Source: Rhizomonospora bruguierae (lineage in GTDB: Bacteria > Actinomycetota > Actinomycetes > Mycobacteriales > Micromonosporaceae). From it: 64,000 nt of DNA. Both the position numbers and the translations under genes were made by a program. The DNA lies in assembly GCF_018397995.1 (NCBI RefSeq), contig NZ_BBQH01000037.1:1-64000 (forward strand), given 5' to 3'. Numbering within the stretch: the first letter of the stretch is position 1; every line of letters starts with the position of its first letter. A model generated the notes under the pieces. That model worked only from the letters and a program-made list of their open reading frames with translations, made no database searches and was not told the DNA's origin. Positions 1-64,000 of the stretch are shown here, one piece after another.

Positions 1-1743
1 GTGGAGATCCTCGCCGCGGGCGACCGGAGCAGCCCGCTGGCGTACGCGGCGCCGCCGCTGGTCGCGCTGCTCGCCGGGCTGGTCGCGGCGCGGGTGCTGG
101 GCCGCTGGGCGCGGCGGCGGGCACGCCGGATGGCGGACCGGGGCCGGCTGCCGGCCGTGCTGACCGCCGCGTCGCTGGCCCGCCGGCCGGCGACCGGGCG
201 GGTCGTCGCGCTGCTCACCGTCGCCGTGGCGCTGCTGACGTTCGCGGCCACCGGGTGGGACGTGGCCGCGGGCAACCGCGAGCGGACCGCCCGCGCCGCG
301 GTCGGCGCACCCTGGGTGTACCGGGTCGACGCGCCGGACCCGGGCACCCTGCTGAAGGCCGTGCGCCGCGCGGACCCGGGCGGGGAGCGGGCGATGGCGG
401 TCGGGCGCTGGTACCAGTTCTACGGCGAGGGCGACACCATCATGGTCGGCGTGGACAGCGCCCGGCTGCCCGCGATCGGCGTCTGGCCGGGCGGCGGCGC
501 CGGCACCCTGGCGTCGGTCCGCGACCTGCTCCGCCCGGACGCCGCCCCGGGATTGCCGCTGCACGGCCCGACCGTCACGGTCGAGGCGGCCACCACCCGG
601 GCCACGGCGACCCGCCCCATGTCCCTGGCGATCATCCTGGACGACGGCACCGGGCCGCGCCGGGTCGACCTCGGGGAACTGGCCCCCGGCAGCCGCGGCT
701 ACACCGCCCCGCTGACCGGCTGCGCGGACGGCTGCCGGCTGATGGCCCTTTCCGTCCGCCGGTTCCCGGGCGACGAGGCACCGATCGCCGCCACCCTGAC
801 GATCGGGAACATCCGGGACGCCGACGCGACCGCCCCGGCCGGCCTGACCGACCCGCGAAACTGGCGCGCCGCGCCGGCCGCCCGCGCCGGCCAGCGGCTG
901 GATCTCAGCTTCTCGCCCGCCGGGCTGGGCGTCGCGCTGGAGTCCACGGCGCCCGAGGACGCGGTCATCGAGTACGCCGACACGCCCACCCGGCTCCCCA
1001 CGGTGCTGGCCGGGCCGGCGCCGGCCGACGACGCGGACGCCGGGGAGTTCGCGTTCCCCGCCTTCGGCTCCGCCCCCGACCAGTGGCGGGTGGCCGGCCG
1101 GTTCCCGGCGTTGCCCGGCGCCGGTGCCCGGGCGATGCTGTTCGACCTGGAGACCGAGGTGCACCAGGCGGTGCGGGTCGGCCTCGCGGCCGGCAGCCGC
1201 TCCCAGTTCGAGGTGTGGACCCGGGGGCCGATGGAGCCCGGCCTCCGGTCGGCGCTGGCGGCGGCGGGCGTCCGGGTGGTCGCCGAGCACAGCCTCGCGG
1301 CCGAGCGGGTCGCGCTGGCCCGGTTCGCGCCCGCCCTGGCCCTGCGGCTGTACCTGGCCGCCGGCGCGACCGCCCTGCTGCTGGCCGTCGGCATGCTGCT
1401 GCTGACCGCGTCCGTCGGGGTCCGCGCCCGGCTGCGGGAACTGCACGCGCTGCGGCTCGTCGGTGTGCCCCACGCCGTGCTGCGCCGAGCGTTGCGCGGC
1501 GAGTACGCGGGTCTGCTCGCCACCGCGATCCTCGTGGGCGTGCCGGCCGGGATCGCCGGCGCCGCCCTGCTGCTGCCGGCCATCCCGCTGGTCAGCATCG
1601 ACCAGGACGCGCTCGCCCCGGTGTACCGGCTGGCCGGCTGGTGGCTGCCGGGTGCCGTGGCGCTGCTGCTCGCCGTCCTCGCCGGCACGGTCATGGCCGC
1701 GCCCCGGCTGGTCCGCAGGGCCGAGCGCCCGGCGCCCCGATGA
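1..1743 (+). CDS. FtsX-family ABC transporter permease, C-terminal part (5' end outside window)
   Basis: This is the distal part of a MacB/FtsX-type permease, which would work with a separate ATPase in export or in cell-envelope mechanotransmission. The first base of the window is a GTG in frame, but the protein opens directly into a membrane segment (about residues 17-34), so the true start probably lies upstream. A second segment (about 64-84) is followed by a large extracytoplasmic domain of about 350 residues and then three closely spaced helices (about 447-570). The motif LRELHALRLVGVP between the last helices is the typical cytoplasmic loop of FtsX permeases. The layout of a short helix pair, a big external domain and three helices matches the second half of duplicated FtsX proteins. 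No partner ATPase is visible because the gene runs off the edge. The substrate is unknown. Confidence 0.8.
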   Translation: MEILAAGDRSSPLAYAAPPLVALLAGLVAARVLGRWARRRARRMADRGRLPAVLTAASLARRPATGRVVALLTVAVALLTFAATGWDVAAGNRERTARAAVGAPWVYRVDAPDPGTLLKAVRRADPGGERAMAVGRWYQFYGEGDTIMVGVDSARLPAIGVWPGGGAGTLASVRDLLRPDAAPGLPLHGPTVTVEAATTRATATRPMSLAIILDDGTGPRRVDLGELAPGSRGYTAPLTGCADGCRLMALSVRRFPGDEAPIAATLTIGNIRDADATAPAGLTDPRNWRAAPAARAGQRLDLSFSPAGLGVALESTAPEDAVIEYADTPTRLPTVLAGPAPADDADAGEFAFPAFGSAPDQWRVAGRFPALPGAGARAMLFDLETEVHQAVRVGLAAGSRSQFEVWTRGPMEPGLRSALAAAGVRVVAEHSLAAERVALARFAPALALRLYLAAGATALLLAVGMLLLTASVGVRARLRELHALRLVGVPHAVLRRALRGEYAGLLATAILVGVPAGIAGAALLLPAIPLVSIDQDALAPVYRLAGWWLPGAVALLLAVLAGTVMAAPRLVRRAERPAPR

Positions 1744-1867
1744 AGACCCGGACGAGACGGCCTGTGCCCTGCTCGGGTTTCTCGCCGGCGCGTAGCCCGG
1801 TACGACCGTCCCTTCAGGACCTATTCCCGACCCGTACCGCCTCGGCACGGGAGCCGTGCTCGCCGCC

Positions 1868-2584
1868 TCACTCCGGTTGGCGCGCGCCCAGGCGCTCCCG
1901 GCTGTTCTGCTCGCGGATGCGGGCGAGCGCGTCGTCCCACGCGGTCGGCGCGGCCTCGGTGGCCCGCTTCGCGACGAAGTAGTCGGTGTGCCACATCGCC
2001 GCGACCGCGAGCGCGACGATGACGGCGAGTGACGCCAGAACCTGCGCCCCCTGGGCGATGTCCTCCAACCAGGGGTACCAGTCGGCGTAGAAGAGAGCCT
2101 TGATCGTCGGGATATGCGCGCCGGCTGTGGACTGCGCCAGGGTGTGGTAGTACCCCTCGCGGTCCTGCAGCGCCCACGAGTCGGCGCCGATGCCCATCAA
2201 CCCGAGGACGAACGTTCCCGTGCCGACGGCCAGCACGCAGGTCCGCGCCCATCGCCGCCCCCGCGCCACCAGCGGCGCCAGGGTGGCGCAGGCCGCGCAG
2301 ACGACGCCGAGGACCACGAGTTCGACCGCGCCCTCCCGGCCGCCGCGGAGCAGGGCCGGCGGCGCCGCGCCGTACTCGGCCTTGAGCGAGGCGAGCAGGG
2401 CCACCAGACGGGACGCGGACGGCGTGCTCCACCAGCGCAGTTCGAGCAGCCCGGCCAGCACGAGCAGAAGGCCGGTGGGCGCCATGACCCACGTCAGTGC
2501 GGCGGCGGTGCGGACCCGTCGCGGAGTGTCCTTTCCTGTCACAGCCCGGATGGTAGTGCCCACCCGTCGCCCCCGCGCCCGCAT
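1868..2584 (-). CDS. hypothetical four-helix membrane protein
   Basis: The product is about 238 residues with four predicted membrane segments: around residues 22-44, 70-92, 100-122 and 165-187. The C-terminus is soluble and charged, ending in a run with ARIREQNSRERLG. I do not recognise a named family. I chose the ATG at 2584 because the longer reading upstream is Pro/Arg-rich, runs through repeats and looks non-coding. A GTG at 2563 is an equally possible start, since neither has a strong ribosome binding site. The gene converges with the FtsX permease gene and stands alone on its strand. A copy of the recurrent TTCCGCATAGGAA element lies about 25 bases upstream of the start, so it may sit in the promoter or 5' leader. 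Confidence 0.65.
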   Translation of the reverse strand: MRARGRRVGTTIRAVTGKDTPRRVRTAAALTWVMAPTGLLLVLAGLLELRWWSTPSASRLVALLASLKAEYGAAPPALLRGGREGAVELVVLGVVCAACATLAPLVARGRRWARTCVLAVGTGTFVLGLMGIGADSWALQDREGYYHTLAQSTAGAHIPTIKALFYADWYPWLEDIAQGAQVLASLAVIVALAVAAMWHTDYFVAKRATEAAPTAWDDALARIREQNSRERLGARQPE

Positions 2585-2608
2585 TAACAGCGCCGGTGCT
2601 GTATCTGC

Positions 2609-2621
2609 TTCCGCATAGGAA
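2609..2621. repeat. TTCCGCATAGGAA dispersed element, copy 1
   Basis: The 13-base core TTCCGCATAGGAA is an interrupted dyad (TTCC-GCATA-GGAA). The identical core occurs at 41707-41719 and, reversed, at 45690-45702. In all three copies the base following GGAA is A or G and then C, and a CACC or GCACC lies close by. This copy lies between the start of the membrane protein gene and a repeat-rich gap. Function is unknown. It could be a protein-binding site, a short interspersed repeat or a remnant of a small mobile element. Confidence 0.6.
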
Positions 2622-2749
2622 GCACCACCCCTTACAGGCCGGCGCCCGCGGCCGGCGCCCGGGCCCACCCGCTCTAGCGCCGCGACCGCCCGCCAGCACC
2701 GGCTGTCCGCGTCGGCGCCGTGTCGGCGCCCGTGGCGGCCGCCGGGTGG

Positions 2750-2800
2750 GAGATCTTGGTACCGATTGGCCAGAAAAGCGGCGTTTCTTACCAAGATCTC
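2750..2800. repeat. 51-bp inverted repeat with 12-bp perfect arms
   Basis: The arms GAGATCTTGGTA (2750-2761) and TACCAAGATCTC (2789-2800) are perfectly complementary. Between them lies a second small inverted repeat formed by AGAAA and TTTCT. The arms are far less GC-rich than the surroundings. It could be a REP-like or MITE-like element, an operator pair or a hairpin in a transcript. It has no U-tract and is not close to the 3' end of a gene, so a terminator role is less likely. Confidence 0.65.
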
Positions 2801-2830
2801 GACCCGGGCTGCCCTCCGGGCGGCGTGGCT

Positions 2831-2871
2831 GCGCGGTGGGGGTGTGGGCTGCGCGGGTGGGGGTGTGGGCT
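2831..2871. repeat. two tandem 20/21-bp G-rich repeats
   Basis: The unit GCGCGGTGGGGGTGTGGGCT is repeated with one inserted base. It is followed by a third partial unit (GCGCCGGG). The repeat lies in the gene-free stretch next to the inverted repeat. G-runs of three to five could form G-quadruplex structure on the + strand, but this is only an inference from base composition. Confidence 0.6.
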
Positions 2872-3066
2872 GCGCCGGGAGGTGCCGCAAGAGTCAGGGC
2901 GAGCCTCGCTTCTGGCCTGCGGCGCCAGCGGCAAACGTCCGAGCGTCGAGGGGCACCACTCCAAGATCGACCGAGTGGGGGCGGGGCGGCGAGTAGGGGC
3001 GGGTCTGGCGGTAACTGTCCCCGGGTGCGTCACCAGCGAGACCGGGGCGCCGGCGCCGAGCGGGCC

Positions 3067-3741
3067 GTGCCCGAACCGGTGGTCGGGTGGCTGCTCGCGG
3101 TCCTGGCCGCCGCGGCGGGCTGCCTCGACGCCGTGTGCCTGATCCGGTTGGGCGGCGTGTTCGCCAGTGTCATCACCGGCAACCTGGTGCAGCTGGGGCG
3201 GGGCATCGTGAGCGTGGACGGCCGGGCGGCGGTGGCCGCCGCGGCGGCGGTCGCCGGGTACGCGGTGGGCGTGGCGGTGGGCACGGCGGCGCTGGGTGGC
3301 GACGCCCCGGGGTGGCGCCGACGGACGACGCTCGTGGCCGCCGCGGAGGTCGTGCCGGCGGTCGGCGTCCAGGTCGGGTGGGTGGTGAGCGGTGGCCGGG
3401 CCGTCGGGGGCAACGCCTGGCTGCTGCTGGCGCTGGCCGGCGTGGCCATGGGGATGCAGAGCACCGTCACGCTCAGTTCCGGCGTCCGGGGCGCGTCGAC
3501 CACATACCTCACCGGCACCCTGACCACGCTGGTGCGCACGGTGACGGGGCGGCGCCGGTTCGCGGCGGTGCGGGGTGACGCGGCCCGGCTGGGGGCGCTG
3601 CTGCTGGGCGCCATGGTGGGGGTCGCGATGCTCCGGGTCGCGCCGCTGTGGGCGCCGGTCGTGCCGGTGGGACTGGTCTGCGGCGTGGTCGTGGCCGCCG
3701 CCGTCGCGCGGCGGCGGGCGGCCGACGCGCAGGACCCATGA
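3067..3741 (+). CDS. DUF1275 (YoaK-like) membrane protein
   Basis: The product is a small integral membrane protein of about 224 residues with roughly six hydrophobic segments. The N-terminal stretch with GCLDAVCLIRLGGVFASV and ITGNLVQLGRG is the hallmark of the DUF1275/YoaK family. A second family feature is the segment GVAMGMQSTVTLSSG followed by TTYLTGTLTTL. Members are distantly transporter-like, but no biochemical role is established. I chose the GTG at 3067, which places the first helix right at the N-terminus. An in-frame GTG at 3025 is also possible and would add 14 residues. No operon partner is present. Confidence 0.85.
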   Translation: MPEPVVGWLLAVLAAAAGCLDAVCLIRLGGVFASVITGNLVQLGRGIVSVDGRAAVAAAAAVAGYAVGVAVGTAALGGDAPGWRRRTTLVAAAEVVPAVGVQVGWVVSGGRAVGGNAWLLLALAGVAMGMQSTVTLSSGVRGASTTYLTGTLTTLVRTVTGRRRFAAVRGDAARLGALLLGAMVGVAMLRVAPLWAPVVPVGLVCGVVVAAAVARRRAADAQDP

Positions 3742-3934
3742 GGTCCGCCGATACTGGCCCGGCAGGCCGGGCTGCCGTCGGGCAAGCCCGAGCCGGCGAA
3801 CGCCGGCCTGGTCGCGACGGCGATGAATGAGCGGTGCGCCGCCCTTGTGGACATCATGCCGCGCGACCTGCGCTGGCACTCGGCAGCCCGCACCGGGATC
3901 CCGCCGGCACGGGCCCCGGCCGGGATCCGCTGGC

Positions 3935-4292
3935 CGCTCCGATCGTCGAAGTCGACGACTTTGTCTCCTGGGACTGCTTCGCCGGATGGTGGCCACGGTT
4001 CGACGCCCAGGTGCTCACGCCGCTACTCGCCGGCCGGGACGCCACCTACCAGGCCCGGGACTGGACGGACTGGTACGGCAACTCGCTCGGGGAGTGGAAG
4101 ACGCTGCCCTGGTCACCCACCGTCATCGTCGAGGGCGTCACCTGCACCCGCCGGGAGGCGGCGGGCCGGATCGCGTACGCCGTGTGGGTCGAGGCGCCCG
4201 GGAGACCCGCCTGGCGCGGGGCCTGGCGCGGGACACCGACTTCGCCGGCAAGGAGGATCTGTGGCGGCGGTGGATGCGCGAGGTGAGCGCGC
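3935..4292 (+). pseudogene. uridine-kinase-like P-loop kinase remnant, frameshifted and missing its P-loop
   Basis: From about 3942 the reading includes VDDFVSWDCFAGWWPRF, then QARDWTDWYGNSLGEW, VIVEGVTCTRREAA and AYAVWVEAP. This matches the middle of the actinobacterial uridine kinase-like family (substrate Asp pair, then VxVEG, then the WVEAP strand). The expected next element ETRLARGLARD and LWRRWMRE is present but in another frame, so a base has been lost near 4198-4201. The N-terminal P-loop (GxxGxGKT) is absent: what precedes 3930 is unrelated sequence. After about 4292 the frame continues to a stop at 4462 in sequence I cannot place. This is best read as a decayed gene fused to other debris. 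Confidence 0.6.
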
Positions 4293-4654
4293 ACCGGATC
4301 GTGGTCGGCACCGACAACGGCGCCTCGATCCGCGTCACCGGCCTGGAGCGCGGTTTCCTGCTCGGCCCGGACTACGCTCCGCAGCCGTCCTTCCTCTCCT
4401 GGACCGGCGATGTCCTCCTGGACCCGTCAACCCCCACCGCCGTGATCTGGCACCGCAACTAACTCACCGCCGGCACCGCAACCCGACCCGGTTGAACCGC
4501 AAGATCCCCGTCCGGCGGCGTCACAGGCCGACCCCGCCGGACACCCCCTCAACGGGACGCCACCCAAACAGGGCACCCCCGCGAGAACACACCCACCCGG
4601 ATCCGTAAGCAGCAGTGACACCTCAGCTACCCCTACAGAAGGCAGGACAAACAC

Positions 4655-5521
4655 TCAGGGCTTGCGCCCGATAGCCGCGTACACCGCACTCTCGGCCGGG
4701 CTCGGCCGCGGCTGCGGCTCGTCGTCGGCGCGCCACTGCGAGACCGGCTGGATGCCGGGCTCCACCAGGTCCAGCCCCTCGAAGAACCGGCCGAATTCCG
4801 CCCGGTTGCGCAGCGCCATGTTGATCCCGCTCCGGGCGCTGATCGCGTCGGCCTGGGCGGCGAGTTCCGGCGGCACGAAGTCCAGGGTGCCGTTGGTGAC
4901 GGTCAGGTGGCTGCCCGAGGGCATCGCGTCCACCAGCCGCCGCACGATTTCGTGGGCGCCGTCCTCGTCCATGATGAAGTGCAGGACCGCGACGAGCATC
5001 AGCCCGATCGGCTGGGACATGTCCAGCGTGCGCAGCAGGTCCGGGTCGTTGAGGATCTTCTCCGGGTCGCGCAGGTCGGCGTCGATGTACGCGGTGGCGC
5101 CGTCCGGCGAACTGGTCAGCAGGGCCCGGGCGTGTACCAGCACGATCGGGTCGTTGTCGACGTAGACCACGCGCGCGTCGGGGACGATCGACTGCGCCAC
5201 CTCGTGCGTGTTGTTGGCGGTCGGGATGCCGGTGCCGATGTCCAGGAACTGGCGGATCCCCGCCTCGCGGACCAGGTACGTCACCGCCCGCCGCAGGAAC
5301 TTCCGGTTTTCCACGGCGGCGATGCGCACCGGCGGGTAGGCGGCGGCGATCGCGTCGCCGGAGGCGCGGTCGGCGGCGAAGTTGTCCTTGCCGCCCAGCC
5401 AGTAGTCGTACCGGCGGGCCGGGTGCGGCACGGTCGTGTCGATCCGCTGCGAGGGCGGCGTCGCGTCGCCTGTCCTGGCGCCCGGATCGGGCGTAAACGG
5501 ATCACGCTGCTGGTCAGTCAC
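4655..5521 (-). CDS. SAM-dependent methyltransferase, DUF574/Methyltransf_19 family
   Basis: The 288-residue product belongs to the large actinobacterial family of DUF574 methyltransferases. Features seen are the N-terminal signature PHPARRYDYWLGGKDNF, the AdoMet-binding motif FLDIGTGIPT, the acidic strand-2 end VVYVDNDPIV, and the C-terminal AAIGRKP. The GTG start at 5521 is supported by a GGAGG sequence seven bases upstream, which rules out the much longer open frame. Family members are abundant in actinomycetes, often next to XRE-type regulators, and their substrates are unknown. Here the gene stands alone between a pseudogene region and the beta-propeller lipoprotein gene. Confidence 0.92.
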   Translation of the reverse strand: MTDQQRDPFTPDPGARTGDATPPSQRIDTTVPHPARRYDYWLGGKDNFAADRASGDAIAAAYPPVRIAAVENRKFLRRAVTYLVREAGIRQFLDIGTGIPTANNTHEVAQSIVPDARVVYVDNDPIVLVHARALLTSSPDGATAYIDADLRDPEKILNDPDLLRTLDMSQPIGLMLVAVLHFIMDEDGAHEIVRRLVDAMPSGSHLTVTNGTLDFVPPELAAQADAISARSGINMALRNRAEFGRFFEGLDLVEPGIQPVSQWRADDEPQPRPSPAESAVYAAIGRKP

Positions 5522-5613
5522 CCGGAAACCTCCGCTACGCCGACTCCGCATTGAGCGCCGACATAGTATCCAGGTTGTGCCCATCCGGCACACCGGTACC
5601 GGCTGACCCGTTA

Positions 5614-6789
5614 TCAGCGCAGGATTCCCGTGTGGCCCAGTGAGTAGCGACCCGGCTGCGGCCAGACGCAGAGCCCGTGCGGCTCCGAGCCGACCTTGAT
5701 CCGGGCCAGCAGCCGGCCGTTGGTGGTGTCCATCGCGTACACCTCGCCGTTGTACCGGCCGGAGAGCCAGAGCACCTTGCCGTCCGGGGAGAGGCCGCCC
5801 ATGTCGGGGCTGCCGCCGCCGGGGATGCGCCACTTGCCGGTCAGTTTCTCGGTCGCGAAGTCGAGCAGCGAGACGGAGCCCTCGCCCCGGTTGCTGATGT
5901 AGAGGAGTTTGGAGTCCCGGCTGACGTACAGCCCGTGCGTCCCCGCACCGGTGGGCAGGAAGGAGCGCACCTTGAACTGGTCGCCGTCGATCTTCCAGAC
6001 CCCGGAGGTGTGCATGTCGGCCACGTACCAGGTGCCGCCGTCCGGCGAGATCTTCACGTCCTGCGGCATCGGGTGGGCGGCGGGCAGCTTGAGTGTGCCG
6101 ACGAGCTTGCGGTGCTGGACGTCGATCTTCAGCAGTTCGCCGGAGAACTCGCAGGTGGCGATCGCGTAGCGCCCGTCGGCGGAGAAGTCGGCGTGGTTCA
6201 CGCCCTCGCACGGGACGTTCAGTGTGCTCTGCGGCGCCATCGTCTGCGGGTCCCGGAACAGGATCTGGCGCATGGCCTCGGCCATCACCATGGCGTGCTT
6301 CCCGTCCGGGGTGAAGTACAGGTTGTACGGGTCCACCACCGGTACCGCCTGGCCGAACTCGCCGGTCACGGGGTCGATCGGGATGAGGTTGTTGCCGGTG
6401 TGGTTGTTGACCCAGAGCGTCTTCAGGTCCCAGGACGGCACCACGTGTTGCGGCCCGCCGCTCGACTTGACGGTGCGCACCACCTTGTAGGTGGCCGGGT
6501 CGATGATCGACACGGTGTCGCTGAGCAGGTTGGGCACGTAGACGAGGTGCTTGTGGTCGCGCACCACCGCGGACAGCGCGTTGGGCCGGTCGGCGGCGTA
6601 GATGTCCTTGGGGTCCAGCAGTGGTGGCATGCCCGGCAGCCCGCGGTCCGGCACGGCGACCTCGCCCGGCGGGTGCGCGGGTCCCGGCTTGGGTGCGTTG
6701 TCGTTGCTGTCGCTCGGCTTGGGTGAGGTGCACCCGCCCAGCAGCGCGAGTGCCGCCGCCACCGCGACGCCCAGCCGTAGCGCGGTCAC
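5614..6789 (-). CDS. YVTN-type beta-propeller lipoprotein
   Basis: The product (about 391 residues) has a lipoprotein signal peptide ending in the lipobox LLGGC, then a low-complexity linker, then repeated blade motifs of the YncE/YVTN type (YVPNLLSDTVSIIDPATYKV, LWVNNHTGNNLIPIDP, LYISNRGEGSVSLLD, LWLSGRYNGEVYAMD). Such seven-bladed propellers are extracytoplasmic scaffolds. The ligand is not predictable. The GTG start overlaps the stop of the upstream deacetylase gene in a GTGA arrangement, so translation is probably coupled and the two proteins are likely to act together at the cell surface. The final residues are unremarkable. The call as a secreted lipoprotein is firm, but the function is open. 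Confidence 0.88.
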   Translation of the reverse strand: MTALRLGVAVAAALALLGGCTSPKPSDSNDNAPKPGPAHPPGEVAVPDRGLPGMPPLLDPKDIYAADRPNALSAVVRDHKHLVYVPNLLSDTVSIIDPATYKVVRTVKSSGGPQHVVPSWDLKTLWVNNHTGNNLIPIDPVTGEFGQAVPVVDPYNLYFTPDGKHAMVMAEAMRQILFRDPQTMAPQSTLNVPCEGVNHADFSADGRYAIATCEFSGELLKIDVQHRKLVGTLKLPAAHPMPQDVKISPDGGTWYVADMHTSGVWKIDGDQFKVRSFLPTGAGTHGLYVSRDSKLLYISNRGEGSVSLLDFATEKLTGKWRIPGGGSPDMGGLSPDGKVLWLSGRYNGEVYAMDTTNGRLLARIKVGSEPHGLCVWPQPGRYSLGHTGILR

Positions 6790-7586
6790 CGGCTCACCAG
6801 CTCTGACATTGTGACCGCGCTCAGCCCCCGGGTCCGCAGCCCGTCGAGGATGCCGGGCAGCGCCGTGACGGTGTCCTCGTGCCCGAGGTGCAGGCTGACG
6901 ATGGAGCCGTTGCGGACCGCGCCCAGCGTGGTGCGCGTGATGGCACCCGGGCCCGGGTCGGTGTAGTCGAGCGAGTCGACGTCGTATGACACGCAGGCGG
7001 AGTACCCCGCTCTTGCGGCGGCAGCCCGGATCGCGGGGGTGCTGTTGCGGGTCTGCGACGGCCGGAACCAGCGGCCGGGCGAGCCGGTGAGCCGGCGCAG
7101 GGTCCGGCCACACTTGTCGATCTCGGTGAACGCCCTCCCGGGTGCCAGGGTGGCGATCGCCAGGTGGTGTTCGGTGTGGTTGCCCAGTTCGTGGCCGCCG
7201 TCCAGGATCCAGCGCGCCACCTCGGGGTGCTCGCGCAGCCAGGTACCGACGGCCAGCACGGTGGCGCCCGCTCCGGCGTCGGCCAGGGTGGCCAGAACCC
7301 GGCGGGTGATCGCCGGGTCGCCCTGGCCGTGGAAGGTCAGCGCCACGTACGAGCGGTCCCGGGGTCCGTGCACGAGCTCAATCGGCGCGTCCGTTTGCCC
7401 GGGCGATGGCGCGGCCGTGCGGGGCGCCGGCGCCGACGGTACTGCCTGCGGCGGGGCCTGTGGCGCCGATGGTGGTGGTGCCGGGGTGGCCGCGTCGCAG
7501 CCGGCCAGGGCCGCCGCGCCCAGCCCGGCGACGCCCCGCAGCGCGGCGCGCCGGCTCAGCCGGGGGCCACCGTCCAGTCCGCTCAC
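6786..7586 (-). CDS. polysaccharide deacetylase (NodB-like) lipoprotein
   Basis: The product is about 266 residues. The signal has a twin-arginine pair (SRRAALRG) and a lipobox LAGC, so it may be exported by Tat and then lipidated. A Pro/Ala-rich linker precedes a NodB domain. Motif 1 reads LTFHGQGD rather than the usual TFDDGP. Motif 2 is NHTEHH, which supplies the two metal-binding histidines. Motif 3 resembles WFRPSQTR. The altered motif 1 is known to me from a subgroup of actinobacterial deacetylases, so it need not mean inactivity, but activity is uncertain. The chosen GTG start at 7586 puts the signal peptide at the N-terminus. It is the first gene of a two-gene operon with the beta-propeller lipoprotein, divergent from the sugar dehydrogenase gene. 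Confidence 0.85.
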   Translation of the reverse strand: MSGLDGGPRLSRRAALRGVAGLGAAALAGCDAATPAPPPSAPQAPPQAVPSAPAPRTAAPSPGQTDAPIELVHGPRDRSYVALTFHGQGDPAITRRVLATLADAGAGATVLAVGTWLREHPEVARWILDGGHELGNHTEHHLAIATLAPGRAFTEIDKCGRTLRRLTGSPGRWFRPSQTRNSTPAIRAAAARAGYSACVSYDVDSLDYTDPGPGAITRTTLGAVRNGSIVSLHLGHEDTVTALPGILDGLRTRGLSAVTMSELVSR

Positions 7587-7705
7587 GCCCGGGAGCCTTC
7601 CCCGCAGGGGCGGGACGACGCCGAAGATCGGCGGCGCCACCCGACCGGGGGACACCCACAAACAGTGATACATTCACAAACATCATTGGATGGAGGGAGT
7701 GGAGC

Positions 7706-9169
7706 GTGCGCAGGCGCCTTATCGCGGTAGCGGCCGCCGGCGCGGTCGTCCTCGCCGGAACCCTGGCGCGGACGGCCATCGCCGCCGGTGATGTGACGAT
7801 TCAGGCCGGAGGATTCGATCTGACCCGCCCGGAGGTCGTGGCCACGGGGCTGGAGGTGCCCTGGGGAATGGCCTTCCTGCCGGACGGCAGCGCGCTGGTC
7901 GCCGAACGGATGCGCGCCCGGATCATGCGGGTGCGCCCGGGCACGGCGCCCACGCAGGCGGCAAGCGTGCCGAACGTGTCGCCGACCGGCGAGGGCGGGC
8001 TGCTGGGCATCGCGCTGTCACCGACATACGCGCAGGACGGCTGGGTCTACGCCTACTTCACGGCGGCCAGCGACAACCGCATCGTGCGGTTCCAGCTCTC
8101 CTCGCCGCAGAACCAGCAGGTGATCCTCTCGGGGATCCCGCGGGGCAGCATCCACGACGGCGGGCGGATCGCCTTCGGTCCGGACGGCATGCTCTACGCC
8201 GGGGTCGGCGAGGCCGGGCAGACGGCCAACGCGCAGAACCTGAACAGCCTCGGCGGGAAGATCCTGCGGATGCGCCCGGACGGCAGCGTGCCGCCAGACA
8301 ACCCGTTCGCCGGGTCGCTGGTCTACAGCTACGGGCACCGCAACGTGCAGGGTCTCGCCTGGGATGCGCAGGGCCGGCTGTGGGCCACCGAGTTCGGCCA
8401 GAGCACCTGGGACGAGATCAACCTGATCGTGGCCGGGGGCAACTACGGCTGGCCCACGGTCGAGGGGCGGGCCAACAACCCCAACTTCCGGGACCCGCTC
8501 GTGGTCTGGAGCACCTCCGAGTCGTCGCCGAGCGGCGCCGCGATCGCCAACGGCACCCTGTTCGCCGCGGCGCTGGCCGGTCGGCGGCTGTGGCTGGTCC
8601 CACTGAACGGGACCGCCGTCGGCACCCCCACGGCCGAGTTGCAGGGGGCGTACGGGCGGCTGCGCACCGTGATGGTGGGCCCGGACGGCTACCTCTGGGT
8701 GGCCACGAGCAACCGGGACGGCCGGGGGACCCCGACCGCCGACGACGACCGGATCCTGCGCTTCCCGCCGATGGGTGGCGGCACACCCACGGCGAGCCCC
8801 ACGGTCACCCCCACGACCCCGCCGACCACGACCCCGCCGACCACGAACCCGCCCGGGGCGTGCTCGGTCCGGTATGTGGTGAACCAGTGGAGCAACGGGT
8901 TCACCGCCGACATCACCGTGACCAACGGCGGGCCGGCGCTCAACGGCTGGGCACTGACCTGGACGTGGCCGGGTGACCAGCGGGTCACCAACGCCTGGAA
9001 CACCGAGCTCAGCCAGTCCGGGCGGGCGGTGACCGCGCGCAACGCCGCCTGGAACGCCGGCCTGCCGGCGAACGGGACCGTCACCCTCGGCTTCCAGGCC
9101 ACCTACAGCGGCACCAACACGCGCCCGTCCGACTTCCGGCTGGGCACCGCCGCCTGCTCCGTCAGCTGA
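7706..9169 (+). CDS. secreted PQQ-dependent sugar dehydrogenase-type protein with C-terminal CBM2
   Basis: The 487-residue product has a signal peptide, then a GSDH-type six-bladed propeller (about residues 30-355) with the family motifs LEVPWGMAFLPDGS, EGGLLGIALSP, HDGGRIAFGPDGMLY, GEAGQ, SYGHRNVQGLAW and GGNYGWP. A Thr/Pro linker (about 356-385) leads to a CBM2 cellulose-binding module with the paired terminal cysteines (ACSVRY and ACSVS) and conserved tryptophans. Enzymes of this class oxidise sugars using PQQ or act as electron-donating dehydrogenases. A cellulose-binding module implies work on plant cell-wall material outside the cell. The GTG start is preceded by GGAGGG at eight bases. 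A hairpin terminator follows the stop. Confidence 0.9.
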   Translation: MRRRLIAVAAAGAVVLAGTLARTAIAAGDVTIQAGGFDLTRPEVVATGLEVPWGMAFLPDGSALVAERMRARIMRVRPGTAPTQAASVPNVSPTGEGGLLGIALSPTYAQDGWVYAYFTAASDNRIVRFQLSSPQNQQVILSGIPRGSIHDGGRIAFGPDGMLYAGVGEAGQTANAQNLNSLGGKILRMRPDGSVPPDNPFAGSLVYSYGHRNVQGLAWDAQGRLWATEFGQSTWDEINLIVAGGNYGWPTVEGRANNPNFRDPLVVWSTSESSPSGAAIANGTLFAAALAGRRLWLVPLNGTAVGTPTAELQGAYGRLRTVMVGPDGYLWVATSNRDGRGTPTADDDRILRFPPMGGGTPTASPTVTPTTPPTTTPPTTNPPGACSVRYVVNQWSNGFTADITVTNGGPALNGWALTWTWPGDQRVTNAWNTELSQSGRAVTARNAAWNAGLPANGTVTLGFQATYSGTNTRPSDFRLGTAACSVS

Positions 9170-9174
9170 GCACC

Positions 9175-9213
9175 GCCCGGGCTTGCCGCCGTGCGCCGGT
9201 GGCGAGCCCGGGC
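9175..9213 (+). terminator. intrinsic terminator hairpin after the sugar dehydrogenase gene
   Basis: The arms GCCCGGGCTTGCC and GGCGAGCCCGGGC pair at 12 of 13 positions around a 13-base loop, starting six bases after the stop codon. There is no clear T-run, as is common in high-GC actinomycetes. Confidence 0.65.
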
Positions 9214-9298
9214 ACCGGCGCGCCGGTGGGGCATGTTCAACGACTGTTCACGCCGGTGGCGGCCCGGCGCGCACACTGCGAGGGTGAGCGGAAGCGTG

Positions 9299-10219
9299 AT
9301 GGTGTTCGCCCCGGCGCCGGTGCTGACGGTGACGATCGAGCGGCACCAGGGCGGCGCGGAACTGCACATCCACCCGGGCGGCCAGGGCGTCTGGCAGGCC
9401 CGCATGATCGCTTCGCTGGGCGTCGAGGTCACCCTGTGCGCCGCCACCGGGGGTGAGACCGGCGCGATCCTGACCGACCTGCTCTCCCGCGAGCCGATCT
9501 CGGTGCGCACGGTGCACCGGCAGTCGCCGAGCGGCTGGTACGTGCACGACCGCCGGGCCGGCCGCCGCGACGAGGTGGCCCATGAGCCCGGCGACGCGCT
9601 GGCCCGCCACGACCTGGACGAGCTGTACAACGTCGCCCTCGCCGAGGGCCTGCGCGCCCCGGTCGCCCTGCTCAGCGGGCCCGCCGACCCCTCGGTCCTG
9701 GCCCCGGACGGCTACCGCCGCCTCGCGGCCGACCTCGGCGGCACCGGCTGCCGGGTGGTCGCCGACCTGTCCGGCGACCACCTCACCGCCGCGCTCGCCG
9801 GCGGCCTGGCCCTGGTCAAGGTCGCCCACGACGAGCTGCTCAAGGACCGGCGCGCCGCCGCCGACACGGTGCGGGATCTGGTCGCGGCGGCCCGCCGGCT
9901 GCGCGCCGAGGGCGCGGAGAACGTCCTGGTCAGCCACTCCGACCGGCCCGCGCTGGCGCTGCTGGGCGACCGCGTCCTGGAGATCTCCGCCCCCCGCCTC
10001 CAGGCCGTCGACCCGCGCGGCGCCGGCGACTCGATGACCGCCGGCGCGGTGGCCGTCCTGGCCCGGGGCGGTGACCTGACGGAGGCGGTCCGCACGGGCG
10101 CGGCCGCCGGCGCCCTGAACGTCACCCGCCACGGCCTCGGCACCGGCCGTGCCGACGCGATCCGGGAGCTGATCGAACGGGTGGCGATAGCCCCGCTTGA
10201 GGGCACCGGAGCGTCCTGA
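9299..10219 (+). CDS. PfkB-family hexose kinase (1-phosphofructokinase-like)
   Basis: The product (about 306 residues) is a ribokinase/PfkB-fold sugar kinase. The N-terminal APAPVLTVTIER and HPGGQGVWQARM motifs resemble 1-phosphofructokinase and tagatose-6-phosphate kinase. The C-terminal DPRGAGDSMTAG carries the catalytic aspartate and the GAGD anion hole. Such enzymes phosphorylate a sugar or sugar phosphate with ATP. The precise substrate is not clear, and no PTS genes are nearby, which argues against a simple fructose-PTS role. The ATG at 9299 has GGAAG about four bases upstream. GTG codons at 9296 and 9284 are alternatives. The gene stands alone. Confidence 0.85.
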   Translation: MVFAPAPVLTVTIERHQGGAELHIHPGGQGVWQARMIASLGVEVTLCAATGGETGAILTDLLSREPISVRTVHRQSPSGWYVHDRRAGRRDEVAHEPGDALARHDLDELYNVALAEGLRAPVALLSGPADPSVLAPDGYRRLAADLGGTGCRVVADLSGDHLTAALAGGLALVKVAHDELLKDRRAAADTVRDLVAAARRLRAEGAENVLVSHSDRPALALLGDRVLEISAPRLQAVDPRGAGDSMTAGAVAVLARGGDLTEAVRTGAAAGALNVTRHGLGTGRADAIRELIERVAIAPLEGTGAS

Positions 10220-10436
10220 ACCCGGGGGTGTTCGCCACCCGGCGGCCCGCTGGCCGCGGTCTACCCGGCGCTGTTGCCGCTTTTGGCCCGGCGCGGGTGA
10301 TTCCTGCCCGGGCCGGCTGAGCGGTACCGGAATGCCAGCTGAAAGGTGGCTGGAGGGCTCAACCGCCCGGTGGTCGTTGGGCCGCCGGACCTCGTAGGGT
10401 GGCGGGCGTCTCGCCCCCTGACGAGAGCAGGACCCC

Positions 10437-11600
10437 GTGTATGACCCCTCGCGGCCCCCGGGTCGCTCCCGGCGGCGCCGCCCGTGGTGGCCGTGGCTGC
10501 TGGTCGTGTCCGGCACGCTGCTGCTGGTGGGCAGCAGCGGAGTGCTGCTGGCGGGCCGGGTGCTGTTCTCGGCGGCCACGAACAGCGTCAACCAGCAGAA
10601 CCTGCTCGGCGCGGTGAATCCCGAGCGCGAGCACGTGTCGATCACCGGTGCGAAGAACATTCTGCTGGTCGGGCTGGACACCCGCCCGGGGCAGGACCCG
10701 AGCGAGTTGACCCGGTCCGACTCGATCATCATCATGCACGTCCCGGCCAGCCACCAGGGCGCGTACCTGATCTCGATCCCGCGCGACAGTTACGTGCGCA
10801 TCCCCGCCTACGACAACGGCAAGGTGCCGTTCAACGGCGGCGAGAACAAGATCAATGCTGCCTTCGCGTTCGGCAGCCGGGGGCTGACCGGCGACGCCGC
10901 CCTCTCGCACGGGTTCGAACTGCTCGCCCAGACCGTCGAGGGGCTCACCGGGATCACCCCCGACGCCGGCGCGATCATCGACTTCCAGGGCTTCAAGGAG
11001 GTCGTCCAGGTCCTCGGCAAGGTCTGCATGTACGTGGACGAGGACACCACCTCGATCCACATCGGGCACACCGAGGACGGCACCTTCGCCCCGCCGTACA
11101 AGATCAACCCGGACGGCACGCTCAACCGCCGGAACCCGGGGGTCACCCCCAACTTCTACGCCAAGGGCCAGCACTGCTTCACGCCGACCGAGGCCCTGGA
11201 CTTCGTGCGCCAGCGCGACCTGCTGGCGAACAAGGACTTCGACTACGGGCGCCAGCGCCACCAGCAGCAGTTCATCAAGGCCGTGCTGCAGGAGGTGGTC
11301 GACCGGGGGCTCAGCTCGCCGACGAAGCTGCCCGGCCTGCTCAGCGCCGTCGGCAAGACGATGACGGTGGACAGCGGTGGCATCCCCCTGGAGGACTGGG
11401 CGTTCGCCATGCGGGGCATCGACCCCAAGGACCTCGTCAGCATCAAGACCAACAACGGCAAGTTCAACAGCCGGTCGATCCCCGGGGTGGGCAGCGCCGA
11501 GGTGCTCAGCGACACCAGCCTGGAGTTGCTGCACGACGTCAAGAGCGACCGGGTCGACGAGTTCATCACCGCCCACCCCGACTGGGTCGCGGCCAGTTAG
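10437..11600 (+). CDS. LytR-CpsA-Psr (LCP) family cell-wall glycopolymer ligase
   Basis: The 387-residue protein has an Arg-rich cytoplasmic start (about 1-17), one membrane helix (about 18-42) and an extracytoplasmic LCP domain. Motifs seen include NILLVGLDTR, SDSIIIMHV and SIPRDSYVRIP, which hold the arginines and aspartates that bind the pyrophosphate lipid substrate, and later DFVRQRDLL and DYGRQRHQQQF. LCP proteins transfer glycopolymers from lipid carriers to peptidoglycan. The GTG start follows AGCAGGA at a suitable distance. The stop TAG overlaps by two bases the TAA stop of the convergent gene, so there is no room for a separate terminator. Confidence 0.93.
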   Translation: MYDPSRPPGRSRRRRPWWPWLLVVSGTLLLVGSSGVLLAGRVLFSAATNSVNQQNLLGAVNPEREHVSITGAKNILLVGLDTRPGQDPSELTRSDSIIIMHVPASHQGAYLISIPRDSYVRIPAYDNGKVPFNGGENKINAAFAFGSRGLTGDAALSHGFELLAQTVEGLTGITPDAGAIIDFQGFKEVVQVLGKVCMYVDEDTTSIHIGHTEDGTFAPPYKINPDGTLNRRNPGVTPNFYAKGQHCFTPTEALDFVRQRDLLANKDFDYGRQRHQQQFIKAVLQEVVDRGLSSPTKLPGLLSAVGKTMTVDSGGIPLEDWAFAMRGIDPKDLVSIKTNNGKFNSRSIPGVGSAEVLSDTSLELLHDVKSDRVDEFITAHPDWVAAS

Positions 11601-12724
11601 CCGCCGGAGATGGTGCGCAGGTCGATGGCGTGCCAGGTGAGCGCGTCCTGGTCGCCGGTGGACCACCACAGCACCCCGTTGCGGCTGAACGTGCCGGTCG
11701 CGCCGGCGGCGACGTCCACGGTCCGCCGGGTCGCCAGGTCGTAGACCAGCAACCGTTGGCTGCCGCTGACCGCCGACGAGACCTCGTCCTCGGCGAGGAT
11801 CGCGTACCGGTCCAGGATGGCGGCGTCGGTGACCGCGACGCTCGCGCCCGGGCCGGCGATGCGGTGGCGCTGGGTGCCGTCCGGGTGCATGGCGTCGATG
11901 CCCGCCAGCCCATCGCTGGACATGACCATGATCCGGCACCAGGCCGGTCCGCAGGTCGTCAGGTCGTTGCCGCCCGTCTCGACGGCGATCCGCCGACCGT
12001 CGGTCAGGCTCTTCAGCACGGTGGCGCTGGTCTGGTCGTCGGGCGCGGTGACCAGCCAGGGCCAGGCGCTCAGCGACCAGACGCCGGGCTCCCGGCGCAC
12101 CCGCACCGGCCCGCCTGCCAGCGGAACCGAGCGGACCTCCGTCAGCTGGGTGCCGGCGCTGGGATCGCCGGCCAGCCAGTACACCCGGTCGCCCTCGATG
12201 ACCAGGTCGTGCTGCGTACCGTAGAAGATCGCATCACCGGTCTCGGCGGTGAGTTGGTGCGGGGCCGCGCCGCCGCGCAGGTCCACGCCCCAGAGCCGCA
12301 GCCCGCCGGAGTCGGTGGACTCGGTCCACACCAGGTCGTCGCCGCGGGCGGTGAGGTTGTAGAAGTCGGGGCTGTCCGTGATCGGCAGCTTACGCAGTTG
12401 GCGCAGCGAGCCGTCGCCGCCGCGCAGCACCAGCCGGGTGGACCGCCCGTCCGGGCTCGGCGCGGTGCCGACCGAGGTGCCGGCGTCCAGGAAGATGCCG
12501 GGCTGGTAGGCGGGGCCGTCCGGAAGGTTGCCGGGCGTGTCGGCCTTCTGGGCGTTGGGCCATACCGTGGCGGCGGGTGCCCGCCCCGGCGGTGGGGGCT
12601 CGCGCCGGGGCGACGGGGCGGTGAGCAGGGCCCCCGCGGCGGCCAGCGCCACCACGAGGGCGGCGGCGCGGACCCGGCGTCGCACGGGCGAGAGCGCGGG
12701 GAGGGCTTCGGTGACGGCGACCAT
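11597..12724 (-). CDS. secreted or anchored beta-propeller (WD40/TolB-like) protein
   Basis: The product is 375 residues with one N-terminal membrane helix or signal (about 18-40), a Pro/Arg linker and then a propeller domain rich in repeated strands such as LRLWGVDLRGG, VLKSLTDGRRIAVETGG and LLVYDLATRRTVDVAAG. No catalytic motif is visible. It lies four bases downstream of the TIGR03943 gene on the same strand, so it is probably the third gene of the metal-permease operon. Whether it takes part in that system is unknown. Its 3' end overlaps the LCP gene. Confidence 0.8.
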   Translation of the reverse strand: MVAVTEALPALSPVRRRVRAAALVVALAAAGALLTAPSPRREPPPPGRAPAATVWPNAQKADTPGNLPDGPAYQPGIFLDAGTSVGTAPSPDGRSTRLVLRGGDGSLRQLRKLPITDSPDFYNLTARGDDLVWTESTDSGGLRLWGVDLRGGAAPHQLTAETGDAIFYGTQHDLVIEGDRVYWLAGDPSAGTQLTEVRSVPLAGGPVRVRREPGVWSLSAWPWLVTAPDDQTSATVLKSLTDGRRIAVETGGNDLTTCGPAWCRIMVMSSDGLAGIDAMHPDGTQRHRIAGPGASVAVTDAAILDRYAILAEDEVSSAVSGSQRLLVYDLATRRTVDVAAGATGTFSRNGVLWWSTGDQDALTWHAIDLRTISGG

Positions 12725-12727
12725 GGG

Positions 12728-13510
12728 CTACTCGTACTGCTCGGTGGGCGCGGCGACCTGCTGCCAGGAGCGCACCTCGACATAGGGGACCGTGGCGTCG
12801 TTGATCGGGTCCTTGGCGGTGCGGTCGGAGTAGACGCCGACGATCCGTACCCAGGTGTCGGCCGGCAGGCCGGCGGGCACGTCCCCGGTCAGCCCGATCT
12901 TGATGGGTCGCCCGTCGGCCGCGCAGCAGGTCAGCACGATCCGGGCCAGCATCGGCTCGCCGCCGGGACCGGGGGTGAGGAAGCCGGTCAGCCGCACCTT
13001 GCGGTCGGCGAGGCTCCGGCCGCCGTCGAACACCGCCCGGGACGCGTAGTCCAGCAGCGTGACCGGCGCCGGGTCGCCCGGGGGCAGCGGCGGGTAGTCC
13101 GAGTCGGGCTCCTGGGCGGTGAGGACGGTGCCGGCCTGGCCGGCGGCGTAGGAGCCGAGCGGCGGCGGGGCCACGAGCAGCAGGCCGAGCACCGGCAGCA
13201 GGAGCAGCCACCCCACCCGCGGCTCCCCGTGCCCGTGGCCGTGCCCCCCGCCGTGCTCGTCGTGGACGCTTTCTCCGTGCGGGGCGCCGGGCTCGTCGTG
13301 CTGCCCGTGCTCACCGGCCGGCTCCCGCGGCGGCGGGCGCAGGTCGTACCAGAGGGTCATGGCGGCGGCGACGACCAGCAGCACCCCGGCGGCGATGAGC
13401 AGCGGGCGGAGCCCCTGCTTGACGAAGCGCAGGTACATGTCGCTGAGGCTGGCGCGCAGGATCGCGCCGCCGAACAGCAGCATGACCACGGCCTGGGCGC
13501 GGCGGTTCAC
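12728..13510 (-). CDS. TIGR03943 family membrane protein with His-rich loop
   Basis: The 260-residue product has two N-terminal helices, then a loop of about 35 residues packed with His, Asp and Glu (for example HGGGHGHGHGEP), a third helix and a C-terminal domain with the conserved VLTCCAADGRPIKIG motif. TIGR03943 proteins are usually encoded beside an ArsP/DUF318-type permease, as with YcgQ and YcgR of Bacillus subtilis. The pair is thought to handle a metal or metalloid, but this is not proven. The His-rich loop suggests binding of a divalent metal. The GTG start overlaps the stop of the permease gene (GTGA), which points to coupled translation. Confidence 0.88.
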   Translation of the reverse strand: MNRRAQAVVMLLFGGAILRASLSDMYLRFVKQGLRPLLIAAGVLLVVAAAMTLWYDLRPPPREPAGEHGQHDEPGAPHGESVHDEHGGGHGHGHGEPRVGWLLLLPVLGLLLVAPPPLGSYAAGQAGTVLTAQEPDSDYPPLPPGDPAPVTLLDYASRAVFDGGRSLADRKVRLTGFLTPGPGGEPMLARIVLTCCAADGRPIKIGLTGDVPAGLPADTWVRIVGVYSDRTAKDPINDATVPYVEVRSWQQVAAPTEQYE

Positions 13511-14565
13511 AGCAGCACCAGCCCGACACCGGAGCCGATCAGGACGCCGGCGACCACCGTCGCCGGCGCGAACCGGGCGGCGAACCGGCCGCCGAAGGCC
13601 CCGCTCTGCATCGCGATCAGCTTGAGGTCGACCATCGGACCCACCACCAGGAACACCAGACGGGCGGTCAGCGAGAACTGGGTCAGCGAGGCGGCGACGA
13701 ACGCGTCCGCCTCGCTGCAGATGGACAGCACCACCGCCAGGGCGGTCAGCGCCAGCACGGAGAGCACCGCGTTGCCGGCCAGCCCGCGCAGCCACGACTC
13801 CGGCACCGCCACGTTGATCGTCGCCGCGGCGGCGGCGCCGAGCACCAGGAAGCCGCCGGCGTGCATGAGGTCGTGCCGGCACGCCGCCCAGAAGGCGCGG
13901 CCGCGCGACCGGTCGTCCAGGTGCGGGCGGTGCGGCAGGCGGATCCAGTCGGCGCGGCCCAGGCGCAGCCACAGCCAGCCCATGGCGACCGCGACCGCCA
14001 GGCTGGCCACCCCCCGGGCGAGCACCATGCCCGGGTTGTTCGGGAACGCGATCGCGGTCGCGGTCAGCACGATCGGGTTGATGGCGGGGGCGGCCAGCAG
14101 GAACGTCAGGGCGGCCGCGGGCGCGACGCCCCGGCGGATCAGCGAACCGGCGATCGGCACGCTGCCGCACTCGCAACCGGGCAGCACCACGCCGGCCACC
14201 CCGGCGGCCGGCACCGCGAGTGCCGGGTGCTTCGGCAGCGCCCGCGCCCAGAACGAACGCGGCACGAACACGGCGATCACCGCGGACAGCGCGACCCCGA
14301 ACACCAGGAACGGCACGGCCTGCACCAGGACGGACACGAACACCGTGGTCCAGGTCTGTAGCCACGGGGCGGAGACCAGCCCGGCGATCGGCGCGCGCAG
14401 CAGCACCAGCGCCACCAGCAGGACGGCCAGCACCTCCACCGAGCCGATCCGCCCGCCATCGCGCCGGGAGCGGCCCGGCGCGCGCCTGGTGGCCGGTGGT
14501 GCGCTCCAGTCGATGTCCTCGGTGGCGACCGGGCGCCGGTCCGCCACTTCCTCGGGTGCGCTCAC
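13507..14565 (-). CDS. ArsP/DUF318-type membrane permease
   Basis: The 352-residue protein has about eight membrane segments in two halves. The first half contains the family motif PGCECGSVPIAG, and the second half has LSICSEADAFVAASL with a further conserved cysteine. The C-terminus carries GPMVDLKLIAMQSGAFG. These match the ArsP_1/DUF318 permease family, proposed exporters of metals or organoarsenicals. A hydrophilic N-terminus of about 45 residues is specific to this protein. It is the first gene of an operon with TIGR03943 and the propeller protein. Its substrate cannot be read from sequence. Confidence 0.9.
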   Translation of the reverse strand: MSAPEEVADRRPVATEDIDWSAPPATRRAPGRSRRDGGRIGSVEVLAVLLVALVLLRAPIAGLVSAPWLQTWTTVFVSVLVQAVPFLVFGVALSAVIAVFVPRSFWARALPKHPALAVPAAGVAGVVLPGCECGSVPIAGSLIRRGVAPAAALTFLLAAPAINPIVLTATAIAFPNNPGMVLARGVASLAVAVAMGWLWLRLGRADWIRLPHRPHLDDRSRGRAFWAACRHDLMHAGGFLVLGAAAAATINVAVPESWLRGLAGNAVLSVLALTALAVVLSICSEADAFVAASLTQFSLTARLVFLVVGPMVDLKLIAMQSGAFGGRFAARFAPATVVAGVLIGSGVGLVLL

Positions 14566-14621
14566 CCGACACAGGGTAGGGGAGCCGCCCCTCGGCGACG
14601 CCCCCAACCCCGTCCGATCCG

Positions 14622-14847
14622 TCAGCAGTTGCGCAGTTCGGGCGACTGGTTGAGCGTGCGCCCACGCTCGGTCCCACCCGGCGGGGCCCGCTCGTGGTCG
14701 GCCACCTCGACGCCCGGCTCCGCCACCTCGGCGGCGACCGATGAGACCACGCTCCACGCGTACGGCAGCGACCGGCGCACGCGGTCGACGAACTCCGCGT
14801 CGCCGACCTCGCCGCTTCAGCAGGGCCGTTGGTACCTCCAGCGACAC
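14622..14847 (-). pseudogene. SCO5389-family protein, internally deleted and frameshifted
   Basis: Reading on the minus strand, VSLEVPTALL is followed, one frame over, by SGEVGDAEFVDRVRRSLPYA, then WSVVSSVAAEVAEPG, ADHERAPP, and then directly by LNQSPELRNC and a stop. From memory, intact SCO5389-family proteins of actinomycetes have the same N-terminal half and the same C-terminal LNQSPEL motif, separated by a central block of roughly 50 residues that is missing here. The frame change near codon 10 and the internal deletion both indicate a dead gene. The family role is unknown. Confidence 0.7.
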
Positions 14848-14861
14848 GGGGGCCGGTCGGG

Positions 14862-15128
14862 TCAGACCGGTATCCGGTGCCGGCGGCGCCACAGCAGGAT
14901 GCCGAGGATCGCGGCGCCGAGCAGGGCCAGCGCCGGTAGCACCGCGGCCCAGCCGCCGAGGAGCATCAGCAGCGGGGACAGGATCCAGCCGAGGACGCAC
15001 AACACCGGTATCACGGGGAACGGGCGTTCCATGGTCGGCGTGCGCATCCGCGCGGCGAGGTCCGGGTCGTCGGCGGTCAGCCGGCGCTCGATCTCCCGGC
15101 ACCGCCGGCGCTCCTCGGGACTGAGCAC
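14862..15128 (-). CDS. DUF3040 small membrane protein
   Basis: The 88-residue product starts LSPEERRRCREIERRLTADDP, the standard N-terminal signature of DUF3040, followed by two hydrophobic helices (about 38-58 and 62-80) and a basic tail. Such proteins are common in actinomycetes and have no defined function. The GTG start is supported by an AGGAGGTGA sequence just upstream. It lies immediately upstream of the SCO5389 remnant on the same strand. Confidence 0.88.
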   Translation of the reverse strand: MLSPEERRRCREIERRLTADDPDLAARMRTPTMERPFPVIPVLCVLGWILSPLLMLLGGWAAVLPALALLGAAILGILLWRRRHRIPV

Positions 15129-15250
15129 CGGCGCTCACCTCCTTGTCGCGGTGCCGTGGGCTGGCTTCCCCGCAGCGCGGCGGTTAGGCGGAATGCCGCA
15201 CCGGCGCCGGCGGTCGCCGGCCGGGCGGGCTCGGGGCGGGTGGTGACGTA

Positions 15251-15279
15251 TTGACGGGTGCCGCGGTTTGGCGTTCACT
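15251..15279 (+). promoter_or_regulatory. predicted promoter of the DUF1996 gene
   Basis: TTGACG (15251-15256), a 17-base spacer and TTCACT (15274-15279) form a plausible sigma70-type promoter with a weak -10 box. It sits directly before the 15281 palindrome, the same arrangement seen at the GH53 promoter in this window. Confidence 0.45.
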
Positions 15280-15280
15280 G

Positions 15281-15294
15281 GGAGAGCGCTCTCC
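15281..15294. promoter_or_regulatory. LacI-type operator, GGAGAGCGCTCTCC
   Basis: This is a perfect 14-base palindrome centred on CG, with the GAGCGCTC core typical of LacI-family operators in actinomycetes. It is placed right after the predicted -10 box and about 60 bases before the start of the DUF1996 gene, a good position for repression. The regulator is not obviously either LacI protein in this window: the galactan operator differs in its outer bases. Confidence 0.65.
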
Positions 15295-15355
15295 AAGCCC
15301 GTTCCCCGTCCGAACTGCCCTGTCGGCGAAGGGCCCGCCCACCCGGGAGCTCACC

Positions 15356-16810
15356 GTGGATCCAGCCAGCACCAGACCAGCAAGACCGAGAACCGGCCGG
15401 CCGGCGTCGCCGGCCCGCCCAGCCCGTACCGTTCCGCGTACCGCCGCCGTCCTCGCCGCCGTCCTCGGCGCCTCGCTGCTCACCGGCGGGTACCGGGCCG
15501 AGGCGGCGGACGCGCCGCTCTCCCAGGGACGGCCCGCCCTCGCCTCGTCCACCGAACTGGGGGAGACCCCGGCCGCCGCCGCCGTGGACGGCAACCCGGC
15601 GACCCGCTGGGCCAGCCAGTGGAGCGACCCGCAGTGGCTGCGCGTGGACCTCGGCGCGACCGCCAACGTCACCCAGGTCGTGCTCCAGTGGGAGGCGGCG
15701 TACGCGCGGGCGTTCCAGATCCAGACCTCGCCGGACGGCAACGCCTGGACCACGATCTACAGCACCACCACCGGTGCCGGCGGCACGCAGACCCTCGACG
15801 TCATCGGCAGCGGCCGCTACGTGCGCCTCTACGGGACGGTCCGCGGCACCGGCTACGGGTACTCGCTGTACGAGTTCAAGGTGTTCGGCACGCTGGCGGG
15901 CAGCCCGCCGCCGACCGACGGGCCCGGCTTCGTCATGGCGGACCCGCCGGTGACCGGTGTCGTCCCGTCGACCGCCACGCCGCCACCGACCAACCCGCCG
16001 ACCACGCACCACGAGTTCCAGGCGAACTGCTCCGTCAGCCGCACCAACCTGCCCGACGACCCGATCGTCTTCTTCGGACTACCGGGCGCCTCGCACTACC
16101 ACACCTTCATGGGGAACACAACCACCAACGCGAACACCACGCTGCCCTCCCTCCAAGCGGGCGGCACCTCCTGCATCACGCCGGGCGACAAGACCGGGTA
16201 CTGGATGCCGACGCTCTACAACGGTGACGAGGCGGTGCAGCCGGTGGGCCGGCAGGTCATCTACTACAAGAGCGGCGTCCTCGACTACCGCAGCGTCCGC
16301 CCGTTCCCGCCGGGCCTGCGGTACGTGGTCGGCAGCCCGAGCGCCACGCTCGACGAGTTCCGCACCTCGCCCGGCGCCGTGGAGGGCTGGGAGTGCGGCG
16401 ACAGCTCCCGCAACGGGGACTTCCCGGCCACCTGCCCGGCCGGCTCGCAGCTCAATGTCCGGTTCCAGTCGCCGAGTTGCTGGGACGGGCTGCACCTGGA
16501 CACGCCCGACCACAAGAGCCACCTGGCGTACCCGGTGGTCGGCGTCTGCCCGGGCGACCACCCGGTCGCCGTGCCGATGATCGAGTTCAAGATGGCCTGG
16601 CCGGTCAGCGGCGACATGTCGCGGGTCCGGCTGTCCAGCGGACGCGGCTACTCGTTCCACTACGACGTCTTCAACGCCTGGGACCCGCCGACGCTCGCGG
16701 CCCTCACCACGCACTGCGTCAACGGCGGCCTCCAGTGTGACCCCCGCGGCTTCGACCAGTACAAGCCGGACCGCGGCGCCGCACTCAACGAGCAGTACCA
16801 GCTTCCGTGA
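15356..16810 (+). CDS. secreted DUF1996 protein with N-terminal F5/8 type C (CBM32-like) domain
   Basis: The 484-residue product has a long signal peptide (hydrophobic core about residues 27-45, cleavage near AEAAD). A discoidin-type domain follows (about 50-185) with GNPATRWASQWSDPQWLRVD and GRYVRLYGTVRGTGYGYSLYE, which usually binds carbohydrate. A Pro/Thr linker leads to DUF1996 (about 215-470) with the motifs SHYHTFMGN, TGYWMPTLYN, CWDGLHLDTPDHKSHLAYP and CPGDHPVAVPMIEFKMAW. The many histidines, aspartates and cysteines suggest an enzyme, but DUF1996 has no established activity to my knowledge. The GTG start has GGGAG upstream. A LacI-type operator upstream suggests control by carbohydrate. 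Confidence 0.9.
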   Translation: MDPASTRPARPRTGRPASPARPARTVPRTAAVLAAVLGASLLTGGYRAEAADAPLSQGRPALASSTELGETPAAAAVDGNPATRWASQWSDPQWLRVDLGATANVTQVVLQWEAAYARAFQIQTSPDGNAWTTIYSTTTGAGGTQTLDVIGSGRYVRLYGTVRGTGYGYSLYEFKVFGTLAGSPPPTDGPGFVMADPPVTGVVPSTATPPPTNPPTTHHEFQANCSVSRTNLPDDPIVFFGLPGASHYHTFMGNTTTNANTTLPSLQAGGTSCITPGDKTGYWMPTLYNGDEAVQPVGRQVIYYKSGVLDYRSVRPFPPGLRYVVGSPSATLDEFRTSPGAVEGWECGDSSRNGDFPATCPAGSQLNVRFQSPSCWDGLHLDTPDHKSHLAYPVVGVCPGDHPVAVPMIEFKMAWPVSGDMSRVRLSSGRGYSFHYDVFNAWDPPTLAALTTHCVNGGLQCDPRGFDQYKPDRGAALNEQYQLP

Positions 16811-16819
16811 CCGCCGCCG

Positions 16820-16849
16820 GCCCGGCCGTCGCCCGTGTGGCGGCCGGGC
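16820..16849. terminator. hairpin between convergent genes
   Basis: GCCCGGCCG...GCC pairs with GGCGGCCGGGC with a small bulge, right after the stop of the DUF1996 gene and 41 bases before the stop of the convergent glycosyltransferase gene. It could serve both directions. Confidence 0.5.
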
Positions 16850-16890
16850 CTGCGGCCCCGAGGGCGTGGGCCAGCGACGGCCCTATCTGC

Positions 16891-18384
16891 TCAGGCGGGT
16901 TTGCGAGCGGTGAACAGGGTGACCCGGAGGCCGGGGAGTGACCACTGCCGGAGGGCGACGAACCGCTCCCGGATCGCCTTGGCCTTCCGCTTTTCCATCG
17001 CCCCGAGCGGGTCGGAGCCGCGCGGAAGGGCGACCACCCAGAGCCGGCCGGTGCCCGCCAGGCAGGCGGCCGGATCCGGACACTCCTCCGCCCACAGGCT
17101 GTGCCGCTGCAACGCGCTGCTTCGCACCAGGGGGTCGCGCGGAAGGTGCCCGCGCAGGTGGTACGCCATGCCGGCGTCGAGGAAGCGCCCGCCGTCGCGC
17201 GGGCCGTAGGCGATGGCGTCGCCGGGGCGCGCGTTCGCCCGGACGATGGCCGCCGCGCCCGCGTAGTCGATCTGGTCCGGGTCGTGCGACCGCCGCACGG
17301 CCCGCTGGTCCGGCACGGCCAGCGCCAGGCAGAGCAGCACGATCGCCAGCGCGGCCGGCGGCCGGGCGAGGGCCAGCGCGGCCCCGGCCAGCAGGCAGGC
17401 CAGCGGGACCACGAACGTGAGGTACCGGGTCACCCACAGCGGGACCACCGAGCCGGCGGCGAACAGCAGGAGCGTGGGCAGCAGGACGCAGAGCCCAAGC
17501 ACCCAGCCCCAGCGGCCCCGCAGGGCCCAGCCCAGCGCGGCGAGGCCGACCACGAACCCGGCCGTGATCGCCGAGCGGAACACGGAGCCGGGCGCCCGGA
17601 ACAGGTCGCCCAGGTGAGGCATGGGGACCCAGTTGAGCTGCCGATCGTGCTCCGCGCCGCCGAGCAGCGCCAGGGGCAGCAGGGCGAGGCATGCCGCCCC
17701 GGTCACGGCCAGCCAGCGCAGCGCGGAGCGCCCGTCCCGGTCGCGCAGCCAGGTCAGCAGCGCCGCGACCGCGTGCCCCGCAACCAGGAGTACCGCGACC
17801 AGGTGCGCAAACCCGAGCGCGAAGACGGCCAGTCCGTAGGCTGCCCAGCGGCCCCACCCCGCTGGCCGACCGGCGGGTGGGCCGGGGCCGGCGTTTCCGC
17901 CGGAGTGGTCCGCGGTCCAGCGGTGGGTCAGGCAGCAGGCCAGCAGGTAGGTTGCCAGCACCGCGAGGGCGGTCGCGGCCGCGTACGGCCGCGCCTCCTG
18001 CGCGTACCGGGCGGTGCTCGGCTGCACCGCGACGAGCAGCCCGGCGGACACCCCCGCCCAGGGTCCGAACAGGTACCGCCCGAGGTGCGCGGTCAGGCCG
18101 GCCGCGACCACCATGGCGGCGAGGCTCGGCGCCCGGAGCGCCGGAACGGAGTCCCCGACCAGGGCGATCCAGCCGTGCAGGAACAGGTAGTACGGCGTGG
18201 AGACGGCGTCCACGTGCGGCACCATCCGCACGATCTCCGGGATCGACCGCCGTGCGGCGCTCCAGGTGGCCAGTTCGTCCCGCCACGGCTGGGTGGACGC
18301 GACGCCGGGGCCGGCGATGAGCAGCGTGACCGCGGCCGGGCAGAGCCAGACGAGCCAGGTCCGCGGACGCTCGGGCTTGACCAC
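16891..18384 (-). CDS. GT39-like membrane glycosyltransferase
   Basis: The product has 497 residues and about ten membrane segments. The first external loop contains QPWRDELATWSAARRS, with the Asp-Glu pair typical of the GT-C/PMT_2 fold, and a later QEARPYAAATALAVL segment is also family-like. The C-terminal 130 residues form a soluble domain. Such proteins transfer sugars from polyprenyl-phosphate donors on the outer face of the membrane. The acceptor is unknown. The GTG start at 18384 leads straight into a basic residue run and the first helix. The gene stands alone. Confidence 0.85.
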   Translation of the reverse strand: MVKPERPRTWLVWLCPAAVTLLIAGPGVASTQPWRDELATWSAARRSIPEIVRMVPHVDAVSTPYYLFLHGWIALVGDSVPALRAPSLAAMVVAAGLTAHLGRYLFGPWAGVSAGLLVAVQPSTARYAQEARPYAAATALAVLATYLLACCLTHRWTADHSGGNAGPGPPAGRPAGWGRWAAYGLAVFALGFAHLVAVLLVAGHAVAALLTWLRDRDGRSALRWLAVTGAACLALLPLALLGGAEHDRQLNWVPMPHLGDLFRAPGSVFRSAITAGFVVGLAALGWALRGRWGWVLGLCVLLPTLLLFAAGSVVPLWVTRYLTFVVPLACLLAGAALALARPPAALAIVLLCLALAVPDQRAVRRSHDPDQIDYAGAAAIVRANARPGDAIAYGPRDGGRFLDAGMAYHLRGHLPRDPLVRSSALQRHSLWAEECPDPAACLAGTGRLWVVALPRGSDPLGAMEKRKAKAIRERFVALRQWSLPGLRVTLFTARKPA

Positions 18385-18567
18385 CGGCGGACCTGCCGAT
18401 CATCGAGACGGGGGGCGGTCAGCCTGGACGCGCTGCGCAGCCGGCCGTTGCCCCTGACCTCAGACCATTGTGGGCGGACGCCGAGGTCAAGTGGGTGGTA
18501 CGGGGCGGCCTGTCACCCGTTTCAGTCGTGGCCCGAACCCGGGCGTGAGCCGCGGGACGGGCCGTTC

Positions 18568-19473
18568 TCATGCCGCTTCCGTGACGGCTGTGCCCGGCTG
18601 GGCGGTCGGCGCCGCGTCCAGGAGGCGCAGCGCGGACCGGACGGTTCCGGGAGCCGCCGGCAGCAGCGGCAGCCGGACGTCGGCGCTCGGAATACGCCCC
18701 TGGGCGTGCAGGACGCCCTTGATCACGGTGGGGTTGGGTTCCGCGAACAGCGCCCCGGACAGCCGGGCGAGGCGGTGGCCGAGCGCCCGCGCCCGCCCGG
18801 TCGCCCCGGTACGCCAGGCGTGGACCAGTTCGGCGAAGCCGGCGGTCTCGACGTGCGCGGAGGCGAGGATGCCGCCGTGCGCGCCGAGCGCCAGCAGCGG
18901 TGCGACGAAGGCGTCGTCCCCGCCGAGGACCGCGAAGCCGTCCGGCGGGTCCGCGAGCAGGTCGACCGCCTCCGCGTCGATGCCGCCCACCGCGTACTTG
19001 ATGCCGGCCACGCCGTCCACCGCGGCGAGCCGGCGGATCGCTTCGGCGGACAGTGGCTGCCCGGTGCGGTTCGGGACGTGGTAGACGACGAGCGGGACGG
19101 GGCTGGCCTTGGCCAGGGTGGTGAGGTGTGCGACCACACCCGCCTCGCCCGGCCGCACGAAGGGCGGGACCAGGCTGAGCGCGGCCGTGACCCCGGCGCA
19201 CCGCGCCAGGGACCGCACGGCCGCCACGGTGTCGGCGCCGACCAGGAGCGGGGAACCGCCACGGTCCCGGCAGATCTGGGCGATCACGTTGAGGACGGTG
19301 TCGCGCTCGCCGGCGGTGAGCGCGCCGGCCTCGGCCGTCGTGCCCAGCGCCACGAGGCCGGCGGCGCCGGCGTCGAGCACGTCGTGGGCCAGGCGCTCCA
19401 GCGCTACCACGGCCACCGCTCCGGTGGCCTCGAACGGGGTGATCAGCGGGACGTACAGGCCGGTGAGTGTCAT
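18568..19473 (-). CDS. dihydrodipicolinate synthase/N-acetylneuraminate lyase family protein
   Basis: The 301-residue protein is a class I aldolase of the DapA/NanA superfamily. LYVPLITPFEATGAV, GTTAEAGALTAGER, VPLVVYHVPNRTGQ (catalytic tyrosine) and GVAGIKYAVGG (Schiff-base lysine) are all present. GTTAEAG replaces the GTTGES of true DapA, and the gene is not near lysine genes, so I do not call it dapA. A catabolic lyase for a 2-keto acid is more likely. It is transcribed divergently from a LysR regulator across a 70-base gap with a LysR-type box, which is the usual layout for a regulator and its target. Confidence 0.88.
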   Translation of the reverse strand: MTLTGLYVPLITPFEATGAVAVVALERLAHDVLDAGAAGLVALGTTAEAGALTAGERDTVLNVIAQICRDRGGSPLLVGADTVAAVRSLARCAGVTAALSLVPPFVRPGEAGVVAHLTTLAKASPVPLVVYHVPNRTGQPLSAEAIRRLAAVDGVAGIKYAVGGIDAEAVDLLADPPDGFAVLGGDDAFVAPLLALGAHGGILASAHVETAGFAELVHAWRTGATGRARALGHRLARLSGALFAEPNPTVIKGVLHAQGRIPSADVRLPLLPAAPGTVRSALRLLDAAPTAQPGTAVTEAA

Positions 19474-19519
19474 GGATCGAGGGTCCGCCGGGGCGACCAT
19501 CAGGTCCAGTTCACATTCG

Positions 19520-19534
19520 TTACCGGAACCGTAA
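19520..19534. promoter_or_regulatory. LysR-type T-N11-A box (TTAC-N7-GTAA)
   Basis: The 15-base sequence TTACCGGAACCGTAA is an inverted repeat with arms TTAC/GTAA and contains the T-N11-A pattern bound by LysR proteins. It lies ten bases before the LysR start codon and about 47 bases from the start of the divergent aldolase gene, so it could control both. Confidence 0.6.
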
Positions 19535-19543
19535 GCTGATCTG

Positions 19544-20605
19544 ATGCTGGATGTGCGCCGCCTCGGCCTGCTCTGCGACCTGTCCCGCCTCGGCACGATC
19601 GCCGCGGTCGCCCAGGCGCACACCTACACGCCCTCGGCGGTATCCCAGCAGCTGTCCACGTTGGAACGCGAGGCCGGCGTGCCGCTGCTGGAGCGGACCG
19701 GCCGGCGGGTCGCCCTCACCCCGGCCGGCCGGGTACTCGTCGAGCACGCCGAACAGGTCCTCGCCGCCCTGGAGCGGACCTCCGCCGCGCTCGCCGCGGT
19801 CACCGCCGGGCTCACCGGTCCGCTGCGCATCGGGGCCTTCCCGACGGCGGTCCGCACGCTGCTCCCGCCGGCCCTGGTCGACCTGGGCCGGTGCCACCCC
19901 GGCCTCGACCTGATGGTGACCGAACTGGATCCGGTGGCCGTGCCGGCGGCGCTGCGCGACCGCCGCCTCGACGTGGGCCTGCTCCAGGACTACGACGCCG
20001 TACCGGCCCTGCCGGACTCCACACTGGACGCCGTGCCGCTGATGGACGAGACCGTGTACCTCGCCGTGCCCGCCACCGGCACCGCGGGTGCGCTGCCCGC
20101 CGCCGGCTACCCGGCTGGGCTGCCGGCCGCCGGCGCCGTGGACGGGCTGGCCCCCCTGGCTGGGCTGCCCGCTGCCGGTATCGCGGCTGGGCTGGCCGCC
20201 CTGGCTGGGCTGCCGGCCGCCGGTATCGCGGGCGGGCTGGCCGCCGCGCGCGAGGCAAGCTGGATTCTGGCCAGCCCCGGCACGCTCTGCCACACCGCCA
20301 CCCTCAACGTCTGCCGGGCCGCCGGCTTCGCGCCCCGCGCCCGCCACCACGCCGACGACTTCGCGACCGTGCTCGCCCTGGTCGCCGCCGGGCTGGGCGT
20401 CTCGCTGGTCCCCGAACTGGCCGCCGCGGAGCTGCCCGGCGGCGTGCGCCTGATCCCGCTGACCACCCGGCGGCGCACCCGTATCGCCTACCGCCGGGGC
20501 GCCGGCGCCCACCCGGCGGTGAGCGCGTTCGTCACCGCCCTCCGGGCCTCGGCCGGCGCCTTCCCGGCCGCCACACCCGGCCAGGCACCGGCGGATCGGG
20601 CATAG
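19544..20605 (+). CDS. LysR-family transcriptional regulator with internal repeat expansion
   Basis: The 353-residue protein begins with a winged HTH (about 1-62) containing HTYTPSAVSQQLSTLEREAG and LLERTGRRVALTPAG, followed by the LysR effector-binding domain (GPLRIGAFPTAVRTLLPPAL and later GLGVSLVPELAA). Around residues 190-235 the domain is interrupted by about 45 residues of an Ala/Gly/Leu/Pro repeat (LAGLPAAGIAAGLAA), encoded by three 45-bp tandem units. This makes the protein longer than the usual 290-310 residues. The repeat keeps the frame, so the protein may be functional. It probably controls the divergent DapA-family gene. Confidence 0.9.
   Translation: MLDVRRLGLLCDLSRLGTIAAVAQAHTYTPSAVSQQLSTLEREAGVPLLERTGRRVALTPAGRVLVEHAEQVLAALERTSAALAAVTAGLTGPLRIGAFPTAVRTLLPPALVDLGRCHPGLDLMVTELDPVAVPAALRDRRLDVGLLQDYDAVPALPDSTLDAVPLMDETVYLAVPATGTAGALPAAGYPAGLPAAGAVDGLAPLAGLPAAGIAAGLAALAGLPAAGIAGGLAAAREASWILASPGTLCHTATLNVCRAAGFAPRARHHADDFATVLALVAAGLGVSLVPELAAAELPGGVRLIPLTTRRRTRIAYRRGAGAHPAVSAFVTALRASAGAFPAATPGQAPADRA
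20113..20247 (+). repeat. three tandem 45-bp units inside the LysR gene
   Basis: Units at 20113-20157, 20158-20202 and 20203-20247 each begin GGCTGGGCTGCC and encode 15 residues. Units 2 and 3 are nearly identical, while unit 1 is more diverged. The repeat falls in the effector-binding domain. Confidence 0.8.
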
Positions 20606-20667
20606 CGGTCAGGCTTAGCTGGGTGGTCGGGCATTGCGGGTCGGGCACCGGCCGGGGCGGGGTGGCG

Positions 20668-21249
20668 TCAGCGGTTGGCGAACCACTCGTCCGCGAGCAT
20701 GGCGAAGTCCAGTTCGGTGCTCCACTCGCCCTTGAACCACTCGTTGCGCACCAGCCGCGCCTCCTGCCGCATGCCGAGCCGGCGGGCCAGCCGGGCCGAG
20801 GGCTCGTTGCGCTCGTCGATCCGGGCAATGACGCGATGCAGGCGCAGCTCCTCGAAGCCGAGGCGGAGCATCTCCCGGGCGGCCTCGGTGACGTAGCCGT
20901 GCCCGCCGTGGTCCGGGTGCACCACGTACCCGATCTCGCCGGTCCCGTGCAGGCGGCTGTGCCAGAACAGGATCACGTCGCCGATCAGTTCCCCGGTCGC
21001 GGCCACCTCGATGCCCAGGGTCAGGTGCTGGCCCTCGTCGGTCAGTTCGGTGTTCGCCCACTGGGTGGCCAGCCGGTCGTGGATGACCTCGCGGGTCATC
21101 GGGTGGAAGGGCACGTAGCGGCACACCTCGGGGATGCTGCGGTAGGCAAGGAGCGCGTCCACGTCCTTCCCGGTCAGGGGCCGCAGCAGCAACCGCTCGG
21201 TCCGGACGGGGTAGGCGGGGCGAAGCACAGGATCCGACACGGCGACCAT
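20668..21249 (-). CDS. GNAT N-acetyltransferase (RimJ/RimL-like)
   Basis: The product is about 193 residues with the GNAT fold: an N-terminal TERLLLRPLTGKDV strand, YVVHPDHGGHGYVTEAARE (acetyl-CoA-binding motif A) and LHRVIARIDERNEPSARLARRLG followed by MRQEARL. This pattern is that of the ribosomal-protein or small-molecule acetyltransferases of the Acetyltransf_3 group. The substrate is unknown. I chose the ATG at 21249. A GTG at 21240 is an alternative and neither has a clear ribosome binding site. The gene converges with the LysR gene. Confidence 0.87.
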   Translation of the reverse strand: MVAVSDPVLRPAYPVRTERLLLRPLTGKDVDALLAYRSIPEVCRYVPFHPMTREVIHDRLATQWANTELTDEGQHLTLGIEVAATGELIGDVILFWHSRLHGTGEIGYVVHPDHGGHGYVTEAAREMLRLGFEELRLHRVIARIDERNEPSARLARRLGMRQEARLVRNEWFKGEWSTELDFAMLADEWFANR

Positions 21250-21290
21250 CGTGCCAGCCACCGGCGCCCGCATCGAGCCGGTTTCGGGGT

Positions 21291-21425
21291 TGGCTGACCT
21301 GCTGGCGGCTCTGGCGTGGGTTCCTGACCCGGGTGACGACCCGCGAGGGATCCGGTACCCCTGGCGAGCGCGCTCGCGGTGATTGCCGACTGGGCCGAGG
21401 ATCTCGATGCGCTCGGGTTCGACGG
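21291..21425 (+). pseudogene. ISAs1-type transposase N-terminal remnant
   Basis: The reading LADLLAALAWVPDPGDD, then PRGIRYP, then after a one-base shift LASALAVIADWAEDLDALGF resembles the DDE_Tnp_1-associated N-terminal domain of ISAs1-family transposases (the VPDPR...G.RYPL and IAEWA elements). The usual block between the PL and the IADWA element is shortened. No DDE catalytic domain follows. This is a small fossil, and the match is from memory of the family pattern. Confidence 0.45.
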
Positions 21426-21655
21426 CCGGTTACCGATCTTGATCACGGCGTGCTGTTGCCCGGGCGAGTTATCCCAACAGGCATGGTCGAGTCGACTATG
21501 GACCGAGCGGATCGGGCGTCGTAGGAGCGCGTACCCTCAAGTCCGTGATCGTTGCCGACGTGCCCCATCGCAGCATGCTTAGGACAGCTGTCGACCAAGA
21601 CCCCAGGTCCCGGCCGGAAGCCTCGCCACGAGCTGTCCTACCCCGCCGCAGGGCC

Positions 21656-22198
21656 ATGCGCTTCGCCGGGGCCCTAGCCACCTGCGTCCTGGGACTCGGC
21701 CTGACTGCCTGTTCCGCCGACACCGCCGAGCTCGGCCAGCTGCACGATCCGTGCCCGTTGATTACTGACGACATGCTCGCGCGGCTCGCCCCCGGCGCCG
21801 CCCGCGAACCCGACCGGGACGTCAGCTCGCATGGCGCCACCCTCGGGTGCGGCGTCGACCTGAACGCCGCTGACGGGTTCCGCGGCGACCTCAACGTCAA
21901 GGTCATCGCCGAGTCCTCGTCCTCCTACAACCCCAGCTACAACGAGAAAACACAGACCGAGGAGTGCGACGGCATCGGCGCACCGCTCAGCCAGGACGGC
22001 CCCGGCGACCGTTCCTGCTTCGTCGTACACCCGTGGGACGGGAGCCAGTCCCGGATCGATGGCTGGGCCTTCGTCGGCGGACACTACGCCGCCAAGGTCG
22101 CGTACCAGCTCCAGGAGCCGCAGCAGTTCCCGGCCGGTGCCGAACAGGATCTGCGTGACCTGCTCGACGCCGCAGCCGCCAGCCTGCCCGCCGACTGA
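21656..22198 (+). CDS. secreted lipoprotein of unknown function (DUF3558-like)
   Basis: The product (about 180 residues from the ATG at 21656) starts with a classic lipoprotein signal ending in LGLGLTAC. The mature part has HDPCPLITDDMLARLAP, a repeated pattern of Cys residues (four in the mature domain) and a final amphipathic helix AEQDLRDLLDAAAASL. The layout Pro-Cys-x-Leu then LGCGV and SCFVV resembles DUF3558-type lipoproteins of actinomycetes, but I am not certain of the family. In-frame upstream starts exist (ATG at 21575 or 21545) and would lengthen the signal. No operon partner is present. Confidence 0.75.
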   Translation: MRFAGALATCVLGLGLTACSADTAELGQLHDPCPLITDDMLARLAPGAAREPDRDVSSHGATLGCGVDLNAADGFRGDLNVKVIAESSSSYNPSYNEKTQTEECDGIGAPLSQDGPGDRSCFVVHPWDGSQSRIDGWAFVGGHYAAKVAYQLQEPQQFPAGAEQDLRDLLDAAAASLPAD

Positions 22199-22950
22199 GC
22201 ACAGTGGAAGAACGGACGGCAACAGGCCGTCGGTCATGCTCGGCGGGTTGCGGTAGACGGGTGTCGCCCTATTCGGGGTGACGCGCCGATCACGCCGTCG
22301 ACCTGCGGCGACGGCGATGGAGTGGTCGCTACTCCCGGCCGGGTGCGCCTACCATGTCGTAGATGTGGCGGTGGCTGCCTCGGCCCTACCGAGCAAGGCG
22401 AGCAGTTCCCTACTAATACCGGGTGTAGCAGCGATGGTTGCTCGGGAGCCTAGGGTGTGCTCACTGCCGTCCTGGTCCATGATGATGGCTCCGGCCTCTC
22501 GGGCGATGACTACACCCGCCGCGACGTCCCATGGATGGTTGGCGAGTGTTACTGAGGCGTCGAGTTTGCCTTCGGCTAGCCACGAGAGGTCCACGGCCGC
22601 TGATCCGTTCATGCGAACCCGGCCGTGCTCAACGAGGTGCGCCAGGCGTTGGCGCGGCGCGGGGCCCACCTGGGGATGCTGGACGCACCGCTGTAACGAC
22701 GGTGTTTCAACGAAACGCCCGCGGGCCCGCCGAGAGCGGCGGCCCCGCCGGGGCGTGGCCTCAGCGCGGGGCGATGTCCGGGAGCGTCGCCGGGGCCGGC
22801 AGGCGGTGTGCGGGAGCGGTAAGCGTCGCCGCCGTCGTCGCCCCCAGCGGGGCCCGGCGGAACAGGCGTCCGCCGTACCGTAGCCACGCGACCTGGCCGC
22901 GGGCGCCCCGGACGAAGTCGGATCGGGTGCCGGGGCGCCGGCGCCGGGCG
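22199..22950. other. gene graveyard region
   Basis: No intact gene is evident in this 750-base stretch. It contains the inositol-monophosphatase remnant (22349-22630, minus strand). On the + strand, a short reading ending in RRGAHLGMLDAPL (22622-22696, with a TAA stop) looks like the tail of some other protein. On the minus strand, a coding-like reading with RGQVAWLRYGGRLFRRAPLG ends at a TGA near 22787 and has no start codon. I read all three as debris of former genes, with moderate to low certainty. Confidence 0.4.
22349..22630 (-). pseudogene. inositol monophosphatase family remnant (C-terminal part)
   Basis: The reading VRMNGSAAVDLSWLAEGKLD, then HPWDVAAGVVIAREAGAIIMD and a C-terminal ISRELLALLG is the second half of the IMPase fold. 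It holds the conserved G-S-A-A substrate motif and the WDxAAG metal-binding aspartate. The N-terminal half with the first metal sites (GT.NF, DPIDGT) is absent. What precedes it is unrelated sequence in frame. A protein of about 106 residues could be made from an ATG at 22669, but it could not form the active site. Confidence 0.7.
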
Positions 22951-23076
22951 TCAGCGGCGGAAGAAGACGTTGAGGCAGAGGGTCAGCAGGATCGAGCCCA
23001 CCACCGAGATCAGGATCATGACCAGGCAGCCCGGCCCGCCGCCGAGGGGCCTGATCTCCACGTTGCCGAACCGCAT
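22951..23076 (-). CDS. 41-residue single-helix membrane protein
   Basis: The product begins MRFGNVEIRPLGGGPGC, then a single hydrophobic helix of about 22 residues, and ends NVFFRR. The start ATG is preceded by GGGCGG at a short distance. I believe similar tiny proteins with the EIRPLGGG motif followed by a helix occur in many actinomycetes, but I know of no function. It is too small for standard gene-length cut-offs. The clear topology and the basic end support a real gene. Confidence 0.6.
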   Translation of the reverse strand: MRFGNVEIRPLGGGPGCLVMILISVVGSILLTLCLNVFFRR

Positions 23077-23260
23077 TCCGCCCGGTACCCCGCCCGGCCG
23101 CCCGTCATGCGCCGCACCCGAGTTGGCCCGCGGTACCCGGGCGTGGAAGCCAAGCTCGCGGGCGGCGCGTGCCTGACCGTGAGCGCGTTTGCCCCCGCCG
23201 TCGCCGGGAAGGACACCGGGGGTGCGTGCCTGACGGCGCGCCGGCACCGAGGGGGACGCG

Positions 23261-23458
23261 ATGGACGAACGCCCCGCAGCGCGGGTGGAGCAGGGGCTCG
23301 ACGATCTGCTGGCGGGCGCGCGCGACAAGCCCCCGGACGAGCGGGTGAAACGCATGGGCACGGCCGGCGTGCCTGTCGAGGGCGAGGACGACGCGATGAC
23401 CGACGATGACGCGCGCACCCCGGACGGCGCGACGTTCGGCAGCACGAAGGAGCCGTGA
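23261..23458 (+). CDS. small acidic hypothetical protein (65 residues)
   Basis: The ATG is preceded by GAGGGGG at five bases, a strong ribosome binding site. The product is hydrophilic, with no membrane segment: residues 1-30 may form a helix (ARVEQGLDDLLAGARDKPPD), and the rest is acidic and likely disordered (EGEDDAMTDDDAR). I do not recognise a family. It resembles other short acidic proteins of actinomycetes, such as that at 45912 in this window. Confidence 0.6.
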   Translation: MDERPAARVEQGLDDLLAGARDKPPDERVKRMGTAGVPVEGEDDAMTDDDARTPDGATFGSTKEP

Positions 23459-23619
23459 GGCGCCGGGCCGCCTCCTGCCAGTATCGATTCGGAAGGCACG
23501 CCATGATCGCAGCGACGCTGCCCACGATGTTCAAGACCCACCGCCGACCCCACACCATGCACCCGGCCCGCCTGCTGCACATGGGAGGCAGCCAGCGACG
23601 AGCTCGGGGAAGCAACGGG

Positions 23620-24096
23620 ATGGACGGGACCGCCGGACTGCTCGCCGGAGCGGCCGCCGGCGCCGCCGGTACCGCCGCCCTCAACGCCGCCACCTACCTC
23701 GACATGGCCGTCCGCGGCCGTCCCGCCAGCGACACCCCCGAGCGCACCGTGGAAGCCGTCGCTGGCCGCGCCCACCTGCCCATCCCGGGCAAGGGTGAGA
23801 AGCGCTCCCACCGCGTCACCGCCCTCGGCGCCCTGAGTGGCATGACCACCGGTGTCGCCGTCGGCGTCGCCGCGGCTGCCCTGCACCGCCTCGGTGTGCG
23901 TCCACCCACGCTGGTCGGCGCCGCCTTGACCGGCCTTGTCGCGATGGCCGCCACCGATGCCTCGATGGCCGGGCTGAAGGTCACCGACCCCCGCACGTGG
24001 TCCGCCACCGACTGGATCAGCGACCTGCTCCCGCACTTCGTCTACGGCGCCGTCACGTACGCGACCCTCCGGGCCCTGCACGATCCCACCCGCTGA
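23620..24096 (+). CDS. hypothetical membrane protein
   Basis: The product is about 158 residues from the ATG at 23620. It opens with a Gly/Ala-rich helix (GLLAGAAAGAAGTAALNAATYL), then a conserved-looking polar segment DMAVRGRPASDTPERTVEAV, then three hydrophobic segments and a C-terminal FVYGAVTYATLRAL. The pattern is of an integral membrane protein, somewhat like DUF1440 proteins. I would not assign it firmly. An upstream in-frame ATG (23581) would add a basic tail. A strong hairpin follows the stop. Confidence 0.7.
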   Translation: MDGTAGLLAGAAAGAAGTAALNAATYLDMAVRGRPASDTPERTVEAVAGRAHLPIPGKGEKRSHRVTALGALSGMTTGVAVGVAAAALHRLGVRPPTLVGAALTGLVAMAATDASMAGLKVTDPRTWSATDWISDLLPHFVYGAVTYATLRALHDPTR

Positions 24097-24100
24097 TGGC

Positions 24101-24136
24101 ACGGCGCACCGGGCCGCATTCCGCTCGGTGCGCCGT
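24101..24136. terminator. intrinsic terminator between convergent genes
   Basis: The perfect 11-bp arms ACGGCGCACCG and CGGTGCGCCGT enclose a 14-base loop, five bases after a + strand stop and 43 bases before the convergent stop. It is probably bidirectional. Confidence 0.7.
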
Positions 24137-24178
24137 ACCGTCCGGGAGCCCGCACCGCCGCGGCGTGACCGAAACGGA

Positions 24179-25372
24179 TCAGCGCGCCGACAGCGCCTCG
24201 GTCAGCTTGATCCGGGCGCCCACCCGCAGCACCGCGTTGTGGTAGACCCGCCCGGCGAACCAGACCAGGCCGGCGATGAGCGCGACCGTCAGCACCAGGG
24301 ACAGGGCGATCTGCCACGCCGGCGCCACGCCCAGCGCGATCCGCATCGGCATGATCATCGGGGCGAAGAACGGCACCTGGGAGGCGATCGCCATGGCCTG
24401 GTTCTCCGGGTCGGCCGGGAGGATCGAGATGGCCAGCACGTACGGCAGGATGATCGCCATGAGCGCCGGCGCGGTGGCCCCGCCGACCTCCTCCTGCCGG
24501 GACACGAGCGCGCCCAGCGCCGCGAACAGCAGCGCGTACGCCAGGTAGCCGAGCAGGAACCAGAGCACCGCCCAGGCCGCGGCGCTGGCCACGATGCCGG
24601 TGGGGAAGTGGAACGCGTCCAGGGCGAGCCCGGCGCCGACCCCGACGACCGCGGTCGAGCCGAGCTGGATCAGGCCCACCGTGCCGATGCCGACCACCTT
24701 GCCCAGCATGAGCTGCCACGGCCGGATCGTGCTCAGCAGGATCTCCACGATCCGGCTGGCCTTCTCCTCCACCACACCCTGCGCGACGAGCTGCCCGTAA
24801 ATCATGATCGACACGTACACCAGGATGCCGGCGATGATGGCCAGCACCATCCGCGGACCCTGGTTGTCGCGGGCCGGCTCGAGGCTGCGCACGTCGGGGC
24901 GGGCGGCGTCGGCGGCGGCGTTCACGGCGGCCGGGTCGCCGCCGGCGCGGGCGATGCCGGCGTTGAGCGCGAGCTGGCGGGCCAGCACGGTGAACGCGTT
25001 GCGCAGGTTCGGCGAGAGGTCCTGCTTGACCACGACCTCGAAGTGCTCGGGCGTGCCGGTCACGAACGCGTCCAGCTTGCCCTCGCGCACCTGGTTCTCG
25101 CCGGTCGCCTGGTCCACCGTGGACGGTTTGATCCGGTTGCCGAACCCCTCCGCCACCGCGGCCAGCGGCTGGGACAGCGGTTCGGCGGACGGCGTGAAGC
25201 CCACCGCGTCGCCGGAGCTGCCACCGATCAGCTTCATCGCCAGCAGGAACCCGACCACGACGACCAGGTTCACCACCGTGGTGATCCGGAACGACTTGGA
25301 TCGCAGCCGGGTGGAGATCTCGCGCCCGGTCACCAGCCGGATCACCGCGACGGTACCCATCGACTCGCTCAT
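24179..25372 (-). CDS. ABC-2 type exporter permease (NatB-like)
   Basis: The 397-residue protein has an N-terminal helix (about 25-45), a large external domain (about 50-170) and five further helices in the C-terminal half. The motif VYVSIMIYGQLVAQGVVEEKASRIVEILLSTIRPWQLMLGK (split here for reference: MIYGQLVAQGVVEEKASRIV, then EILLSTIRPWQLMLGKV) is the signature of NatB-type permeases. It is encoded directly after its ATPase, with an ATGA overlap. The pair resembles sodium or drug exporters. The substrate is not predictable. Confidence 0.92.
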   Translation of the reverse strand: MSESMGTVAVIRLVTGREISTRLRSKSFRITTVVNLVVVVGFLLAMKLIGGSSGDAVGFTPSAEPLSQPLAAVAEGFGNRIKPSTVDQATGENQVREGKLDAFVTGTPEHFEVVVKQDLSPNLRNAFTVLARQLALNAGIARAGGDPAAVNAAADAARPDVRSLEPARDNQGPRMVLAIIAGILVYVSIMIYGQLVAQGVVEEKASRIVEILLSTIRPWQLMLGKVVGIGTVGLIQLGSTAVVGVGAGLALDAFHFPTGIVASAAAWAVLWFLLGYLAYALLFAALGALVSRQEEVGGATAPALMAIILPYVLAISILPADPENQAMAIASQVPFFAPMIMPMRIALGVAPAWQIALSLVLTVALIAGLVWFAGRVYHNAVLRVGARIKLTEALSAR

Positions 25373-26271
25373 GCCTCGCTCACGACGTGCCGGAACAGTT
25401 CGGTCAGTGACGGGGGGTTGGGACCGAACTCGTGCACCGGTCCCGTCTCCAGCGCCCGTCGCAGCAGGGCCTGGTCGTCGGCGTCCCGCTCCAGCAGCAC
25501 TAGCGTGGTGCCGTCCGAATAGGACGTCTCCCGCACGCCGGGCAGGCCGTCGGCCCAGCCGTGCGGCGCCTGCGGGGCGGCGACGGTCAGCCGAACAGTG
25601 TCGCCGGTGCGCAGTTCGTCGACCGGCCCGAGCGCCACCATCCGCCCGCTGCGCACGATGCCCACCCGATCGCACAGCCGCTCCACCAGGTCGAGCTGGT
25701 GGCTGGAGAACACGACCGGGATGCCCTCGTCCGCCTTCTCCCGCAGCACCTGGCTCATCACGTCCACGGCCACCGGGTCCAGGCCGGAGAACGGCTCGTC
25801 CAGGACCAGGATCGACGGGTCGTGCACCAGCGAGGCGGCGAGCTGCACCCGCTGCTGGTTGCCGAGGCTGAGCTTCTGCACCTCGTCGTCGAGGCGGCCG
25901 GCCACGCCGAGCCGCTCCGTCCAGGTGCGCACCGACTCGCGGGCCGCCGGTTCGGACAGGCCGTGCAGCCGGGCCAGGTACACCAGCTGCTCGCCGACCT
26001 TCATCTTCGGGTACAGGCCGCGCTCCTCGGGCATGTAGCCGATCCGCCGGCGGGTGGGCAGGTCCAGCGGGCGCCCGGCCCAGCGCACCTCGCCCGCGTC
26101 GGCCGAGAGCACGCCGAGGATGACGCGCATGGTGGTGGTCTTGCCCGCCCCGTTGCTGCCCACGAAGCCGAACAGCTCGCCGGCCCGCACGTCGAAGGTC
26201 ATGTCCTCCAGCGCGACCAGGTCGCCGTACCGCTTGGAGACGCCGTCGATCTCCAGCCGCTCGCCTGTCAT
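25369..26271 (-). CDS. ABC transporter ATP-binding protein (partner of the NatB-like permease)
   Basis: The 300-residue ATPase has a Walker A GSNGAGKTTT (residues 38-47), a signature LSLGNQQRVQ in place of the usual LSGGQ, Walker B ILVLDEPFSGLDP and the switch SSHQLDLVE. MPEERGLYPKMKV precedes the Q-loop region, as in NatA and related proteins. A C-terminal domain of about 80 residues is present. The ATG at 26271 has a GGGGG run just upstream. It forms a two-gene operon with the permease. Confidence 0.93.
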   Translation of the reverse strand: MTGERLEIDGVSKRYGDLVALEDMTFDVRAGELFGFVGSNGAGKTTTMRVILGVLSADAGEVRWAGRPLDLPTRRRIGYMPEERGLYPKMKVGEQLVYLARLHGLSEPAARESVRTWTERLGVAGRLDDEVQKLSLGNQQRVQLAASLVHDPSILVLDEPFSGLDPVAVDVMSQVLREKADEGIPVVFSSHQLDLVERLCDRVGIVRSGRMVALGPVDELRTGDTVRLTVAAPQAPHGWADGLPGVRETSYSDGTTLVLLERDADDQALLRRALETGPVHEFGPNPPSLTELFRHVVSEA

Positions 26272-26540
26272 CCCCCGCCTTTCGTCGCCGGCGACCCTAC
26301 CAACTCTGATCAACTGACGGGTAGCCGGGCGCCTCGGCTCATTTGCCCGGGATGTCATCGATCCACGGGTCGGAGTTGAGATGCGCCTCGACACGGTCAC
26401 GGTCACGGTCGCCGCTTCGCCGCGAGAGCACGCCGCACTGATCGCCGTCCCCGCCTGGCGGCCGTGCGCGAGGCGGCCGGCTGACCACCCCGCGCCGGCC
26501 CCGGGCGGCGACCGCTCGCCGCTCGGGCTCGGGGGAGACC

Positions 26541-28301
26541 TCACCGGCCGCCGGCGTCGGCCGGCTTGGCGCGCGGGGCGGCCGGTGGCGTCGCGGCGGG
26601 CTGCGGGCCGAAGGCGGTCAGGAAGCGGTCGCGGAACGCGTCCATCCGCCAGACCGGGGCGTCCGGGGCCGGGCGCAACCCCGCCGACCAGTCCCAGCCG
26701 GCGATCCGGTCCAGCACCTTCGGGTCCCGGGCCACGATCGTGACCGGCACGTCGCGGCTCGCGCCCTCGCCTGTGACGACCGGCGCCGGCTGGTGGTCGC
26801 CGAGGAACACCAGCACCAGTTCCCGGTCGCCGTAGGCGCGCACGTACGAGACGAGGGTGTTCAGCGAGTACTCGATCGACCGGCGGTACTCGGTGCGGAT
26901 CCGGGTGGTGTCACGCCAGATCACGTCGGCCGGGTCGCTCTGGCTGGCCATCGGCCCGTACAGCGCGCCGTCGCCGATCTCCGCCCAGTCGACCAACCGG
27001 GGGATCGGCGTCCACGGGACGTGACTGGAGATCAGTGGGAGCTCCGCCATGACCGGCGCCCGACCGGGGTCTGATCGCTCGGCGCGCTGGAACGCGGACA
27101 GCGTGTACTGGTCCGGCATGCTGCCGAGGGTGTACGGCGGACCGGCATACCCCATGTCCCGGGCCGCGTAGACCTTGTCGAAGTCGAAGAACTTCCCCTC
27201 CGGCCAGTCCCGGGTGACGCCCGGCATCACGCCGACCGTGCGCCAGCCCGCCCGGCGGAACGCGCCGTTGAGGGTCAGCCGGTCGCCGGCGACCAGTTCG
27301 CGGTACCGCCGTTGGTTGTCGATCCACAGCCCGGACTCCAATGTGGAGTGGGCCAGCCAGCTCCCGCCACCGGCCGTGGGGGAGGTGAGCCACCCGCTGC
27401 GAGCCGCGTAGCCGGCCTCGGCCAGCGCCTTCGTGCCGGCGTCGAGCACGGCGTCCACGTGCGGGGCAAACTCCGGGTCCTCCACCGCGTCCCGGCCGTA
27501 GCTCTCCACGAACGCGACGATCACGTCCTTGCCGCGCAGCGGGGTGAGCAACCGGTCGCTCGGGGTGTCGCGGAAGGCGTCCACCGCGGCCTGCGCGGCG
27601 AACTCCCGGTGGTCCGCGAACCCGGCCCGGGCCTGGAGCGCGCGGTCGTAGGCGAGCGCGGCGGTGTCCCGGTCGGCGACCGGCACGCCCGGGGCGAGGT
27701 GCGCGCCGAAGACCGCGCACGCGATCCACGCCGCCGTGAGGGCGCCGAGGCCGCTGGCCGTGACCCGCCGGTGGCGGGCGGCGGCGCCGCTGAGCCGCAG
27801 CGCGGCGAGCGCCGTCAGCGCCGGCACCGCCAGGGCGATCAGCGCGGCGAGGGCGGTCGCGGCGGTCGCGCCGCCGGTACCGATGGACTTGCCCAGCACG
27901 TCCACGGCGTCGCGGACCGCGACCCAGTCCAGGACCGGGTCGAACGGGCGGGCCAGCGCCGCGTAGAAGCCGATGTCCAGGATCTTGAGAATCACCAGCA
28001 GGCCGAGCAGCAGCCCGCCCACCGCCGCCACGATCCGCCGGACCCGGCCCGGCAGTGCCCACACCAGCGCCGTGCCCACCAGCGCCTCGACCGGCACCCG
28101 GAGAAACGCCTCCGGCGCCAGCCGGGTCGACCGGTTGGGCAGCAGCAGGGCCGCCAGCACCACCGCGGCCGCGAGCGGGGTGACGGTCCGGCCCAGCACC
28201 CGGCGGACCGCCGCCCACCGGCCACCGCCGGCCGTTTCGGCCGCCGGCCCCTTCTCCGCCGCCGCCCGGTCCCGCGCGAAAACCGGCCGGAGGCGCGCCA
28301 T
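26541..28301 (-). CDS. sulfatase-fold membrane protein (LTA synthase-like)
   Basis: The product is about 586 residues with a cytoplasmic start, five membrane helices (about 40-60, 70-90, 95-115, 150-170 and 185-205) and an extracytoplasmic alkaline-phosphatase/sulfatase domain. Visible active-site elements are KDVIVAFVESYGRD, WLAHSTLESGLW (likely the threonine nucleophile region) and VLVFLGDHQPAP (metal-binding Asp-His). Family members transfer phospho-alcohols to glycopolymers (LtaS) or modify lipids. Here the substrate is unknown. I chose the ATG at 28301. A TTG nine bases upstream (28310) has a better spaced GGAAGG and is a real alternative. Confidence 0.85.
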   Translation of the reverse strand: MARLRPVFARDRAAAEKGPAAETAGGGRWAAVRRVLGRTVTPLAAAVVLAALLLPNRSTRLAPEAFLRVPVEALVGTALVWALPGRVRRIVAAVGGLLLGLLVILKILDIGFYAALARPFDPVLDWVAVRDAVDVLGKSIGTGGATAATALAALIALAVPALTALAALRLSGAAARHRRVTASGLGALTAAWIACAVFGAHLAPGVPVADRDTAALAYDRALQARAGFADHREFAAQAAVDAFRDTPSDRLLTPLRGKDVIVAFVESYGRDAVEDPEFAPHVDAVLDAGTKALAEAGYAARSGWLTSPTAGGGSWLAHSTLESGLWIDNQRRYRELVAGDRLTLNGAFRRAGWRTVGVMPGVTRDWPEGKFFDFDKVYAARDMGYAGPPYTLGSMPDQYTLSAFQRAERSDPGRAPVMAELPLISSHVPWTPIPRLVDWAEIGDGALYGPMASQSDPADVIWRDTTRIRTEYRRSIEYSLNTLVSYVRAYGDRELVLVFLGDHQPAPVVTGEGASRDVPVTIVARDPKVLDRIAGWDWSAGLRPAPDAPVWRMDAFRDRFLTAFGPQPAATPPAAPRAKPADAGGR

Positions 28302-28424
28302 GAACGACAAACCGGGTGCCCTTCCCTGCGTACGGTGCCCGACGGCGCCACGCGCCGGCTGAAGATACGGTCGCCGCCCGCCGACGGTTCAGTGCCGGCG
28401 ACCCTGAAACGGGGCCCGAGGTTC

Positions 28425-28437
28425 CGGAAATGTTCCG
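28425..28437. promoter_or_regulatory. possible operator CGGAA-ATG-TTCCG
   Basis: A 13-base interrupted palindrome with 5-bp arms lies between the divergent sulfatase-like and GDSL genes, about 107 bases before the GDSL start. A second short dyad (CCGTTG...CAACGG) follows directly. This may be a binding site for a regulator. I cannot name one. Confidence 0.35.
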
Positions 28438-28543
28438 TTGCATTCAACGGAGTCCATCTGCTTGGGTAGGGGTGGCGGCGCGTGTGAGCACCGCAAAAGT
28501 GCCGGCAGGTTTCGAACCCCACGACCGTCCGAAGGAGACCTCC

Positions 28544-29794
28544 GTGCAGCGGACGCCGGACACCGCCGGGGCGGCCGCCTCCGGGGTCAGCCCACGCTGG
28601 GTGAACACCTGGACGTCGATGCCGCAGCTGACCGAGCCGGGCAACCTGCCGCCCGCGCCCTTCGTCCGGGACGGGATCGTGCTGGCCGACGCGACGCTGC
28701 GCCAGACGGTGCAGGTGTCGATCGCTGGACGGCCCATCCGGCTGCGCTTCTCCAACGCCTTCGGCGGCGCGCCGCTGCCGATCACCGCCGTGACGGTCGC
28801 GCTGCCGGCCGGCGGGCGGGCGGGGGTCGCCGCGGTGGTGCCCGGCTCGGTGCGCCCGGTGACGTTCCACGGCCGGTCGTCCGTGGTGATCCCGGTCGGC
28901 GCGCAGGTGGTCTCGGACCCGCTGGCGTTCCCGGTCGCGCCGCAGTCGAACCTCACGGTGACGCTGTACCTGGCGCAGGGGCAGGCGTCCACGGACGTCA
29001 CCTCGCACCCCGGCTCGCGCACCACGTCCTACCTGCTCGCGGGCAACCACGTCGGTGACGTTGACCTGCCGGGCGCCGCCGAGGTGGCGCACTGGTACTT
29101 CCTGAGCGGGGTCGAGACCTGGGCCGCCGGCTCGGCGGTGGTGATCGTGGGCGACTCGCTCACCGACGGTCGCGGCTCCACCACGAACCAGCACAACCGC
29201 TGGCCGGACCGGCTGCTCGCCCGACTCCAGGCCGGCCCGTCCACGACCGGCGTGGCGGTGCTGAACCAGGCGGCGGGCGGCAACCGGGTGCTCAACGACG
29301 GGCTCGGGCCCAACGCGCTGTCCCGGCTGGACCGGGACGTGTTCGCGCAGAGCGGCGTCGCGTGGATGATCGTCTTCGAGGGCGTCAACGACATCGGCAC
29401 GGCCGAGGCGACGCCCGCGGCGCAGAAGCAGGTCGCGGACGACCTCATCGCCGCGTACGACCAGATGATCGTGCGGGCGCACGCGCACGGCATCCGCGCC
29501 TACGGGGCCACGATCACGCCGTTCGGCGGCAACACCGACTACGACGACGCCACCGGGTACCGGGAGCAGGCCCGGCAGGCGGTCAACGCGTGGATCCGGG
29601 CCAGCACCCGCTTCGACGCGGTGATCGACTTCGACCGGGCGGCCCGGGACCCGGCGAACCCCCGAAACCTGCGACCCGCGTACGACGTGGGCGACCGGTT
29701 GCACCTGAACCCGGCCGGCTACCAGGCGCTCGCCGACGCCGTGCCGGTGGTCCTGTTCCGCGTCGGCGGCCCGCGCCCGCCGACCTTCGAGTAG
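28544..29794 (+). CDS. SGNH/GDSL-family hydrolase
   Basis: The product is about 416 residues. An N-terminal beta-rich domain (WVNTWTSMPQLTEPGNLPPA and RPIRLRFSNAFGG) precedes the SGNH domain: block I VIVGDSLTDGRGS with the catalytic serine, block II with GGNRV, block III FEGVNDIG and block V GDRLHLNPAGYQ with the Asp and His. This two-domain layout is typical of actinobacterial SGNH esterases of the rhamnogalacturonan acetylesterase type. I see no signal peptide in this start, which is supported by AAGGAG seven bases upstream, so the protein may be cytoplasmic or exported by another route. It lies beside the galactan locus and could deacetylate plant oligosaccharides, but that is inference. 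Confidence 0.9.
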   Translation: MQRTPDTAGAAASGVSPRWVNTWTSMPQLTEPGNLPPAPFVRDGIVLADATLRQTVQVSIAGRPIRLRFSNAFGGAPLPITAVTVALPAGGRAGVAAVVPGSVRPVTFHGRSSVVIPVGAQVVSDPLAFPVAPQSNLTVTLYLAQGQASTDVTSHPGSRTTSYLLAGNHVGDVDLPGAAEVAHWYFLSGVETWAAGSAVVIVGDSLTDGRGSTTNQHNRWPDRLLARLQAGPSTTGVAVLNQAAGGNRVLNDGLGPNALSRLDRDVFAQSGVAWMIVFEGVNDIGTAEATPAAQKQVADDLIAAYDQMIVRAHAHGIRAYGATITPFGGNTDYDDATGYREQARQAVNAWIRASTRFDAVIDFDRAARDPANPRNLRPAYDVGDRLHLNPAGYQALADAVPVVLFRVGGPRPPTFE

Positions 29795-29837
29795 CGCCGA
29801 TCGTGGATACGCCCGGAGCGGACGGCGGGATGGGCCG

Positions 29838-30869
29838 TCAGGCGGAGTCGCGCACGACCAGGTCGGTGGGGAGGATGACCGCCGCGTGCTCGTCACCGGA
29901 GATCAGTGCCAGCAGCAGGCGGACCATCTCCGAACTGAGCCGCTCCCACGGCTGGCGGATCGTGGTCAGCCGGGGGGTGGTGGTGACCGCCAACCGGGAG
30001 TCGTCGAAGCCGCCGACGGCGATGTCCTCCGGTACCCGCTTGCCGGCCCGCTGGAGCGCCGCGATGGCGCCCACCGCCATCAGGTCGGAGCAGACGAACA
30101 CGGCGTCCAGGTCGGGCGCCTGCCGGAGCAGTTCGGCCATCGCGGCCTCGCCGGCGGCCTGGGTGTAGTCGCCGGTAACGACCAGGCGCGGGTCGGTCTC
30201 GCCGAGCACGTCGTGGTAGCCGGCCAGGCGGTCCACGCCGCCCGGGGTGTCCGGCGGCCCGGTGATGACGCCGATCGTGCGGTGGCCCCGCGAGCGCAGG
30301 TAGCCGACCATCTGGCGGGCGCCGTCGCGGTCGTCCGCGGCGACGTAGCTGACATCCCGCCCGTGGCCGATCGGGCGGCCGCAGAGCACGAACGGCAGCC
30401 CCCGGCCCTTCAACTCGTCCAGCAGCGGGCTGCCCTGGTGGGTGGAGACCAGCAGCGCACCGTCCACGTGGCCGGCGGTGAGCCAGCGGCCGATGCGCTT
30501 GCGGTCCTCGGCGGTGGCCGCGACGGTCAGCAGCGTGGTGATGTCGTACCCGGCCAGGCTCTGCGTGCAGCCGCGCAGCAGGTTGTTGAAGTTCGGGTCC
30601 TCGAACAGCCGGTCCTGCGGCTCGGAGAGGATGAACGCGACCGAGCCGGCGCGCTGCGTGACCAGGCTGCGGGCGTGCTGGTTCACCACATAGCCGGTCT
30701 TGCGGATGGCCCGCTCGACCGCCTCCAACGCCGGGCCGCTGACGTTGCGCCCGCCGTTGAGCACCCGGGAGACGGTGCCCCGGGAGACGCCGGCGACGGC
30801 CGCCACGTCGTCCATGGTCGGGCGGGGCGGGCGGGTGCTGCGGGAACGGTTGAGCTCGGGCACGGTCAC
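29838..30869 (-). CDS. LacI-family regulator of the galactan locus
   Basis: The 343-residue protein has a LacI HTH (about 16-40) with TMDDVAAVAGVSRGTVSRVL and the hinge helix after it, then a periplasmic-binding-like effector domain ending FDDSRLAVTTTPRLTTIRQP. The gene is the last in an operon after the binding protein and two permease genes, so it should be autoregulated. The identical palindrome CTGTGAGCGCTCACAG in front of the binding-protein gene and the GH53 gene is the likely binding site, with degenerate copies before GH42 and GH53. The effector is probably a galacto-oligosaccharide or galactose. This is inferred from the neighbouring enzymes. Confidence 0.9.
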   Translation of the reverse strand: MTVPELNRSRSTRPPRPTMDDVAAVAGVSRGTVSRVLNGGRNVSGPALEAVERAIRKTGYVVNQHARSLVTQRAGSVAFILSEPQDRLFEDPNFNNLLRGCTQSLAGYDITTLLTVAATAEDRKRIGRWLTAGHVDGALLVSTHQGSPLLDELKGRGLPFVLCGRPIGHGRDVSYVAADDRDGARQMVGYLRSRGHRTIGVITGPPDTPGGVDRLAGYHDVLGETDPRLVVTGDYTQAAGEAAMAELLRQAPDLDAVFVCSDLMAVGAIAALQRAGKRVPEDIAVGGFDDSRLAVTTTPRLTTIRQPWERLSSEMVRLLLALISGDEHAAVILPTDLVVRDSA

Positions 30870-30942
30870 ATTGTCCCGCCCGGCCCGGCCGGGGCCCGGG
30901 CGGGCGCGCCGGGCCGCCGCGCGCCCGCCGGAGGCCGCCCGC

Positions 30943-31776
30943 TCACCCCTTCACCGCGCCGGACATCAGGTCGACCCGCCAGTACCGCTGTAGTGACAGG
31001 AACAGCGCGATCAGCGGCAGGATCGACAGCGCCGCGCCGACGATCACCAGCCGGTACAGGGCCGGCACGGTGGAGCCCTGGTTGAGCAGCGTGTAGAGGC
31101 CGACCGTGACCGGGAACTTGTCGTCGGACGAGAGCATGATGAACGGCAGCAGGAAGTTGTTCCAGATCGCCACGAACTGGAACAGGAAGATCGTCACCAG
31201 GCCGGGCCCCATCATCGGCAGCGCGACCGAGCGGAAGATCCGAAACTCCCCGGCGCCGTCGGTGCGGGCCGCCTCCACCATCGAGTCCGGCACCGCCGCG
31301 GCGGCGTAGATGCGGGCCAGGTAGATGCCGTACGGGCTGACGATGCTGGGCAGCAGCACCGACCAGTACGTGTCGGTCAGCCCGACCTTCGCCAGCAGCA
31401 GGTACTGGGGGATCGCCAGCGTCACGCCGGGGACGAGAACGCCGGCGAGCAGCACGTTGAACAGCGCGTCCCGGCCGGCGAACCGGAACTTGGCCAGCGT
31501 GTACCCGGAGATGGCCGACAGCAGGGCGGAGAGCATGGCCCCGCCGCCCGCGTACAGGGCGGTGTTGAGCAGCCAGCGCCAGTACAGGCCGCCGCCGTAG
31601 CCGGACAGGTCCCGCAGGTTGGCCAGCAGGTCCCCGCCCGGGGCGAAGGTGAAGCTGGTGAACAGGGACGATCCGCTCTTGGTCGACGCCATCGCCACCC
31701 AGGCGATCGGCAGCAGGCAGTACAGGGCGCCGACGAGCAGTACCGCCGTGGGCAGGGGCGCGGCGCGGCGGGTCAT
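30943..31776 (-). CDS. CUT1 sugar ABC transporter permease (MalG/GanQ-like)
   Basis: The 277-residue inner-membrane protein has six helices and the EAA loop EAARTDGAGEFRIFRSVALP that contacts the ATPase. The C-terminal LMSGAVKG is typical of MalG-type permeases. The ATG start overlaps the stop of the MalF-like gene (ATGA), so translation is coupled. In this locus it should import galacto-oligosaccharides released by the secreted GH53 enzyme. No ATPase gene is present, as expected if a shared MsiK-type ATPase is used. Confidence 0.92.
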   Translation of the reverse strand: MTRRAAPLPTAVLLVGALYCLLPIAWVAMASTKSGSSLFTSFTFAPGGDLLANLRDLSGYGGGLYWRWLLNTALYAGGGAMLSALLSAISGYTLAKFRFAGRDALFNVLLAGVLVPGVTLAIPQYLLLAKVGLTDTYWSVLLPSIVSPYGIYLARIYAAAAVPDSMVEAARTDGAGEFRIFRSVALPMMGPGLVTIFLFQFVAIWNNFLLPFIMLSSDDKFPVTVGLYTLLNQGSTVPALYRLVIVGAALSILPLIALFLSLQRYWRVDLMSGAVKG

Positions 31777-32711
31777 CGCTGCTCCTGGCCGAACGCCTGG
31801 CGCTGGACCAGGCGCAGGAAGCCGAACGACAGCACCAGCGTGACCGCGGCGATCACCACGGAGCTGGCGGCGGCGGCGTAGATGTCGTCGCGGGCGAACG
31901 CGTCCCGGTAGATCTTCATCAGCGGGGTCCAGAACGAGGAGATCGAGTTGGTCAGGGGGCGCAGCGTCATCGGCTCGCTGAACACCTGGAGGGTGGCGAT
32001 CAGGGAGAACACGGTCGTCATGATCAGCGGGGGGAACAGTAGCGGGATCTTGATGCGCAGCGCGATCTGCCACTCCGAGCAGCCGTCGAGGCGGGCCGAC
32101 TCGTAGATCTCACGGGGGATGGCGCGCAGCGCGGTGAACAGCACGATCATGTTGAATCCGACGCCGCCCCAGAGCGCGATGTTCACCACGGCGTAGAAGA
32201 CCGGGCCGCTGCCGAGCAGGTTGGGCTCGGGCAGCCCCGCCCCGTGCCGGTTCAGCCAGCTCACCAGGTCGTTGAGGGGGCTCACCGCCGGCAGGTACAG
32301 GAACCCCCAGAGCAGGCTGGCGATCACCGCCGGTACCGCGTACGGAAGGAAGATCGTGATGCGGGCGAAGCGCCGCAGCCCGGTGCCGGGCCGGTCCAGC
32401 AGCAGCGCGAAGACCAGCGCCAGGCCCAGCATGACCGGCAGCAGCAGCGCGCCGTAGGCGAGTACCCGCAGCGAGCCTGACCACAGGTCCGGGTCGGTCA
32501 GGGCGGACCGGTAGTTGTCCAGTCCGGTGAAGACCTCCCGCCGCGCGCCGCGCCCCAGACCCAGCCCCTTCACCTGGACCTTGCGGAAGCTCAGGTAGAC
32601 CGCGTACCCGACCGGGACGACCAGGAACAGCGTGAACAGCAGCACGGCGGGGGCGAGGAAGAGGTACGGCACCCCGCGGGGCGCCGCACCTCTGGTTCCG
32701 GGTGACCTCAT
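31773..32711 (-). CDS. CUT1 sugar ABC transporter permease (MalF/GanP-like)
   Basis: The 312-residue protein has six membrane helices: the first near residues 14-38, and an external loop with EVFTGLDNYRSALTDPDLW typical of MalF-type permeases. The EAA loop is ESARLDGCSEWQIALRIKIP. It is encoded ten bases after the binding-protein gene and overlaps the next permease gene. It forms the channel with the MalG-like partner for uptake of oligosaccharides from galactan. Confidence 0.92.
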   Translation of the reverse strand: MRSPGTRGAAPRGVPYLFLAPAVLLFTLFLVVPVGYAVYLSFRKVQVKGLGLGRGARREVFTGLDNYRSALTDPDLWSGSLRVLAYGALLLPVMLGLALVFALLLDRPGTGLRRFARITIFLPYAVPAVIASLLWGFLYLPAVSPLNDLVSWLNRHGAGLPEPNLLGSGPVFYAVVNIALWGGVGFNMIVLFTALRAIPREIYESARLDGCSEWQIALRIKIPLLFPPLIMTTVFSLIATLQVFSEPMTLRPLTNSISSFWTPLMKIYRDAFARDDIYAAAASSVVIAAVTLVLSFGFLRLVQRQAFGQEQR

Positions 32712-32721
32712 GGGAGGGACC

Positions 32722-34047
32722 TCACTCCGCCACCGTGAAGCCGTTTTTGCGCATGTCGTTCACGGTCGCCGTCTGCATCGCGTCCACCGCCGCCGGGAAC
32801 GGGGTCTTGTCGGTGATGGCCTTGCCGAACGCGTCCTTGTACGTGTCGTAGGCGACGTTCACGTTCGGGCCCCAGGTGAAGCCGGCGGCCGTGTCGGCGA
32901 TCGCCTTGGCCTGGGCGTAGAAGTCCCGCTGCCCGGGGAAGAACTCCGGCGGCTCCTGGAGCAGCGGGCTGGACTGGGCATCCCGGGCCGCCGGGTAGAC
33001 GGCGCACTCCCTGATGAGGATGTCGGTGCCGGCCTGGTCGCTGTTCAGCCAGATCGCGAACCGCACCGCCGCCGCCTTGTTCTTGGACGCGTCGGTCACG
33101 CCGGTGGACGAGCCGCCCCAGTTGCCGGTCCGGTTCTCCCCGGCCGTCCACTGTGGCATCGGTGCCATCGCCCACTTGCCCTTGGTGTCCGGGGCGTTGC
33201 CGGCCAGCACCCCGGGCGCCCAGATCGCGCTCGGCCAGGCCAGCAGCGTGCCGTCGTTGAGGGCCTTGTTCCACGCGGGTGTGTACATCGGCTGGCCGTC
33301 GATGGCGCCCTCGCGGACCAGGCCGCCCCAGTAGTCGGCGACCTTCTTCGTGGCCGCGTCGTTGACGGTCACCTTCCACGCCTCGCCCTGCACGCCCCAC
33401 CAGGAGGCGTCCGCCTGCTGCGCGAGCCCGGCGAACCAGCCGGGGTCGTTGGCCGAGAACGTGGTCAGGTACTGCTTGGGGCTCTTGGCGCGCAGTGTGC
33501 GGGCGGTCTGCGCGAACTCGTCCCAGGTCGCCGGCACGGTCAGGCCGTACTTGGCGAACAGGTCCGTGCGGTAGTACAGCATCATCGGACCGGAGTCCTG
33601 CGGGATCCCGTAGACGGCGTCGGTGCCGAGCGTCACCTGCTGCCAGATGCCCTCGGCGAACCGGTCCTTGACCGGGGCCGCCTGCTTGGCGATGTCCGCG
33701 AGCACGTTGTTGCTGACCAGGGTCGGCAGTGACTGGTACTCGACCTGGGCCAGATCCGGCGGGTTGCCGGCCTTGGCGGCGGTCAGCAGCTTGGTGACGA
33801 TGTCGCCGCCGCCGGCCTGCTTGCTGAGCGTCACGTGGATGTTCGGGTTGGCGGCGTTCCAGGCGTCGACCGCCTTGTCGATGTTCGGCGCCCAGGACCA
33901 GAAGCTGAGCTCGACCTTGCCGGTCGGCTCGGCGGCGGCGCCGTCGTCGTCCGCGGACTTGGCGGTGCAGCCGGCGGTGGCGAGGGCGGTCGCCACGGCC
34001 GTGGTCAGGGTGAAGGCGAGCAGTCGGGTGCCCAACGAGAGCCTCAC
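32722..34047 (-). CDS. sugar-binding lipoprotein of the galactan ABC importer
   Basis: The 441-residue protein has a lipoprotein signal ending LATAGC and a type 2 solute-binding fold of the SBP_bac_1 family. Motifs such as VELSFWSWAPNIDKAVDAWN, TKLLTAAKAGNPPDLAQVEY and YYRTDLFAKYGLTVPATWDE are typical of CUT1 sugar-binding proteins. The GTG start has GGGAGG nine bases upstream. It is the first gene of the operon (binding protein, two permeases, LacI) and lies behind a promoter with a perfect 16-bp operator. The ligand is inferred from the adjacent GH42 and GH53 genes as beta-1,4-galacto-oligosaccharide. Confidence 0.92.
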   Translation of the reverse strand: MRLSLGTRLLAFTLTTAVATALATAGCTAKSADDDGAAAEPTGKVELSFWSWAPNIDKAVDAWNAANPNIHVTLSKQAGGGDIVTKLLTAAKAGNPPDLAQVEYQSLPTLVSNNVLADIAKQAAPVKDRFAEGIWQQVTLGTDAVYGIPQDSGPMMLYYRTDLFAKYGLTVPATWDEFAQTARTLRAKSPKQYLTTFSANDPGWFAGLAQQADASWWGVQGEAWKVTVNDAATKKVADYWGGLVREGAIDGQPMYTPAWNKALNDGTLLAWPSAIWAPGVLAGNAPDTKGKWAMAPMPQWTAGENRTGNWGGSSTGVTDASKNKAAAVRFAIWLNSDQAGTDILIRECAVYPAARDAQSSPLLQEPPEFFPGQRDFYAQAKAIADTAAGFTWGPNVNVAYDTYKDAFGKAITDKTPFPAAVDAMQTATVNDMRKNGFTVAE

Positions 34048-34083
34048 GGGTGGCCTCCCGGGTGTGGTGTCGGGGTGTAGGAG

Positions 34084-34099
34084 CTGTGAGCGCTCACAG
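34084..34099. promoter_or_regulatory. LacI operator CTGTGAGCGCTCACAG, copy 1
   Basis: This is a perfect 16-base palindrome identical to that at 36287-36302. It overlaps the end of the predicted -10 box of the binding-protein operon and covers the expected transcription start. It lies in the intergenic region shared with the divergent GH42 gene, so it may control both. Confidence 0.8.
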
Positions 34100-34126
34100 A
34101 TTGGCGCTCAATTCCGGGCGTGTCAA
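34098..34126 (-). promoter_or_regulatory. predicted promoter of the galactan transport operon
   Basis: On the minus strand TTGACA (34126-34121) is followed by a 17-base spacer and CAATCT (34103-34098). The -35 box is consensus and the -10 is weak. The operator at 34084-34099 abuts it. Confidence 0.55.
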
Positions 34127-34183
34127 TACCGAGTTCACCGCTACTTACGCTGCTCAAGCGCGTGTACGCTGACCCGAACACGT

Positions 34184-34197
34184 TGGGAGCGCGCACA
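34184..34197. promoter_or_regulatory. imperfect LacI operator before the GH42 gene
   Basis: TGGGAGCGCGCACA matches 12 of 14 positions of the perfect operator core TGTGAGCGCTCACA. It lies 14 bases before the GH42 start codon. A similar degenerate copy occurs at the same relative place before the GH53 gene, which suggests cooperative two-site repression. Confidence 0.5.
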
Positions 34198-34210
34198 GTT
34201 CGGAGCCGTA

Positions 34211-36265
34211 ATGAGGCAACTTACCCCCGTCGACCCGCACGATTCCCCCGCGGGCCGGCTCGCGCCGGTGGTCCCACGGCTGGCCGGGATCGCGTACGGC
34301 GGCGACTACAACCCCGAGCAGTGGCCGGCGGAGGTCTGGCGCGAGGACGTGGCGCTGATGCGCGAGGCGGGGGTGAACCTGGTCAGCGTCGGCATCTTCG
34401 CCTGGGCGATGCTGGAGCCCGCGCCCGGGCGGTACGACTTCGGCTGGCTGGACCGGGTCCTGGAGCTGCTCGACCGGGCCGGCATCGGCGTGGACCTCGG
34501 CACCCCGACCGCCGCGCCCCCACCCTGGTTCCTGCACCGGAACCCGCAGGCGCGCCCGGTGACCAGGGACGGGCGGGTGCTGGGCGGCGGCGCCCGGCAG
34601 TCGTTCTGCCCCAGTTCCCCCGCGTACGCGGACGCCGCCGCGGCGATCACCGAGCGGCTCGCCCGCCGGTACGCCGGCCACCCGGCGCTGATGCTGTGGC
34701 ACGCGCACAACGAGTACGGGGGAGCGAACGCGTTCTGCTACTGCCCGGTCTCCGCGGCCGCCTTCCGGCAGTGGCTGCGCGCCCGGTACGGCACGCTCGA
34801 GGCGCTGAACGAGGCGTGGGGCACCGCGTTCTGGAGCCAGCGGTACGGCGACTGGGCGGAGATCGAGCCCCCGGTGACCGCGCCGACCGCCGTGAATCCG
34901 GCCCAGGAACTGGACTTCTACCGGTTCTCCGCCGACGCGCACCTGGCCAACTTCCGGCGCGAGCGGGACATCCTGCACCGGCTCAGCCCCGGCACTCCGG
35001 TCACCACCAACTTCATGCTCGCCAACTGCAAGAACATCGACTACTGGCGCTGGGCCGGCGAGCTGGACCTGATCTCGAACGACCACTACCTGCGGGCCGA
35101 GCGGGCCGACAACCACATCGAGCTGGCGATGTGTGCGGACCTGACCCGCTCGGTCGCGGGCGGGCGGCCCTGGCTGCTGTTGGAGCACTCCACCGGCGCG
35201 GTCAACTGGCAGCCCCGCAACATCGCCAAGCGCCCCGGCGAGCTGCGCCGCAACAGCCTGGCCCACCTGGCCCGGGGCGCCGACGGGATCATGTTCTTCC
35301 AGTGGCGGGCGTCCCGGTCCGGCGCCGAGAAGTTCCACTCGGCGATGCTGCCGCACGGCGGCACCGGTACCCGGATCTGGCGGGACGTGGTGGATCTGGG
35401 CGCCACCGTCCGCGGCCTGGCGGACCTGCGCGGCAGCCGGGTGGTGGCCGACGCGGCCGTGCTGTGGGACTGGGAGTCCTGGTGGGCGCTGGAGCTGGAC
35501 TGGCGCCCCTCGGTGGACGTGACGTTCCGGGAGCGGGTCGAGGCGTACTACGAGCGGCTGTGGCGTGCCCACCTGACCGTCGACTTCGCCCACCCGGCCG
35601 CGTCACTGGACGCGTACCCGCTGGTGATCGCCCCGAGCCTGTACCTGACGACCCCCGCCGCGGCCCAGAACCTGCGCCGGTACGTGGCCGGCGGCGGGAC
35701 GCTGGTCGTCTCGTACTTCTCGGGCATCGTGGACGGCAACGACGCGGTGCATCCGGGCGGCTACCCCGGCGCGCTGCGCGAGCTGTTGGGGCTGTCCGTG
35801 GAGGAGTTCCTCCCGCTGCGCGCGGGCGAGACCGTGCGCCTGAACGGGAGCGCACCGGATGGCGGCGCGACCGCCGACGTCTGGGCGGAGCGCGTCGTTC
35901 CGGCCGGGGCCGCCGTGGAATGGTCCTACCTGGACGGTCCGGCCGCCGGGCTGCCGGCCGTGACCCGCCACCGGTACGGGCGGGGGACCGCCTGGTACGT
36001 CTCCACCCGCCTCTCCGGCACGGATCTCGACGGGGTGCTCGCCCGCGCGTACGCAGACGCCGGCGTGGTTCCCCCGGCGGGGGTGCCGGACGCCGTCGAG
36101 CTGGTGCGGCGGCGGGGACAGGGCGTCGAGTACCTGATCGCCATCAACCACGGCGAATGTGACGCGCGGCTGCCGGGTGCCGGTCTGGAGATGACCACCG
36201 GTACCACCGTGGCGGGGCACCTGGTCGTGCCGGCGGGGGAGGTGCGGGTGCTGCGTACCCCTTGA
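34211..36265 (+). CDS. GH42 beta-galactosidase of the galactan locus
   Basis: The 684-residue enzyme is a cytoplasmic GH42 beta-galactosidase (no signal peptide). IAYGGDYNPEQWP is the N-terminal signature. The acid/base glutamate lies in HAHNEYGG (residue 168) and the nucleophile in LLLEHSTGAVNW (residue 325). The spacing of 157 residues is close to that in the other GH42 of this window. A Cys pair in FCYCPVS may belong to the zinc site seen in some members. The middle domain contains VVSYFSGIVDGND, as in trimerisation domains of GH42. It should hydrolyse imported galacto-oligosaccharides to galactose. The gene is divergent from the transport operon and has a degenerate operator just upstream. 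Confidence 0.95.
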   Translation: MRQLTPVDPHDSPAGRLAPVVPRLAGIAYGGDYNPEQWPAEVWREDVALMREAGVNLVSVGIFAWAMLEPAPGRYDFGWLDRVLELLDRAGIGVDLGTPTAAPPPWFLHRNPQARPVTRDGRVLGGGARQSFCPSSPAYADAAAAITERLARRYAGHPALMLWHAHNEYGGANAFCYCPVSAAAFRQWLRARYGTLEALNEAWGTAFWSQRYGDWAEIEPPVTAPTAVNPAQELDFYRFSADAHLANFRRERDILHRLSPGTPVTTNFMLANCKNIDYWRWAGELDLISNDHYLRAERADNHIELAMCADLTRSVAGGRPWLLLEHSTGAVNWQPRNIAKRPGELRRNSLAHLARGADGIMFFQWRASRSGAEKFHSAMLPHGGTGTRIWRDVVDLGATVRGLADLRGSRVVADAAVLWDWESWWALELDWRPSVDVTFRERVEAYYERLWRAHLTVDFAHPAASLDAYPLVIAPSLYLTTPAAAQNLRRYVAGGGTLVVSYFSGIVDGNDAVHPGGYPGALRELLGLSVEEFLPLRAGETVRLNGSAPDGGATADVWAERVVPAGAAVEWSYLDGPAAGLPAVTRHRYGRGTAWYVSTRLSGTDLDGVLARAYADAGVVPPAGVPDAVELVRRRGQGVEYLIAINHGECDARLPGAGLEMTTGTTVAGHLVVPAGEVRVLRTP

Positions 36266-36290
36266 CAGTGATCGATGAGGGTGGTTCTGT
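36262..36290 (+). promoter_or_regulatory. predicted promoter of the GH53 gene, overlapping the GH42 stop codon
   Basis: TTGACA (36262-36267) overlaps the TGA stop of the GH42 gene. A 17-base spacer and a weak TTCTGT (36285-36290) follow, and the operator starts inside the -10 box. The GH53 gene thus has its own regulated promoter instead of relying on read-through. Confidence 0.5.
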
Positions 36291-36302
36291 GAGCGCTCAC
36301 AG
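36287..36302. promoter_or_regulatory. LacI operator CTGTGAGCGCTCACAG, copy 2
   Basis: This is a perfect 16-base palindrome identical to copy 1 at 34084-34099. It sits between the GH42 and GH53 genes, covering the predicted -10 box of the GH53 promoter. Confidence 0.8.
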
Positions 36303-36364
36303 GTCGGTGCGGAATATGCGCGGACGTGCGCACCAAAGAAGCAGGCAGCGCCCGTGCGGCGCAC

Positions 36365-36378
36365 TGGGAGCGAGCACA
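36365..36378. promoter_or_regulatory. imperfect LacI operator before the GH53 gene
   Basis: TGGGAGCGAGCACA matches 11 of 14 positions of the operator core. It lies 17 bases before the GH53 start codon, parallel to the imperfect site before GH42. Confidence 0.4.
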
Positions 36379-36394
36379 CTTTAGGAGGGTTCCC

Positions 36395-37501
36395 ATGCGG
36401 TACTGGCCCGCCGTTCCGCTTGCGCTGGCGTTGACCGTCTCCATGGGAGGGTCACCCGCGCGGGCGGCGGGCACCGTGCAGATCCGCGGCGTGGACATCT
36501 CGACGCTGAAGAAGAGCGAGGACCGGGGCGGCGTCTACCGCACCGCCTCGGGCACCCTCACCGATCCGGTGGCGCTGCTGAAGGCCAACGGCGTCAACTA
36601 TGTGCGGCTGAAGGTCTGGGTGAACCCGGCCGACGGCTACAACAACAAGGCCCGGGTCCTGACGATGGCGAGCCGGGCCAAGGCCCAGGGCATGAAGGTG
36701 CTGGTCGACTTCCACTACTCCGATTCGTGGGCCGACCCGGGCAAGCAGACGAAGCCGGCGGCGTGGGCGAGCATGAGCTTCAGCGCGCTGACCCAGGCCG
36801 TCTACAACCACACCTACGACGTGCTCAACGCGCTGAAGGCGCAGGGAACGACGGCCGACATGGTCCAGGTCGGCAACGAGATCAACGACGGCATGCTCTG
36901 GCCGGACGGCCGCAGCAACAACTTCAAGAACCTGGCCACGCTGCTCAAGTCAGGAATCAGCGCGGTGCGGGCGGTGAGCTCGTCGACCCGGGTCATGCTG
37001 CACCTGGCCGAGGGCGGCAACAACGCCCAGCACCGCTGGTGGTTCGACAACGCGGTCGCCAACGGCGTCTCCTTCGACGTCATCGGTGTCTCGCACTACC
37101 TGTACTGGCACGGGACCGCGGCCAGCCTGCGCGCCAACCTGATCGACCTGTCCGCCCGGTACAACAAGGACGTGCTGGTGGCCGAGACCGCGTACGGCTT
37201 CACCACCGCGCCCAACGACCGCGAACCGAACATCTTCAACGCCTCGCTGGCCTCCGCGGGCGGGTACCCGGCGACCTCGCAGGGCCAGGTGAGCGCGTTG
37301 CGGGCGGTGTTCGACGCGGTCAAGGCGGTACCCAACGGGCGCGGGCTGGGCGTCTTCTACTGGGAGCCCACGTGGACGGCGGTGCCGGGCAACGGCTGGG
37401 ACCCGACCAACCCGTCCTCCGGAAACGGGTGGGAAAACCAGGCGCTGTTCGACTACTCCGATCGGGCGTTGCCCGCGCTGTCCGTCTTCGCATCCCCTTA
37501 A
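36395..37501 (+). CDS. secreted GH53 arabinogalactan endo-beta-1,4-galactanase
   Basis: The 368-residue enzyme has an N-terminal signal peptide (cleavage near ARA-AG). The GH53 barrel follows: IRGVDISTLKKSE, NYVRLKVWVNPADGYN, KVLVDFHYSDSWADPGKQ, the acid/base VQVGNEINDGMLWPDG (Glu162) and the nucleophile VLVAETAYG (Glu264). All GH53 landmarks are present and the length is normal. It cleaves beta-1,4-galactan side chains of pectin outside the cell. The products would feed the ABC importer and GH42. The ATG has AGGAGG seven bases upstream. The promoter contains one perfect and one degenerate operator. Confidence 0.95.
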   Translation: MRYWPAVPLALALTVSMGGSPARAAGTVQIRGVDISTLKKSEDRGGVYRTASGTLTDPVALLKANGVNYVRLKVWVNPADGYNNKARVLTMASRAKAQGMKVLVDFHYSDSWADPGKQTKPAAWASMSFSALTQAVYNHTYDVLNALKAQGTTADMVQVGNEINDGMLWPDGRSNNFKNLATLLKSGISAVRAVSSSTRVMLHLAEGGNNAQHRWWFDNAVANGVSFDVIGVSHYLYWHGTAASLRANLIDLSARYNKDVLVAETAYGFTTAPNDREPNIFNASLASAGGYPATSQGQVSALRAVFDAVKAVPNGRGLGVFYWEPTWTAVPGNGWDPTNPSSGNGWENQALFDYSDRALPALSVFASP

Positions 37502-37534
37502 ATCACCCTCCGCCCCCTTGGGCGTGGCGGGGCG

Positions 37535-37561
37535 GCCGGGCACGATCACGGCCCGCCCGGC
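37535..37561 (+). terminator. possible terminator after GH53
   Basis: GCCGGGC and GCCCGGC can pair across a 13-base loop, 34 bases after the GH53 stop. The stem is only 7 bp and its end runs into the PhoD remnant, so support is modest. Confidence 0.35.
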
Positions 37562-38346
37562 TGCGCTTCGCGTTCGCCAGCTGCCAGGACTTCCAGGCCG
37601 GCTACTACACCGCGCACCGCCACCTGGCCGCCGAGGACGTCGCCTTCGTGGCGTTCCTGGGCGACTACATCTACGAGAACGGCCCGATCCCGGCCGCGCC
37701 CCGCCAGCACACCGGAACGGGCGAGCCGTACACGCTGGCGGAGTACCGCGACCGGTACGCCCAGTACAAGGCGGACCCCGACCTCCAGGCCGCGCACGCC
37801 GCCGCGCCGTGGGTCGTCACGCTCGACGACCACGAGATCGACAACAACTGGGCAGGCCCGCTGCCACCGGACCCGGCCCGGCAGCCACCGGCGGCGTTCC
37901 GGGCCCGCCGGGCGGCCGCCTTCCAGGCGTACTGTCGTGCTGACCGGGGACCGCCACGCACCTGGGTCTGCGACCTGCGCACCGACTTCGACGACCCGTC
38001 CTCGCCGGTGGTCGGCGCCGAACTCACCGGCATCTCCCTCACCTCGGGCGGCCATCCGGACCCCGCGGCCTTCCACGCCACCTACGACCCGATCATGGCC
38101 GAAAGTCCACACTGGAAGTACGCTGACCTCCAGCGCGGGTACGTGCTCTGCGACGTGACCCCGGAGCGCATGGTCAGCGCACTGCGCGTGGTGGACACGA
38201 TCTGGCTGCCGTCCTCGCCGATCCGCACATCGGCCCGGTTCCTCGTCGAGGCGGGCGTGCCCGGCGTCTCCGTGCTGCGCCAGGAACCCGCCCGCACCCG
38301 TCCGATCGCCACGCCCCAGTACCCGGCGGTCAACGACAAACCGTGA
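37558..38346 (+). pseudogene. PhoD-type alkaline phosphatase with N-terminal and central deletions
   Basis: The reading LRFAFASCQDFQAGYYTAHR, FLGDYIYENGP and VVTLDDHEIDNNWAG matches the metallophosphatase core of PhoD, and CDLRTDFDDPSSPVVGAEL to SPHWKYADLQRGYVLCDVT matches its C-terminal part. The N-terminal Tat signal and Ig-like domain are missing. Between AFQAY and WVCDLRT about 150-200 residues are lost. The junction retains the DNA for VVLTGDRHA, the metal-binding TGDRH motif, but in another frame, and one base has been lost after it. By chance the frame stays open through the scar, so it could pass as an intact gene of about 260 residues, but it lacks essential metal ligands in frame. 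Confidence 0.75.
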
Positions 38347-38384
38347 CTCCCAGCGAACGTCCAGCCCGCGCCGGTAAGGTACCG

Positions 38385-38516
38385 GGCCGAGGGGAGTACC
38401 TCTTCAGGACCGTTCCGGTCAGTACGGGCCGCCCGCGGCCCCCGGGCGGTCGTCCGTGCCGGTGTATCCGGGTGCGGGCGGGGGAGACCTCGAACGGTTC
38501 CGCGCGTTCGAGGAGA
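38385..38516 (+). ncRNA. probable yybP-ykoY (Mn2+-sensing) riboswitch leader of the TerC gene
   Basis: The leader contains GGCCGAGGGGAGTACCTCTTC (conserved GGGGAGTA element near 38391) and, about 85 bases later, CCGGGTGCGGGCGGGGGAGACC (conserved GGGGGAGAC element), the two hallmarks of the yybP-ykoY class. The elements are quoted here as GGGGAGTACC and CGGGGGAGACC. Downstream, CCTCGAACG and CGTTCGAGG form a 9-bp hairpin (38488-38512) next to the GAGGAG ribosome binding site, which could be the expression platform. This class is known to sense manganese and is often found before TerC-family genes. The match is by eye and needs a covariance-model test. Confidence 0.7.
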
Positions 38517-38520
38517 CCCC

Positions 38521-39489
38521 GTGTCCGTAGAGACCATCGCATCGCCAGCGCTGTGGGCCGCCAGCATCGCCGTGCTGCTCGCCCTGCTGGCGGTCGACTT
38601 CGCCGTCACCCGCCGCCCGCACGAGGTCCCGATGCGGGAGGCGGTGGCCTGGAGCGCGTTCTACCTCGCCCTGCCGGCCGTCTTCGGGCTGTTCGTCTGG
38701 AGCCGGTACGGCGGCACGGCCGCGGTCGAGTTCTTCACCGGGTACGTGGTGGAGAAGTCCCTGTCGGTCGACAACCTGTTCGTCTTCATGCTGCTGCTGG
38801 CGGCGTTCGCGGTACCGGCGGCGCTGGCCCAGCGGGTCCTGCTGTACGGCATCGTCGGCGCGCTGGTGCTGCGCGGCGTGTTCATCGCGGTCGGCGCGGC
38901 CGTGCTGAGCGCCGGAACCTGGGCGTTCCTCCTGTTCGGCGCGGTCCTGCTGGGCACCGCCATCAAGATCATGCGGGACGCGCTGCGCGGCGCGGGACAC
39001 CAGGTCGACATCGACCGCCTGCGCGGCGTGCGGTTGCTGCGCCGCCTGGCACCCGTGACCTCGGAGTACCACGGCACGCGGCTGATGATGCGGCAGGCCG
39101 GGCGCCGGGCGTTCACCCCGATGGCGCTGGTCGTCGCGTCCGTGTTCCTCACCGACGTGGTCTTCGCCGTGGACTCGGTCCCGGCCGTCTACGGCGTCAC
39201 CGAGGACCCGTACCTGGTGTTCGCCACCAACGCGTTCGCCCTGATGGGCCTGCGGGCGCTCTACTTCGTCCTGCGCGACGCGCTCACCCGCCTGCGGCAC
39301 CTGAACCATGGACTGGCCGTCATCCTGGGCTTCATCGGGCTCAAGCTCGTGCTGCACTGGGCGCACGGCGTGTGGCCCCCGGTGCCGGATGTGCCCACTT
39401 CGCTGTCGCTGGTGGTCATCGTCGGCACCCTTGCCGCGATCACCGTCACCAGTGCGCTGGCCAACCGCCGCGCCAGAGCAACAAACTAG
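38521..39489 (+). CDS. terC: TerC-family integral membrane protein (probable Mn2+ exporter type)
   Basis: The 322-residue protein has about nine membrane helices and the TerC motifs EKSLSVDNLFVFMLLLAAF and VFLTDVVFAVDSVPAVYGVT, with acidic residues within membrane segments, and FATNAFALMGLRALYF. TerC homologues such as Alx/MeeF/MeeY types are linked to manganese handling and metalation of exported proteins. The predicted yybP-ykoY leader supports a manganese role here. The GTG start is preceded by GAGGAG, which lies within the leader hairpin. A strong terminator follows. Confidence 0.92.
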   Translation: MSVETIASPALWAASIAVLLALLAVDFAVTRRPHEVPMREAVAWSAFYLALPAVFGLFVWSRYGGTAAVEFFTGYVVEKSLSVDNLFVFMLLLAAFAVPAALAQRVLLYGIVGALVLRGVFIAVGAAVLSAGTWAFLLFGAVLLGTAIKIMRDALRGAGHQVDIDRLRGVRLLRRLAPVTSEYHGTRLMMRQAGRRAFTPMALVVASVFLTDVVFAVDSVPAVYGVTEDPYLVFATNAFALMGLRALYFVLRDALTRLRHLNHGLAVILGFIGLKLVLHWAHGVWPPVPDVPTSLSLVVIVGTLAAITVTSALANRRARATN

Positions 39490-39570
39490 CGTCCTAGGAC
39501 GCCTTAGAGGGTGTGAGCGGCGCGGTCAGGGTGTCTGTCGAGGGGCCCCGGCTTCACGACTGCGCAGCCG

Positions 39571-39607
39571 TACTGGGGCCCCGGCCACCTGGGCCGGGGC
39601 CCCAGTA
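39571..39607. terminator. strong bidirectional terminator between terC and the MerR gene
   Basis: TACTGGGGCCCCGGCC and GGCCGGGGCCCCAGTA pair perfectly over 16 bases around a loop of about five bases. It lies 82 bases after the terC stop and five bases from the stop of the convergent MerR gene. Confidence 0.85.
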
Positions 39608-39611
39608 GCCG

Positions 39612-40436
39612 CTACGCTCGGCGGACCTCGATCTGGAACTCGTGCACCCAGTTCGCCGGGTCGTTCTCGTCGAACTCCAGGCACACCTCACGGGCGTAGC
39701 CGACCGGGCGGTACCCGTTGTCGTCGATCCACCGGGCGAGGATCTGCATGCTGCGGTCCGCCTCGTCCATCGAGCCGCGGTGGACGATCGTCGCGGCGGA
39801 CTCGATCCCGGGCAGGTCCCGCAGGTCCAGGTCACCGCCGGCGGCGGTGCCCGGGGCGACCTCGAACGCGGTGTGCACCCGCACCGCCGGGGCCTCCCCG
39901 GTGTCCTCGTAGTAGGCGACCGGCGCGCCCGCGGGGCAGACGTGCGCCTGCTCCGCCCGCCGCCACACCTCCCGGTACAGCGGACCCGAAACCGGGCTGA
40001 TGTCCTGCGCCGCGTAGCTGGCACAGATCGCCGACAGCTCCGCCACGCGCGCCGGCGGCACCCGCTTGAGTACCACGTCCTCCGTGTCCATGCGTCCCTC
40101 CTCCTCGATCATGCGCAACCGCGCCTCCACACGCGCCAGCCGGGCGGCGTCGGCGGCCATCCGCTCCGCCAGTTCCGCCCGGCGCAGCCGCAGCATGCCG
40201 TGCAGCTGCTCGACGCCGATCTTCTCGTCGAGGATGCCGCCGATCTTGTCAAGGGTCAGGCCCAGATCCTTGAGGGCGATGACCCGGTTGAGCCGGCGCA
40301 ACTGGTCCGCCCGGTAGTAGCGGTACCCGCTGGCCGGGTCGACGCCGGCCGGCTTCAGCAGCCCGATCGCGTCGTAGTGGCGCAGCATCCGCACGGACAC
40401 CCGGCCCAAAGCGGCGAATTCCCCGATGCCGAACAT
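39612..40436 (-). CDS. MerR-family regulator with GyrI-like effector domain
   Basis: The 274-residue protein starts MFGIGEFAALGRVSVRMLRH, a MerR winged HTH, continued by YDAIGLLKPAGVDPASGYRYY. A coiled-coil helix (about 75-115) and a C-terminal AraC-effector/GyrI-like domain (about 120-270) that binds small hydrophobic cations or drugs follow, as in BltR/BmrR. The ATG at 40436 gives the canonical MerR N-terminus. The promoter has a 19-base spacer containing a perfect dyad, so the protein is likely autoregulated. A convergent terC gene and an upstream hydrolase gene are neighbours. Confidence 0.92.
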   Translation of the reverse strand: MFGIGEFAALGRVSVRMLRHYDAIGLLKPAGVDPASGYRYYRADQLRRLNRVIALKDLGLTLDKIGGILDEKIGVEQLHGMLRLRRAELAERMAADAARLARVEARLRMIEEEGRMDTEDVVLKRVPPARVAELSAICASYAAQDISPVSGPLYREVWRRAEQAHVCPAGAPVAYYEDTGEAPAVRVHTAFEVAPGTAAGGDLDLRDLPGIESAATIVHRGSMDEADRSMQILARWIDDNGYRPVGYAREVCLEFDENDPANWVHEFQIEVRRA

Positions 40437-40451
40437 GATCCCGATCGTGGG

Positions 40452-40475
40452 CCCTGACACGGTGTCAGGGTCAAG
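40452..40475 (-). promoter_or_regulatory. MerR-type promoter with perfect dyad in a 19-base spacer
   Basis: On the minus strand TTGACC is followed by a 19-base spacer and CACGAT. The spacer contains most of the perfect palindrome CCCTGACAC-C-GTGTCAGGG (40452-40470). The long spacer and central dyad are the hallmark of promoters activated by DNA distortion through MerR proteins. The expected transcription start is close to the ATG at 40436, so the message may be nearly leaderless. Confidence 0.75.
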
Positions 40476-40484
40476 CGGGCGGCC

Positions 40485-41366
40485 CTATCGGGTGTGGCGG
40501 AGGATCGCCGGAATGACCGTCTCCCAGGTGGACGGCGGCGGCACCTGGTGGCCGACGCCCTCCAGCAGGAGCAGTTCGGCCCCGGGGATCTCCTCGGCCA
40601 GCGCCCGGCCGTGCGCGGGCGGGAACAACGGGTCCGCGGTGCCGTGGATGACCAGGGTCGGCGCCTTCACGCCACCGAGGTGGGGGCGGGTGTCCTCGCC
40701 GCCGCCGACGTGCCAGTGGTTGGCCGGCGAGCGCGGGTTCGCGGTGCGCTCGACCGTCCGGCGGGCCGCCGCGCGGACCCGCGCCTCGTCGAACGATCCC
40801 GGCCCGGCGTACGGGCGCTCGTCCGCCACGAGGTACTCCACGACCGCCTCCGGGTCGGTCCAGTCGGGCTCGGGCGGCGGGTTCTCGAACACGGCGCGCA
40901 TCCGGTCGGTCACCGGTGGCAGGCCACTGTTCGGGCCGGGGCCGGGGCTGGTGGCGATCAGGGTCAGCGAGGCCACCCGCTCCGGCTCCTTGACCGCCAG
41001 AACCTGGGCGATGCCGCCGCCCATGGAGACGCCGACCACGTGCGCGCGACCGCCGGCGCGGGCCTCGATGACACCGGCCGCATCGGCGACCAGGTCCGGT
41101 CCACTGTAGCCGGGCGCGCCGGGCGGGTAGCTGACCGAGCGGCCGGTGTCGCGGTGGTCGTACCGGATGACGTACCGGCCCCCGGAGTGGGCCCCAGACC
41201 GGTCGCCGGGTCGGTCGCCGCGGGCGAGGCGGGCGCAGAACTCGGGATCCCAGGCGTCCATGGAGCTGGCGGCGCCGGCGATGAGCAGAACGGGCGGGTC
41301 GGCCGGGTCGCCGATCGTGTCGATGCACAGCTCCACGCCGTTGACCCGTACCACCGTCTCTGTCAC
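40485..41366 (-). CDS. alpha/beta-hydrolase
   Basis: The 293-residue protein has the alpha/beta-hydrolase fold: PPVLLIAGAASSMDAW (oxyanion region), VIRYDHRDTGRS, the nucleophile elbow VVGVSMGGGIAQ, the acid in VIHGTADPLFPP and the catalytic histidine in LEGVGHQVPPP. It resembles the aclacinomycin methylesterase (RdmC)-type or DUF-type hydrolases of actinomycetes. The substrate is unknown. The GTG start at 41366 was chosen because VTETVVRVNGVELC is the usual N-terminus. The MerR gene follows on the same strand after 48 bases with its own promoter. Confidence 0.9.
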   Translation of the reverse strand: MTETVVRVNGVELCIDTIGDPADPPVLLIAGAASSMDAWDPEFCARLARGDRPGDRSGAHSGGRYVIRYDHRDTGRSVSYPPGAPGYSGPDLVADAAGVIEARAGGRAHVVGVSMGGGIAQVLAVKEPERVASLTLIATSPGPGPNSGLPPVTDRMRAVFENPPPEPDWTDPEAVVEYLVADERPYAGPGSFDEARVRAAARRTVERTANPRSPANHWHVGGGEDTRPHLGGVKAPTLVIHGTADPLFPPAHGRALAEEIPGAELLLLEGVGHQVPPPSTWETVIPAILRHTR

Positions 41367-42056
41367 GCGCCCTACCGTAACGCAGGACGCCCACGCGCGG
41401 CGGTACCGGGCGTGCTTCGGGCCGGTCGAGTCGCGGCGAGGCGTCCCGCCGCGTGGGCCGCACCCACGGCGAAGGCCGCGCCGACCAAGAAGGTCGCGCC
41501 GAAGAAGACGGCGACCGCCCCGGCGGGCGGCCCAGGTAGCGGTGCCCCCCGGCCCGGTCGACGCCGGCCGCGGCACAGGCCCGCCGCGGTGATGCCAGGG
41601 CCGCTGTCGGGCCGGGCGCCCGCGCGAGAGGCCGCCCGCAACACACGCCTCGGCGGGCGGCCGGAGGTGGCAGTAGCGAGTCGCAGCGTTTGCTCTGTTT
41701 CCGCGTTTCCGCATAGGAAGCGGCACCCGCGCCACCGCCGCGCCGCGCCGTAGGAGCCCACTCAACACGCGGTCACGGCGTGACTGGTGCCCGCCCACCG
41801 CGCCGCCTCGGCGGAGCAGTAACGGCCCTACCGGCTACCGACGTTGTCGCACGACACACGGCGATGTAGTGCGCGCCGCCGCAGCGCCGGGTTGTTGAGG
41901 GGCCCCGATCTCGGTCTGGCGGCGCGGCAGGCAAGCGGCATACGAGGGCTCTGACCGGGTATCCGCCGGGTTCGGGTGCGCCGTGGCGACCGGGCTTGGG
42001 TGTGCCGTGGCGTACCGGGCTGGGGCCGGCGTGGCCGCCGGTCGAAGGGGGAGCCG
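41367..42056. other. 690-base gap without a confident gene
   Basis: I see no recognisable protein. A minus-strand reading (41372-41761) contains one hydrophobic segment (AVAVFFGATFLVGAAFAVGA) and could be a small membrane protein, but it lacks a ribosome binding site and its start falls in repeat-like sequence. The gap contains copy 2 of the TTCCGCATAGGAA element at 41707 and, near 41980-42030, a degenerate direct repeat of GTGCCGTGGCG...ACCGGGCT. It must also hold the promoters of the two divergent flanking genes. Confidence 0.45.
41707..41719. repeat. TTCCGCATAGGAA dispersed element, copy 2
   Basis: The core is identical to copy 1 (2609-2621) and copy 3 (45690-45702, reversed). Just upstream a partial duplication GTTTCCGCG occurs. 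It lies in the gap upstream of the alpha/beta-hydrolase gene. Confidence 0.6.
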
Positions 42057-42434
42057 ATGCGCGCTGATCAGACGGTCACCCTGGCCCGTCCGGTGGTGCG
42101 CGTCGTGGGCGACGCGTGCTGGACCGCGGGGCTCAGCCAGCGCCTGCCGGCGTCATGGGCGGTGCGGCCCGGCACCGGTCCGGACGACGCCGCCCCTGGC
42201 GAGCTGGTGCTGCTGGTCCGCCCGGACCCCGCGGCGGTGGCCGGCGCGGTCGACCGGCTGCCGGCGGCCTGCCCGGTTGTGGTGCTGCTGGAGGAGGGGG
42301 CGCCGGCGGAGGCGGTCGAGCGGGTGCTGGCGGCGGGCGCGGACGCGTGCGTGCGGTCGGGTTCCACCGCCGTCCTGGCCGGGCACCTGATGGCCTGCCA
42401 CCGCCGACGGTTGACCTGGCCGGGCGGCGCTTGA
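42057..42434 (+). CDS. degenerate receiver-like (CheY-fold) protein
   Basis: The 125-residue product has alternating strands and helices in the order of a response-regulator receiver: VVRVVGDACWTAGLSQRL, GELVLLVRPDPAAV, CPVVVLLEEGAPAEAVERVL and AGADACVRSGSTAVLAGHL ending HRRR. The phosphorylated aspartate expected at the end of the third strand (LLD) is replaced by valine or arginine, and the Lys of the fifth strand is not evident. A pseudo-receiver is the best guess. The ATG has GGGGGAG upstream. A hairpin with a GGAA loop follows, facing the convergent methyltransferase gene. Confidence 0.65.
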   Translation: MRADQTVTLARPVVRVVGDACWTAGLSQRLPASWAVRPGTGPDDAAPGELVLLVRPDPAAVAGAVDRLPAACPVVVLLEEGAPAEAVERVLAAGADACVRSGSTAVLAGHLMACHRRRLTWPGGA

Positions 42435-42560
42435 GCCCACCGGGTTACCCCGGCCGGCCGCCGCGCTCCCGCCAGCCGCCCTGATTCCGTCGGCCGCGTG
42501 GTCCCACGGCCGTAGCGCCCCCGCCAGTGCCCGCGTTCCCGCCCGCCGTCAGGTTCCCGG

Positions 42561-42586
42561 CGGGCGCGGCGGGAACGCCGCGCCCG
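42561..42586. terminator. terminator hairpin with GGAA tetraloop
   Basis: The perfect 11-bp arms CGGGCGCGGCG and CGCCGCGCCCG enclose GGAA, a stable GNRA loop. It lies 127 bases after the receiver-like gene and 26 bases before the stop of the convergent methyltransferase gene, so it may act on both, primarily on the minus strand. Confidence 0.75.
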
Positions 42587-42611
42587 GCCGTTGGGGAGGG
42601 TGGAGGCGGCG

Positions 42612-43358
42612 TTACCGCTTCTTCAGGGCGAAGACGCCCCAGCCGAGCAGGTCGCGGCACCACCGTACGTAGTCCAGGGGCTCGCGTTCCAGCACCGAGC
42701 GCATCTCGCCGGCCAGGTCGTGCCCCGGATTCGCGTCCAGCCAGGTGCGGATGGCCAGCCACTGGGCGGCCGTGTACCGGTCCCAGGTGTCGGGGTCGGC
42801 CAGCATCATCTCGACCAGGTCCCAGCCGAGCGCGCCGAACGAGGCGACCAGGTCGGGCAGGGTCGCGAAGTCGTCCCGCGATTGGGCGTGGCACGCCTCG
42901 ACCGCCCGCTGGTGGGGCGGCTCGGCACGCCAGTACGGCTCGCCGACCAGGGCCAGGCCGCCGGGGCGCAGGCTGCGTTCCAGCAGGGCAAGCGTGCCCG
43001 CGACGCCGTCGCCGATCCAGGTCGCGCCGAGGCAGGACGCGATGTCCGCCGGCCGGTCGGCGACGTAGCCGGACGCGTCGGCGTGCACGAACCGGACCCG
43101 GTCGGCGACGCCCAGGTCGGCCGCCCGGGCGCGGGCCGCGGCCAGGAACGCGGTGCTGATGTCGACGCCGGTGCCCGTGACGCCGTGGTCCCGGGCCCAG
43201 GTGGCGAGCAGTTCGCCCTTGCCGCAGCATAGGTCCACGATGGATGCTCCGGCCGGCGGGGCGATCGCGGCGCCGAGCGCGGTCAGCTTGGTGGCGTCCA
43301 ACGGGCTGATGATGCGCAGGTTCAGCGCGCGGATGACGAACTTCTGTGGCAGGTCCAA
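42612..43358 (-). CDS. class I SAM-dependent methyltransferase
   Basis: The 248-residue protein has motif I IVDLCCGKGELLATWA, an acidic residue after strand 2 (TGTGVDIS), motif II/III HADASGY and GLALVGEPYW, as in small-molecule methyltransferases related to UbiE/SmtA. The start is a TTG at 43358, which gives LDLPQKFVIRALNLRI. I see no better ATG or GTG, so the start is uncertain by a few codons. The substrate is unknown. The gene is divergent from a second methyltransferase gene, with 166 bases between them. Confidence 0.85.
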   Translation of the reverse strand: MDLPQKFVIRALNLRIISPLDATKLTALGAAIAPPAGASIVDLCCGKGELLATWARDHGVTGTGVDISTAFLAAARARAADLGVADRVRFVHADASGYVADRPADIASCLGATWIGDGVAGTLALLERSLRPGGLALVGEPYWRAEPPHQRAVEACHAQSRDDFATLPDLVASFGALGWDLVEMMLADPDTWDRYTAAQWLAIRTWLDANPGHDLAGEMRSVLEREPLDYVRWCRDLLGWGVFALKKR

Positions 43359-43524
43359 GGCAGGGGGTCCTTACGGGAGATGGCGGGACGACGGCGGGGT
43401 ACGTCCATCACGGCCACAAAGCCACCACCTTCGAAGCTGCCTGGGTACCGCCGCACGCTAGGCCGGCGCGAACGGCTCGGCAAGGGAATTACCGGGTTTT
43501 CGCCGGGCGGCCGGGGCGTTTAGG

Positions 43525-44190
43525 GTGCCGCGAGTGGATCTCGCACAGACCCGCTCCGGGTACGACGCGGTGGCCGACCGGTACGCGGCCGAGATCGGGG
43601 ACGAACTGGCGGGCAAGCCCCTGGACCGGGGCCTGCTCGCCGCGTTCGCGGAACTGACCGCCGGCGGCCCGGTACTGGACGTGGGGTGCGGTCCCGGGCA
43701 CCTGACCGCCTGGCTGGGTGGGCGCGGGTCGGCGGTGGCCGGCATGGATCTCTCGCCGGGCATGTGCGCGGTGGGCCACCGTACGACCAGACTGCCGTAC
43801 GCCGCCGCGGACATGACGGCGCTGCCGGTCCGGTCGGGCGCCCTCGTCGGGCTCCTCTGCCTCTACGCGGTCATCCACCTCGACGCCACCGCGCGGGCGG
43901 CCGCCTACCGCGAGTTCGCCCGGGTGCTGCGTCCCGGCGGGTACGCGCTGGTCGCCTTCCACACCCGCGACGCCGGTACCGGACCGGGCGGCGAGCGCGT
44001 CCTCTCCGAGTGGTGGGGGCACGAGGTGTCCCTCACGTTCCGGTTCCTCGACCCGGACGGCGAGGCGGCGGCGATGGCCGGGGCGGGTTTCCAGCGGGCG
44101 GCCCGGCTCGACCGCGCGCCCAACGTCGGCGCCGGGCCGGACGCGGAGCACGCGAGCGAGCGCGCCTACCTGCTGATGCGCCGCCGCTAG
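43525..44190 (+). CDS. class I SAM-dependent methyltransferase
   Basis: The 221-residue protein shows motif I GPVLDVGCGPGHLTAWLGG, post-I VAGMDLSPGM, motif II ADMTALPVRSGALVGLLCLY and motif III RVLRPGGYALVAFHT, the canonical Methyltransf_11/25 layout. It begins VDLAQTRSGYDAVADRYAAE, which is a frequent N-terminus in actinobacterial members. The GTG at 43525 or the GTG at 43534 may be the start. The substrate is unknown. It is convergent with a small hypothetical gene, separated by two bases. Confidence 0.9.
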   Translation: MPRVDLAQTRSGYDAVADRYAAEIGDELAGKPLDRGLLAAFAELTAGGPVLDVGCGPGHLTAWLGGRGSAVAGMDLSPGMCAVGHRTTRLPYAAADMTALPVRSGALVGLLCLYAVIHLDATARAAAYREFARVLRPGGYALVAFHTRDAGTGPGGERVLSEWWGHEVSLTFRFLDPDGEAAAMAGAGFQRAARLDRAPNVGAGPDAEHASERAYLLMRRR

Positions 44191-44192
44191 GG

Positions 44193-44399
44193 CTACCGGT
44201 CCTCGCCCGGCATCCGCTCGGCCTTCGGCCCGCGCCCGCGGTCCCCGCGCAGCACGCCGGTGCGTCCCCGGTCGTGCTGGAGGATCTCGTTGGCCCGCTC
44301 GTCGGCCTCCTTGTCCCGGGCCTTCCCGTCGTCCTCCAGGAGGCTGCGCAGGCGGCGGCGCTGGTTGTCGTAGCTCTTGCTCCCCGGTCGTCCCGTCAT
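44193..44399 (-). CDS. small basic hypothetical protein (68 residues)
   Basis: The product is hydrophilic and helical: SYDNQRRRLRSLLEDDGKAR and DKEADERANEILQHDRGR, then a Gly/Arg tail. I have seen similar short proteins (MTGRPG..., with NQRRRLRSLLEDDG) in actinomycetes, but none has a known role. The ATG at 44399 gives the conserved-looking start MTGRPGSKSYDN. An ATG at 44438 is possible. A GGAAGGGGA tract upstream supports translation. The dense Arg/Glu pattern hints at a coiled or nucleic-acid-associated helix. Confidence 0.7.
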   Translation of the reverse strand: MTGRPGSKSYDNQRRRLRSLLEDDGKARDKEADERANEILQHDRGRTGVLRGDRGRGPKAERMPGEDR

Positions 44400-44486
44400 G
44401 GCCGTCGTGTCCCCTTCCACTGGCGGTCGAGGGTTCATGGTCGACTACCCCGCGCGGCGGTGACCGAACGTGGCCCGCGCCGGGGA

Positions 44487-45542
44487 TCAGGGCGCGATGT
44501 CGATGAGCACCTTGCCGACCGCGCCGTCCTGCACGGCGGCGTGCGCCTCCCGGGTCCCGTCCAGCGGGTAGTGGTGCAGGGGCAGGCCCGCGTCCGCACC
44601 GACCCGCAGGGCGCCGTCGTAGATGGCGGCCATGATGTCCTCGACCGCGAGGTTCTTGGCCTCCGGCGGCGCGGTGTACAGCAGCACGAACTGCCAGCGG
44701 GCGTTGGCCGCCATCAGCGCCCGGACCGGCAGCGTGAACTCGTCGCCGCCGTCGTTGGCGTAGACGGCCACCGAACCGTACGGCGCCAGCACGGCGGCGT
44801 CGATCGTGGCGTTGGCGGCCGGCGAGACCTCCACGATCGTGTCCACGCCGCGCGGGGTGATCTTGTGGATCTCCGCGACCACGTCCTGCCGCTTGTAGTC
44901 GATGACGTGGTCCGCGCCGGCTGCCGCGGCCAACTGCGCCTTCTCGGGGCCGCTGACGGTCGCGATGATCCGGGCGTCGGACCACCGGGCGAGTTGGACG
45001 GCGGCGTTGCCGACCGCGCCCGCGCCGCCCTGGACCAGCACCGTGCGCCGGTCCAGCGTCCCCGGCCCGAGCCGGCGCGGCCCCTCCTCGGTGACCGTCA
45101 GGCAGCGGTGCGCGGTGATGAACGGCACCCCGAGCGCGGCGCCGAGGTCGAACGAGGCGGTGTCCGGCAGCGTCACCACGCGACGCGCGGGCACCACCGC
45201 GTGCTCCTGGGCCGTGCCGTCCGGGCGCTGGTAGGCCGCCTCCCACACCCACACCCGCAACCCGTTCAGCGCCGGCTCGACCCCGGTGCCGATCGCCTCG
45301 ACGACGCCCGCGCCGTCCTGGCCGGGTACCCGGGGCGGCTCGACCGGGCTCCGGCCGCCATCGCCGTGCCGGAACTTCCAGTCCGTCGGGTTGACCCCGG
45401 CCCGGTGCATCCGGACCCGCACCTCGCCCGGCCCGGGCCGGCGCACCGGCCGCTCGATCACCTGGAGCACGTCCGGACCGCCGGTCTCGGTGTACACGAC
45501 CGCCCGCGCCGTCCCCTCGGGGTGCTCACGCACCGCACTCAC
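44487..45542 (-). CDS. NADPH:quinone reductase-type zinc-independent MDR oxidoreductase
   Basis: The 351-residue protein is a medium-chain dehydrogenase of the quinone oxidoreductase group. It has GGPDVLQVIERPVRRPGPGE at the N-terminus, RMHRAGVNPTDWKFRHG, VPGQDGAGVVEAIG and the Rossmann motif VLVQGGAGAVGNAAVQLAR. Structural zinc cysteines are absent, as expected for this subgroup. It probably reduces quinones or enones with NADPH. I chose the GTG at 45542 because GGAGAGG lies just upstream. A GTG at 45533 is an alternative. The gene stands alone. Confidence 0.9.
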   Translation of the reverse strand: MSAVREHPEGTARAVVYTETGGPDVLQVIERPVRRPGPGEVRVRMHRAGVNPTDWKFRHGDGGRSPVEPPRVPGQDGAGVVEAIGTGVEPALNGLRVWVWEAAYQRPDGTAQEHAVVPARRVVTLPDTASFDLGAALGVPFITAHRCLTVTEEGPRRLGPGTLDRRTVLVQGGAGAVGNAAVQLARWSDARIIATVSGPEKAQLAAAAGADHVIDYKRQDVVAEIHKITPRGVDTIVEVSPAANATIDAAVLAPYGSVAVYANDGGDEFTLPVRALMAANARWQFVLLYTAPPEAKNLAVEDIMAAIYDGALRVGADAGLPLHHYPLDGTREAHAAVQDGAVGKVLIDIAP

Positions 45543-45911
45543 CGCCTCTCCGTCGACTACCCGTCGCACGCCCGCTCCGCACGGCGCAGGTCGACGCGGC
45601 GCGGTTACCCGGGCGGCGGCGTTTGAACCCTGGACGCGCATCATCCGCAATGGACGCGGCGACGGCTACGCGGCGGTGGTGGCAGGTGTTTCCTATGCGG
45701 AAGCGGAGCGGAGCGCGTCGACCAAACGCCATGCCGCTCGGGCCGGCCTGCTCGCGAGCGCTTCGCCGTGGCTTTCCCGGGTGGGGTTGCCCGCCGTACG
45801 CGCACCGTTCTGGCCCAGCCGCACGGTTCCCGGCATCCCCGGGCCGGAAGGCCGAGGGTTTACCGGCGAGCCGTTCGGCAAAGTATCGCCCGACATGGGA
45901 GGGGGCGGATC
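45543..45911. other. gap without a confident gene
   Basis: No recognisable gene is seen on either strand. The gap holds copy 3 of the TTCCGCATAGGAA element (45690-45702), followed by GAGCGGAGCG. A possible promoter for the small acidic protein gene would lie near its end, but I could not define it. Confidence 0.4.
45690..45702. repeat. TTCCGCATAGGAA dispersed element, copy 3 (reversed)
   Basis: The + strand reads TTCCTATGCGGAA, the exact reverse complement of the core at 2609 and 41707. The right flank AGCGG and left flank GGTG follow the same pattern as the other copies when reversed (GGTG..TTCCTATGCGGAAGC). Confidence 0.6.
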
Positions 45912-46139
45912 GTGAGGCGCGACGCACGCACCGGGGAGCAGCCCGTCGAGCCGGACCGGGCCGAGGAGGACATCGACCCGGCGATGACGCAGACCGACAT
46001 GGACCCGGCCCGGCGCCCGCGCGACCTGCCGGAGGCCGACATCGTCACCGAGGACGACGGCGCCGGGGTGGCCGGCGGCACCCACGGCGGCAGCGGCGGC
46101 GGCTCGACGATGCCCGGGCATCCGGACGCCGCCGACTGA
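45912..46139 (+). CDS. small acidic hypothetical protein (75 residues)
   Basis: The GTG start has GGAGGGGG at a spacing of about seven bases, a very strong ribosome binding site. The product is hydrophilic, acidic in the centre (RAEEDIDPAMTQTDMDPARR, DLPEADIVTEDDG) and ends in a Gly/Ser-rich tail. It is probably disordered. I cannot assign a family. A GC-rich palindrome follows the stop. Confidence 0.6.
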   Translation: MRRDARTGEQPVEPDRAEEDIDPAMTQTDMDPARRPRDLPEADIVTEDDGAGVAGGTHGGSGGGSTMPGHPDAAD

Positions 46140-46142
46140 CCT

Positions 46143-46160
46143 CCCGGCCGCGCGGCCGGG
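46143..46160. terminator. GC-rich palindrome after the small acidic gene
   Basis: CCCGGCCGCGCGGCCGGG is an 18-base perfect palindrome, four bases after a stop codon and 13 bases before the GH67 start. It may terminate the small gene, or act in the GH67 leader. Its closeness to the GH67 start leaves little room for a promoter after it. Confidence 0.45.
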
Positions 46161-46172
46161 TACGGTGGCGGG

Positions 46173-48275
46173 GTGCGGTCAGAAGATCTCCCCGGCATCG
46201 ATCCCGCCTGGCTACCGCCGGAGGCGTTCCGCGCGCTCGGCTCCCGCCGCGTCATCCTCCGCGCCGCCCGCCCGCCGGCCGGCGACCCCGTGCTGGAGAC
46301 CGTGCGGGATGAGGTCGCGCGGGCCTGCGCCCGCTTCGGCGGCACCCTCCGCGACGACGCCCTCGACAGCGCCCCGCACGATGCCGCCGCCGGCGCCTCT
46401 GACAGCGCCCCGCACGGCGCCTCCGATGGCGCCCTGGACAGCGCCCCGCGCAGCGCACCCGACGGCGCCGCGGGCGGCCGGCGCGACGGCGCCGGTGCGG
46501 ATCTCGTTCTGACGCTGGCGAACGGCGCGTCGCTGCCCGAGGAGGGGTACTCGCTGGAGCGGCGCGACGGGGTGACCACCGTGCTGGCCGGGGAGCCGAC
46601 GGGGCTGCTCTACGGGCTGTTCCACGTGGTCCGGCTGGGGGAGTCGGCGTTCGCGGGCGACCGGCCCGTCGAGCGGCACGCGCCGGCGAAGCGGCGCCGG
46701 ATGCTCGACCACTGGGACAACGTCGACGTGCACCCCGCGATGGGGCAGGTCGAGCGCGGGTACGCGGGCGGGTCCCTGTTCTGGCGGGACGGCGCGGCGC
46801 GGCGCGACGCCGAGCGGGTCCGGGCGTACGGGCGGCTGCTGGCCGCGTGCGGAATCAACGCGATCTCGGTCAACAACGTGAACGTGCACCGTACCGAGGC
46901 GCGCCTGCTGACGGACCGGCTCGGGGAGGTGGTCTGGCTCGCGGACGCGTTGCGCCCGTACGGGGTGCGGGTGCACCTGTCCGTGAGTTTCGCGGCCCCG
47001 GTCGTGGTCGGTGGCCTGCCCACCGCCGACCCGCTCGACGAGGCGGTGCGCGCCTGGTGGGCCGGGATCACCCGGCGTGTGTACGAGGCGATCCCGGACT
47101 TCGGCGGCTACGTGGTGAAGGCGGATTCGGAGGGCCAGCCGGGGCCGTTCGGGTACGGGCGCACTCACGCCGAGGGTGCGAACGCGCTCGCGGACGCGCT
47201 GGCGCCGTTCGGCGGCGTGGTGCACTGGCGCGCCTTCGTCTATAACCACCGGCAGGACTGGCGGGACCGCTCGACCGATCGGGCCCGCGCCGCGCACGAC
47301 CACTTCACCCCGCTGGACGGCGCGTTCCGGGCGAACGCGATCCTCCAGGTGAAGCACGGGCCGATGGACTTCCAGACCCGCGAGCCGGTCTCCCCGGTCA
47401 TCGCGGCGATGCCCCGGACCCGGGTGTCCGCGGAGTTCCAGGTGACCCAGGAGTACACGGGCCAGCAGCGGCACGTGTGCTACCTCGCTCCGATGTGGAG
47501 TGAGGTGCTGCGTTGGGGGTGGGCGCGGGGCACGGTCGCGGGCACCGCGGACGGCCTGGTCGCGGTGTCCAATGTGGGTGATGACGCGTTCTGGACCGGT
47601 CACCCGCTGGCGCAGGCCAACCTCTACGCGTTCGGCCGGCTGGCGTGGGATCCGGGCCTGGAGCCGTCGGCCATCCTCGACGAGTGGATCGACCTGACGT
47701 TCGGGGCGGAGACCGGCGCCCGGCGGGGGATCCACGACGTCATGGACGACTCGTGGCGCACCTACGAGCGGTACACCGCCCCGCTGGGCGTGGGTTTCAT
47801 GGTGCGCCCGGCGGACCACTACGGCCCCGACGTGGACGGGTACGAGTACACGCCGTGGGGTACGTACCACTTCGCGGACCGGGACGGCGTGGGCGTCGAC
47901 CGCACCCGCGCCACCGGTACCGGCTTCACCGGTCAGTACCCGGAGCCCTGGTCCGAGCGGTATGAGTCGCTGGACGAGTGCCCGGACGAGGTGCTGCTGT
48001 TCTTCCACCACGTGCCGTACGGGCACCTGCTGCGCGGCGGCTCGACGGTCATCCAGCACATCTACGACACGCACTTCGCGGGCGCCGAACGGGCCGCCGA
48101 GATGCTCCAGCGGTGGCGGGCGCTGAAGGACGACATCCCGCCCGCCTACCACGCCCGGGTCGCCGACCTGCTGGACGAGCAGGTGCGCTCCGCCGAGGAG
48201 TGGCGGGACCAGATCAACGCCTACTTCTTCCGCGCGTCCGGCGTGCCGGACGCGCGGGGGCGGCGCATCTACTGA
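46173..48275 (+). CDS. aguA: GH67 alpha-glucuronidase
   Basis: The 700-residue cytoplasmic enzyme (no signal peptide) is a GH67 alpha-glucuronidase, which removes 4-O-methyl-glucuronic acid from the non-reducing end of xylo-oligosaccharides. Catalytic residues are the general acid Glu320 in VVKADSEGQPGP, and the base pair Asp399 in KHGPMDFQTREP and Glu427 in FQVTQEYTGQQ. Their spacing, 79 and 28 residues, equals that of Geobacillus AguA (285, 364, 392). Domain 1 contains an insertion of about 36 residues built from DSAP repeats (about 65-100). The gene is convergent with the xylan operon and overlaps its last gene by seven bases. I see no clear promoter of its own. Confidence 0.95.
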   Translation: MRSEDLPGIDPAWLPPEAFRALGSRRVILRAARPPAGDPVLETVRDEVARACARFGGTLRDDALDSAPHDAAAGASDSAPHGASDGALDSAPRSAPDGAAGGRRDGAGADLVLTLANGASLPEEGYSLERRDGVTTVLAGEPTGLLYGLFHVVRLGESAFAGDRPVERHAPAKRRRMLDHWDNVDVHPAMGQVERGYAGGSLFWRDGAARRDAERVRAYGRLLAACGINAISVNNVNVHRTEARLLTDRLGEVVWLADALRPYGVRVHLSVSFAAPVVVGGLPTADPLDEAVRAWWAGITRRVYEAIPDFGGYVVKADSEGQPGPFGYGRTHAEGANALADALAPFGGVVHWRAFVYNHRQDWRDRSTDRARAAHDHFTPLDGAFRANAILQVKHGPMDFQTREPVSPVIAAMPRTRVSAEFQVTQEYTGQQRHVCYLAPMWSEVLRWGWARGTVAGTADGLVAVSNVGDDAFWTGHPLAQANLYAFGRLAWDPGLEPSAILDEWIDLTFGAETGARRGIHDVMDDSWRTYERYTAPLGVGFMVRPADHYGPDVDGYEYTPWGTYHFADRDGVGVDRTRATGTGFTGQYPEPWSERYESLDECPDEVLLFFHHVPYGHLLRGGSTVIQHIYDTHFAGAERAAEMLQRWRALKDDIPPAYHARVADLLDEQVRSAEEWRDQINAYFFRASGVPDARGRRIY
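46365..46472 (+). repeat. three tandem 36-bp units inside the GH67 gene
   Basis: Units starting at 46365, 46401 and 46437 each begin GACAGCGCCCCGC and encode 12 residues beginning DSAP. They lie in the N-terminal domain, away from the active site. Confidence 0.75.
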
Positions 48276-50296
48276 TCCTCGCGCAGCACCACCACGCCGT
48301 GCGTGTCGAGGGTGAGCGGCTGCCCGGCCTCGACGCGCGCGCCCGTGAGTAGGTCGACGCCGCCGGTTCGGGCGGGCACCTCGACCGGGGCGGGCCCGTG
48401 GTTCAGCAGGAACAGCAGCCGGCTGCCGTCCGGCGTCACGCGTGCGGTCGTCTCCAGGTCCGGCACGTCCGGGTAGGGTCCGCGCAGCCCGTGCCGGTCC
48501 AGAACCTGGTCCATCACCCACGAGACGCCCGGTTGCTCCAGCCCCGCGGCCACGTACCAGCCGTGGCCGGCGCCGAACGCGTTGCGGGTGACGGCCGGGG
48601 TACCGGCGTAGAAATCCGCCCGGTAGGTGCCGACGACCTCGGCGCCCTGGGGGATGACCAGCTCGAAGATCAGCCGGGCCGGGAAGTCCCGGGGACCCAG
48701 GCGCACCGGGTTGACGAACTCCCGGCCCCGGGCGTCCCACTCGTCGACCCGCACGCCCATCAGCGCGCCGAGCGGCCCCGGCACGTCCATCAGGAAGGCG
48801 TTGTCGTCCTCGTCCACCCGGCCGGACAGGAACGTGGTGACCACCGACCCGCCGCGCTCGGCCACCGCCTCCAGGCGTCGGGCCAGGTCGCCCTTGAGCA
48901 TGTGCAGCACGGGGGCGACCACCACGTCGTACCGGGACAGGTCGGCGGTCACCGGCAGCACGTCCACGTCCACGCCGGCGGCCCACAGGGCGCGGTAGTA
49001 GGCGAGCACGGTCGGCTGGTAGCGGACCAGCCGGGACGGCCCGTCGGAGATCTCCAGGGCCCACCAGCTGTCCCAGTCGAACAGCAGCGCGACCCGGGCC
49101 GGCGTGCGGGCGCCGAGGGTGGCGGGGCCCAGCCGCTCCAGTTCGGCGCCCAACCCGGCCACCTCGCGGAACACCCGGGTGTCCGACCGGCCGGAGTGCC
49201 CGATGACGGCGCCGTGGTACTTCTCGCTGGCGCCGCGGGCGGCACGCATCTGGAAGAACAGCACCGCGTCGGCGCCGTGCGCCACCGCCTGCCAGCTCCA
49301 CAGTCGCATCAGCCCGGGGCGCTTGAGCGGGTTGGTGTCCCGGCAGGCGGTGGTGCTCGGCGTCTGCTCCATCAGCCAGAACGGCTGCCCGTCCTTCAGG
49401 CCGCGCATGAGGTCGTGGGCGAGGGCCATCCGGACCCGGGAGTCGTCGTCGGGCGGGTAGTTGTCCCAGGAGGCGAAGTCCAGGTGCGGCGCCCACCGGT
49501 GGTAGTCGATCGGCCGGTACATGCCCATGAAGTTCGTCGTCACGGGCGTGTCCGGGTCGGACTCGCGGATCGCGGCCTTCTCGTCCCGGAAGTTGGCGAG
49601 CATGGCGTCGGACATGAAGCGCAGGTAGTCCAGCGTGATGCCCGGGAACGCGGTGTGGTCCGGGCCGCGCCAGTGCTCGGTCAGCGCCGAGGGCGGCTCG
49701 ATGTCGGCCCAGTCGGTGAACCGGTGCGACCAGAACGTCGTGTACCAGGCCGCGTTGAGCCGGTCCAGGGTGGCGTACCGGTCGCGCAGCCACGACCGGA
49801 AGCCGGCCGCGCACTGGTCGCAGTAGCAGGCGCCGCCGTACTCGTTGCCGACGTGCCACGCGACGACCGCCGGGTTGCCGGCGAACCGGCGTGCGACGCG
49901 CCGGGCCAGCTCGGCGGAGAGCCGGCGGAAGACCGGCGAGCTGGGGCAGGCGTTGTGCCGCTGCCCGTACCGGTGCCGCCGCCCCTCGAAGTCTGTCCGG
50001 TTGACCTGCGGGTGGGCGCGGGCCAGCCACGGCGGCAGCGCGGCGGTCCCGGTGGCCAGGACCACCTGGCGGCCCGCGGCGGCGGCGCGCGCCACGATGG
50101 CGTCCAGGGTGGAGAAGTCGTAGACGTCCGGTGCGGGCTGGGTCAGCGCCCAGGTGAAGACGCCGACCGTCACGGTGTCGATCCGGGCGGCGTCGAAGAG
50201 GCGGTGGTCGGCGTCCCACACGTCCTCGGGCCACTGTTCGGGGTTGTAGTCGCCGCCGTAGCGAACCTTGCCGGCCCCGTCGCTACCGTCCGTCAT
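48269..50296 (-). CDS. GH42 family glycoside hydrolase of the xylan operon
   Basis: The 675-residue cytoplasmic enzyme has YGGDYNPEQWPEDVW at the N-terminus, the acid/base in WHVGNEYGGACYC (Glu152) and the nucleophile in FWLMEQTPST (Glu310). CYCDQCAAGF gives the Cys cluster of the GH42 zinc site. It is not closely similar to the GH42 at 34211 and lies in an operon for another glycan. GH42 members include beta-galactosidases and alpha-L-arabinopyranosidases, so a galactosyl or arabinopyranosyl side-group of hemicellulose may be the target. The ATG overlaps the stop of the DUF624 gene (ATGA), so translation is coupled. Its 3' end overlaps the GH67 gene. Confidence 0.93.
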   Translation of the reverse strand: MTDGSDGAGKVRYGGDYNPEQWPEDVWDADHRLFDAARIDTVTVGVFTWALTQPAPDVYDFSTLDAIVARAAAAGRQVVLATGTAALPPWLARAHPQVNRTDFEGRRHRYGQRHNACPSSPVFRRLSAELARRVARRFAGNPAVVAWHVGNEYGGACYCDQCAAGFRSWLRDRYATLDRLNAAWYTTFWSHRFTDWADIEPPSALTEHWRGPDHTAFPGITLDYLRFMSDAMLANFRDEKAAIRESDPDTPVTTNFMGMYRPIDYHRWAPHLDFASWDNYPPDDDSRVRMALAHDLMRGLKDGQPFWLMEQTPSTTACRDTNPLKRPGLMRLWSWQAVAHGADAVLFFQMRAARGASEKYHGAVIGHSGRSDTRVFREVAGLGAELERLGPATLGARTPARVALLFDWDSWWALEISDGPSRLVRYQPTVLAYYRALWAAGVDVDVLPVTADLSRYDVVVAPVLHMLKGDLARRLEAVAERGGSVVTTFLSGRVDEDDNAFLMDVPGPLGALMGVRVDEWDARGREFVNPVRLGPRDFPARLIFELVIPQGAEVVGTYRADFYAGTPAVTRNAFGAGHGWYVAAGLEQPGVSWVMDQVLDRHGLRGPYPDVPDLETTARVTPDGSRLLFLLNHGPAPVEVPARTGGVDLLTGARVEAGQPLTLDTHGVVVLREDQ

Positions 50297-50973
50297 GCGG
50301 TGAATTCCCGTCGTACCGTGTCGATCATCGGACGGCTGGTGCGCAGCAGCACCAGCACCAGGACCGCCCCGACCAGCGCCAGGACCGCCTCCGAGGCGAG
50401 GGCGGTCACGGCGACGGCCGCCACGAGCACCCCCGCGTTACCCAGCGTGGCGACCGGGGTGCGGCCGAGGAAGTACAGCGCCAACCGCGCCACGTCGACC
50501 GCCCGGAACGCGAACAGCGAGGTGATGACCAGCGCGTTGGCGCCCCACAGCGCCCCGGCGACCGCGACGACCACCAGCATGGGGGCCCACCAGCCGGGCA
50601 CGTTCGCGGCGCCGAAGTGGGCGAGGTTGATCGCGACGACGGCCAGCAGCACCACCAGCGGCACCCAGACCCGCAGCGCGCCGGCCGCGTTCATCCGGTA
50701 GCCGCGCCAGAACAGGGTGGTGGGGTGCAGGTCGGTCAGGTCCCGCTGGCGGTGGTGCAGCGCGTACAGCGCCGCCGACAGGGCCGGCCCGACCGGCAGC
50801 GCGCAGAGCGCGGCGAGCGGGATGTTGCTGGCGTCCCGGTCCAGCAGCACCACGGGTACGAGCAACGGCACGGTGGTGAGCAAGACCAGGCACTCCACCA
50901 CGAGCACGGTGTAGATCAGGGCGGCCGCGCGGGACAGCGGGCCGACCCCGAACCGTGCCGTGGGGGCGGTCAC
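50293..50973 (-). CDS. DUF624 (YesL-like) membrane protein
   Basis: The 226-residue protein has about five membrane segments, and the pattern FGVGPLSRAAALIYTVLVVE to PVGPALSAALYALHHRQRDL is the DUF624 signature (conserved GP and aromatic residues in the loop). DUF624 proteins such as YesL are regularly encoded beside LplB/LplC-type sugar importers and glycoside hydrolases. A helper role in uptake or sensing is suspected, but not shown. The gene overlaps both neighbours by four bases (GTGA and ATGA), so the three products are made in coupled fashion. Confidence 0.85.
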   Translation of the reverse strand: MTAPTARFGVGPLSRAAALIYTVLVVECLVLLTTVPLLVPVVLLDRDASNIPLAALCALPVGPALSAALYALHHRQRDLTDLHPTTLFWRGYRMNAAGALRVWVPLVVLLAVVAINLAHFGAANVPGWWAPMLVVVAVAGALWGANALVITSLFAFRAVDVARLALYFLGRTPVATLGNAGVLVAAVAVTALASEAVLALVGAVLVLVLLRTSRPMIDTVRREFTA

Positions 50974-52496
50974 GGCCCGGCCTGCGGATGGTGACCGCCG
51001 AGCAGGCGCCGGTCGTCCCACCACGGCGGGGTTTCGTCCACCACCGGGGTCACCTCGACCAGGGTCACCTCGTGGCGGGCGAGGTCGAGGTCGAGGTCCA
51101 CCCGACCGTCCACGACGGGCAGCGCGCGGTGGGTGCGGGCCGGCTCCGCGGCCGCGCGCAGCGCGTCCAGCTGGCGGGGGAGCGGCGAGGCCGGCCGGCC
51201 CATCTCGCACCAGGCCGCCCAGGCGTTGCCCGCCTCCTCGCTCACCGACGAGCGGAGCGCGAAGGCGGACGCACCCGGCCCGACGGGCAGGCTCAGCCGC
51301 AGCGGGTGGCCCGCCACCGGCGGCGCCTCACCGGTCACGTCGACCGGCGCCCAGGCCAGCACCGTGACCCGGCCGCCCGCGTCGCGCGTCACCAGGTGGT
51401 CCTCCCCGCGGGCCAGCACGTCCTCGCCCATCCGGGCCATGAAGGCGTACAGGTGGTAGGTCGGCTTCTTCACCTGCCGGTGGGTCAGCAGCCCGAACCC
51501 GCCGTGGAACAGCGCCGTGGGGATGCCGACCTCCTCGAACATGTCGCTGAACGTCCAGTACGAGAACGAGTCGACGAGGTCGCCGCCGGCGGCCAGCACC
51601 GGCGCCAGGTAGGCGGCGTGGAAGGCGGTGTCGTGGATCGGGTTGTCCGGCCGGTAGGACGAGTTGAACTCGGTGATGTGCACCGGCAGGCCCGCGAGGG
51701 CGGTTCCGGCCAACCGCCGCCGGGGCGTCGCGAACTGGTCGAGCAGGTGGGTCGCCGGCTTCAGGGTCTGGTGCACACCGAACGGCACGTGCTGGGCCGG
51801 GCCGGAGGTGTAGGCGTGCTTGCTGACGAAGTCCACCGGCACCGAGCGGTCGGTGACGAACTCGGCGAACGCGTCCAGCCACTCGTCCGCGCCGGGGGAG
51901 ATGGCCGGGCCGCCCACCTGGAGTTCGGCGTCCACCTCCTTGACCGCGGCGGCGGTCACCTCGTACAGGCGGTGGTAGGCGTCCCGGTCCGCGCCCTGCC
52001 AGAACTCCTTGAGGTTCGGTTCGTTCCACACCTCGATCGGCCAGCCGCGCACCTCGGCCAGCCCGTACCGGTCCACGAGGTGCCCGATGGTGGCCCGGAC
52101 CAGGTCCGCCCACTCGCGCCAGTCCGCCGGCGGCGTGACGTTGCCCCGCCACCAGAACACGGTCTGCTCGCCGGAGGCGAGGCCGGAGGGCATGAAGCCC
52201 AGTTCCACGAACGGGCGGATGCCCAGCTCCAGGTACGCGTCGACCACCTGGTCCAGGTACGTGAACGCGTGCCGCACCCCGCGCCGCCCGCCGTGCTCGT
52301 ACGGCCGGTGCACACCGACCCCGTCGCTGAGCAGGCCGTGCCCGCGGATGTGCCGGAATCCGATCTCCCGCTGGACCAGGGCGAGGGATTCCTGGTAGTC
52401 GCGGCGCAGGGCGAGGTCGAACCGGCCGGTGCCGACGCATGCGCGCCAGGCACCGGCCAGTCGCCCCGAGGACCGCTCGGGAACGGTGATTCGCAT
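50970..52496 (-). CDS. GH39 beta-xylosidase
   Basis: The 508-residue enzyme is a GH39 beta-D-xylosidase. The acid/base is Glu159 in IEVWNEPNLKEFW and the nucleophile is Glu276 in HITEFNSSY, close to Glu160 and Glu277 of the Thermoanaerobacterium enzyme. Other conserved features are IGFRHIRGHGLLSDG and SYWTFSDMFEE. No signal peptide is visible, so it works on imported xylo-oligosaccharides. It follows the binding-protein gene by five bases and overlaps the DUF624 gene by four. Together with GH67 it can degrade glucuronoxylan oligomers to xylose and glucuronic acid. Confidence 0.95.
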   Translation of the reverse strand: MRITVPERSSGRLAGAWRACVGTGRFDLALRRDYQESLALVQREIGFRHIRGHGLLSDGVGVHRPYEHGGRRGVRHAFTYLDQVVDAYLELGIRPFVELGFMPSGLASGEQTVFWWRGNVTPPADWREWADLVRATIGHLVDRYGLAEVRGWPIEVWNEPNLKEFWQGADRDAYHRLYEVTAAAVKEVDAELQVGGPAISPGADEWLDAFAEFVTDRSVPVDFVSKHAYTSGPAQHVPFGVHQTLKPATHLLDQFATPRRRLAGTALAGLPVHITEFNSSYRPDNPIHDTAFHAAYLAPVLAAGGDLVDSFSYWTFSDMFEEVGIPTALFHGGFGLLTHRQVKKPTYHLYAFMARMGEDVLARGEDHLVTRDAGGRVTVLAWAPVDVTGEAPPVAGHPLRLSLPVGPGASAFALRSSVSEEAGNAWAAWCEMGRPASPLPRQLDALRAAAEPARTHRALPVVDGRVDLDLDLARHEVTLVEVTPVVDETPPWWDDRRLLGGHHPQAGP

Positions 52497-52501
52497 GACC
52501 G

Positions 52502-54154
52502 TCAGCCGTGGTCCTTCTTGAACCGGTCGTACGCCTTCGTGATCAGTTCCATGTACTGGTCCATGTTCTTGGCCTTCAGCTCACTGACGTAAGCGTCCCA
52601 CTGGTCCAGCGGCCGCTGGCCGAGGATGAACTTCACCGTCTGCTGGGTGACGAAGTCCTTCAGCGGCGACTCCAGCAGCGTCGCCTGCTCCCGCTCCTCC
52701 TCGGTGAACGGGTGCGGCGGCGGCACCGGCAGCGTCTTGCGCGAGTTCATCGCCTTCTGGAACTCCCGCTCCTCGTCGGAGAAGAACGACTCCAACAGTT
52801 CGGTCTTGCCGCCGTAGGCGAACACCCCGTTGTAGAAGCCGAAGTCCTTCTGCAGGTGCTTGGTGCCCTGGGGGTTGAGGTCGAGCATGTTGACGTCCGG
52901 CGTCAGGGTGCGCTTGCCGGAGCCGTCCTTGGTGTAGGTGACGCCCTCGACGCCCCAGCGGGCGAACTCCTCGCCCGCGTCGGAGTACCACAGCCAGTCG
53001 ACGAACTGCATCATCGCGACGAAGTTCTTGCTGTCCCGCGCCTTCTTGGAGATCATGACGCCGTTCTCCAGCCGGGACGCGCCCGGCCCGGAGCGCACCG
53101 GACCCATCGGCCCGATCGGGATCGGGATCTTCGCGACCGTCGCCCCCTGGACCTTCGCCAGGTCCGGGCGGTAGTCGTTGACGATGCTCTGCGCGTTGGC
53201 GCTGATCACGAACGACTTGCCGGAGGCGAACTTCTGCCGGGCCTGGTCGTCGGACTGGGTGAAGCTTTCCGGGTCGAGCAGCCCCTCCTTCACCAGCGTG
53301 TTCAGGTACTCGATCATCTGCTTGTACCCGTCCGCGGCGCCGGTGAAGACCCACTTGCTGGCGTTGTAGTCCCACGTGGCGTTCTGGTAGTTCCAGCCGC
53401 CGTTGACCCCGTACGCCTGGCCGAGGATGTTCAGCAGGTTGCCACCGGGCGCGGTCGGCGGCGACTGGTTGAACCGCTCGGAGAACGGGTAGCTGTTCGG
53501 GTAGGCGGCCTTCAGCGCCTTGAGCGTGTCGCGCAGTTCCTCCCAGGTGGTCGGCACCTGGAGGTTGTGCTTCTGCAGGACGTCGGTGCGGACCGCGAGC
53601 GTGTAGTCGGTCCAGACGTCCTCGTGCAGGCCGGGCAGCAGGTAGAACTTACCGTCGGCCTGCCGCAGCGAGTCCATGTCGGACTGCAGGTTCCACTTGT
53701 TGATCTTGTCCTGGAAGTTCGGCATCAGGTCGAGGTAGTCGCTGACCGGCAGGACGGTGCCGGAGGCGACGAACGGTTCCTCGTCCGGGCGGTAGGTCTT
53801 CGGGATGATGAACGGCGCGTCGCCGGAGCCGAGGATCAGGCTCCGCTTGCTGTTGTAGTCGCTGAGCGGTACCTCGGTGGTCTGGAACTTGACCCCGGTG
53901 CGCTTCTCCAGCTCGGACCAGAACAGCCAGTCCTTCTGGATCGGGTAGTTCGGGTGGTTGTTGTAGAGGACGGTGAAGGTGAGCGGCTCGGTGGCCTTGA
54001 ACTGGTCGCCGGCCTTGTAGTCGGACATCGCTCCCACCCGGTTGTCGGAGAGCTTCTGATCCGAGTCCGAGTCGTCGCCGCTGCAGCCGGCGAGGGCGAG
54101 CAGGAACCCACCCCCGGCGACGCCCAGAACCTGGCGCCGGGTGAGTTCAAACAT
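52502..54154 (-). CDS. LipO-type sugar-binding lipoprotein of the xylan operon
   Basis: The 550-residue protein has a twin-arginine signal (TRRQVLGVAGGG) with lipobox LAGC and is a large solute-binding protein of the LipO/YtcQ class, much longer than the 441-residue one of the galactan locus. Motifs include YNNHPNYPIQKDWLFWSELE, KRTGVKFQTTEVPLSDYN, LPVSDYLDLMPNFQDKINKW and VRTDVLQKHNLQVPTTWEEL. It should capture long or branched oligosaccharides and deliver them to the LplB/LplC-type permeases encoded just upstream in the operon. The ATG has GGGAGG upstream. Confidence 0.92.
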   Translation of the reverse strand: MFELTRRQVLGVAGGGFLLALAGCSGDDSDSDQKLSDNRVGAMSDYKAGDQFKATEPLTFTVLYNNHPNYPIQKDWLFWSELEKRTGVKFQTTEVPLSDYNSKRSLILGSGDAPFIIPKTYRPDEEPFVASGTVLPVSDYLDLMPNFQDKINKWNLQSDMDSLRQADGKFYLLPGLHEDVWTDYTLAVRTDVLQKHNLQVPTTWEELRDTLKALKAAYPNSYPFSERFNQSPPTAPGGNLLNILGQAYGVNGGWNYQNATWDYNASKWVFTGAADGYKQMIEYLNTLVKEGLLDPESFTQSDDQARQKFASGKSFVISANAQSIVNDYRPDLAKVQGATVAKIPIPIGPMGPVRSGPGASRLENGVMISKKARDSKNFVAMMQFVDWLWYSDAGEEFARWGVEGVTYTKDGSGKRTLTPDVNMLDLNPQGTKHLQKDFGFYNGVFAYGGKTELLESFFSDEEREFQKAMNSRKTLPVPPPHPFTEEEREQATLLESPLKDFVTQQTVKFILGQRPLDQWDAYVSELKAKNMDQYMELITKAYDRFKKDHG

Positions 54155-54229
54155 GGGTGCCTCCCTAGCGGTGGAAACCTTGTGGTGGGTGTTGTGGTGG
54201 GTACTGCGGTGGATCGATGGACTCCCGGT

Positions 54230-55105
54230 CTACCCCTTCACCGCGCCGAGCATGACGCCGCGGACGAAGTACCGCTGGATGAACGGGTAGACCAGCAGGA
54301 TGGGGATGACGGTGAGCACGATCGTCACCGCCTGGATGTTGGCGGAAATCTGGATGTCGGTCGTGCTCCCGCCCGCGGCGGTCGCACCGGTGGCGCCGGC
54401 GATGAGGTTGCGCAGGTAGACGGTGACCGGGAGCAGTTCCGAGCGGTCCATGTACAGGAACGCGGTGAACCACGAGTTCCAGAAGGCGACCGAGTAGAAC
54501 AGCACCATCGTGGCGATCATCGCCTTGGACAGCGGCAGCACGATGCGCAGCAGGATCCCGTAGGTGTTCAGCCCGTCGACCGCCGCGGCCTCCTCCAGTT
54601 CGAGCGGCAGGGCCTCGAAGAACGCCTTCATCACCAGCAGGTTGAACACGTTGATGGCGTTGGGCAGCACGATCGCCCAGATGCTGTTCTTCAGGCCCAG
54701 GCTGGTGATGAGCACGTAGTTCGGGATCAGGCCGCCGGTGAAGAACATGGTGACCACCGCGATGCTGACCAGCGCGGTCCGGCCCCGCAGGTGCTTCTTG
54801 GACAGCACGTACGCGTAGCAGATGGTCATCGCCATCGCGATGAGCGTGGCGACCACGGTGTACACCACGGTGTTGCGGTAGTTGGTCCAGAACATCGAGT
54901 CGGAGGTCACGTAGCGGTACGTGCGCAGGTTGAACCCGCGCGGCAGCAGGTTCACCTCGCCGGCCCGGATCGACGGTTCGTCGCTGAACGAGCGGGCCAG
55001 CACGTTGAGGAACGGGTACACCGTGACCACGACGACGGCGGTGAGGATGACCGCGTTGAGCACCCGGAAGACCCGCACGCCGCGGGTGTCGCGCACCTTG
55101 GTCAC
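54230..55105 (-). CDS. sugar ABC transporter permease (LplC/YtcP-like)
   Basis: The 291-residue permease has six helices, the LplC-type external segment RAGEVNLLPRGFNLRTYRYV and the EAA loop EEAAAVDGLNTYGILLRIVLP. It ends RYFVRGVMLGAVKG, a strong signature of this class. The GTG start overlaps the stop of the LplB-like gene. A second GTG three bases upstream is also possible. It forms the channel with the LplB-like permease. A 75-base gap with GGTGGGT repeats separates it from the binding-protein gene. Confidence 0.93.
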   Translation of the reverse strand: MTKVRDTRGVRVFRVLNAVILTAVVVVTVYPFLNVLARSFSDEPSIRAGEVNLLPRGFNLRTYRYVTSDSMFWTNYRNTVVYTVVATLIAMAMTICYAYVLSKKHLRGRTALVSIAVVTMFFTGGLIPNYVLITSLGLKNSIWAIVLPNAINVFNLLVMKAFFEALPLELEEAAAVDGLNTYGILLRIVLPLSKAMIATMVLFYSVAFWNSWFTAFLYMDRSELLPVTVYLRNLIAGATGATAAGGSTTDIQISANIQAVTIVLTVIPILLVYPFIQRYFVRGVMLGAVKG

Positions 55106-56088
55106 CACAGGCTCGTCCCTACCGCGCGGCGGGAGATGGTGTTCGCGGTCAGCACCAGCGTCAGCCCGATCAGCGACTCGAACAGGCCGATCGCCGCGGC
55201 GTAGCTGAAGCTGTTGGAGACCACGCCCATCCGGAACAGGTAGGTGGAGATGACGTCGGCCGTCGGGTAGGTCAGCGGGTTGTACAGCAGCAGCACCTTC
55301 TCGAAGCCGACCGCCATGAACGTGCCGATGTTGAGGATCAGCAGCGTCATCATCGTCGGGCGGATCCCGGGCAGCGTGACATGCCAGGTCTGCCGCCACC
55401 GCCCGGCGCCGTCCACCCGGGCCGCCTCGTACAGGTTCTCGTCGACGGCGGTCAGCGCCGCGAGGTAGAGGATCGTGCCCCAGCCGACGGTCTGCCACAC
55501 CTCGGACGAGACGTAGATCGTCCGGAACCACCCCGCCTCCTGGATGAACGGGATGGCGTCGTGGCCGACCGCGCGCAGGCCCTGGTTGACCACACCGTCC
55601 AGGGCGAGCATCTGCATGACGATCGCGGCGACCACCACGATGGACAGGAAGTGCGGCAGGTAGGACACCGACTGCACGAAGCGCTTCCAGCGCCGGGACC
55701 GGACCTCGTTGAGCAGCAGCGCGAGCACGATCGGCAGGGGGAAGCAGACCAGCAGGGTCAGCCCGCCGAGGATCAGCGTGTTGGTGAAGACGTCCCAGAA
55801 CGTGTCGTCGGTCAGGAACATCTTGACGTACCGCAGGCCCACCCAGTACTCGCCGAACAGGTTGCCGCCGGGCTGGAACCGGCGGAACGCGATGACGTTG
55901 CCGATCATCGGCAGGTACCGGAAGACGAGGAAGAACAGCAGCGGCAGGACGGCCAGCGAGTAGAGCTGCCAATCTCGGCGCAGCGCCTTGCGCCAGGGGC
56001 GCCGGTGGCCCCGGGTGCGCGGCGGGGACGTCGCCCCGTCGCTGCCCCTGGTGCCGGTGGGCGGGTCCAGGGTTTTGGTCGTGCTCAT
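55102..56088 (-). CDS. sugar ABC transporter permease (LplB-like)
   Basis: The 328-residue permease has six helices after a cytoplasmic start of about 45 residues. The segment YLPMIGNVIAFRRFQPGGNL and the EAA loop EAARVDGAGRWRQTWHVTLP are characteristic of the LplB class. It is the first gene of the xylan operon, about 70 bases behind the predicted promoter. The transporter lacks its own ATPase gene, so it must use an ATPase encoded elsewhere, probably MsiK-like. Confidence 0.93.
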   Translation of the reverse strand: MSTTKTLDPPTGTRGSDGATSPPRTRGHRRPWRKALRRDWQLYSLAVLPLLFFLVFRYLPMIGNVIAFRRFQPGGNLFGEYWVGLRYVKMFLTDDTFWDVFTNTLILGGLTLLVCFPLPIVLALLLNEVRSRRWKRFVQSVSYLPHFLSIVVVAAIVMQMLALDGVVNQGLRAVGHDAIPFIQEAGWFRTIYVSSEVWQTVGWGTILYLAALTAVDENLYEAARVDGAGRWRQTWHVTLPGIRPTMMTLLILNIGTFMAVGFEKVLLLYNPLTYPTADVISTYLFRMGVVSNSFSYAAAIGLFESLIGLTLVLTANTISRRAVGTSLW

Positions 56089-56123
56089 CCGCCGGCCTCC
56101 CGCGCAACCGTGCCGGTGTTTCC

Positions 56124-56133
56124 CGAAAGTTTC
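56124..56133. promoter_or_regulatory. possible xylan-regulator operator CGAAAGTTTC
   Basis: GAAA-G-TTTC (56125-56133) is a palindrome of the type bound by LacI-family xylan/xyloside regulators in Streptomyces (CGAAAnTTTCG-like sites). It lies just after the predicted transcription start of the transport operon. A related site lies before the lacI gene (56277). Confidence 0.6.
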
Positions 56134-56160
56134 CGCAAGTTCGCTGTTACATCTGGCGGC

Positions 56161-56190
56161 AACTTAGGCGTCCGGCTCGACATGTGTCAA
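56161..56190 (-). promoter_or_regulatory. predicted promoter of the xylan transport/hydrolase operon
   Basis: On the minus strand a consensus TTGACA (56190-56185) is followed by an 18-base spacer and TAAGTT (56166-56161). The operator at 56124 lies about 28 bases downstream of the -10 box. Confidence 0.6.
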
Positions 56191-56242
56191 GACCTGCGAA
56201 TGCGTCGACGATCCACGGTGCCTGGATCCCGTGTGTTCGCCC

Positions 56243-56270
56243 TTGTCGGCGCGTCCCGCGGTGCTATGGT
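56243..56270 (+). promoter_or_regulatory. predicted promoter of the xylan-locus lacI gene
   Basis: TTGTCG (56243-56248), a 16-base spacer and TATGGT (56265-56270) form a plausible promoter. The site GAAACTTCC follows at 56277. Confidence 0.45.
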
Positions 56271-56276
56271 GACGCC

Positions 56277-56285
56277 GAAACTTCC
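56277..56285. promoter_or_regulatory. imperfect operator GAAACTTCC before lacI
   Basis: The sequence CCGAAACTTCCGG resembles the 56124 site with one mismatch in the right arm. A half site GGAACTTTCG follows at 56298. Both are placed to allow autoregulation. Confidence 0.45.
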
Positions 56286-56307
56286 GGACCAGCCCTGGGA
56301 ACTTTCG

Positions 56308-57336
56308 ATGACGAGGTCTCCTGCCGCGGCCCGACCCACCCCCGCGACGATCGCCAGCATCGCCGGCGAGGTCGGCGTCTCGGTGACCACCGTGTCCAAG
56401 GTCCTCAATGGACACTCGGACGTGGCGGCGGACACGCGGGCGCGGGTCGAGGAGAGCCTCGAACGCAACGGCTACCGCCGGCGGGCCCGGCGCCGCCCGC
56501 CCGCCGCCCAGCAGATCGACCTGGTGTTCCACGAGTGGAACGCCGGCTGGGCCATGGAGATCATCCGTGGCGTGCAGGTCGTCGCCGCCGCGGCGAACGT
56601 GGGCGTGACACTGTCCCAACTCGGCGGCGCGCACCACCCGCCCTCGCTCTGGCTGGACGGGGTGCTCGCCCGCCGGCCGCTGGGGGTGCTGCTGGTGCTG
56701 TGCCACCTGACCGAGGCGCAGCGCCGGCAGTTGGAGCGCCGGGGCATCGCGTTCGTCGTGGTGGACACCGACAGCGCGCCCGACGCGTCGGTGCCCACGG
56801 TCGGCTCGAACAACTGGAACGGTGGCCTGCTCGCCGCCCGCCACCTGCTGGAACTGGGCCACCGGCGGATCGGGGTGATCTCCGGCCCGCGGGACGTGCT
56901 GTGCAGCCGGGCCCGGATCGCCGGCTTCCGCTCCGCCCACGACGAGGCCGGCGTCCCGGTCGAACGGGAACTGGTGCGCTACGGCACGTTCTACGTGGAC
57001 GCCGGCTACGCGTACGGCACCGAGCTGCTGACCCGGCCGGACCGACCCACGGCCATCTTCGCCGGCTCCGACATGCAGGCCATGGGGGTGCTGCGCGCGG
57101 CGCGCCGGCTCGGCCTGCGGGTGCCCGAGGACCTGTCCGTGATCGGGTACGACAACCTGCCGATGGCGGCCTGGCTCGGCCCGGCGCTCACCACGGTCAA
57201 CCAGCCGCTGGGAGACATGGCCGGCACGGCCGCCCGGATGCTGCTCGACCTGGCCCGGGGTGCCGCCCTGCCGACCAGCCGGGTCGACCTGGTGACCGAG
57301 TTGGTGGTGCGGGAGAGCACCGGCCCGCCGGGCTGA
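56308..57336 (+). CDS. LacI-family regulator of the xylan locus
   Basis: The 342-residue protein has a LacI HTH (TPATIASIAGEVGVSVTTVS then KVLNGHSDVAADTRARVEE) and a periplasmic-binding-like effector domain with VPTVGSNNWNGGLLAARHLL, FAGSDMQAMGVLRAARRLGL and VPEDLSVIGYDNLPMAAWLGPALTTV split as in family members. It is divergent from the transport/hydrolase operon and the intergenic region carries GAAA-N-TTTC-like sites. It most likely represses the operon until xylose, xylobiose or a glucuronoxylan fragment binds. It resembles BxlR/XylR-type regulators of actinomycetes. Confidence 0.92.
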   Translation: MTRSPAAARPTPATIASIAGEVGVSVTTVSKVLNGHSDVAADTRARVEESLERNGYRRRARRRPPAAQQIDLVFHEWNAGWAMEIIRGVQVVAAAANVGVTLSQLGGAHHPPSLWLDGVLARRPLGVLLVLCHLTEAQRRQLERRGIAFVVVDTDSAPDASVPTVGSNNWNGGLLAARHLLELGHRRIGVISGPRDVLCSRARIAGFRSAHDEAGVPVERELVRYGTFYVDAGYAYGTELLTRPDRPTAIFAGSDMQAMGVLRAARRLGLRVPEDLSVIGYDNLPMAAWLGPALTTVNQPLGDMAGTAARMLLDLARGAALPTSRVDLVTELVVRESTGPPG

Positions 57337-57345
57337 CCGCCCGGT

Positions 57346-59316
57346 TCACTCCCGGTCGTCGTCGCCGCCGGTGCGCCAGCGCTCGTCCTCCGGCTGCTGA
57401 TCCCGGTCCCGGCTGAGCCGCGGGTCCGGCTCGGCCGGCGGGTACTGCGGGCGCCGCGCCTCGTCGGGCTCCGGCACCCGCACCGGGCGCGCCCCGGATT
57501 CCGGCTCGGGCGTGTGCGCCGCCGCCTCCGGGGCGCCCACCGCCCCGGCCTCGCTGGGCTGGTCCGACGCCGTGCCCATGTGCGGCGCCCCCTCCTCCTG
57601 CGCCGGGCGGGTGGAGCGCTGCGGCAGGTCCCGGTCGAGGTCGCTCACCTCGACGCCGTACTTGGCGTCGAAGGCGGGCCGCTCGGACCGGATCCGCGGG
57701 ATGCGGTCGAAGTTGCGCAGCGGCGGCGGCGACGAGGTGGCCCACTCCAGCGAGTTGCCGAAGCCCCACGGGTCGTTGACCGTCACCACCTTGCCGAGCC
57801 GCCACGACTTCCACACGTTGTAGATGAAGAACAGCGTGGAGGCGCCGAGGATGAACGAGCCGATGGTGGACACCGCGTGCATCGTGGTGAAGCCGTCGGT
57901 GGGCAGGTAGTCGGCGTACCGGCGGGGCATGCCGCGGTTGCCCAGCCAGTGCTGCACCAGGAACGTCATGTGGAAGCCGACGAACATGGTCCAGAAGTGC
58001 GCCCGGCCCAGTTTCTCGTCGAGCATCCGTCCGGTCATCTTCGGGAACCAGAAATAGACGCCAGCGAACGCGGCGAACACGATCGTGCCGAATAGCACGT
58101 AGTGGAAGTGGGCCACGACGAAGTACGAGTCGGTGACGTGGAAGTCGATCGGCGGGCTGGCCAGCAGGACCCCGGACAGGCCGCCGAGCAGGAACGTCAC
58201 CAGGAACCCGAGGGCGAACAGCATCGGCGTCTCGAAGGTGATCTGACCCTTCCACATGGTGCCGGTCCAGTTGAAGAACTTCACCCCGGTCGGCACCGCG
58301 ATGCTGAACGTCACCACCGAGAAGAACGGCAGCAGCACCTGCCCGGTGGCGAACATGTGGTGCGCCCACACCGTCATCGAGTACCCGCCGATGAGCAGCG
58401 TGGCGAACACGAAACCCTTGTACCCGAACACCGGCTTGCGGCTGAACACCGGGATCACCTCGGTGATGATCCCGAAGAACGGTAACGCCACGATGTAGAC
58501 CTCGGGATGGCCGAAGAACCAGAACAGGTGCTGGAACAGGATCGGCCCGCCGTTCGCCGCGTCGTACACGTGGCTGTTCAGCCGCCGGTCGGCGAGCAGG
58601 GCCAGCAGCGCGGCCGTGAGGATCGGGAACACCATCAGCACCAGCAGCGCGGTGACCAGGATGTTCCAGGTGAACAACGGCATCCGGAACAGGGTCATCC
58701 CGGGCGCCCGCAGGGTCACGATGGTGGTGACGATGTTGACCGACCCGAGGATCGTGCCCAACCCGGTGAGGGCCAGCCCGACGATCCACAGGTCGGCGCC
58801 GACGCCGGGGGAGTGCTCCACCCGGGCCAGCGGCGGGTACGCCGTCCAGCCGAAGTCGGCCGCGCCCTGCGGGGTCAGGAAGCCGCCGACCACGATCAGC
58901 CCGCCGAGCAGGTAGATCCAGTACGCGAACGAGTTCAGCCGGGGGAACGACACGTCCGGGGCGCCGATCTGCAACGGCACCAGGTAGTTGGCGAAGCCGA
59001 ACACCAGCGGCGTGGCGAACAGGAACATCATCACCGTGCCGTGCATGGTGAACAGCTGGTTGTACTGCTCCAGCGAGAGGAACTGGAGCCCCGGGTGGGC
59101 CAGTTCGGCGCGCATCAGCAGCGCCATGATCCCACCGAGCAGGAAGAAGCCGAACGACGTCGTCAGGTACAGCAGCCCGATCTGCTTGGCGTCGGTGCTG
59201 CGCAGCAGCGCGGCCACCCGGTTGCCGGGCACGATGGGGCGCACCGGCCAGGGGCGGGTGATGGTGACCGGTCCGGCGGGACGCTCGTGCTCGGTGGTGG
59301 TGATGCGGCGCTGCAT
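57346..59316 (-). CDS. ctaD: cytochrome c oxidase subunit I
   Basis: The 656-residue protein is a haem-copper oxidase subunit I of the A1 type. It has twelve membrane helices in about residues 35-545. [14 protein letters not shown] holds the copper ligand His270, the proton-channel Glu272 and the cross-linked Tyr274. VWAHHMF has the other two copper ligands. HFHYVLFG gives the haem ligands His403 and His405. The last 100 residues are a hydrophilic, Pro/Glu-rich and likely disordered tail. The usual neighbours (ctaC, ctaE, qcr genes) are absent, so this may be a second ctaD copy of the genome. The gene converges with the LacI gene. Confidence 0.95.
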
Positions 59317-59513
59317 CGGCGGTGACCTTCTCTGCGGGACACGGGCTCCAGGGGTTGAAGTCCAGCCCCCCGGTTCCAGCCCGGCGCCGAGTTAAACGCC
59401 GCATCTTCCGCCCACCCGGGGGTACCGGCGTCGGAGCGCGAACGCGCTGGTGCGAGCAGAACGGGTCGAGCCAACGGGTCGGGTCGCCGGGTCGAGCACG
59501 GAGGGGTACAGAC

Positions 59514-60500
59514 ATGAATTCCGTTCGAGAGATCGGGGCCCTGGAGCGCAGCGCCGGGCCGGGTCGCGGCGCCGACCGGCTGGCCCGCCGCCTGGGCCTG
59601 GCGAGCCTGGGGCTCGGGGTGGCGCAGCTGGTCGCCCCCTACCGGGTGGCTCAACTCGCCGGCGTCGACCGGTCCGTCCGGGCGATCATGATCATTCCGG
59701 CGCTGGGGCTGCGGGAGATCGGGCACGCCGCTGCCCTGCTCGGCGTGCGCCGGCCGGGGCGGTGGGCCTGGACCCGGGTGGCCGGCGACGCGATGGACCT
59801 GGCCCTGCTCGGCCGGGCGGTGGCACACACCTGTGGCCTGCGGCGCGTGCGGGCCGCGGCCGTGACCGCCGCGGTCGCCGGGATCACCGTGGCCGACCTG
59901 TACACGGCCATCCGGGCCTACCGGGAGGGCGAGCGGACGGTGCGGGACGGGGCCGTGCACGCGGTCGGCGCCATCACGATCAACAAGTCGCCCGCCGAGG
60001 TGTACCGGTTCTGGCGCGACCTGGAGAACTGGCCCCGGTTCATGTACCACCTCGAATCCGTGCGGGTCACCGGCGACCGCCGCTCGCACTGGTCGGCCAA
60101 GGCGCCCGGCTTCGGCCGGATGCGGCGGACCGTCGAGTGGGACGCCGAGATCGTCGAGGACACCCCGGAGCGGATCATCACCTGGCGGTCACTGCCCGAC
60201 GCGGACGTCACGAACTGGGGCCAGGTCCGGTTCCTGCCCGGCCCGAGCGGGCGCGGGACGGAGGTCCGGGTGGAACTGGACTACACCGCGCCCGGGCGGG
60301 CCGCCGGCGTGGCCATCGCCCGGCTGTTCGGCGAGGAGCCGCGCCAGCAGTTGCGCGACGACCTGCGCCGGTTCAAGCAGGTGATGGAGACCGGCGACGT
60401 GGTGCGCTCCGAGGGCAGCCCGGACGGGCTGAGCATGCGCCAGCAGATGAAGCAGCGGCCGGCCCGCCCGGTGCGCGCCGACGAACTGGTGTCCGTGTGA
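59514..60500 (+). CDS. membrane-associated SRPBCC-domain protein
   Basis: The 328-residue protein has an N-terminal region of about 140 residues with three or four hydrophobic segments ([39 protein letters not shown]), then an SRPBCC/polyketide-cyclase domain (about 150-290): [34 protein letters not shown] and [15 protein letters not shown]. Such proteins are common in actinomycetes beside zinc-alcohol dehydrogenase genes. The ligand is unknown. The ATG has GGAGGGG upstream. It is co-transcribed with the next gene, 28 bases downstream. Confidence 0.88.
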
Positions 60501-60528
60501 GCGCGGCGCGGGCCGGAGAGGAGCAGGC

Positions 60529-61701
60529 ATGAGGGCGAACACCTGGCAGGGCCGCCAGCACGTGACCGTGCAGGACGTCCCCGACCCGCGGATACTCAAC
60601 GCGCAGGACGCGATCGTGCGGATCACGTCCACCGCGATCTGCGGCTCGGACCTGCACCTCTACCACGGCTACATCCCGACCATGAAGAAGGGCGACGTGC
60701 TCGGCCACGAGTTCATGGGCGAGGTGGTCGAGGTCGGCCCGGCGGTGCGGAACCTGCGCGTCGGCGACCGGGTGGTGGTGCCGTTCCCGATCGCCTGCGG
60801 CGCCTGCATGGCCTGCGAGCGCGGCCTGTACTCGGTGTGCGAGAACTCCAACCCCAACGCCGGCATCGCCGAGAAGATCATGGGGTACTCGCCGGCCGGC
60901 ATCTTCGGGTACTCGCACCTGCTCGGCGGGTACGCGGGCGGCCAGGCCGAGTACGCCCGGGTGCCGTTCGCCGACGTCGGCCCGCTGAAGATCGAGGTGG
61001 ACCTGCCGGACGAGCAGCTGCTGTTCCTGTCCGACATCCTGCCGACCGGCTACATGGGCGCCGAACTGTGCGACATCAAGCCCGGCGACACCATCGCCGT
61101 CTGGGGCGCCGGCCCGGTCGGGCTGTTCGCCATCGCCAGCGCGTACCTGCTCGGCGCCAAGAAGGTGATCGCGATCGACCGGTTCGACTACCGGCTGCGC
61201 AAGGCCAAGGACCAGGCCGGCGCCGAGATCATCAACTACGAGCTGACCCCGGTGGCCGAGGCGCTCAGGGAGATGACGGCCGGCCGGGGCCCGGACGCCT
61301 GCATCGACGCGGTCGGGATGGAGGCGCACCACGCGTCCGGCCTGATCTACGGGTACGACCGGGCCAAGCAGGCCACCCGGACCGAGAGCGACCGGCCGGA
61401 CGCGCTGCGCGAAGCGATCATGAACGTCCGCAACGGCGGCATCGTCGCCGCGATCGGCGCCTACGGCGGCTTCATCGACAAGTTCCCGATGGGCGCGTTC
61501 ATGAACCGGTCACTGACGATGAAGAGCGCCCAGTGCCACGTGCAGAAGTACATGCGCCCGCTGCTGGAGCGCATCCGCAAGGGCGAGATCGACCCCAGCT
61601 TCGTCATCACGCACCGCATGCGGCTGGACGACGCGCCGCGCGCGTTCCAACTGTTCCGCGAGAAGCAGGACGAGTGCGTCAAGGTGGTGCTCAAGCCCTG
61701 A
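60529..61701 (+). CDS. zinc-dependent alcohol dehydrogenase (glutathione-independent formaldehyde dehydrogenase-like)
   Basis: The 390-residue protein is an MDR-family zinc enzyme. [14 protein letters not shown] and [12 protein letters not shown] hold catalytic zinc ligands. [18 protein letters not shown] binds the structural zinc. [20 protein letters not shown] binds NAD. The inserted segments [20 protein letters not shown] and [19 protein letters not shown] are typical of the formaldehyde dehydrogenase/threonine-dehydrogenase-like subgroup. It is the second gene of the SRPBCC operon. The ATG has GGAGAGGAG upstream. The substrate may be an aldehyde, but is not certain. Confidence 0.92.
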
Positions 61702-61748
61702 CCCGCGGGCGCCCACGGGTCCGGCCGGCGCGTCGGTAGGGTGACGGC

Positions 61749-62498
61749 GTGGGCGACCGGCGCGGCCAGGCACCGGGCAGCCCTCGGCGCGGTCTGCTCC
61801 TGCTGGCCGGCGGGGCCGCCGCCGCGTTCGCCCTGCTGACCGCCTGCGTGGTCGCCGGCCTCGCCCCGCTGTACCGGGCCGACCTGGCGCTGAGCGCGGC
61901 CGCGCACCGGGCGGCGCTCGCCCGGCCGGCCTGGCGCTCCGCGATGATCGTGGTGACCGACAGCGCGTCGCGCCCGTACGCTCTCGTGGCCGGCGCGCTG
62001 CTCACGCTGGCCCTCGCCGCGCTCCGCCAGTACCGGCGGGCCGCCTTCGTCGTCGTCGCCGCGCTCGCCGCGGCCGGCAGCCGCCTGCTCGTCCTGGCCG
62101 CCGTCGCCCGCCCCCGCCCGGTGGACCGGCTCGCCGCCGCGCAGGGCTGGTCGTACCCGTCCGGGCACACCACGACCGCGGCGAGCGCGGCCCTGATCGT
62201 CGGGCTGCTCCTGTGGCGGCTGCCGCGTTCCGGCCGGGCGCGTCGCCTGCTCGTGGCGGTCGCCGCCGCCTGGGCGCTCCTGGTCGGGGTCAGCCGGGTC
62301 GCGCTCGTCGTGCACTGGCCCACCGACGTGCTGGGCGGCTGGCTGCTCTCGCTGGCCGTGGTCCCGGCCGTCGCGGCGCTCCTGCTGCCCACCCCCGCCC
62401 GGTCAGCGGCGGTGGGTGATGCGCCCGGCGGCGACGAGTTCGACCACGACCGCCACCGCGACCGCCTCGGCGGCCAGCAGGGCCACGAGGACCAGTAG
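61749..62498 (+). CDS. PAP2-superfamily membrane phosphatase
   Basis: The 249-residue protein has six helices and the PAP2 signature: ARPRPVDRL (motif 1), SYPSGHTTT (motif 2) and SRVALVVHWPTDVLGG (motif 3). These supply the catalytic histidines and arginines for removing phosphate from lipid pyrophosphates or phosphatidic acid. The GTG start is the only one that gives the full first helix. The last 32 residues (from about 218) are hydrophilic and overlap the convergent gene by 96 bases. The tail GGDEFDHDRHRDRLGG looks like an accidental extension resulting from loss of an earlier stop. Confidence 0.9.
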   Translation: MGDRRGQAPGSPRRGLLLLAGGAAAAFALLTACVVAGLAPLYRADLALSAAAHRAALARPAWRSAMIVVTDSASRPYALVAGALLTLALAALRQYRRAAFVVVAALAAAGSRLLVLAAVARPRPVDRLAAAQGWSYPSGHTTTAASAALIVGLLLWRLPRSGRARRLLVAVAAAWALLVGVSRVALVVHWPTDVLGGWLLSLAVVPAVAALLLPTPARSAAVGDAPGGDEFDHDRHRDRLGGQQGHEDQ

Positions 62499-63149
62499 CT
62501 GGGTCGCGCCCGCCTGGACGGCGGAGCCGCCGCCGAGCAGGACGCCGACGAACGCGCCGGGCAGCGTGACCAGGCCGACGGTCCGGGTCTGGTCCAGGGC
62601 CGGCACTAGGGCCTGGGCGACGGTCGGGCGGCAGACCTCGAGCACCGCCTCGCGGTCGGTGAACCCGAGCGCCAGCGCCGCCTCGTACTCGCCGTGCCGG
62701 GTGCGCAACTCGTCCAGGGCGCGCCGGCCGGCGAGCGAGGTGGCCGTCATAGCGCCGCCGATGATGATGCCGGCGATCGGCAGCACCGCCACGGTGGACC
62801 GGGGAACCGGCCCGGTGACCAGGACGATCGCGGTGGTGGGCACGGAGCCGGCCCCGATCGCCGCCGCGACCCACCAGGCGCCCCGCGCGGCGCGCACCCG
62901 CCGGGCCGACGTGCCCGCCGCGACCAGCAGCATCGCGGCGATGAACAGCGCGGTGGCCCACCACCAGCGCAGCACGGACGCGATCAGCAGCGAGACGAGC
63001 GCCAACTGCGCGACGGCCCGCCCGGCGGCGGTGGCCACGCCCCGGCCCACGCCGAGGCGGGCGACCAGGCTCACCACGACCGCGACGGCGATCAGGAGCC
63101 CGAGCGCCACCCCCAGCGGCGCCCCGACGGTGACCGCACCGGTTCCCAC
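62403..63149 (-). CDS. FetB/UPF0014-family ABC permease
   Basis: The 248-residue protein has about six helices and the UPF0014/FetB features GRAVAQLALVSLLIASVL, PIAGIIIGGAMTATSLA and ALALGFTDREAVLEVCRPTV followed by QTRTVGLVTLPGAFVGVLLGG. In E. coli FetB works with the ATPase FetA in iron export. No FetA-type ATPase gene is visible here, although it could lie elsewhere. The start is a GTG at 63149. The 3' end overlaps the PAP2 gene by 96 bases. Confidence 0.88.
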   Translation of the reverse strand: MGTGAVTVGAPLGVALGLLIAVAVVVSLVARLGVGRGVATAAGRAVAQLALVSLLIASVLRWWWATALFIAAMLLVAAGTSARRVRAARGAWWVAAAIGAGSVPTTAIVLVTGPVPRSTVAVLPIAGIIIGGAMTATSLAGRRALDELRTRHGEYEAALALGFTDREAVLEVCRPTVAQALVPALDQTRTVGLVTLPGAFVGVLLGGGSAVQAGATQLLVLVALLAAEAVAVAVVVELVAAGRITHRR

Positions 63150-63191
63150 GTGGTCATCTCAGCACGGTACGGGTCCGGGCGCCCGACCCGA

Positions 63192-63482
63192 TCACGCTCC
63201 GGCCATGGTGGCGGGACGCCCGTACCGCTCGGCGGCCCGCGCCCGCGCCTTCGCGGCCTCGACCTCCCGGTCCCGGGGCGGCGCGGCGGTCACCAGCGAC
63301 TCCAGCAGCGTGCGGGTCGCCGCGGCGACCGCGCGCACCGCCTCGTCGAACGCCTCCTGGTTGGCGGCGGACGGCCGCGCGCTCCCGCTGATCTTGCGGA
63401 CGTATTGCAGCGCCGCGGCCTCGATCTCCTCGTCGGTGGCCGGTGGCTCGAAGTTGTGAAGGACGCGGATGCTTCGGCACAT
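63192..63482 (-). CDS. DUF2277 family protein
   Basis: The 96-residue protein starts MCRSIRVLHNFEPPATDEEI and continues AAALQYVRKISGSARPSAAN, the conserved core of DUF2277. It is small, soluble and of unknown function, and is found widely in actinomycetes. The ATG at 63482 matches the family start, which rules out the longer repeat-encoded reading upstream. It lies 42 bases upstream of the FetB-like gene on the same strand and may be co-transcribed. Confidence 0.9.
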   Translation of the reverse strand: MCRSIRVLHNFEPPATDEEIEAAALQYVRKISGSARPSAANQEAFDEAVRAVAAATRTLLESLVTAAPPRDREVEAAKARARAAERYGRPATMAGA

Positions 63483-63564
63483 GTCCCCACAATGCCCGAT
63501 CGGCGGACCGGATCGCACCAGCGGCCCGCTCCGTACCGCATCGGCGGTCCGGCTGCCGGCCGCA

Positions 63565-63735
63565 CCGCGCGGCCTGGCCTGCGGCCCGTAGGCGGCCCGC
63601 ACCGGACGGCCCTGGCCTGCGGCCCGCATCGGGCGGTCCTGGCCGGTAGCCCGTCGGCGGCCCGCGCCTGGCGGCCTGGCCTGCGGCCCGTCGGTGGCCC
63701 GCACCGCGCGGCCGCACGGGACGGCCCGGCCGGCA
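63565..63735. repeat. degenerate GGCCTGCGGCCCG tandem repeats
   Basis: The motif GGCCTGCGGCCCG(T/C) recurs four times (about 63573, 63611, 63678 and related GGCCGGTAGCCCG at 63640), interspersed with GGCGGCCCGCACCG-like segments, giving units of about 35-40 bases. No gene can be supported here. The stretch separates DUF2277 from the last gene of the window. Confidence 0.6.
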
Positions 63736-63762
63736 GGCCGCACCGCGTCGTGCCGCGTCGCG

Positions 63763-64000
63763 CTAGAACAGGGTGAGCTGGCCGGGCAGGGGCTCCCGTC
63801 GCCGGCCGCGGGGCGACCACCGGGGTGCCGGCACGGGCGGATCGTCCGCTGGCGGCTCCTGCGGCGGGGAGCCGCCGGTGAGCGCCCAGAGCGACGGCCC
63901 GAGGATGATCCCGCGCGCCGCCAGCGCCCGCCGCATCGACGCCCGGTCCAGCGGCAGCCGGGCCGCGTCCAGCTCGGGAAGGGGCAGATCGGCGCGCATC
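63763..64000 (-). CDS. unidentified protein, C-terminal part (5' end outside window)
   Basis: The reading enters from the right edge and ends at TAG (63763-63765). The ATG at 63999 is probably internal. The visible part has LPLPELDAARLPLDRASMRR and GIILGPSLWALTGGSPP, then a Pro/Arg-rich linker, and ends LPGQLTLF. The QLTLF ending is shared by several DNA-metabolism proteins, but this is not enough to assign a family. Confidence 0.55.
   Translation of the reverse strand, partial: MRADLPLPELDAARLPLDRASMRRALAARGIILGPSLWALTGGSPPQEPPADDPPVPAPRWSPRGRRREPLPGQLTLF

Follow-up and report, generated by a model that had tools for sequence, protein, structure and literature searches.

The terC leader and its sequence blocks

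The terC gene of Rhizomonospora bruguierae located at 38521–39489 (+ strand) in the window, namely, the whole 64,000-nt stretch of contig NZ_BBQH01000037.1 analysed here, raises the question of whether its leader is a manganese riboswitch of the yybP-ykoY class and, if so, why the Rfam model of that class (RF00080) does not recognise it. The gene starts with GTG and codes for a 322-residue protein of the Alx subfamily, as assigned by Pfam (TerC, E 3e-44) and NCBIfam (TIGR03718, R_switched_Alx, 346.6 bits for a cut-off of 246.4). Among its TerC matches, those from Actinoplanes, Nonomuraea and Streptosporangium are equally close, at 70–71%. A Shine-Dalgarno sequence, GAGGAG (38510–38515, +), is read 5 nt before the start codon at 38521. 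Upstream of the leader lies a frame for a PhoD-like phosphatase (37540–38343, stop at 38346, 38 nt before the aptamer), which comprises 268 residues in the scanned stretch with two separate Pfam stretches, and is perhaps a shortened member of its family.

A preliminary description of this DNA had claimed that the leader holds the two conserved blocks of the yybP-ykoY class, and both are indeed present, GGGGAGUA at 38391–38398, as read from the window, and GAGACC at 38484–38489. UCAGUAC at 38419–38425 forms the L3 loop and corresponds to a third block that characterises the class. They belong to an aptamer domain of the yybP-ykoY type without helix P2 (38385–38495, +), delimited by full-length matches to the two covariance models, R1 and R2, described below. 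All features are on the + strand. The 5' strand of P1, GAGG (38389–38392), has its partner at 38488–38491, and that of P1.1, CCUC (38399–38402), at 38480–38483, with 100% of cells paired in both helices (30 sequences for P1). Between the two 5' strands stands the 5' part of L1, GGAGUA (38393–38398). A linker of 5 nt, UUCAG (38403–38407), occupies the place of helix P2 in canonical members, and is followed by the P3 arm (38408–38451), in which P3.1 (38408–38418/38442–38451) and P3.2 (38426–38431/38436–38441) are supported by covariation and flank the L3 loop (38419–38425). The P4 hairpin (38452–38479) precedes the closing stretch 38480–38491, made of the 3' strand of P1.1 (GGGG), the 3' part of L1 (GAGA) and the 3' strand of P1 (CCUC).

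With regard to the start of the RNA, a -10-like hexamer, TAAGGT (38375–38380, +), and a conserved block, CTCCCAGCGAACGTCCAG (38347–38364, +), which may represent a -35 region or a regulator site, precede the aptamer. A CAG..CAG block is present directly 5' of the TANNNT box in 23 of the 30 terC upstream regions compared, and a sigma-70 consensus scan gave no match. Since TANNNT occurs 14–17 nt 5' of GGGGAGTA in all 30 terC leaders, the RNA would start at the aptamer itself, its 5' end probably lying close to the first aptamer base.

Conservation and covariation of the fold

When 121 genomes from the same family were searched for TerC, 120 gave matches; 30 loci, each from a different genome and among them that of the window, were compared. 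In the leaders of the window and its 29 relatives, GGGGAGUA and GAGAC(C/U) are always both present, with their order kept (30/30). In a MAFFT alignment of these 30 leaders, made without knowledge of the structure, 94.1% of the cells of the 31 proposed pairs are standard, 103 cells are doubly changed compared with 26.9 in shuffles, and 18 pairs show both-sided change compared with a shuffled mean of 11.5. Sliding the partners by 1–3 columns lowers the pairing to 40–52%. P1.1 appears in the variants CCUC/GAGG, CCCC/GGGG, CUUC/GAAG, UCUC/GAGA and UUUC/GAAA, with both-sided CG/UA swaps in three of its four pairs.

A larger alignment, A6, consists of 100 matches from 99 loci, 100 of 174 loci (55 from the phylum and 119 from a pattern scan) being submitted; unlike the MAFFT alignment of 30, it was fitted to a covariance model. 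Its cells are paired at 93.8%, with 717 doubly changed against 227.4. All seven pairs of P4 display both-sided changes in A6, and the outer pair of P1 changes from G-C to A-U in a compensatory manner in 29 of the 100 sequences. The AGUA of L1, the CA and C of L3 and the AGA of the 3' side are invariant in these 100 sequences, the fourth position of L3 is free, and the core is near-invariant as GGGGAGUA, UCANNAC and GAGACC (on the 3' side, GAGA in 99–100 and CC in 98–100 of 100). The fold is thus conserved, and the class assignment of the preliminary description is supported by this covariation and by the near-invariant L1/L3 core, together with the neighbouring genes and the cross-matching with RF00080-matched loci presented below. 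The folding energy of the leader (z -1.65, 10 of 200 shuffles as good) is unimpressive and indecisive on its own.

The reference model and the missing helix P2

At gathering scores, Rfam 15 has no match in the whole window, and RF00080 is absent from the Rfam matches of the terC leader up to E 10; the other Rfam 15 families give for this leader two chance-level matches only (E 4.9 and 9.1), far under their cut-offs. RF00080 also finds nothing in the whole genome to which the window belongs, nor in 36 homologous loci (16 searched at E ≤ 10, 20 phylum loci at E ≤ 5). The preliminary description had looked to this very model for a check, and taken alone the outcome would count as a refutation. 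We regard it as an unfair test of this leader because the RF00080 model is blind to the P2-less form. In alignments of seven of the phylum loci that RF00080 does match, the RF00080 consensus shows L1 as it is here, with the P2 helix present and P1 left unpaired. Since its structure includes P2 and leaves P1 unpaired, the failure of the model is probably explained by the absence of P2, in addition to the GC-rich variable arms.

In crystal structures of the class, as described in PMC11087558, helix P2 stands between P1.1 and P3. In the window, the P1.1–P3 linker of 5 nt leaves no P2 helix and no four-way junction. The linker measures 3–9 nt in 53 of the 55 phylum matches of R1; of the other two, L068 has 13 nt without a stable hairpin, and L095, misaligned in the R1 set, carries a hairpin-bearing insert. 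Among 69 loci matched by R2, it measures 2–8 nt in 59 and 10–13 nt in four, while the remaining six have linkers of 15–22 nt with P2 hairpins of -6.5 to -12.8 kcal/mol. Close relatives thus differ in whether they have P2, and the matches of R1 and R2 usually lack it, a share biased upwards because P2-less sequences served to build the two models. The pattern scan is uninformative on the frequency of P2, as the pattern admits short linkers only.

Distribution in Actinomycetota

R1 was built from 30 sequences and R2 from 100, none of the latter being an RF00080-matched locus; the window sequence was included in the building of both, and their E-values are rough owing to a short calibration. The window element is matched over its full length by R1 (86.7 bits, E 6.2e-17 in the whole genome) and by R2 (71.5 bits, E 3.9e-13). 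R1 gives 55 matches in 47 of 396 phylum genomes and is found in 76 of 121 genomes of the same family. R2 is present in at least 93 of the 396 phylum genomes, including 14 of 14 of the same order; this count is a lower bound, as it lacks two genomes (G346 and G367) with loci matched when searched alone. RF00080 reaches E ≤ 0.001 in at least 10 of 296 phylum genomes (11 loci, one above the cut-off). From these two proportions, the reference model appears to miss most Actinomycetota manganese riboswitches.

The pattern scan of named genomes gave at least 119 stretches. By title, 116 of the 119 listed are actinobacterial (Streptomyces, Mycolicibacterium, Nocardioides, Microbacterium, Actinoplanes and others). 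The P2-less form was also noticed in two Chloroflexi MAG contigs and one Acidobacteria MAG (L102, L137 and L209), which could reflect transfer or mis-binning. At E ≤ 0.01, R1 recovers all of the 119 listed stretches within 0.88 Mb, its sole additional match being a second copy in L116. When the 171 kb surrounding the phylum matches were searched at E ≤ 0.05, R1 hit the 55 places anticipated and, beyond these, just three RF00080 loci.

R2 and RF00080 converge on the same loci. Of the 11 RF00080 loci, R2 finds eight at the same places (E ≤ 3.1e-4), gives weak values for two (0.02, partial, and 0.12) and is absent from one; the sole locus above the RF00080 cut-off, L031, is matched by R2 with E 4.8e-7. 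With R1, E ≤ 0.05 is reached at three of the 11. The element is thus homologous to loci matched by RF00080, and judging from its sequence it is very probably a genuine manganese-class riboswitch that would bind Mn2+. A structured leader serving as the target of a protein, in autoregulation or for an RNA-binding regulator, with a likeness to the class due to chance only, could account for the lack of an Rfam match, but this convergence, the three conserved blocks, the fold and the neighbouring genes all agree with the manganese class and make such a reading highly improbable.

Genes preceded by the element

A gene could be read downstream of 53 of the 55 phylum matches of R1, two being cut by contig ends. 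These genes code for 34 TerC proteins, 13 P-type cation ATPases, two M50 peptidases, one Na/Ca exchanger and one PGPGW protein, and two have no Pfam match. The P-type ATPases found after the element presumably belong to another P-type subgroup. Among the named loci, 81 matches in 80 of 119 are followed by TerC (71), by a protein of the L051 type (3) or by something else (7: a Na/Ca exchanger, an E1-E2 ATPase, GreA, an AMP-binding enzyme, two short frames and one contig end), the TerC and L051-like calls resting on profiles built in this analysis. A further 69 loci, a set without G293 (an R2-only match at a contig end), comprise 29 TerC, 21 GDT1, 5 ATPases and 14 others according to home-made profiles; the 21 GDT1 include the copy of the window genome, which was the source of the GDT1 profile. 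Seven of the 14 others are, by Pfam, three Na/Ca exchangers, two M48 peptidases, a DksA-type zinc finger and a DUF4012 protein. Genes running off the contig (L057, L092 and L110) were left out of the gene classification. The GreA, AMP-binding, DUF4012 and DksA-type zinc finger neighbours have no obvious role related to Mn, which counts against the manganese reading.

In the window genome, the element precedes each of the two terC genes as well as one GDT1 gene. The second copy (L043, contig C58:10997–11112) precedes the other terC (336 residues) with a spacer of 102 nt to the start codon. The third (L216, contig C81:30683–30779, - strand) precedes the gene of a 195-residue GDT1 antiporter (PF01169), and its L3, GUCGACAUGCUGG, is nearer to the Rfam consensus. 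MntP, a classic target of the class, is absent from this genome. MneA is a GDT1-type protein, and we take UPF0016 to be the GDT1 family. In Vibrio parahaemolyticus, mneA and terC are described as Mn-induced and located 3' of a yybP-ykoY riboswitch (PMC13274385). From the element, manganese control is predicted for TerC in Streptomyces, Mycolicibacterium and Micromonospora contigs, and for GDT1 and ATPase genes in other relatives.

Some further observations concern these neighbours. In GDT1 copies, L3 tends to be of the GACACACUG type, X. oryzae-like (before GDT1 in L230, L236, L247, L248, L252, L256, L260, L264 and L282), and in TerC copies it is of the UCANNACG type, L. lactis-like. A back-to-back pair is present in Nonomuraea sp. 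SBT364 (L116:1760–1860, - strand, and 1944–2047, + strand) before terC and a 59-residue frame, and in Nonomuraea guangzhouensis (L163) a 79-residue frame follows the element. In L051 (1661–2524) and L053 (585–1460, - strand), the element precedes a family of 288–292 residues without Pfam or NCBIfam match, of which the profile finds three more members among the named contigs. Membrane metalloproteases follow it in L271 and L275 (M48) and in L079 and L088 (M50); these families are not known as classic targets of the yybP-ykoY class.

A probable translational switch and its alternatives

The preliminary description had also proposed a 9-bp hairpin that can hide the ribosome binding site. This hairpin (38488–38513, +) is real: 38488–38496 (CCUCGAACG) pairs perfectly with 38505–38513 (CGUUCGAGG), with -14.8 kcal/mol on its own, and its 3' strand covers the GAGG of GAGGAG. 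The hairpin excludes P1, given that CCUC 38488–38491 pairs either with 38389–38392 in P1 or with 38510–38513 in the Shine-Dalgarno sequence, two mutually exclusive pairings. As the 3' strand of P1 can pair with the 5' end of the aptamer or with the Shine-Dalgarno sequence, a translational ON switch is suggested.

In the 30 sequences, 92.9% of the cells of the sequestering helix are paired and 28 are doubly changed compared with 10.1 in shuffles; doubly changed pairs (4 against 3.2, 188 of 500 shuffles as high) and pair types (8 against 9.4) are not above shuffles. Over 195 loci (195 of 205 rows, after three RF00080 loci were left out), the longest helix between the 3' strand of P1 and the downstream region has a mean of 7.55 bp compared with 5.45 (sd 0.07) in dinucleotide shuffles, and 8 bp are reached in 104 of the 195 loci compared with 16.1 expected. 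In the phylum set, a pairing of at least 6 bp with an SD-like motif is present in 40 of 53 loci, with p ≤ 0.05 in 18 of 53. This conserved alternative pairing, hiding the Shine-Dalgarno sequence, lends support to the translational logic put forward in the preliminary description.

The predicted energies are -85.1 kcal/mol for the sequestered fold and -68.0 kcal/mol for the aptamer-enforced one, metal and tertiary terms being excluded. A preference for the sequestered state without metal would fit a default-OFF switch, and the same gap of about 17 kcal/mol was also counted against the aptamer.

These elements can be arranged in the following scheme. At high free Mn2+, L1 and L3 would dock around an Mn2+ ion held by the adenosine A38421 of UCA, the proposed counterpart of the Mn2+-coordinating adenosine of known members. 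Docking would stabilise P1, in which CCUC 38488–38491 pairs with GAGG 38389–38392, leaving GAGGAG accessible to the ribosome. At low Mn2+, P1 would open, CCUCGAACG would pair with CGUUCGAGG, and the Shine-Dalgarno sequence would be buried. The TerC/Alx protein made under high Mn2+ may then help Mn2+ export or delivery. With a probability of about 0.88, we propose that a manganese riboswitch of the yybP-ykoY class, built on a P2-less three-way junction, occupies the terC leader and turns translation on; homology and anatomy are the grounds on which the identity of the metal, the ON direction and the translational level are inferred.

The level of control has one competitor. Regulation could act through premature transcription termination, for instance Rho-dependent, instead of ribosome access, and the mntP gene of E. 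coli is described as subject to Rho- and riboswitch-dependent regulation (PMC11647493). We consider this rather unlikely for terC: no terminator was found in 38250–38600 in a scan for intrinsic (Rho-independent) sites, and the alternative helix terminates at the GAGG part of GAGGAG, ahead of the start codon, in this leader and likewise in many relatives. With regard to the input, the same fold and switch could mainly respond to alkaline pH, Ca2+ or another divalent ion. The three-way-junction aptamer of Streptococcus pneumoniae mgtA is reported to have a Ca2+ affinity above that for Mn2+ (PMC9495176), alkalisation has been linked to the E. coli mntP riboswitch (PMC9603457), and neighbours such as P-type ATPases and Na/Ca exchangers are also compatible with Ca2+. 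Against this, the CA of L3 and the AGUA of L1 are kept in 100 of 100 sequences, and the leading neighbours are TerC and GDT1, TerC and UPF0016 being listed among Mn exporters (PMC9334652), so that an input other than Mn2+ appears improbable.

Beyond the window, one may go further and suppose that an overlooked, P2-less three-way-junction subclass is the usual manganese riboswitch of Actinomycetota, acting mainly as an anti-anti-Shine-Dalgarno switch over TerC, GDT1 and ATPase genes. This generalisation is tentative, and we give it slightly less than even odds. If it holds, the loss of P2 may have changed metal affinity or selectivity. Compact three-way-junction aptamers offer a way to ask whether Mn2+ selectivity needs the four-way junction.

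Comparison with known systems

The element shares with the yybP-ykoY class (RF00080) the L1 sequence GGGGAGUA, P3 with its L3 loop, P4, the GAGACC of the 3' side, and targets of the TerC, GDT1/MneA and P-type ATPase families. It differs by the absence of the P2 hairpin, replaced by a short linker, by its GC-rich sequence missed by Rfam 15, and by the 5' strand of P1.1, which is YYYC (CCUC, CUUC, UUCC) here, whereas it is GC in RF00080. Considered as features of the class, the L1/L3 metal-site nucleotides with the invariable adenosine, helices P1, P3 and P4, a location before Mn-homeostasis genes and homology to RF00080-matched loci are all found in the leader, and an RF00080 gathering score and the P2 helix with its four-way junction are lacking. 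In E. coli, the alx and mntP leaders exert translational control, as proposed here, and alx codes for a TerC/Alx homologue, but both leaders contain the canonical four-helix aptamer, unlike the terC leader of the window.

Regarding the metal site, Suddala et al. 2019 give L3 as UCA41AU43UC in Lactococcus lactis and ACA48UACU in Xanthomonas oryzae, and describe the binding of Mn2+ by N7 of the invariable adenosine (PMC6754395). The UCAGUAC of the window has the same layout as the L. lactis loop (UCA41AUUC in PMC6754395), and the near-invariant core of the 100 sequences agrees with the metal site given for both species.

Within actinobacteria, the terC gene of Corynebacterium glutamicum (cg2157) is likewise described as preceded by a yybP-ykoY-class leader, which scored 49.13 bits with the Rfam of that time (PMC3890552), whereas the form described here has no RF00080 match. 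The class is also mentioned for Corynebacterium and Streptomyces among the RNAs that RNA-seq revealed there (PMC8164766), and an older survey including it had Mycobacteriaceae and Corynebacteriaceae among its groups (PMC3766115). The novelty lies in the compactness of this form and in how widely the reference model overlooks it, and an earlier report of P2-less forms is conceivable. The closest parallel in architecture is the S. pneumoniae mgtA aptamer, for which a three-way junction is on record (Martin et al. 2019, cited in PMC9495176) and which activates transcription of an ATPase gene; the likeness is drawn from the description in PMC9495176. Since a three-way-junction member has already been reported for pneumococcal mgtA, the element upstream of terC is a variant within a known class.
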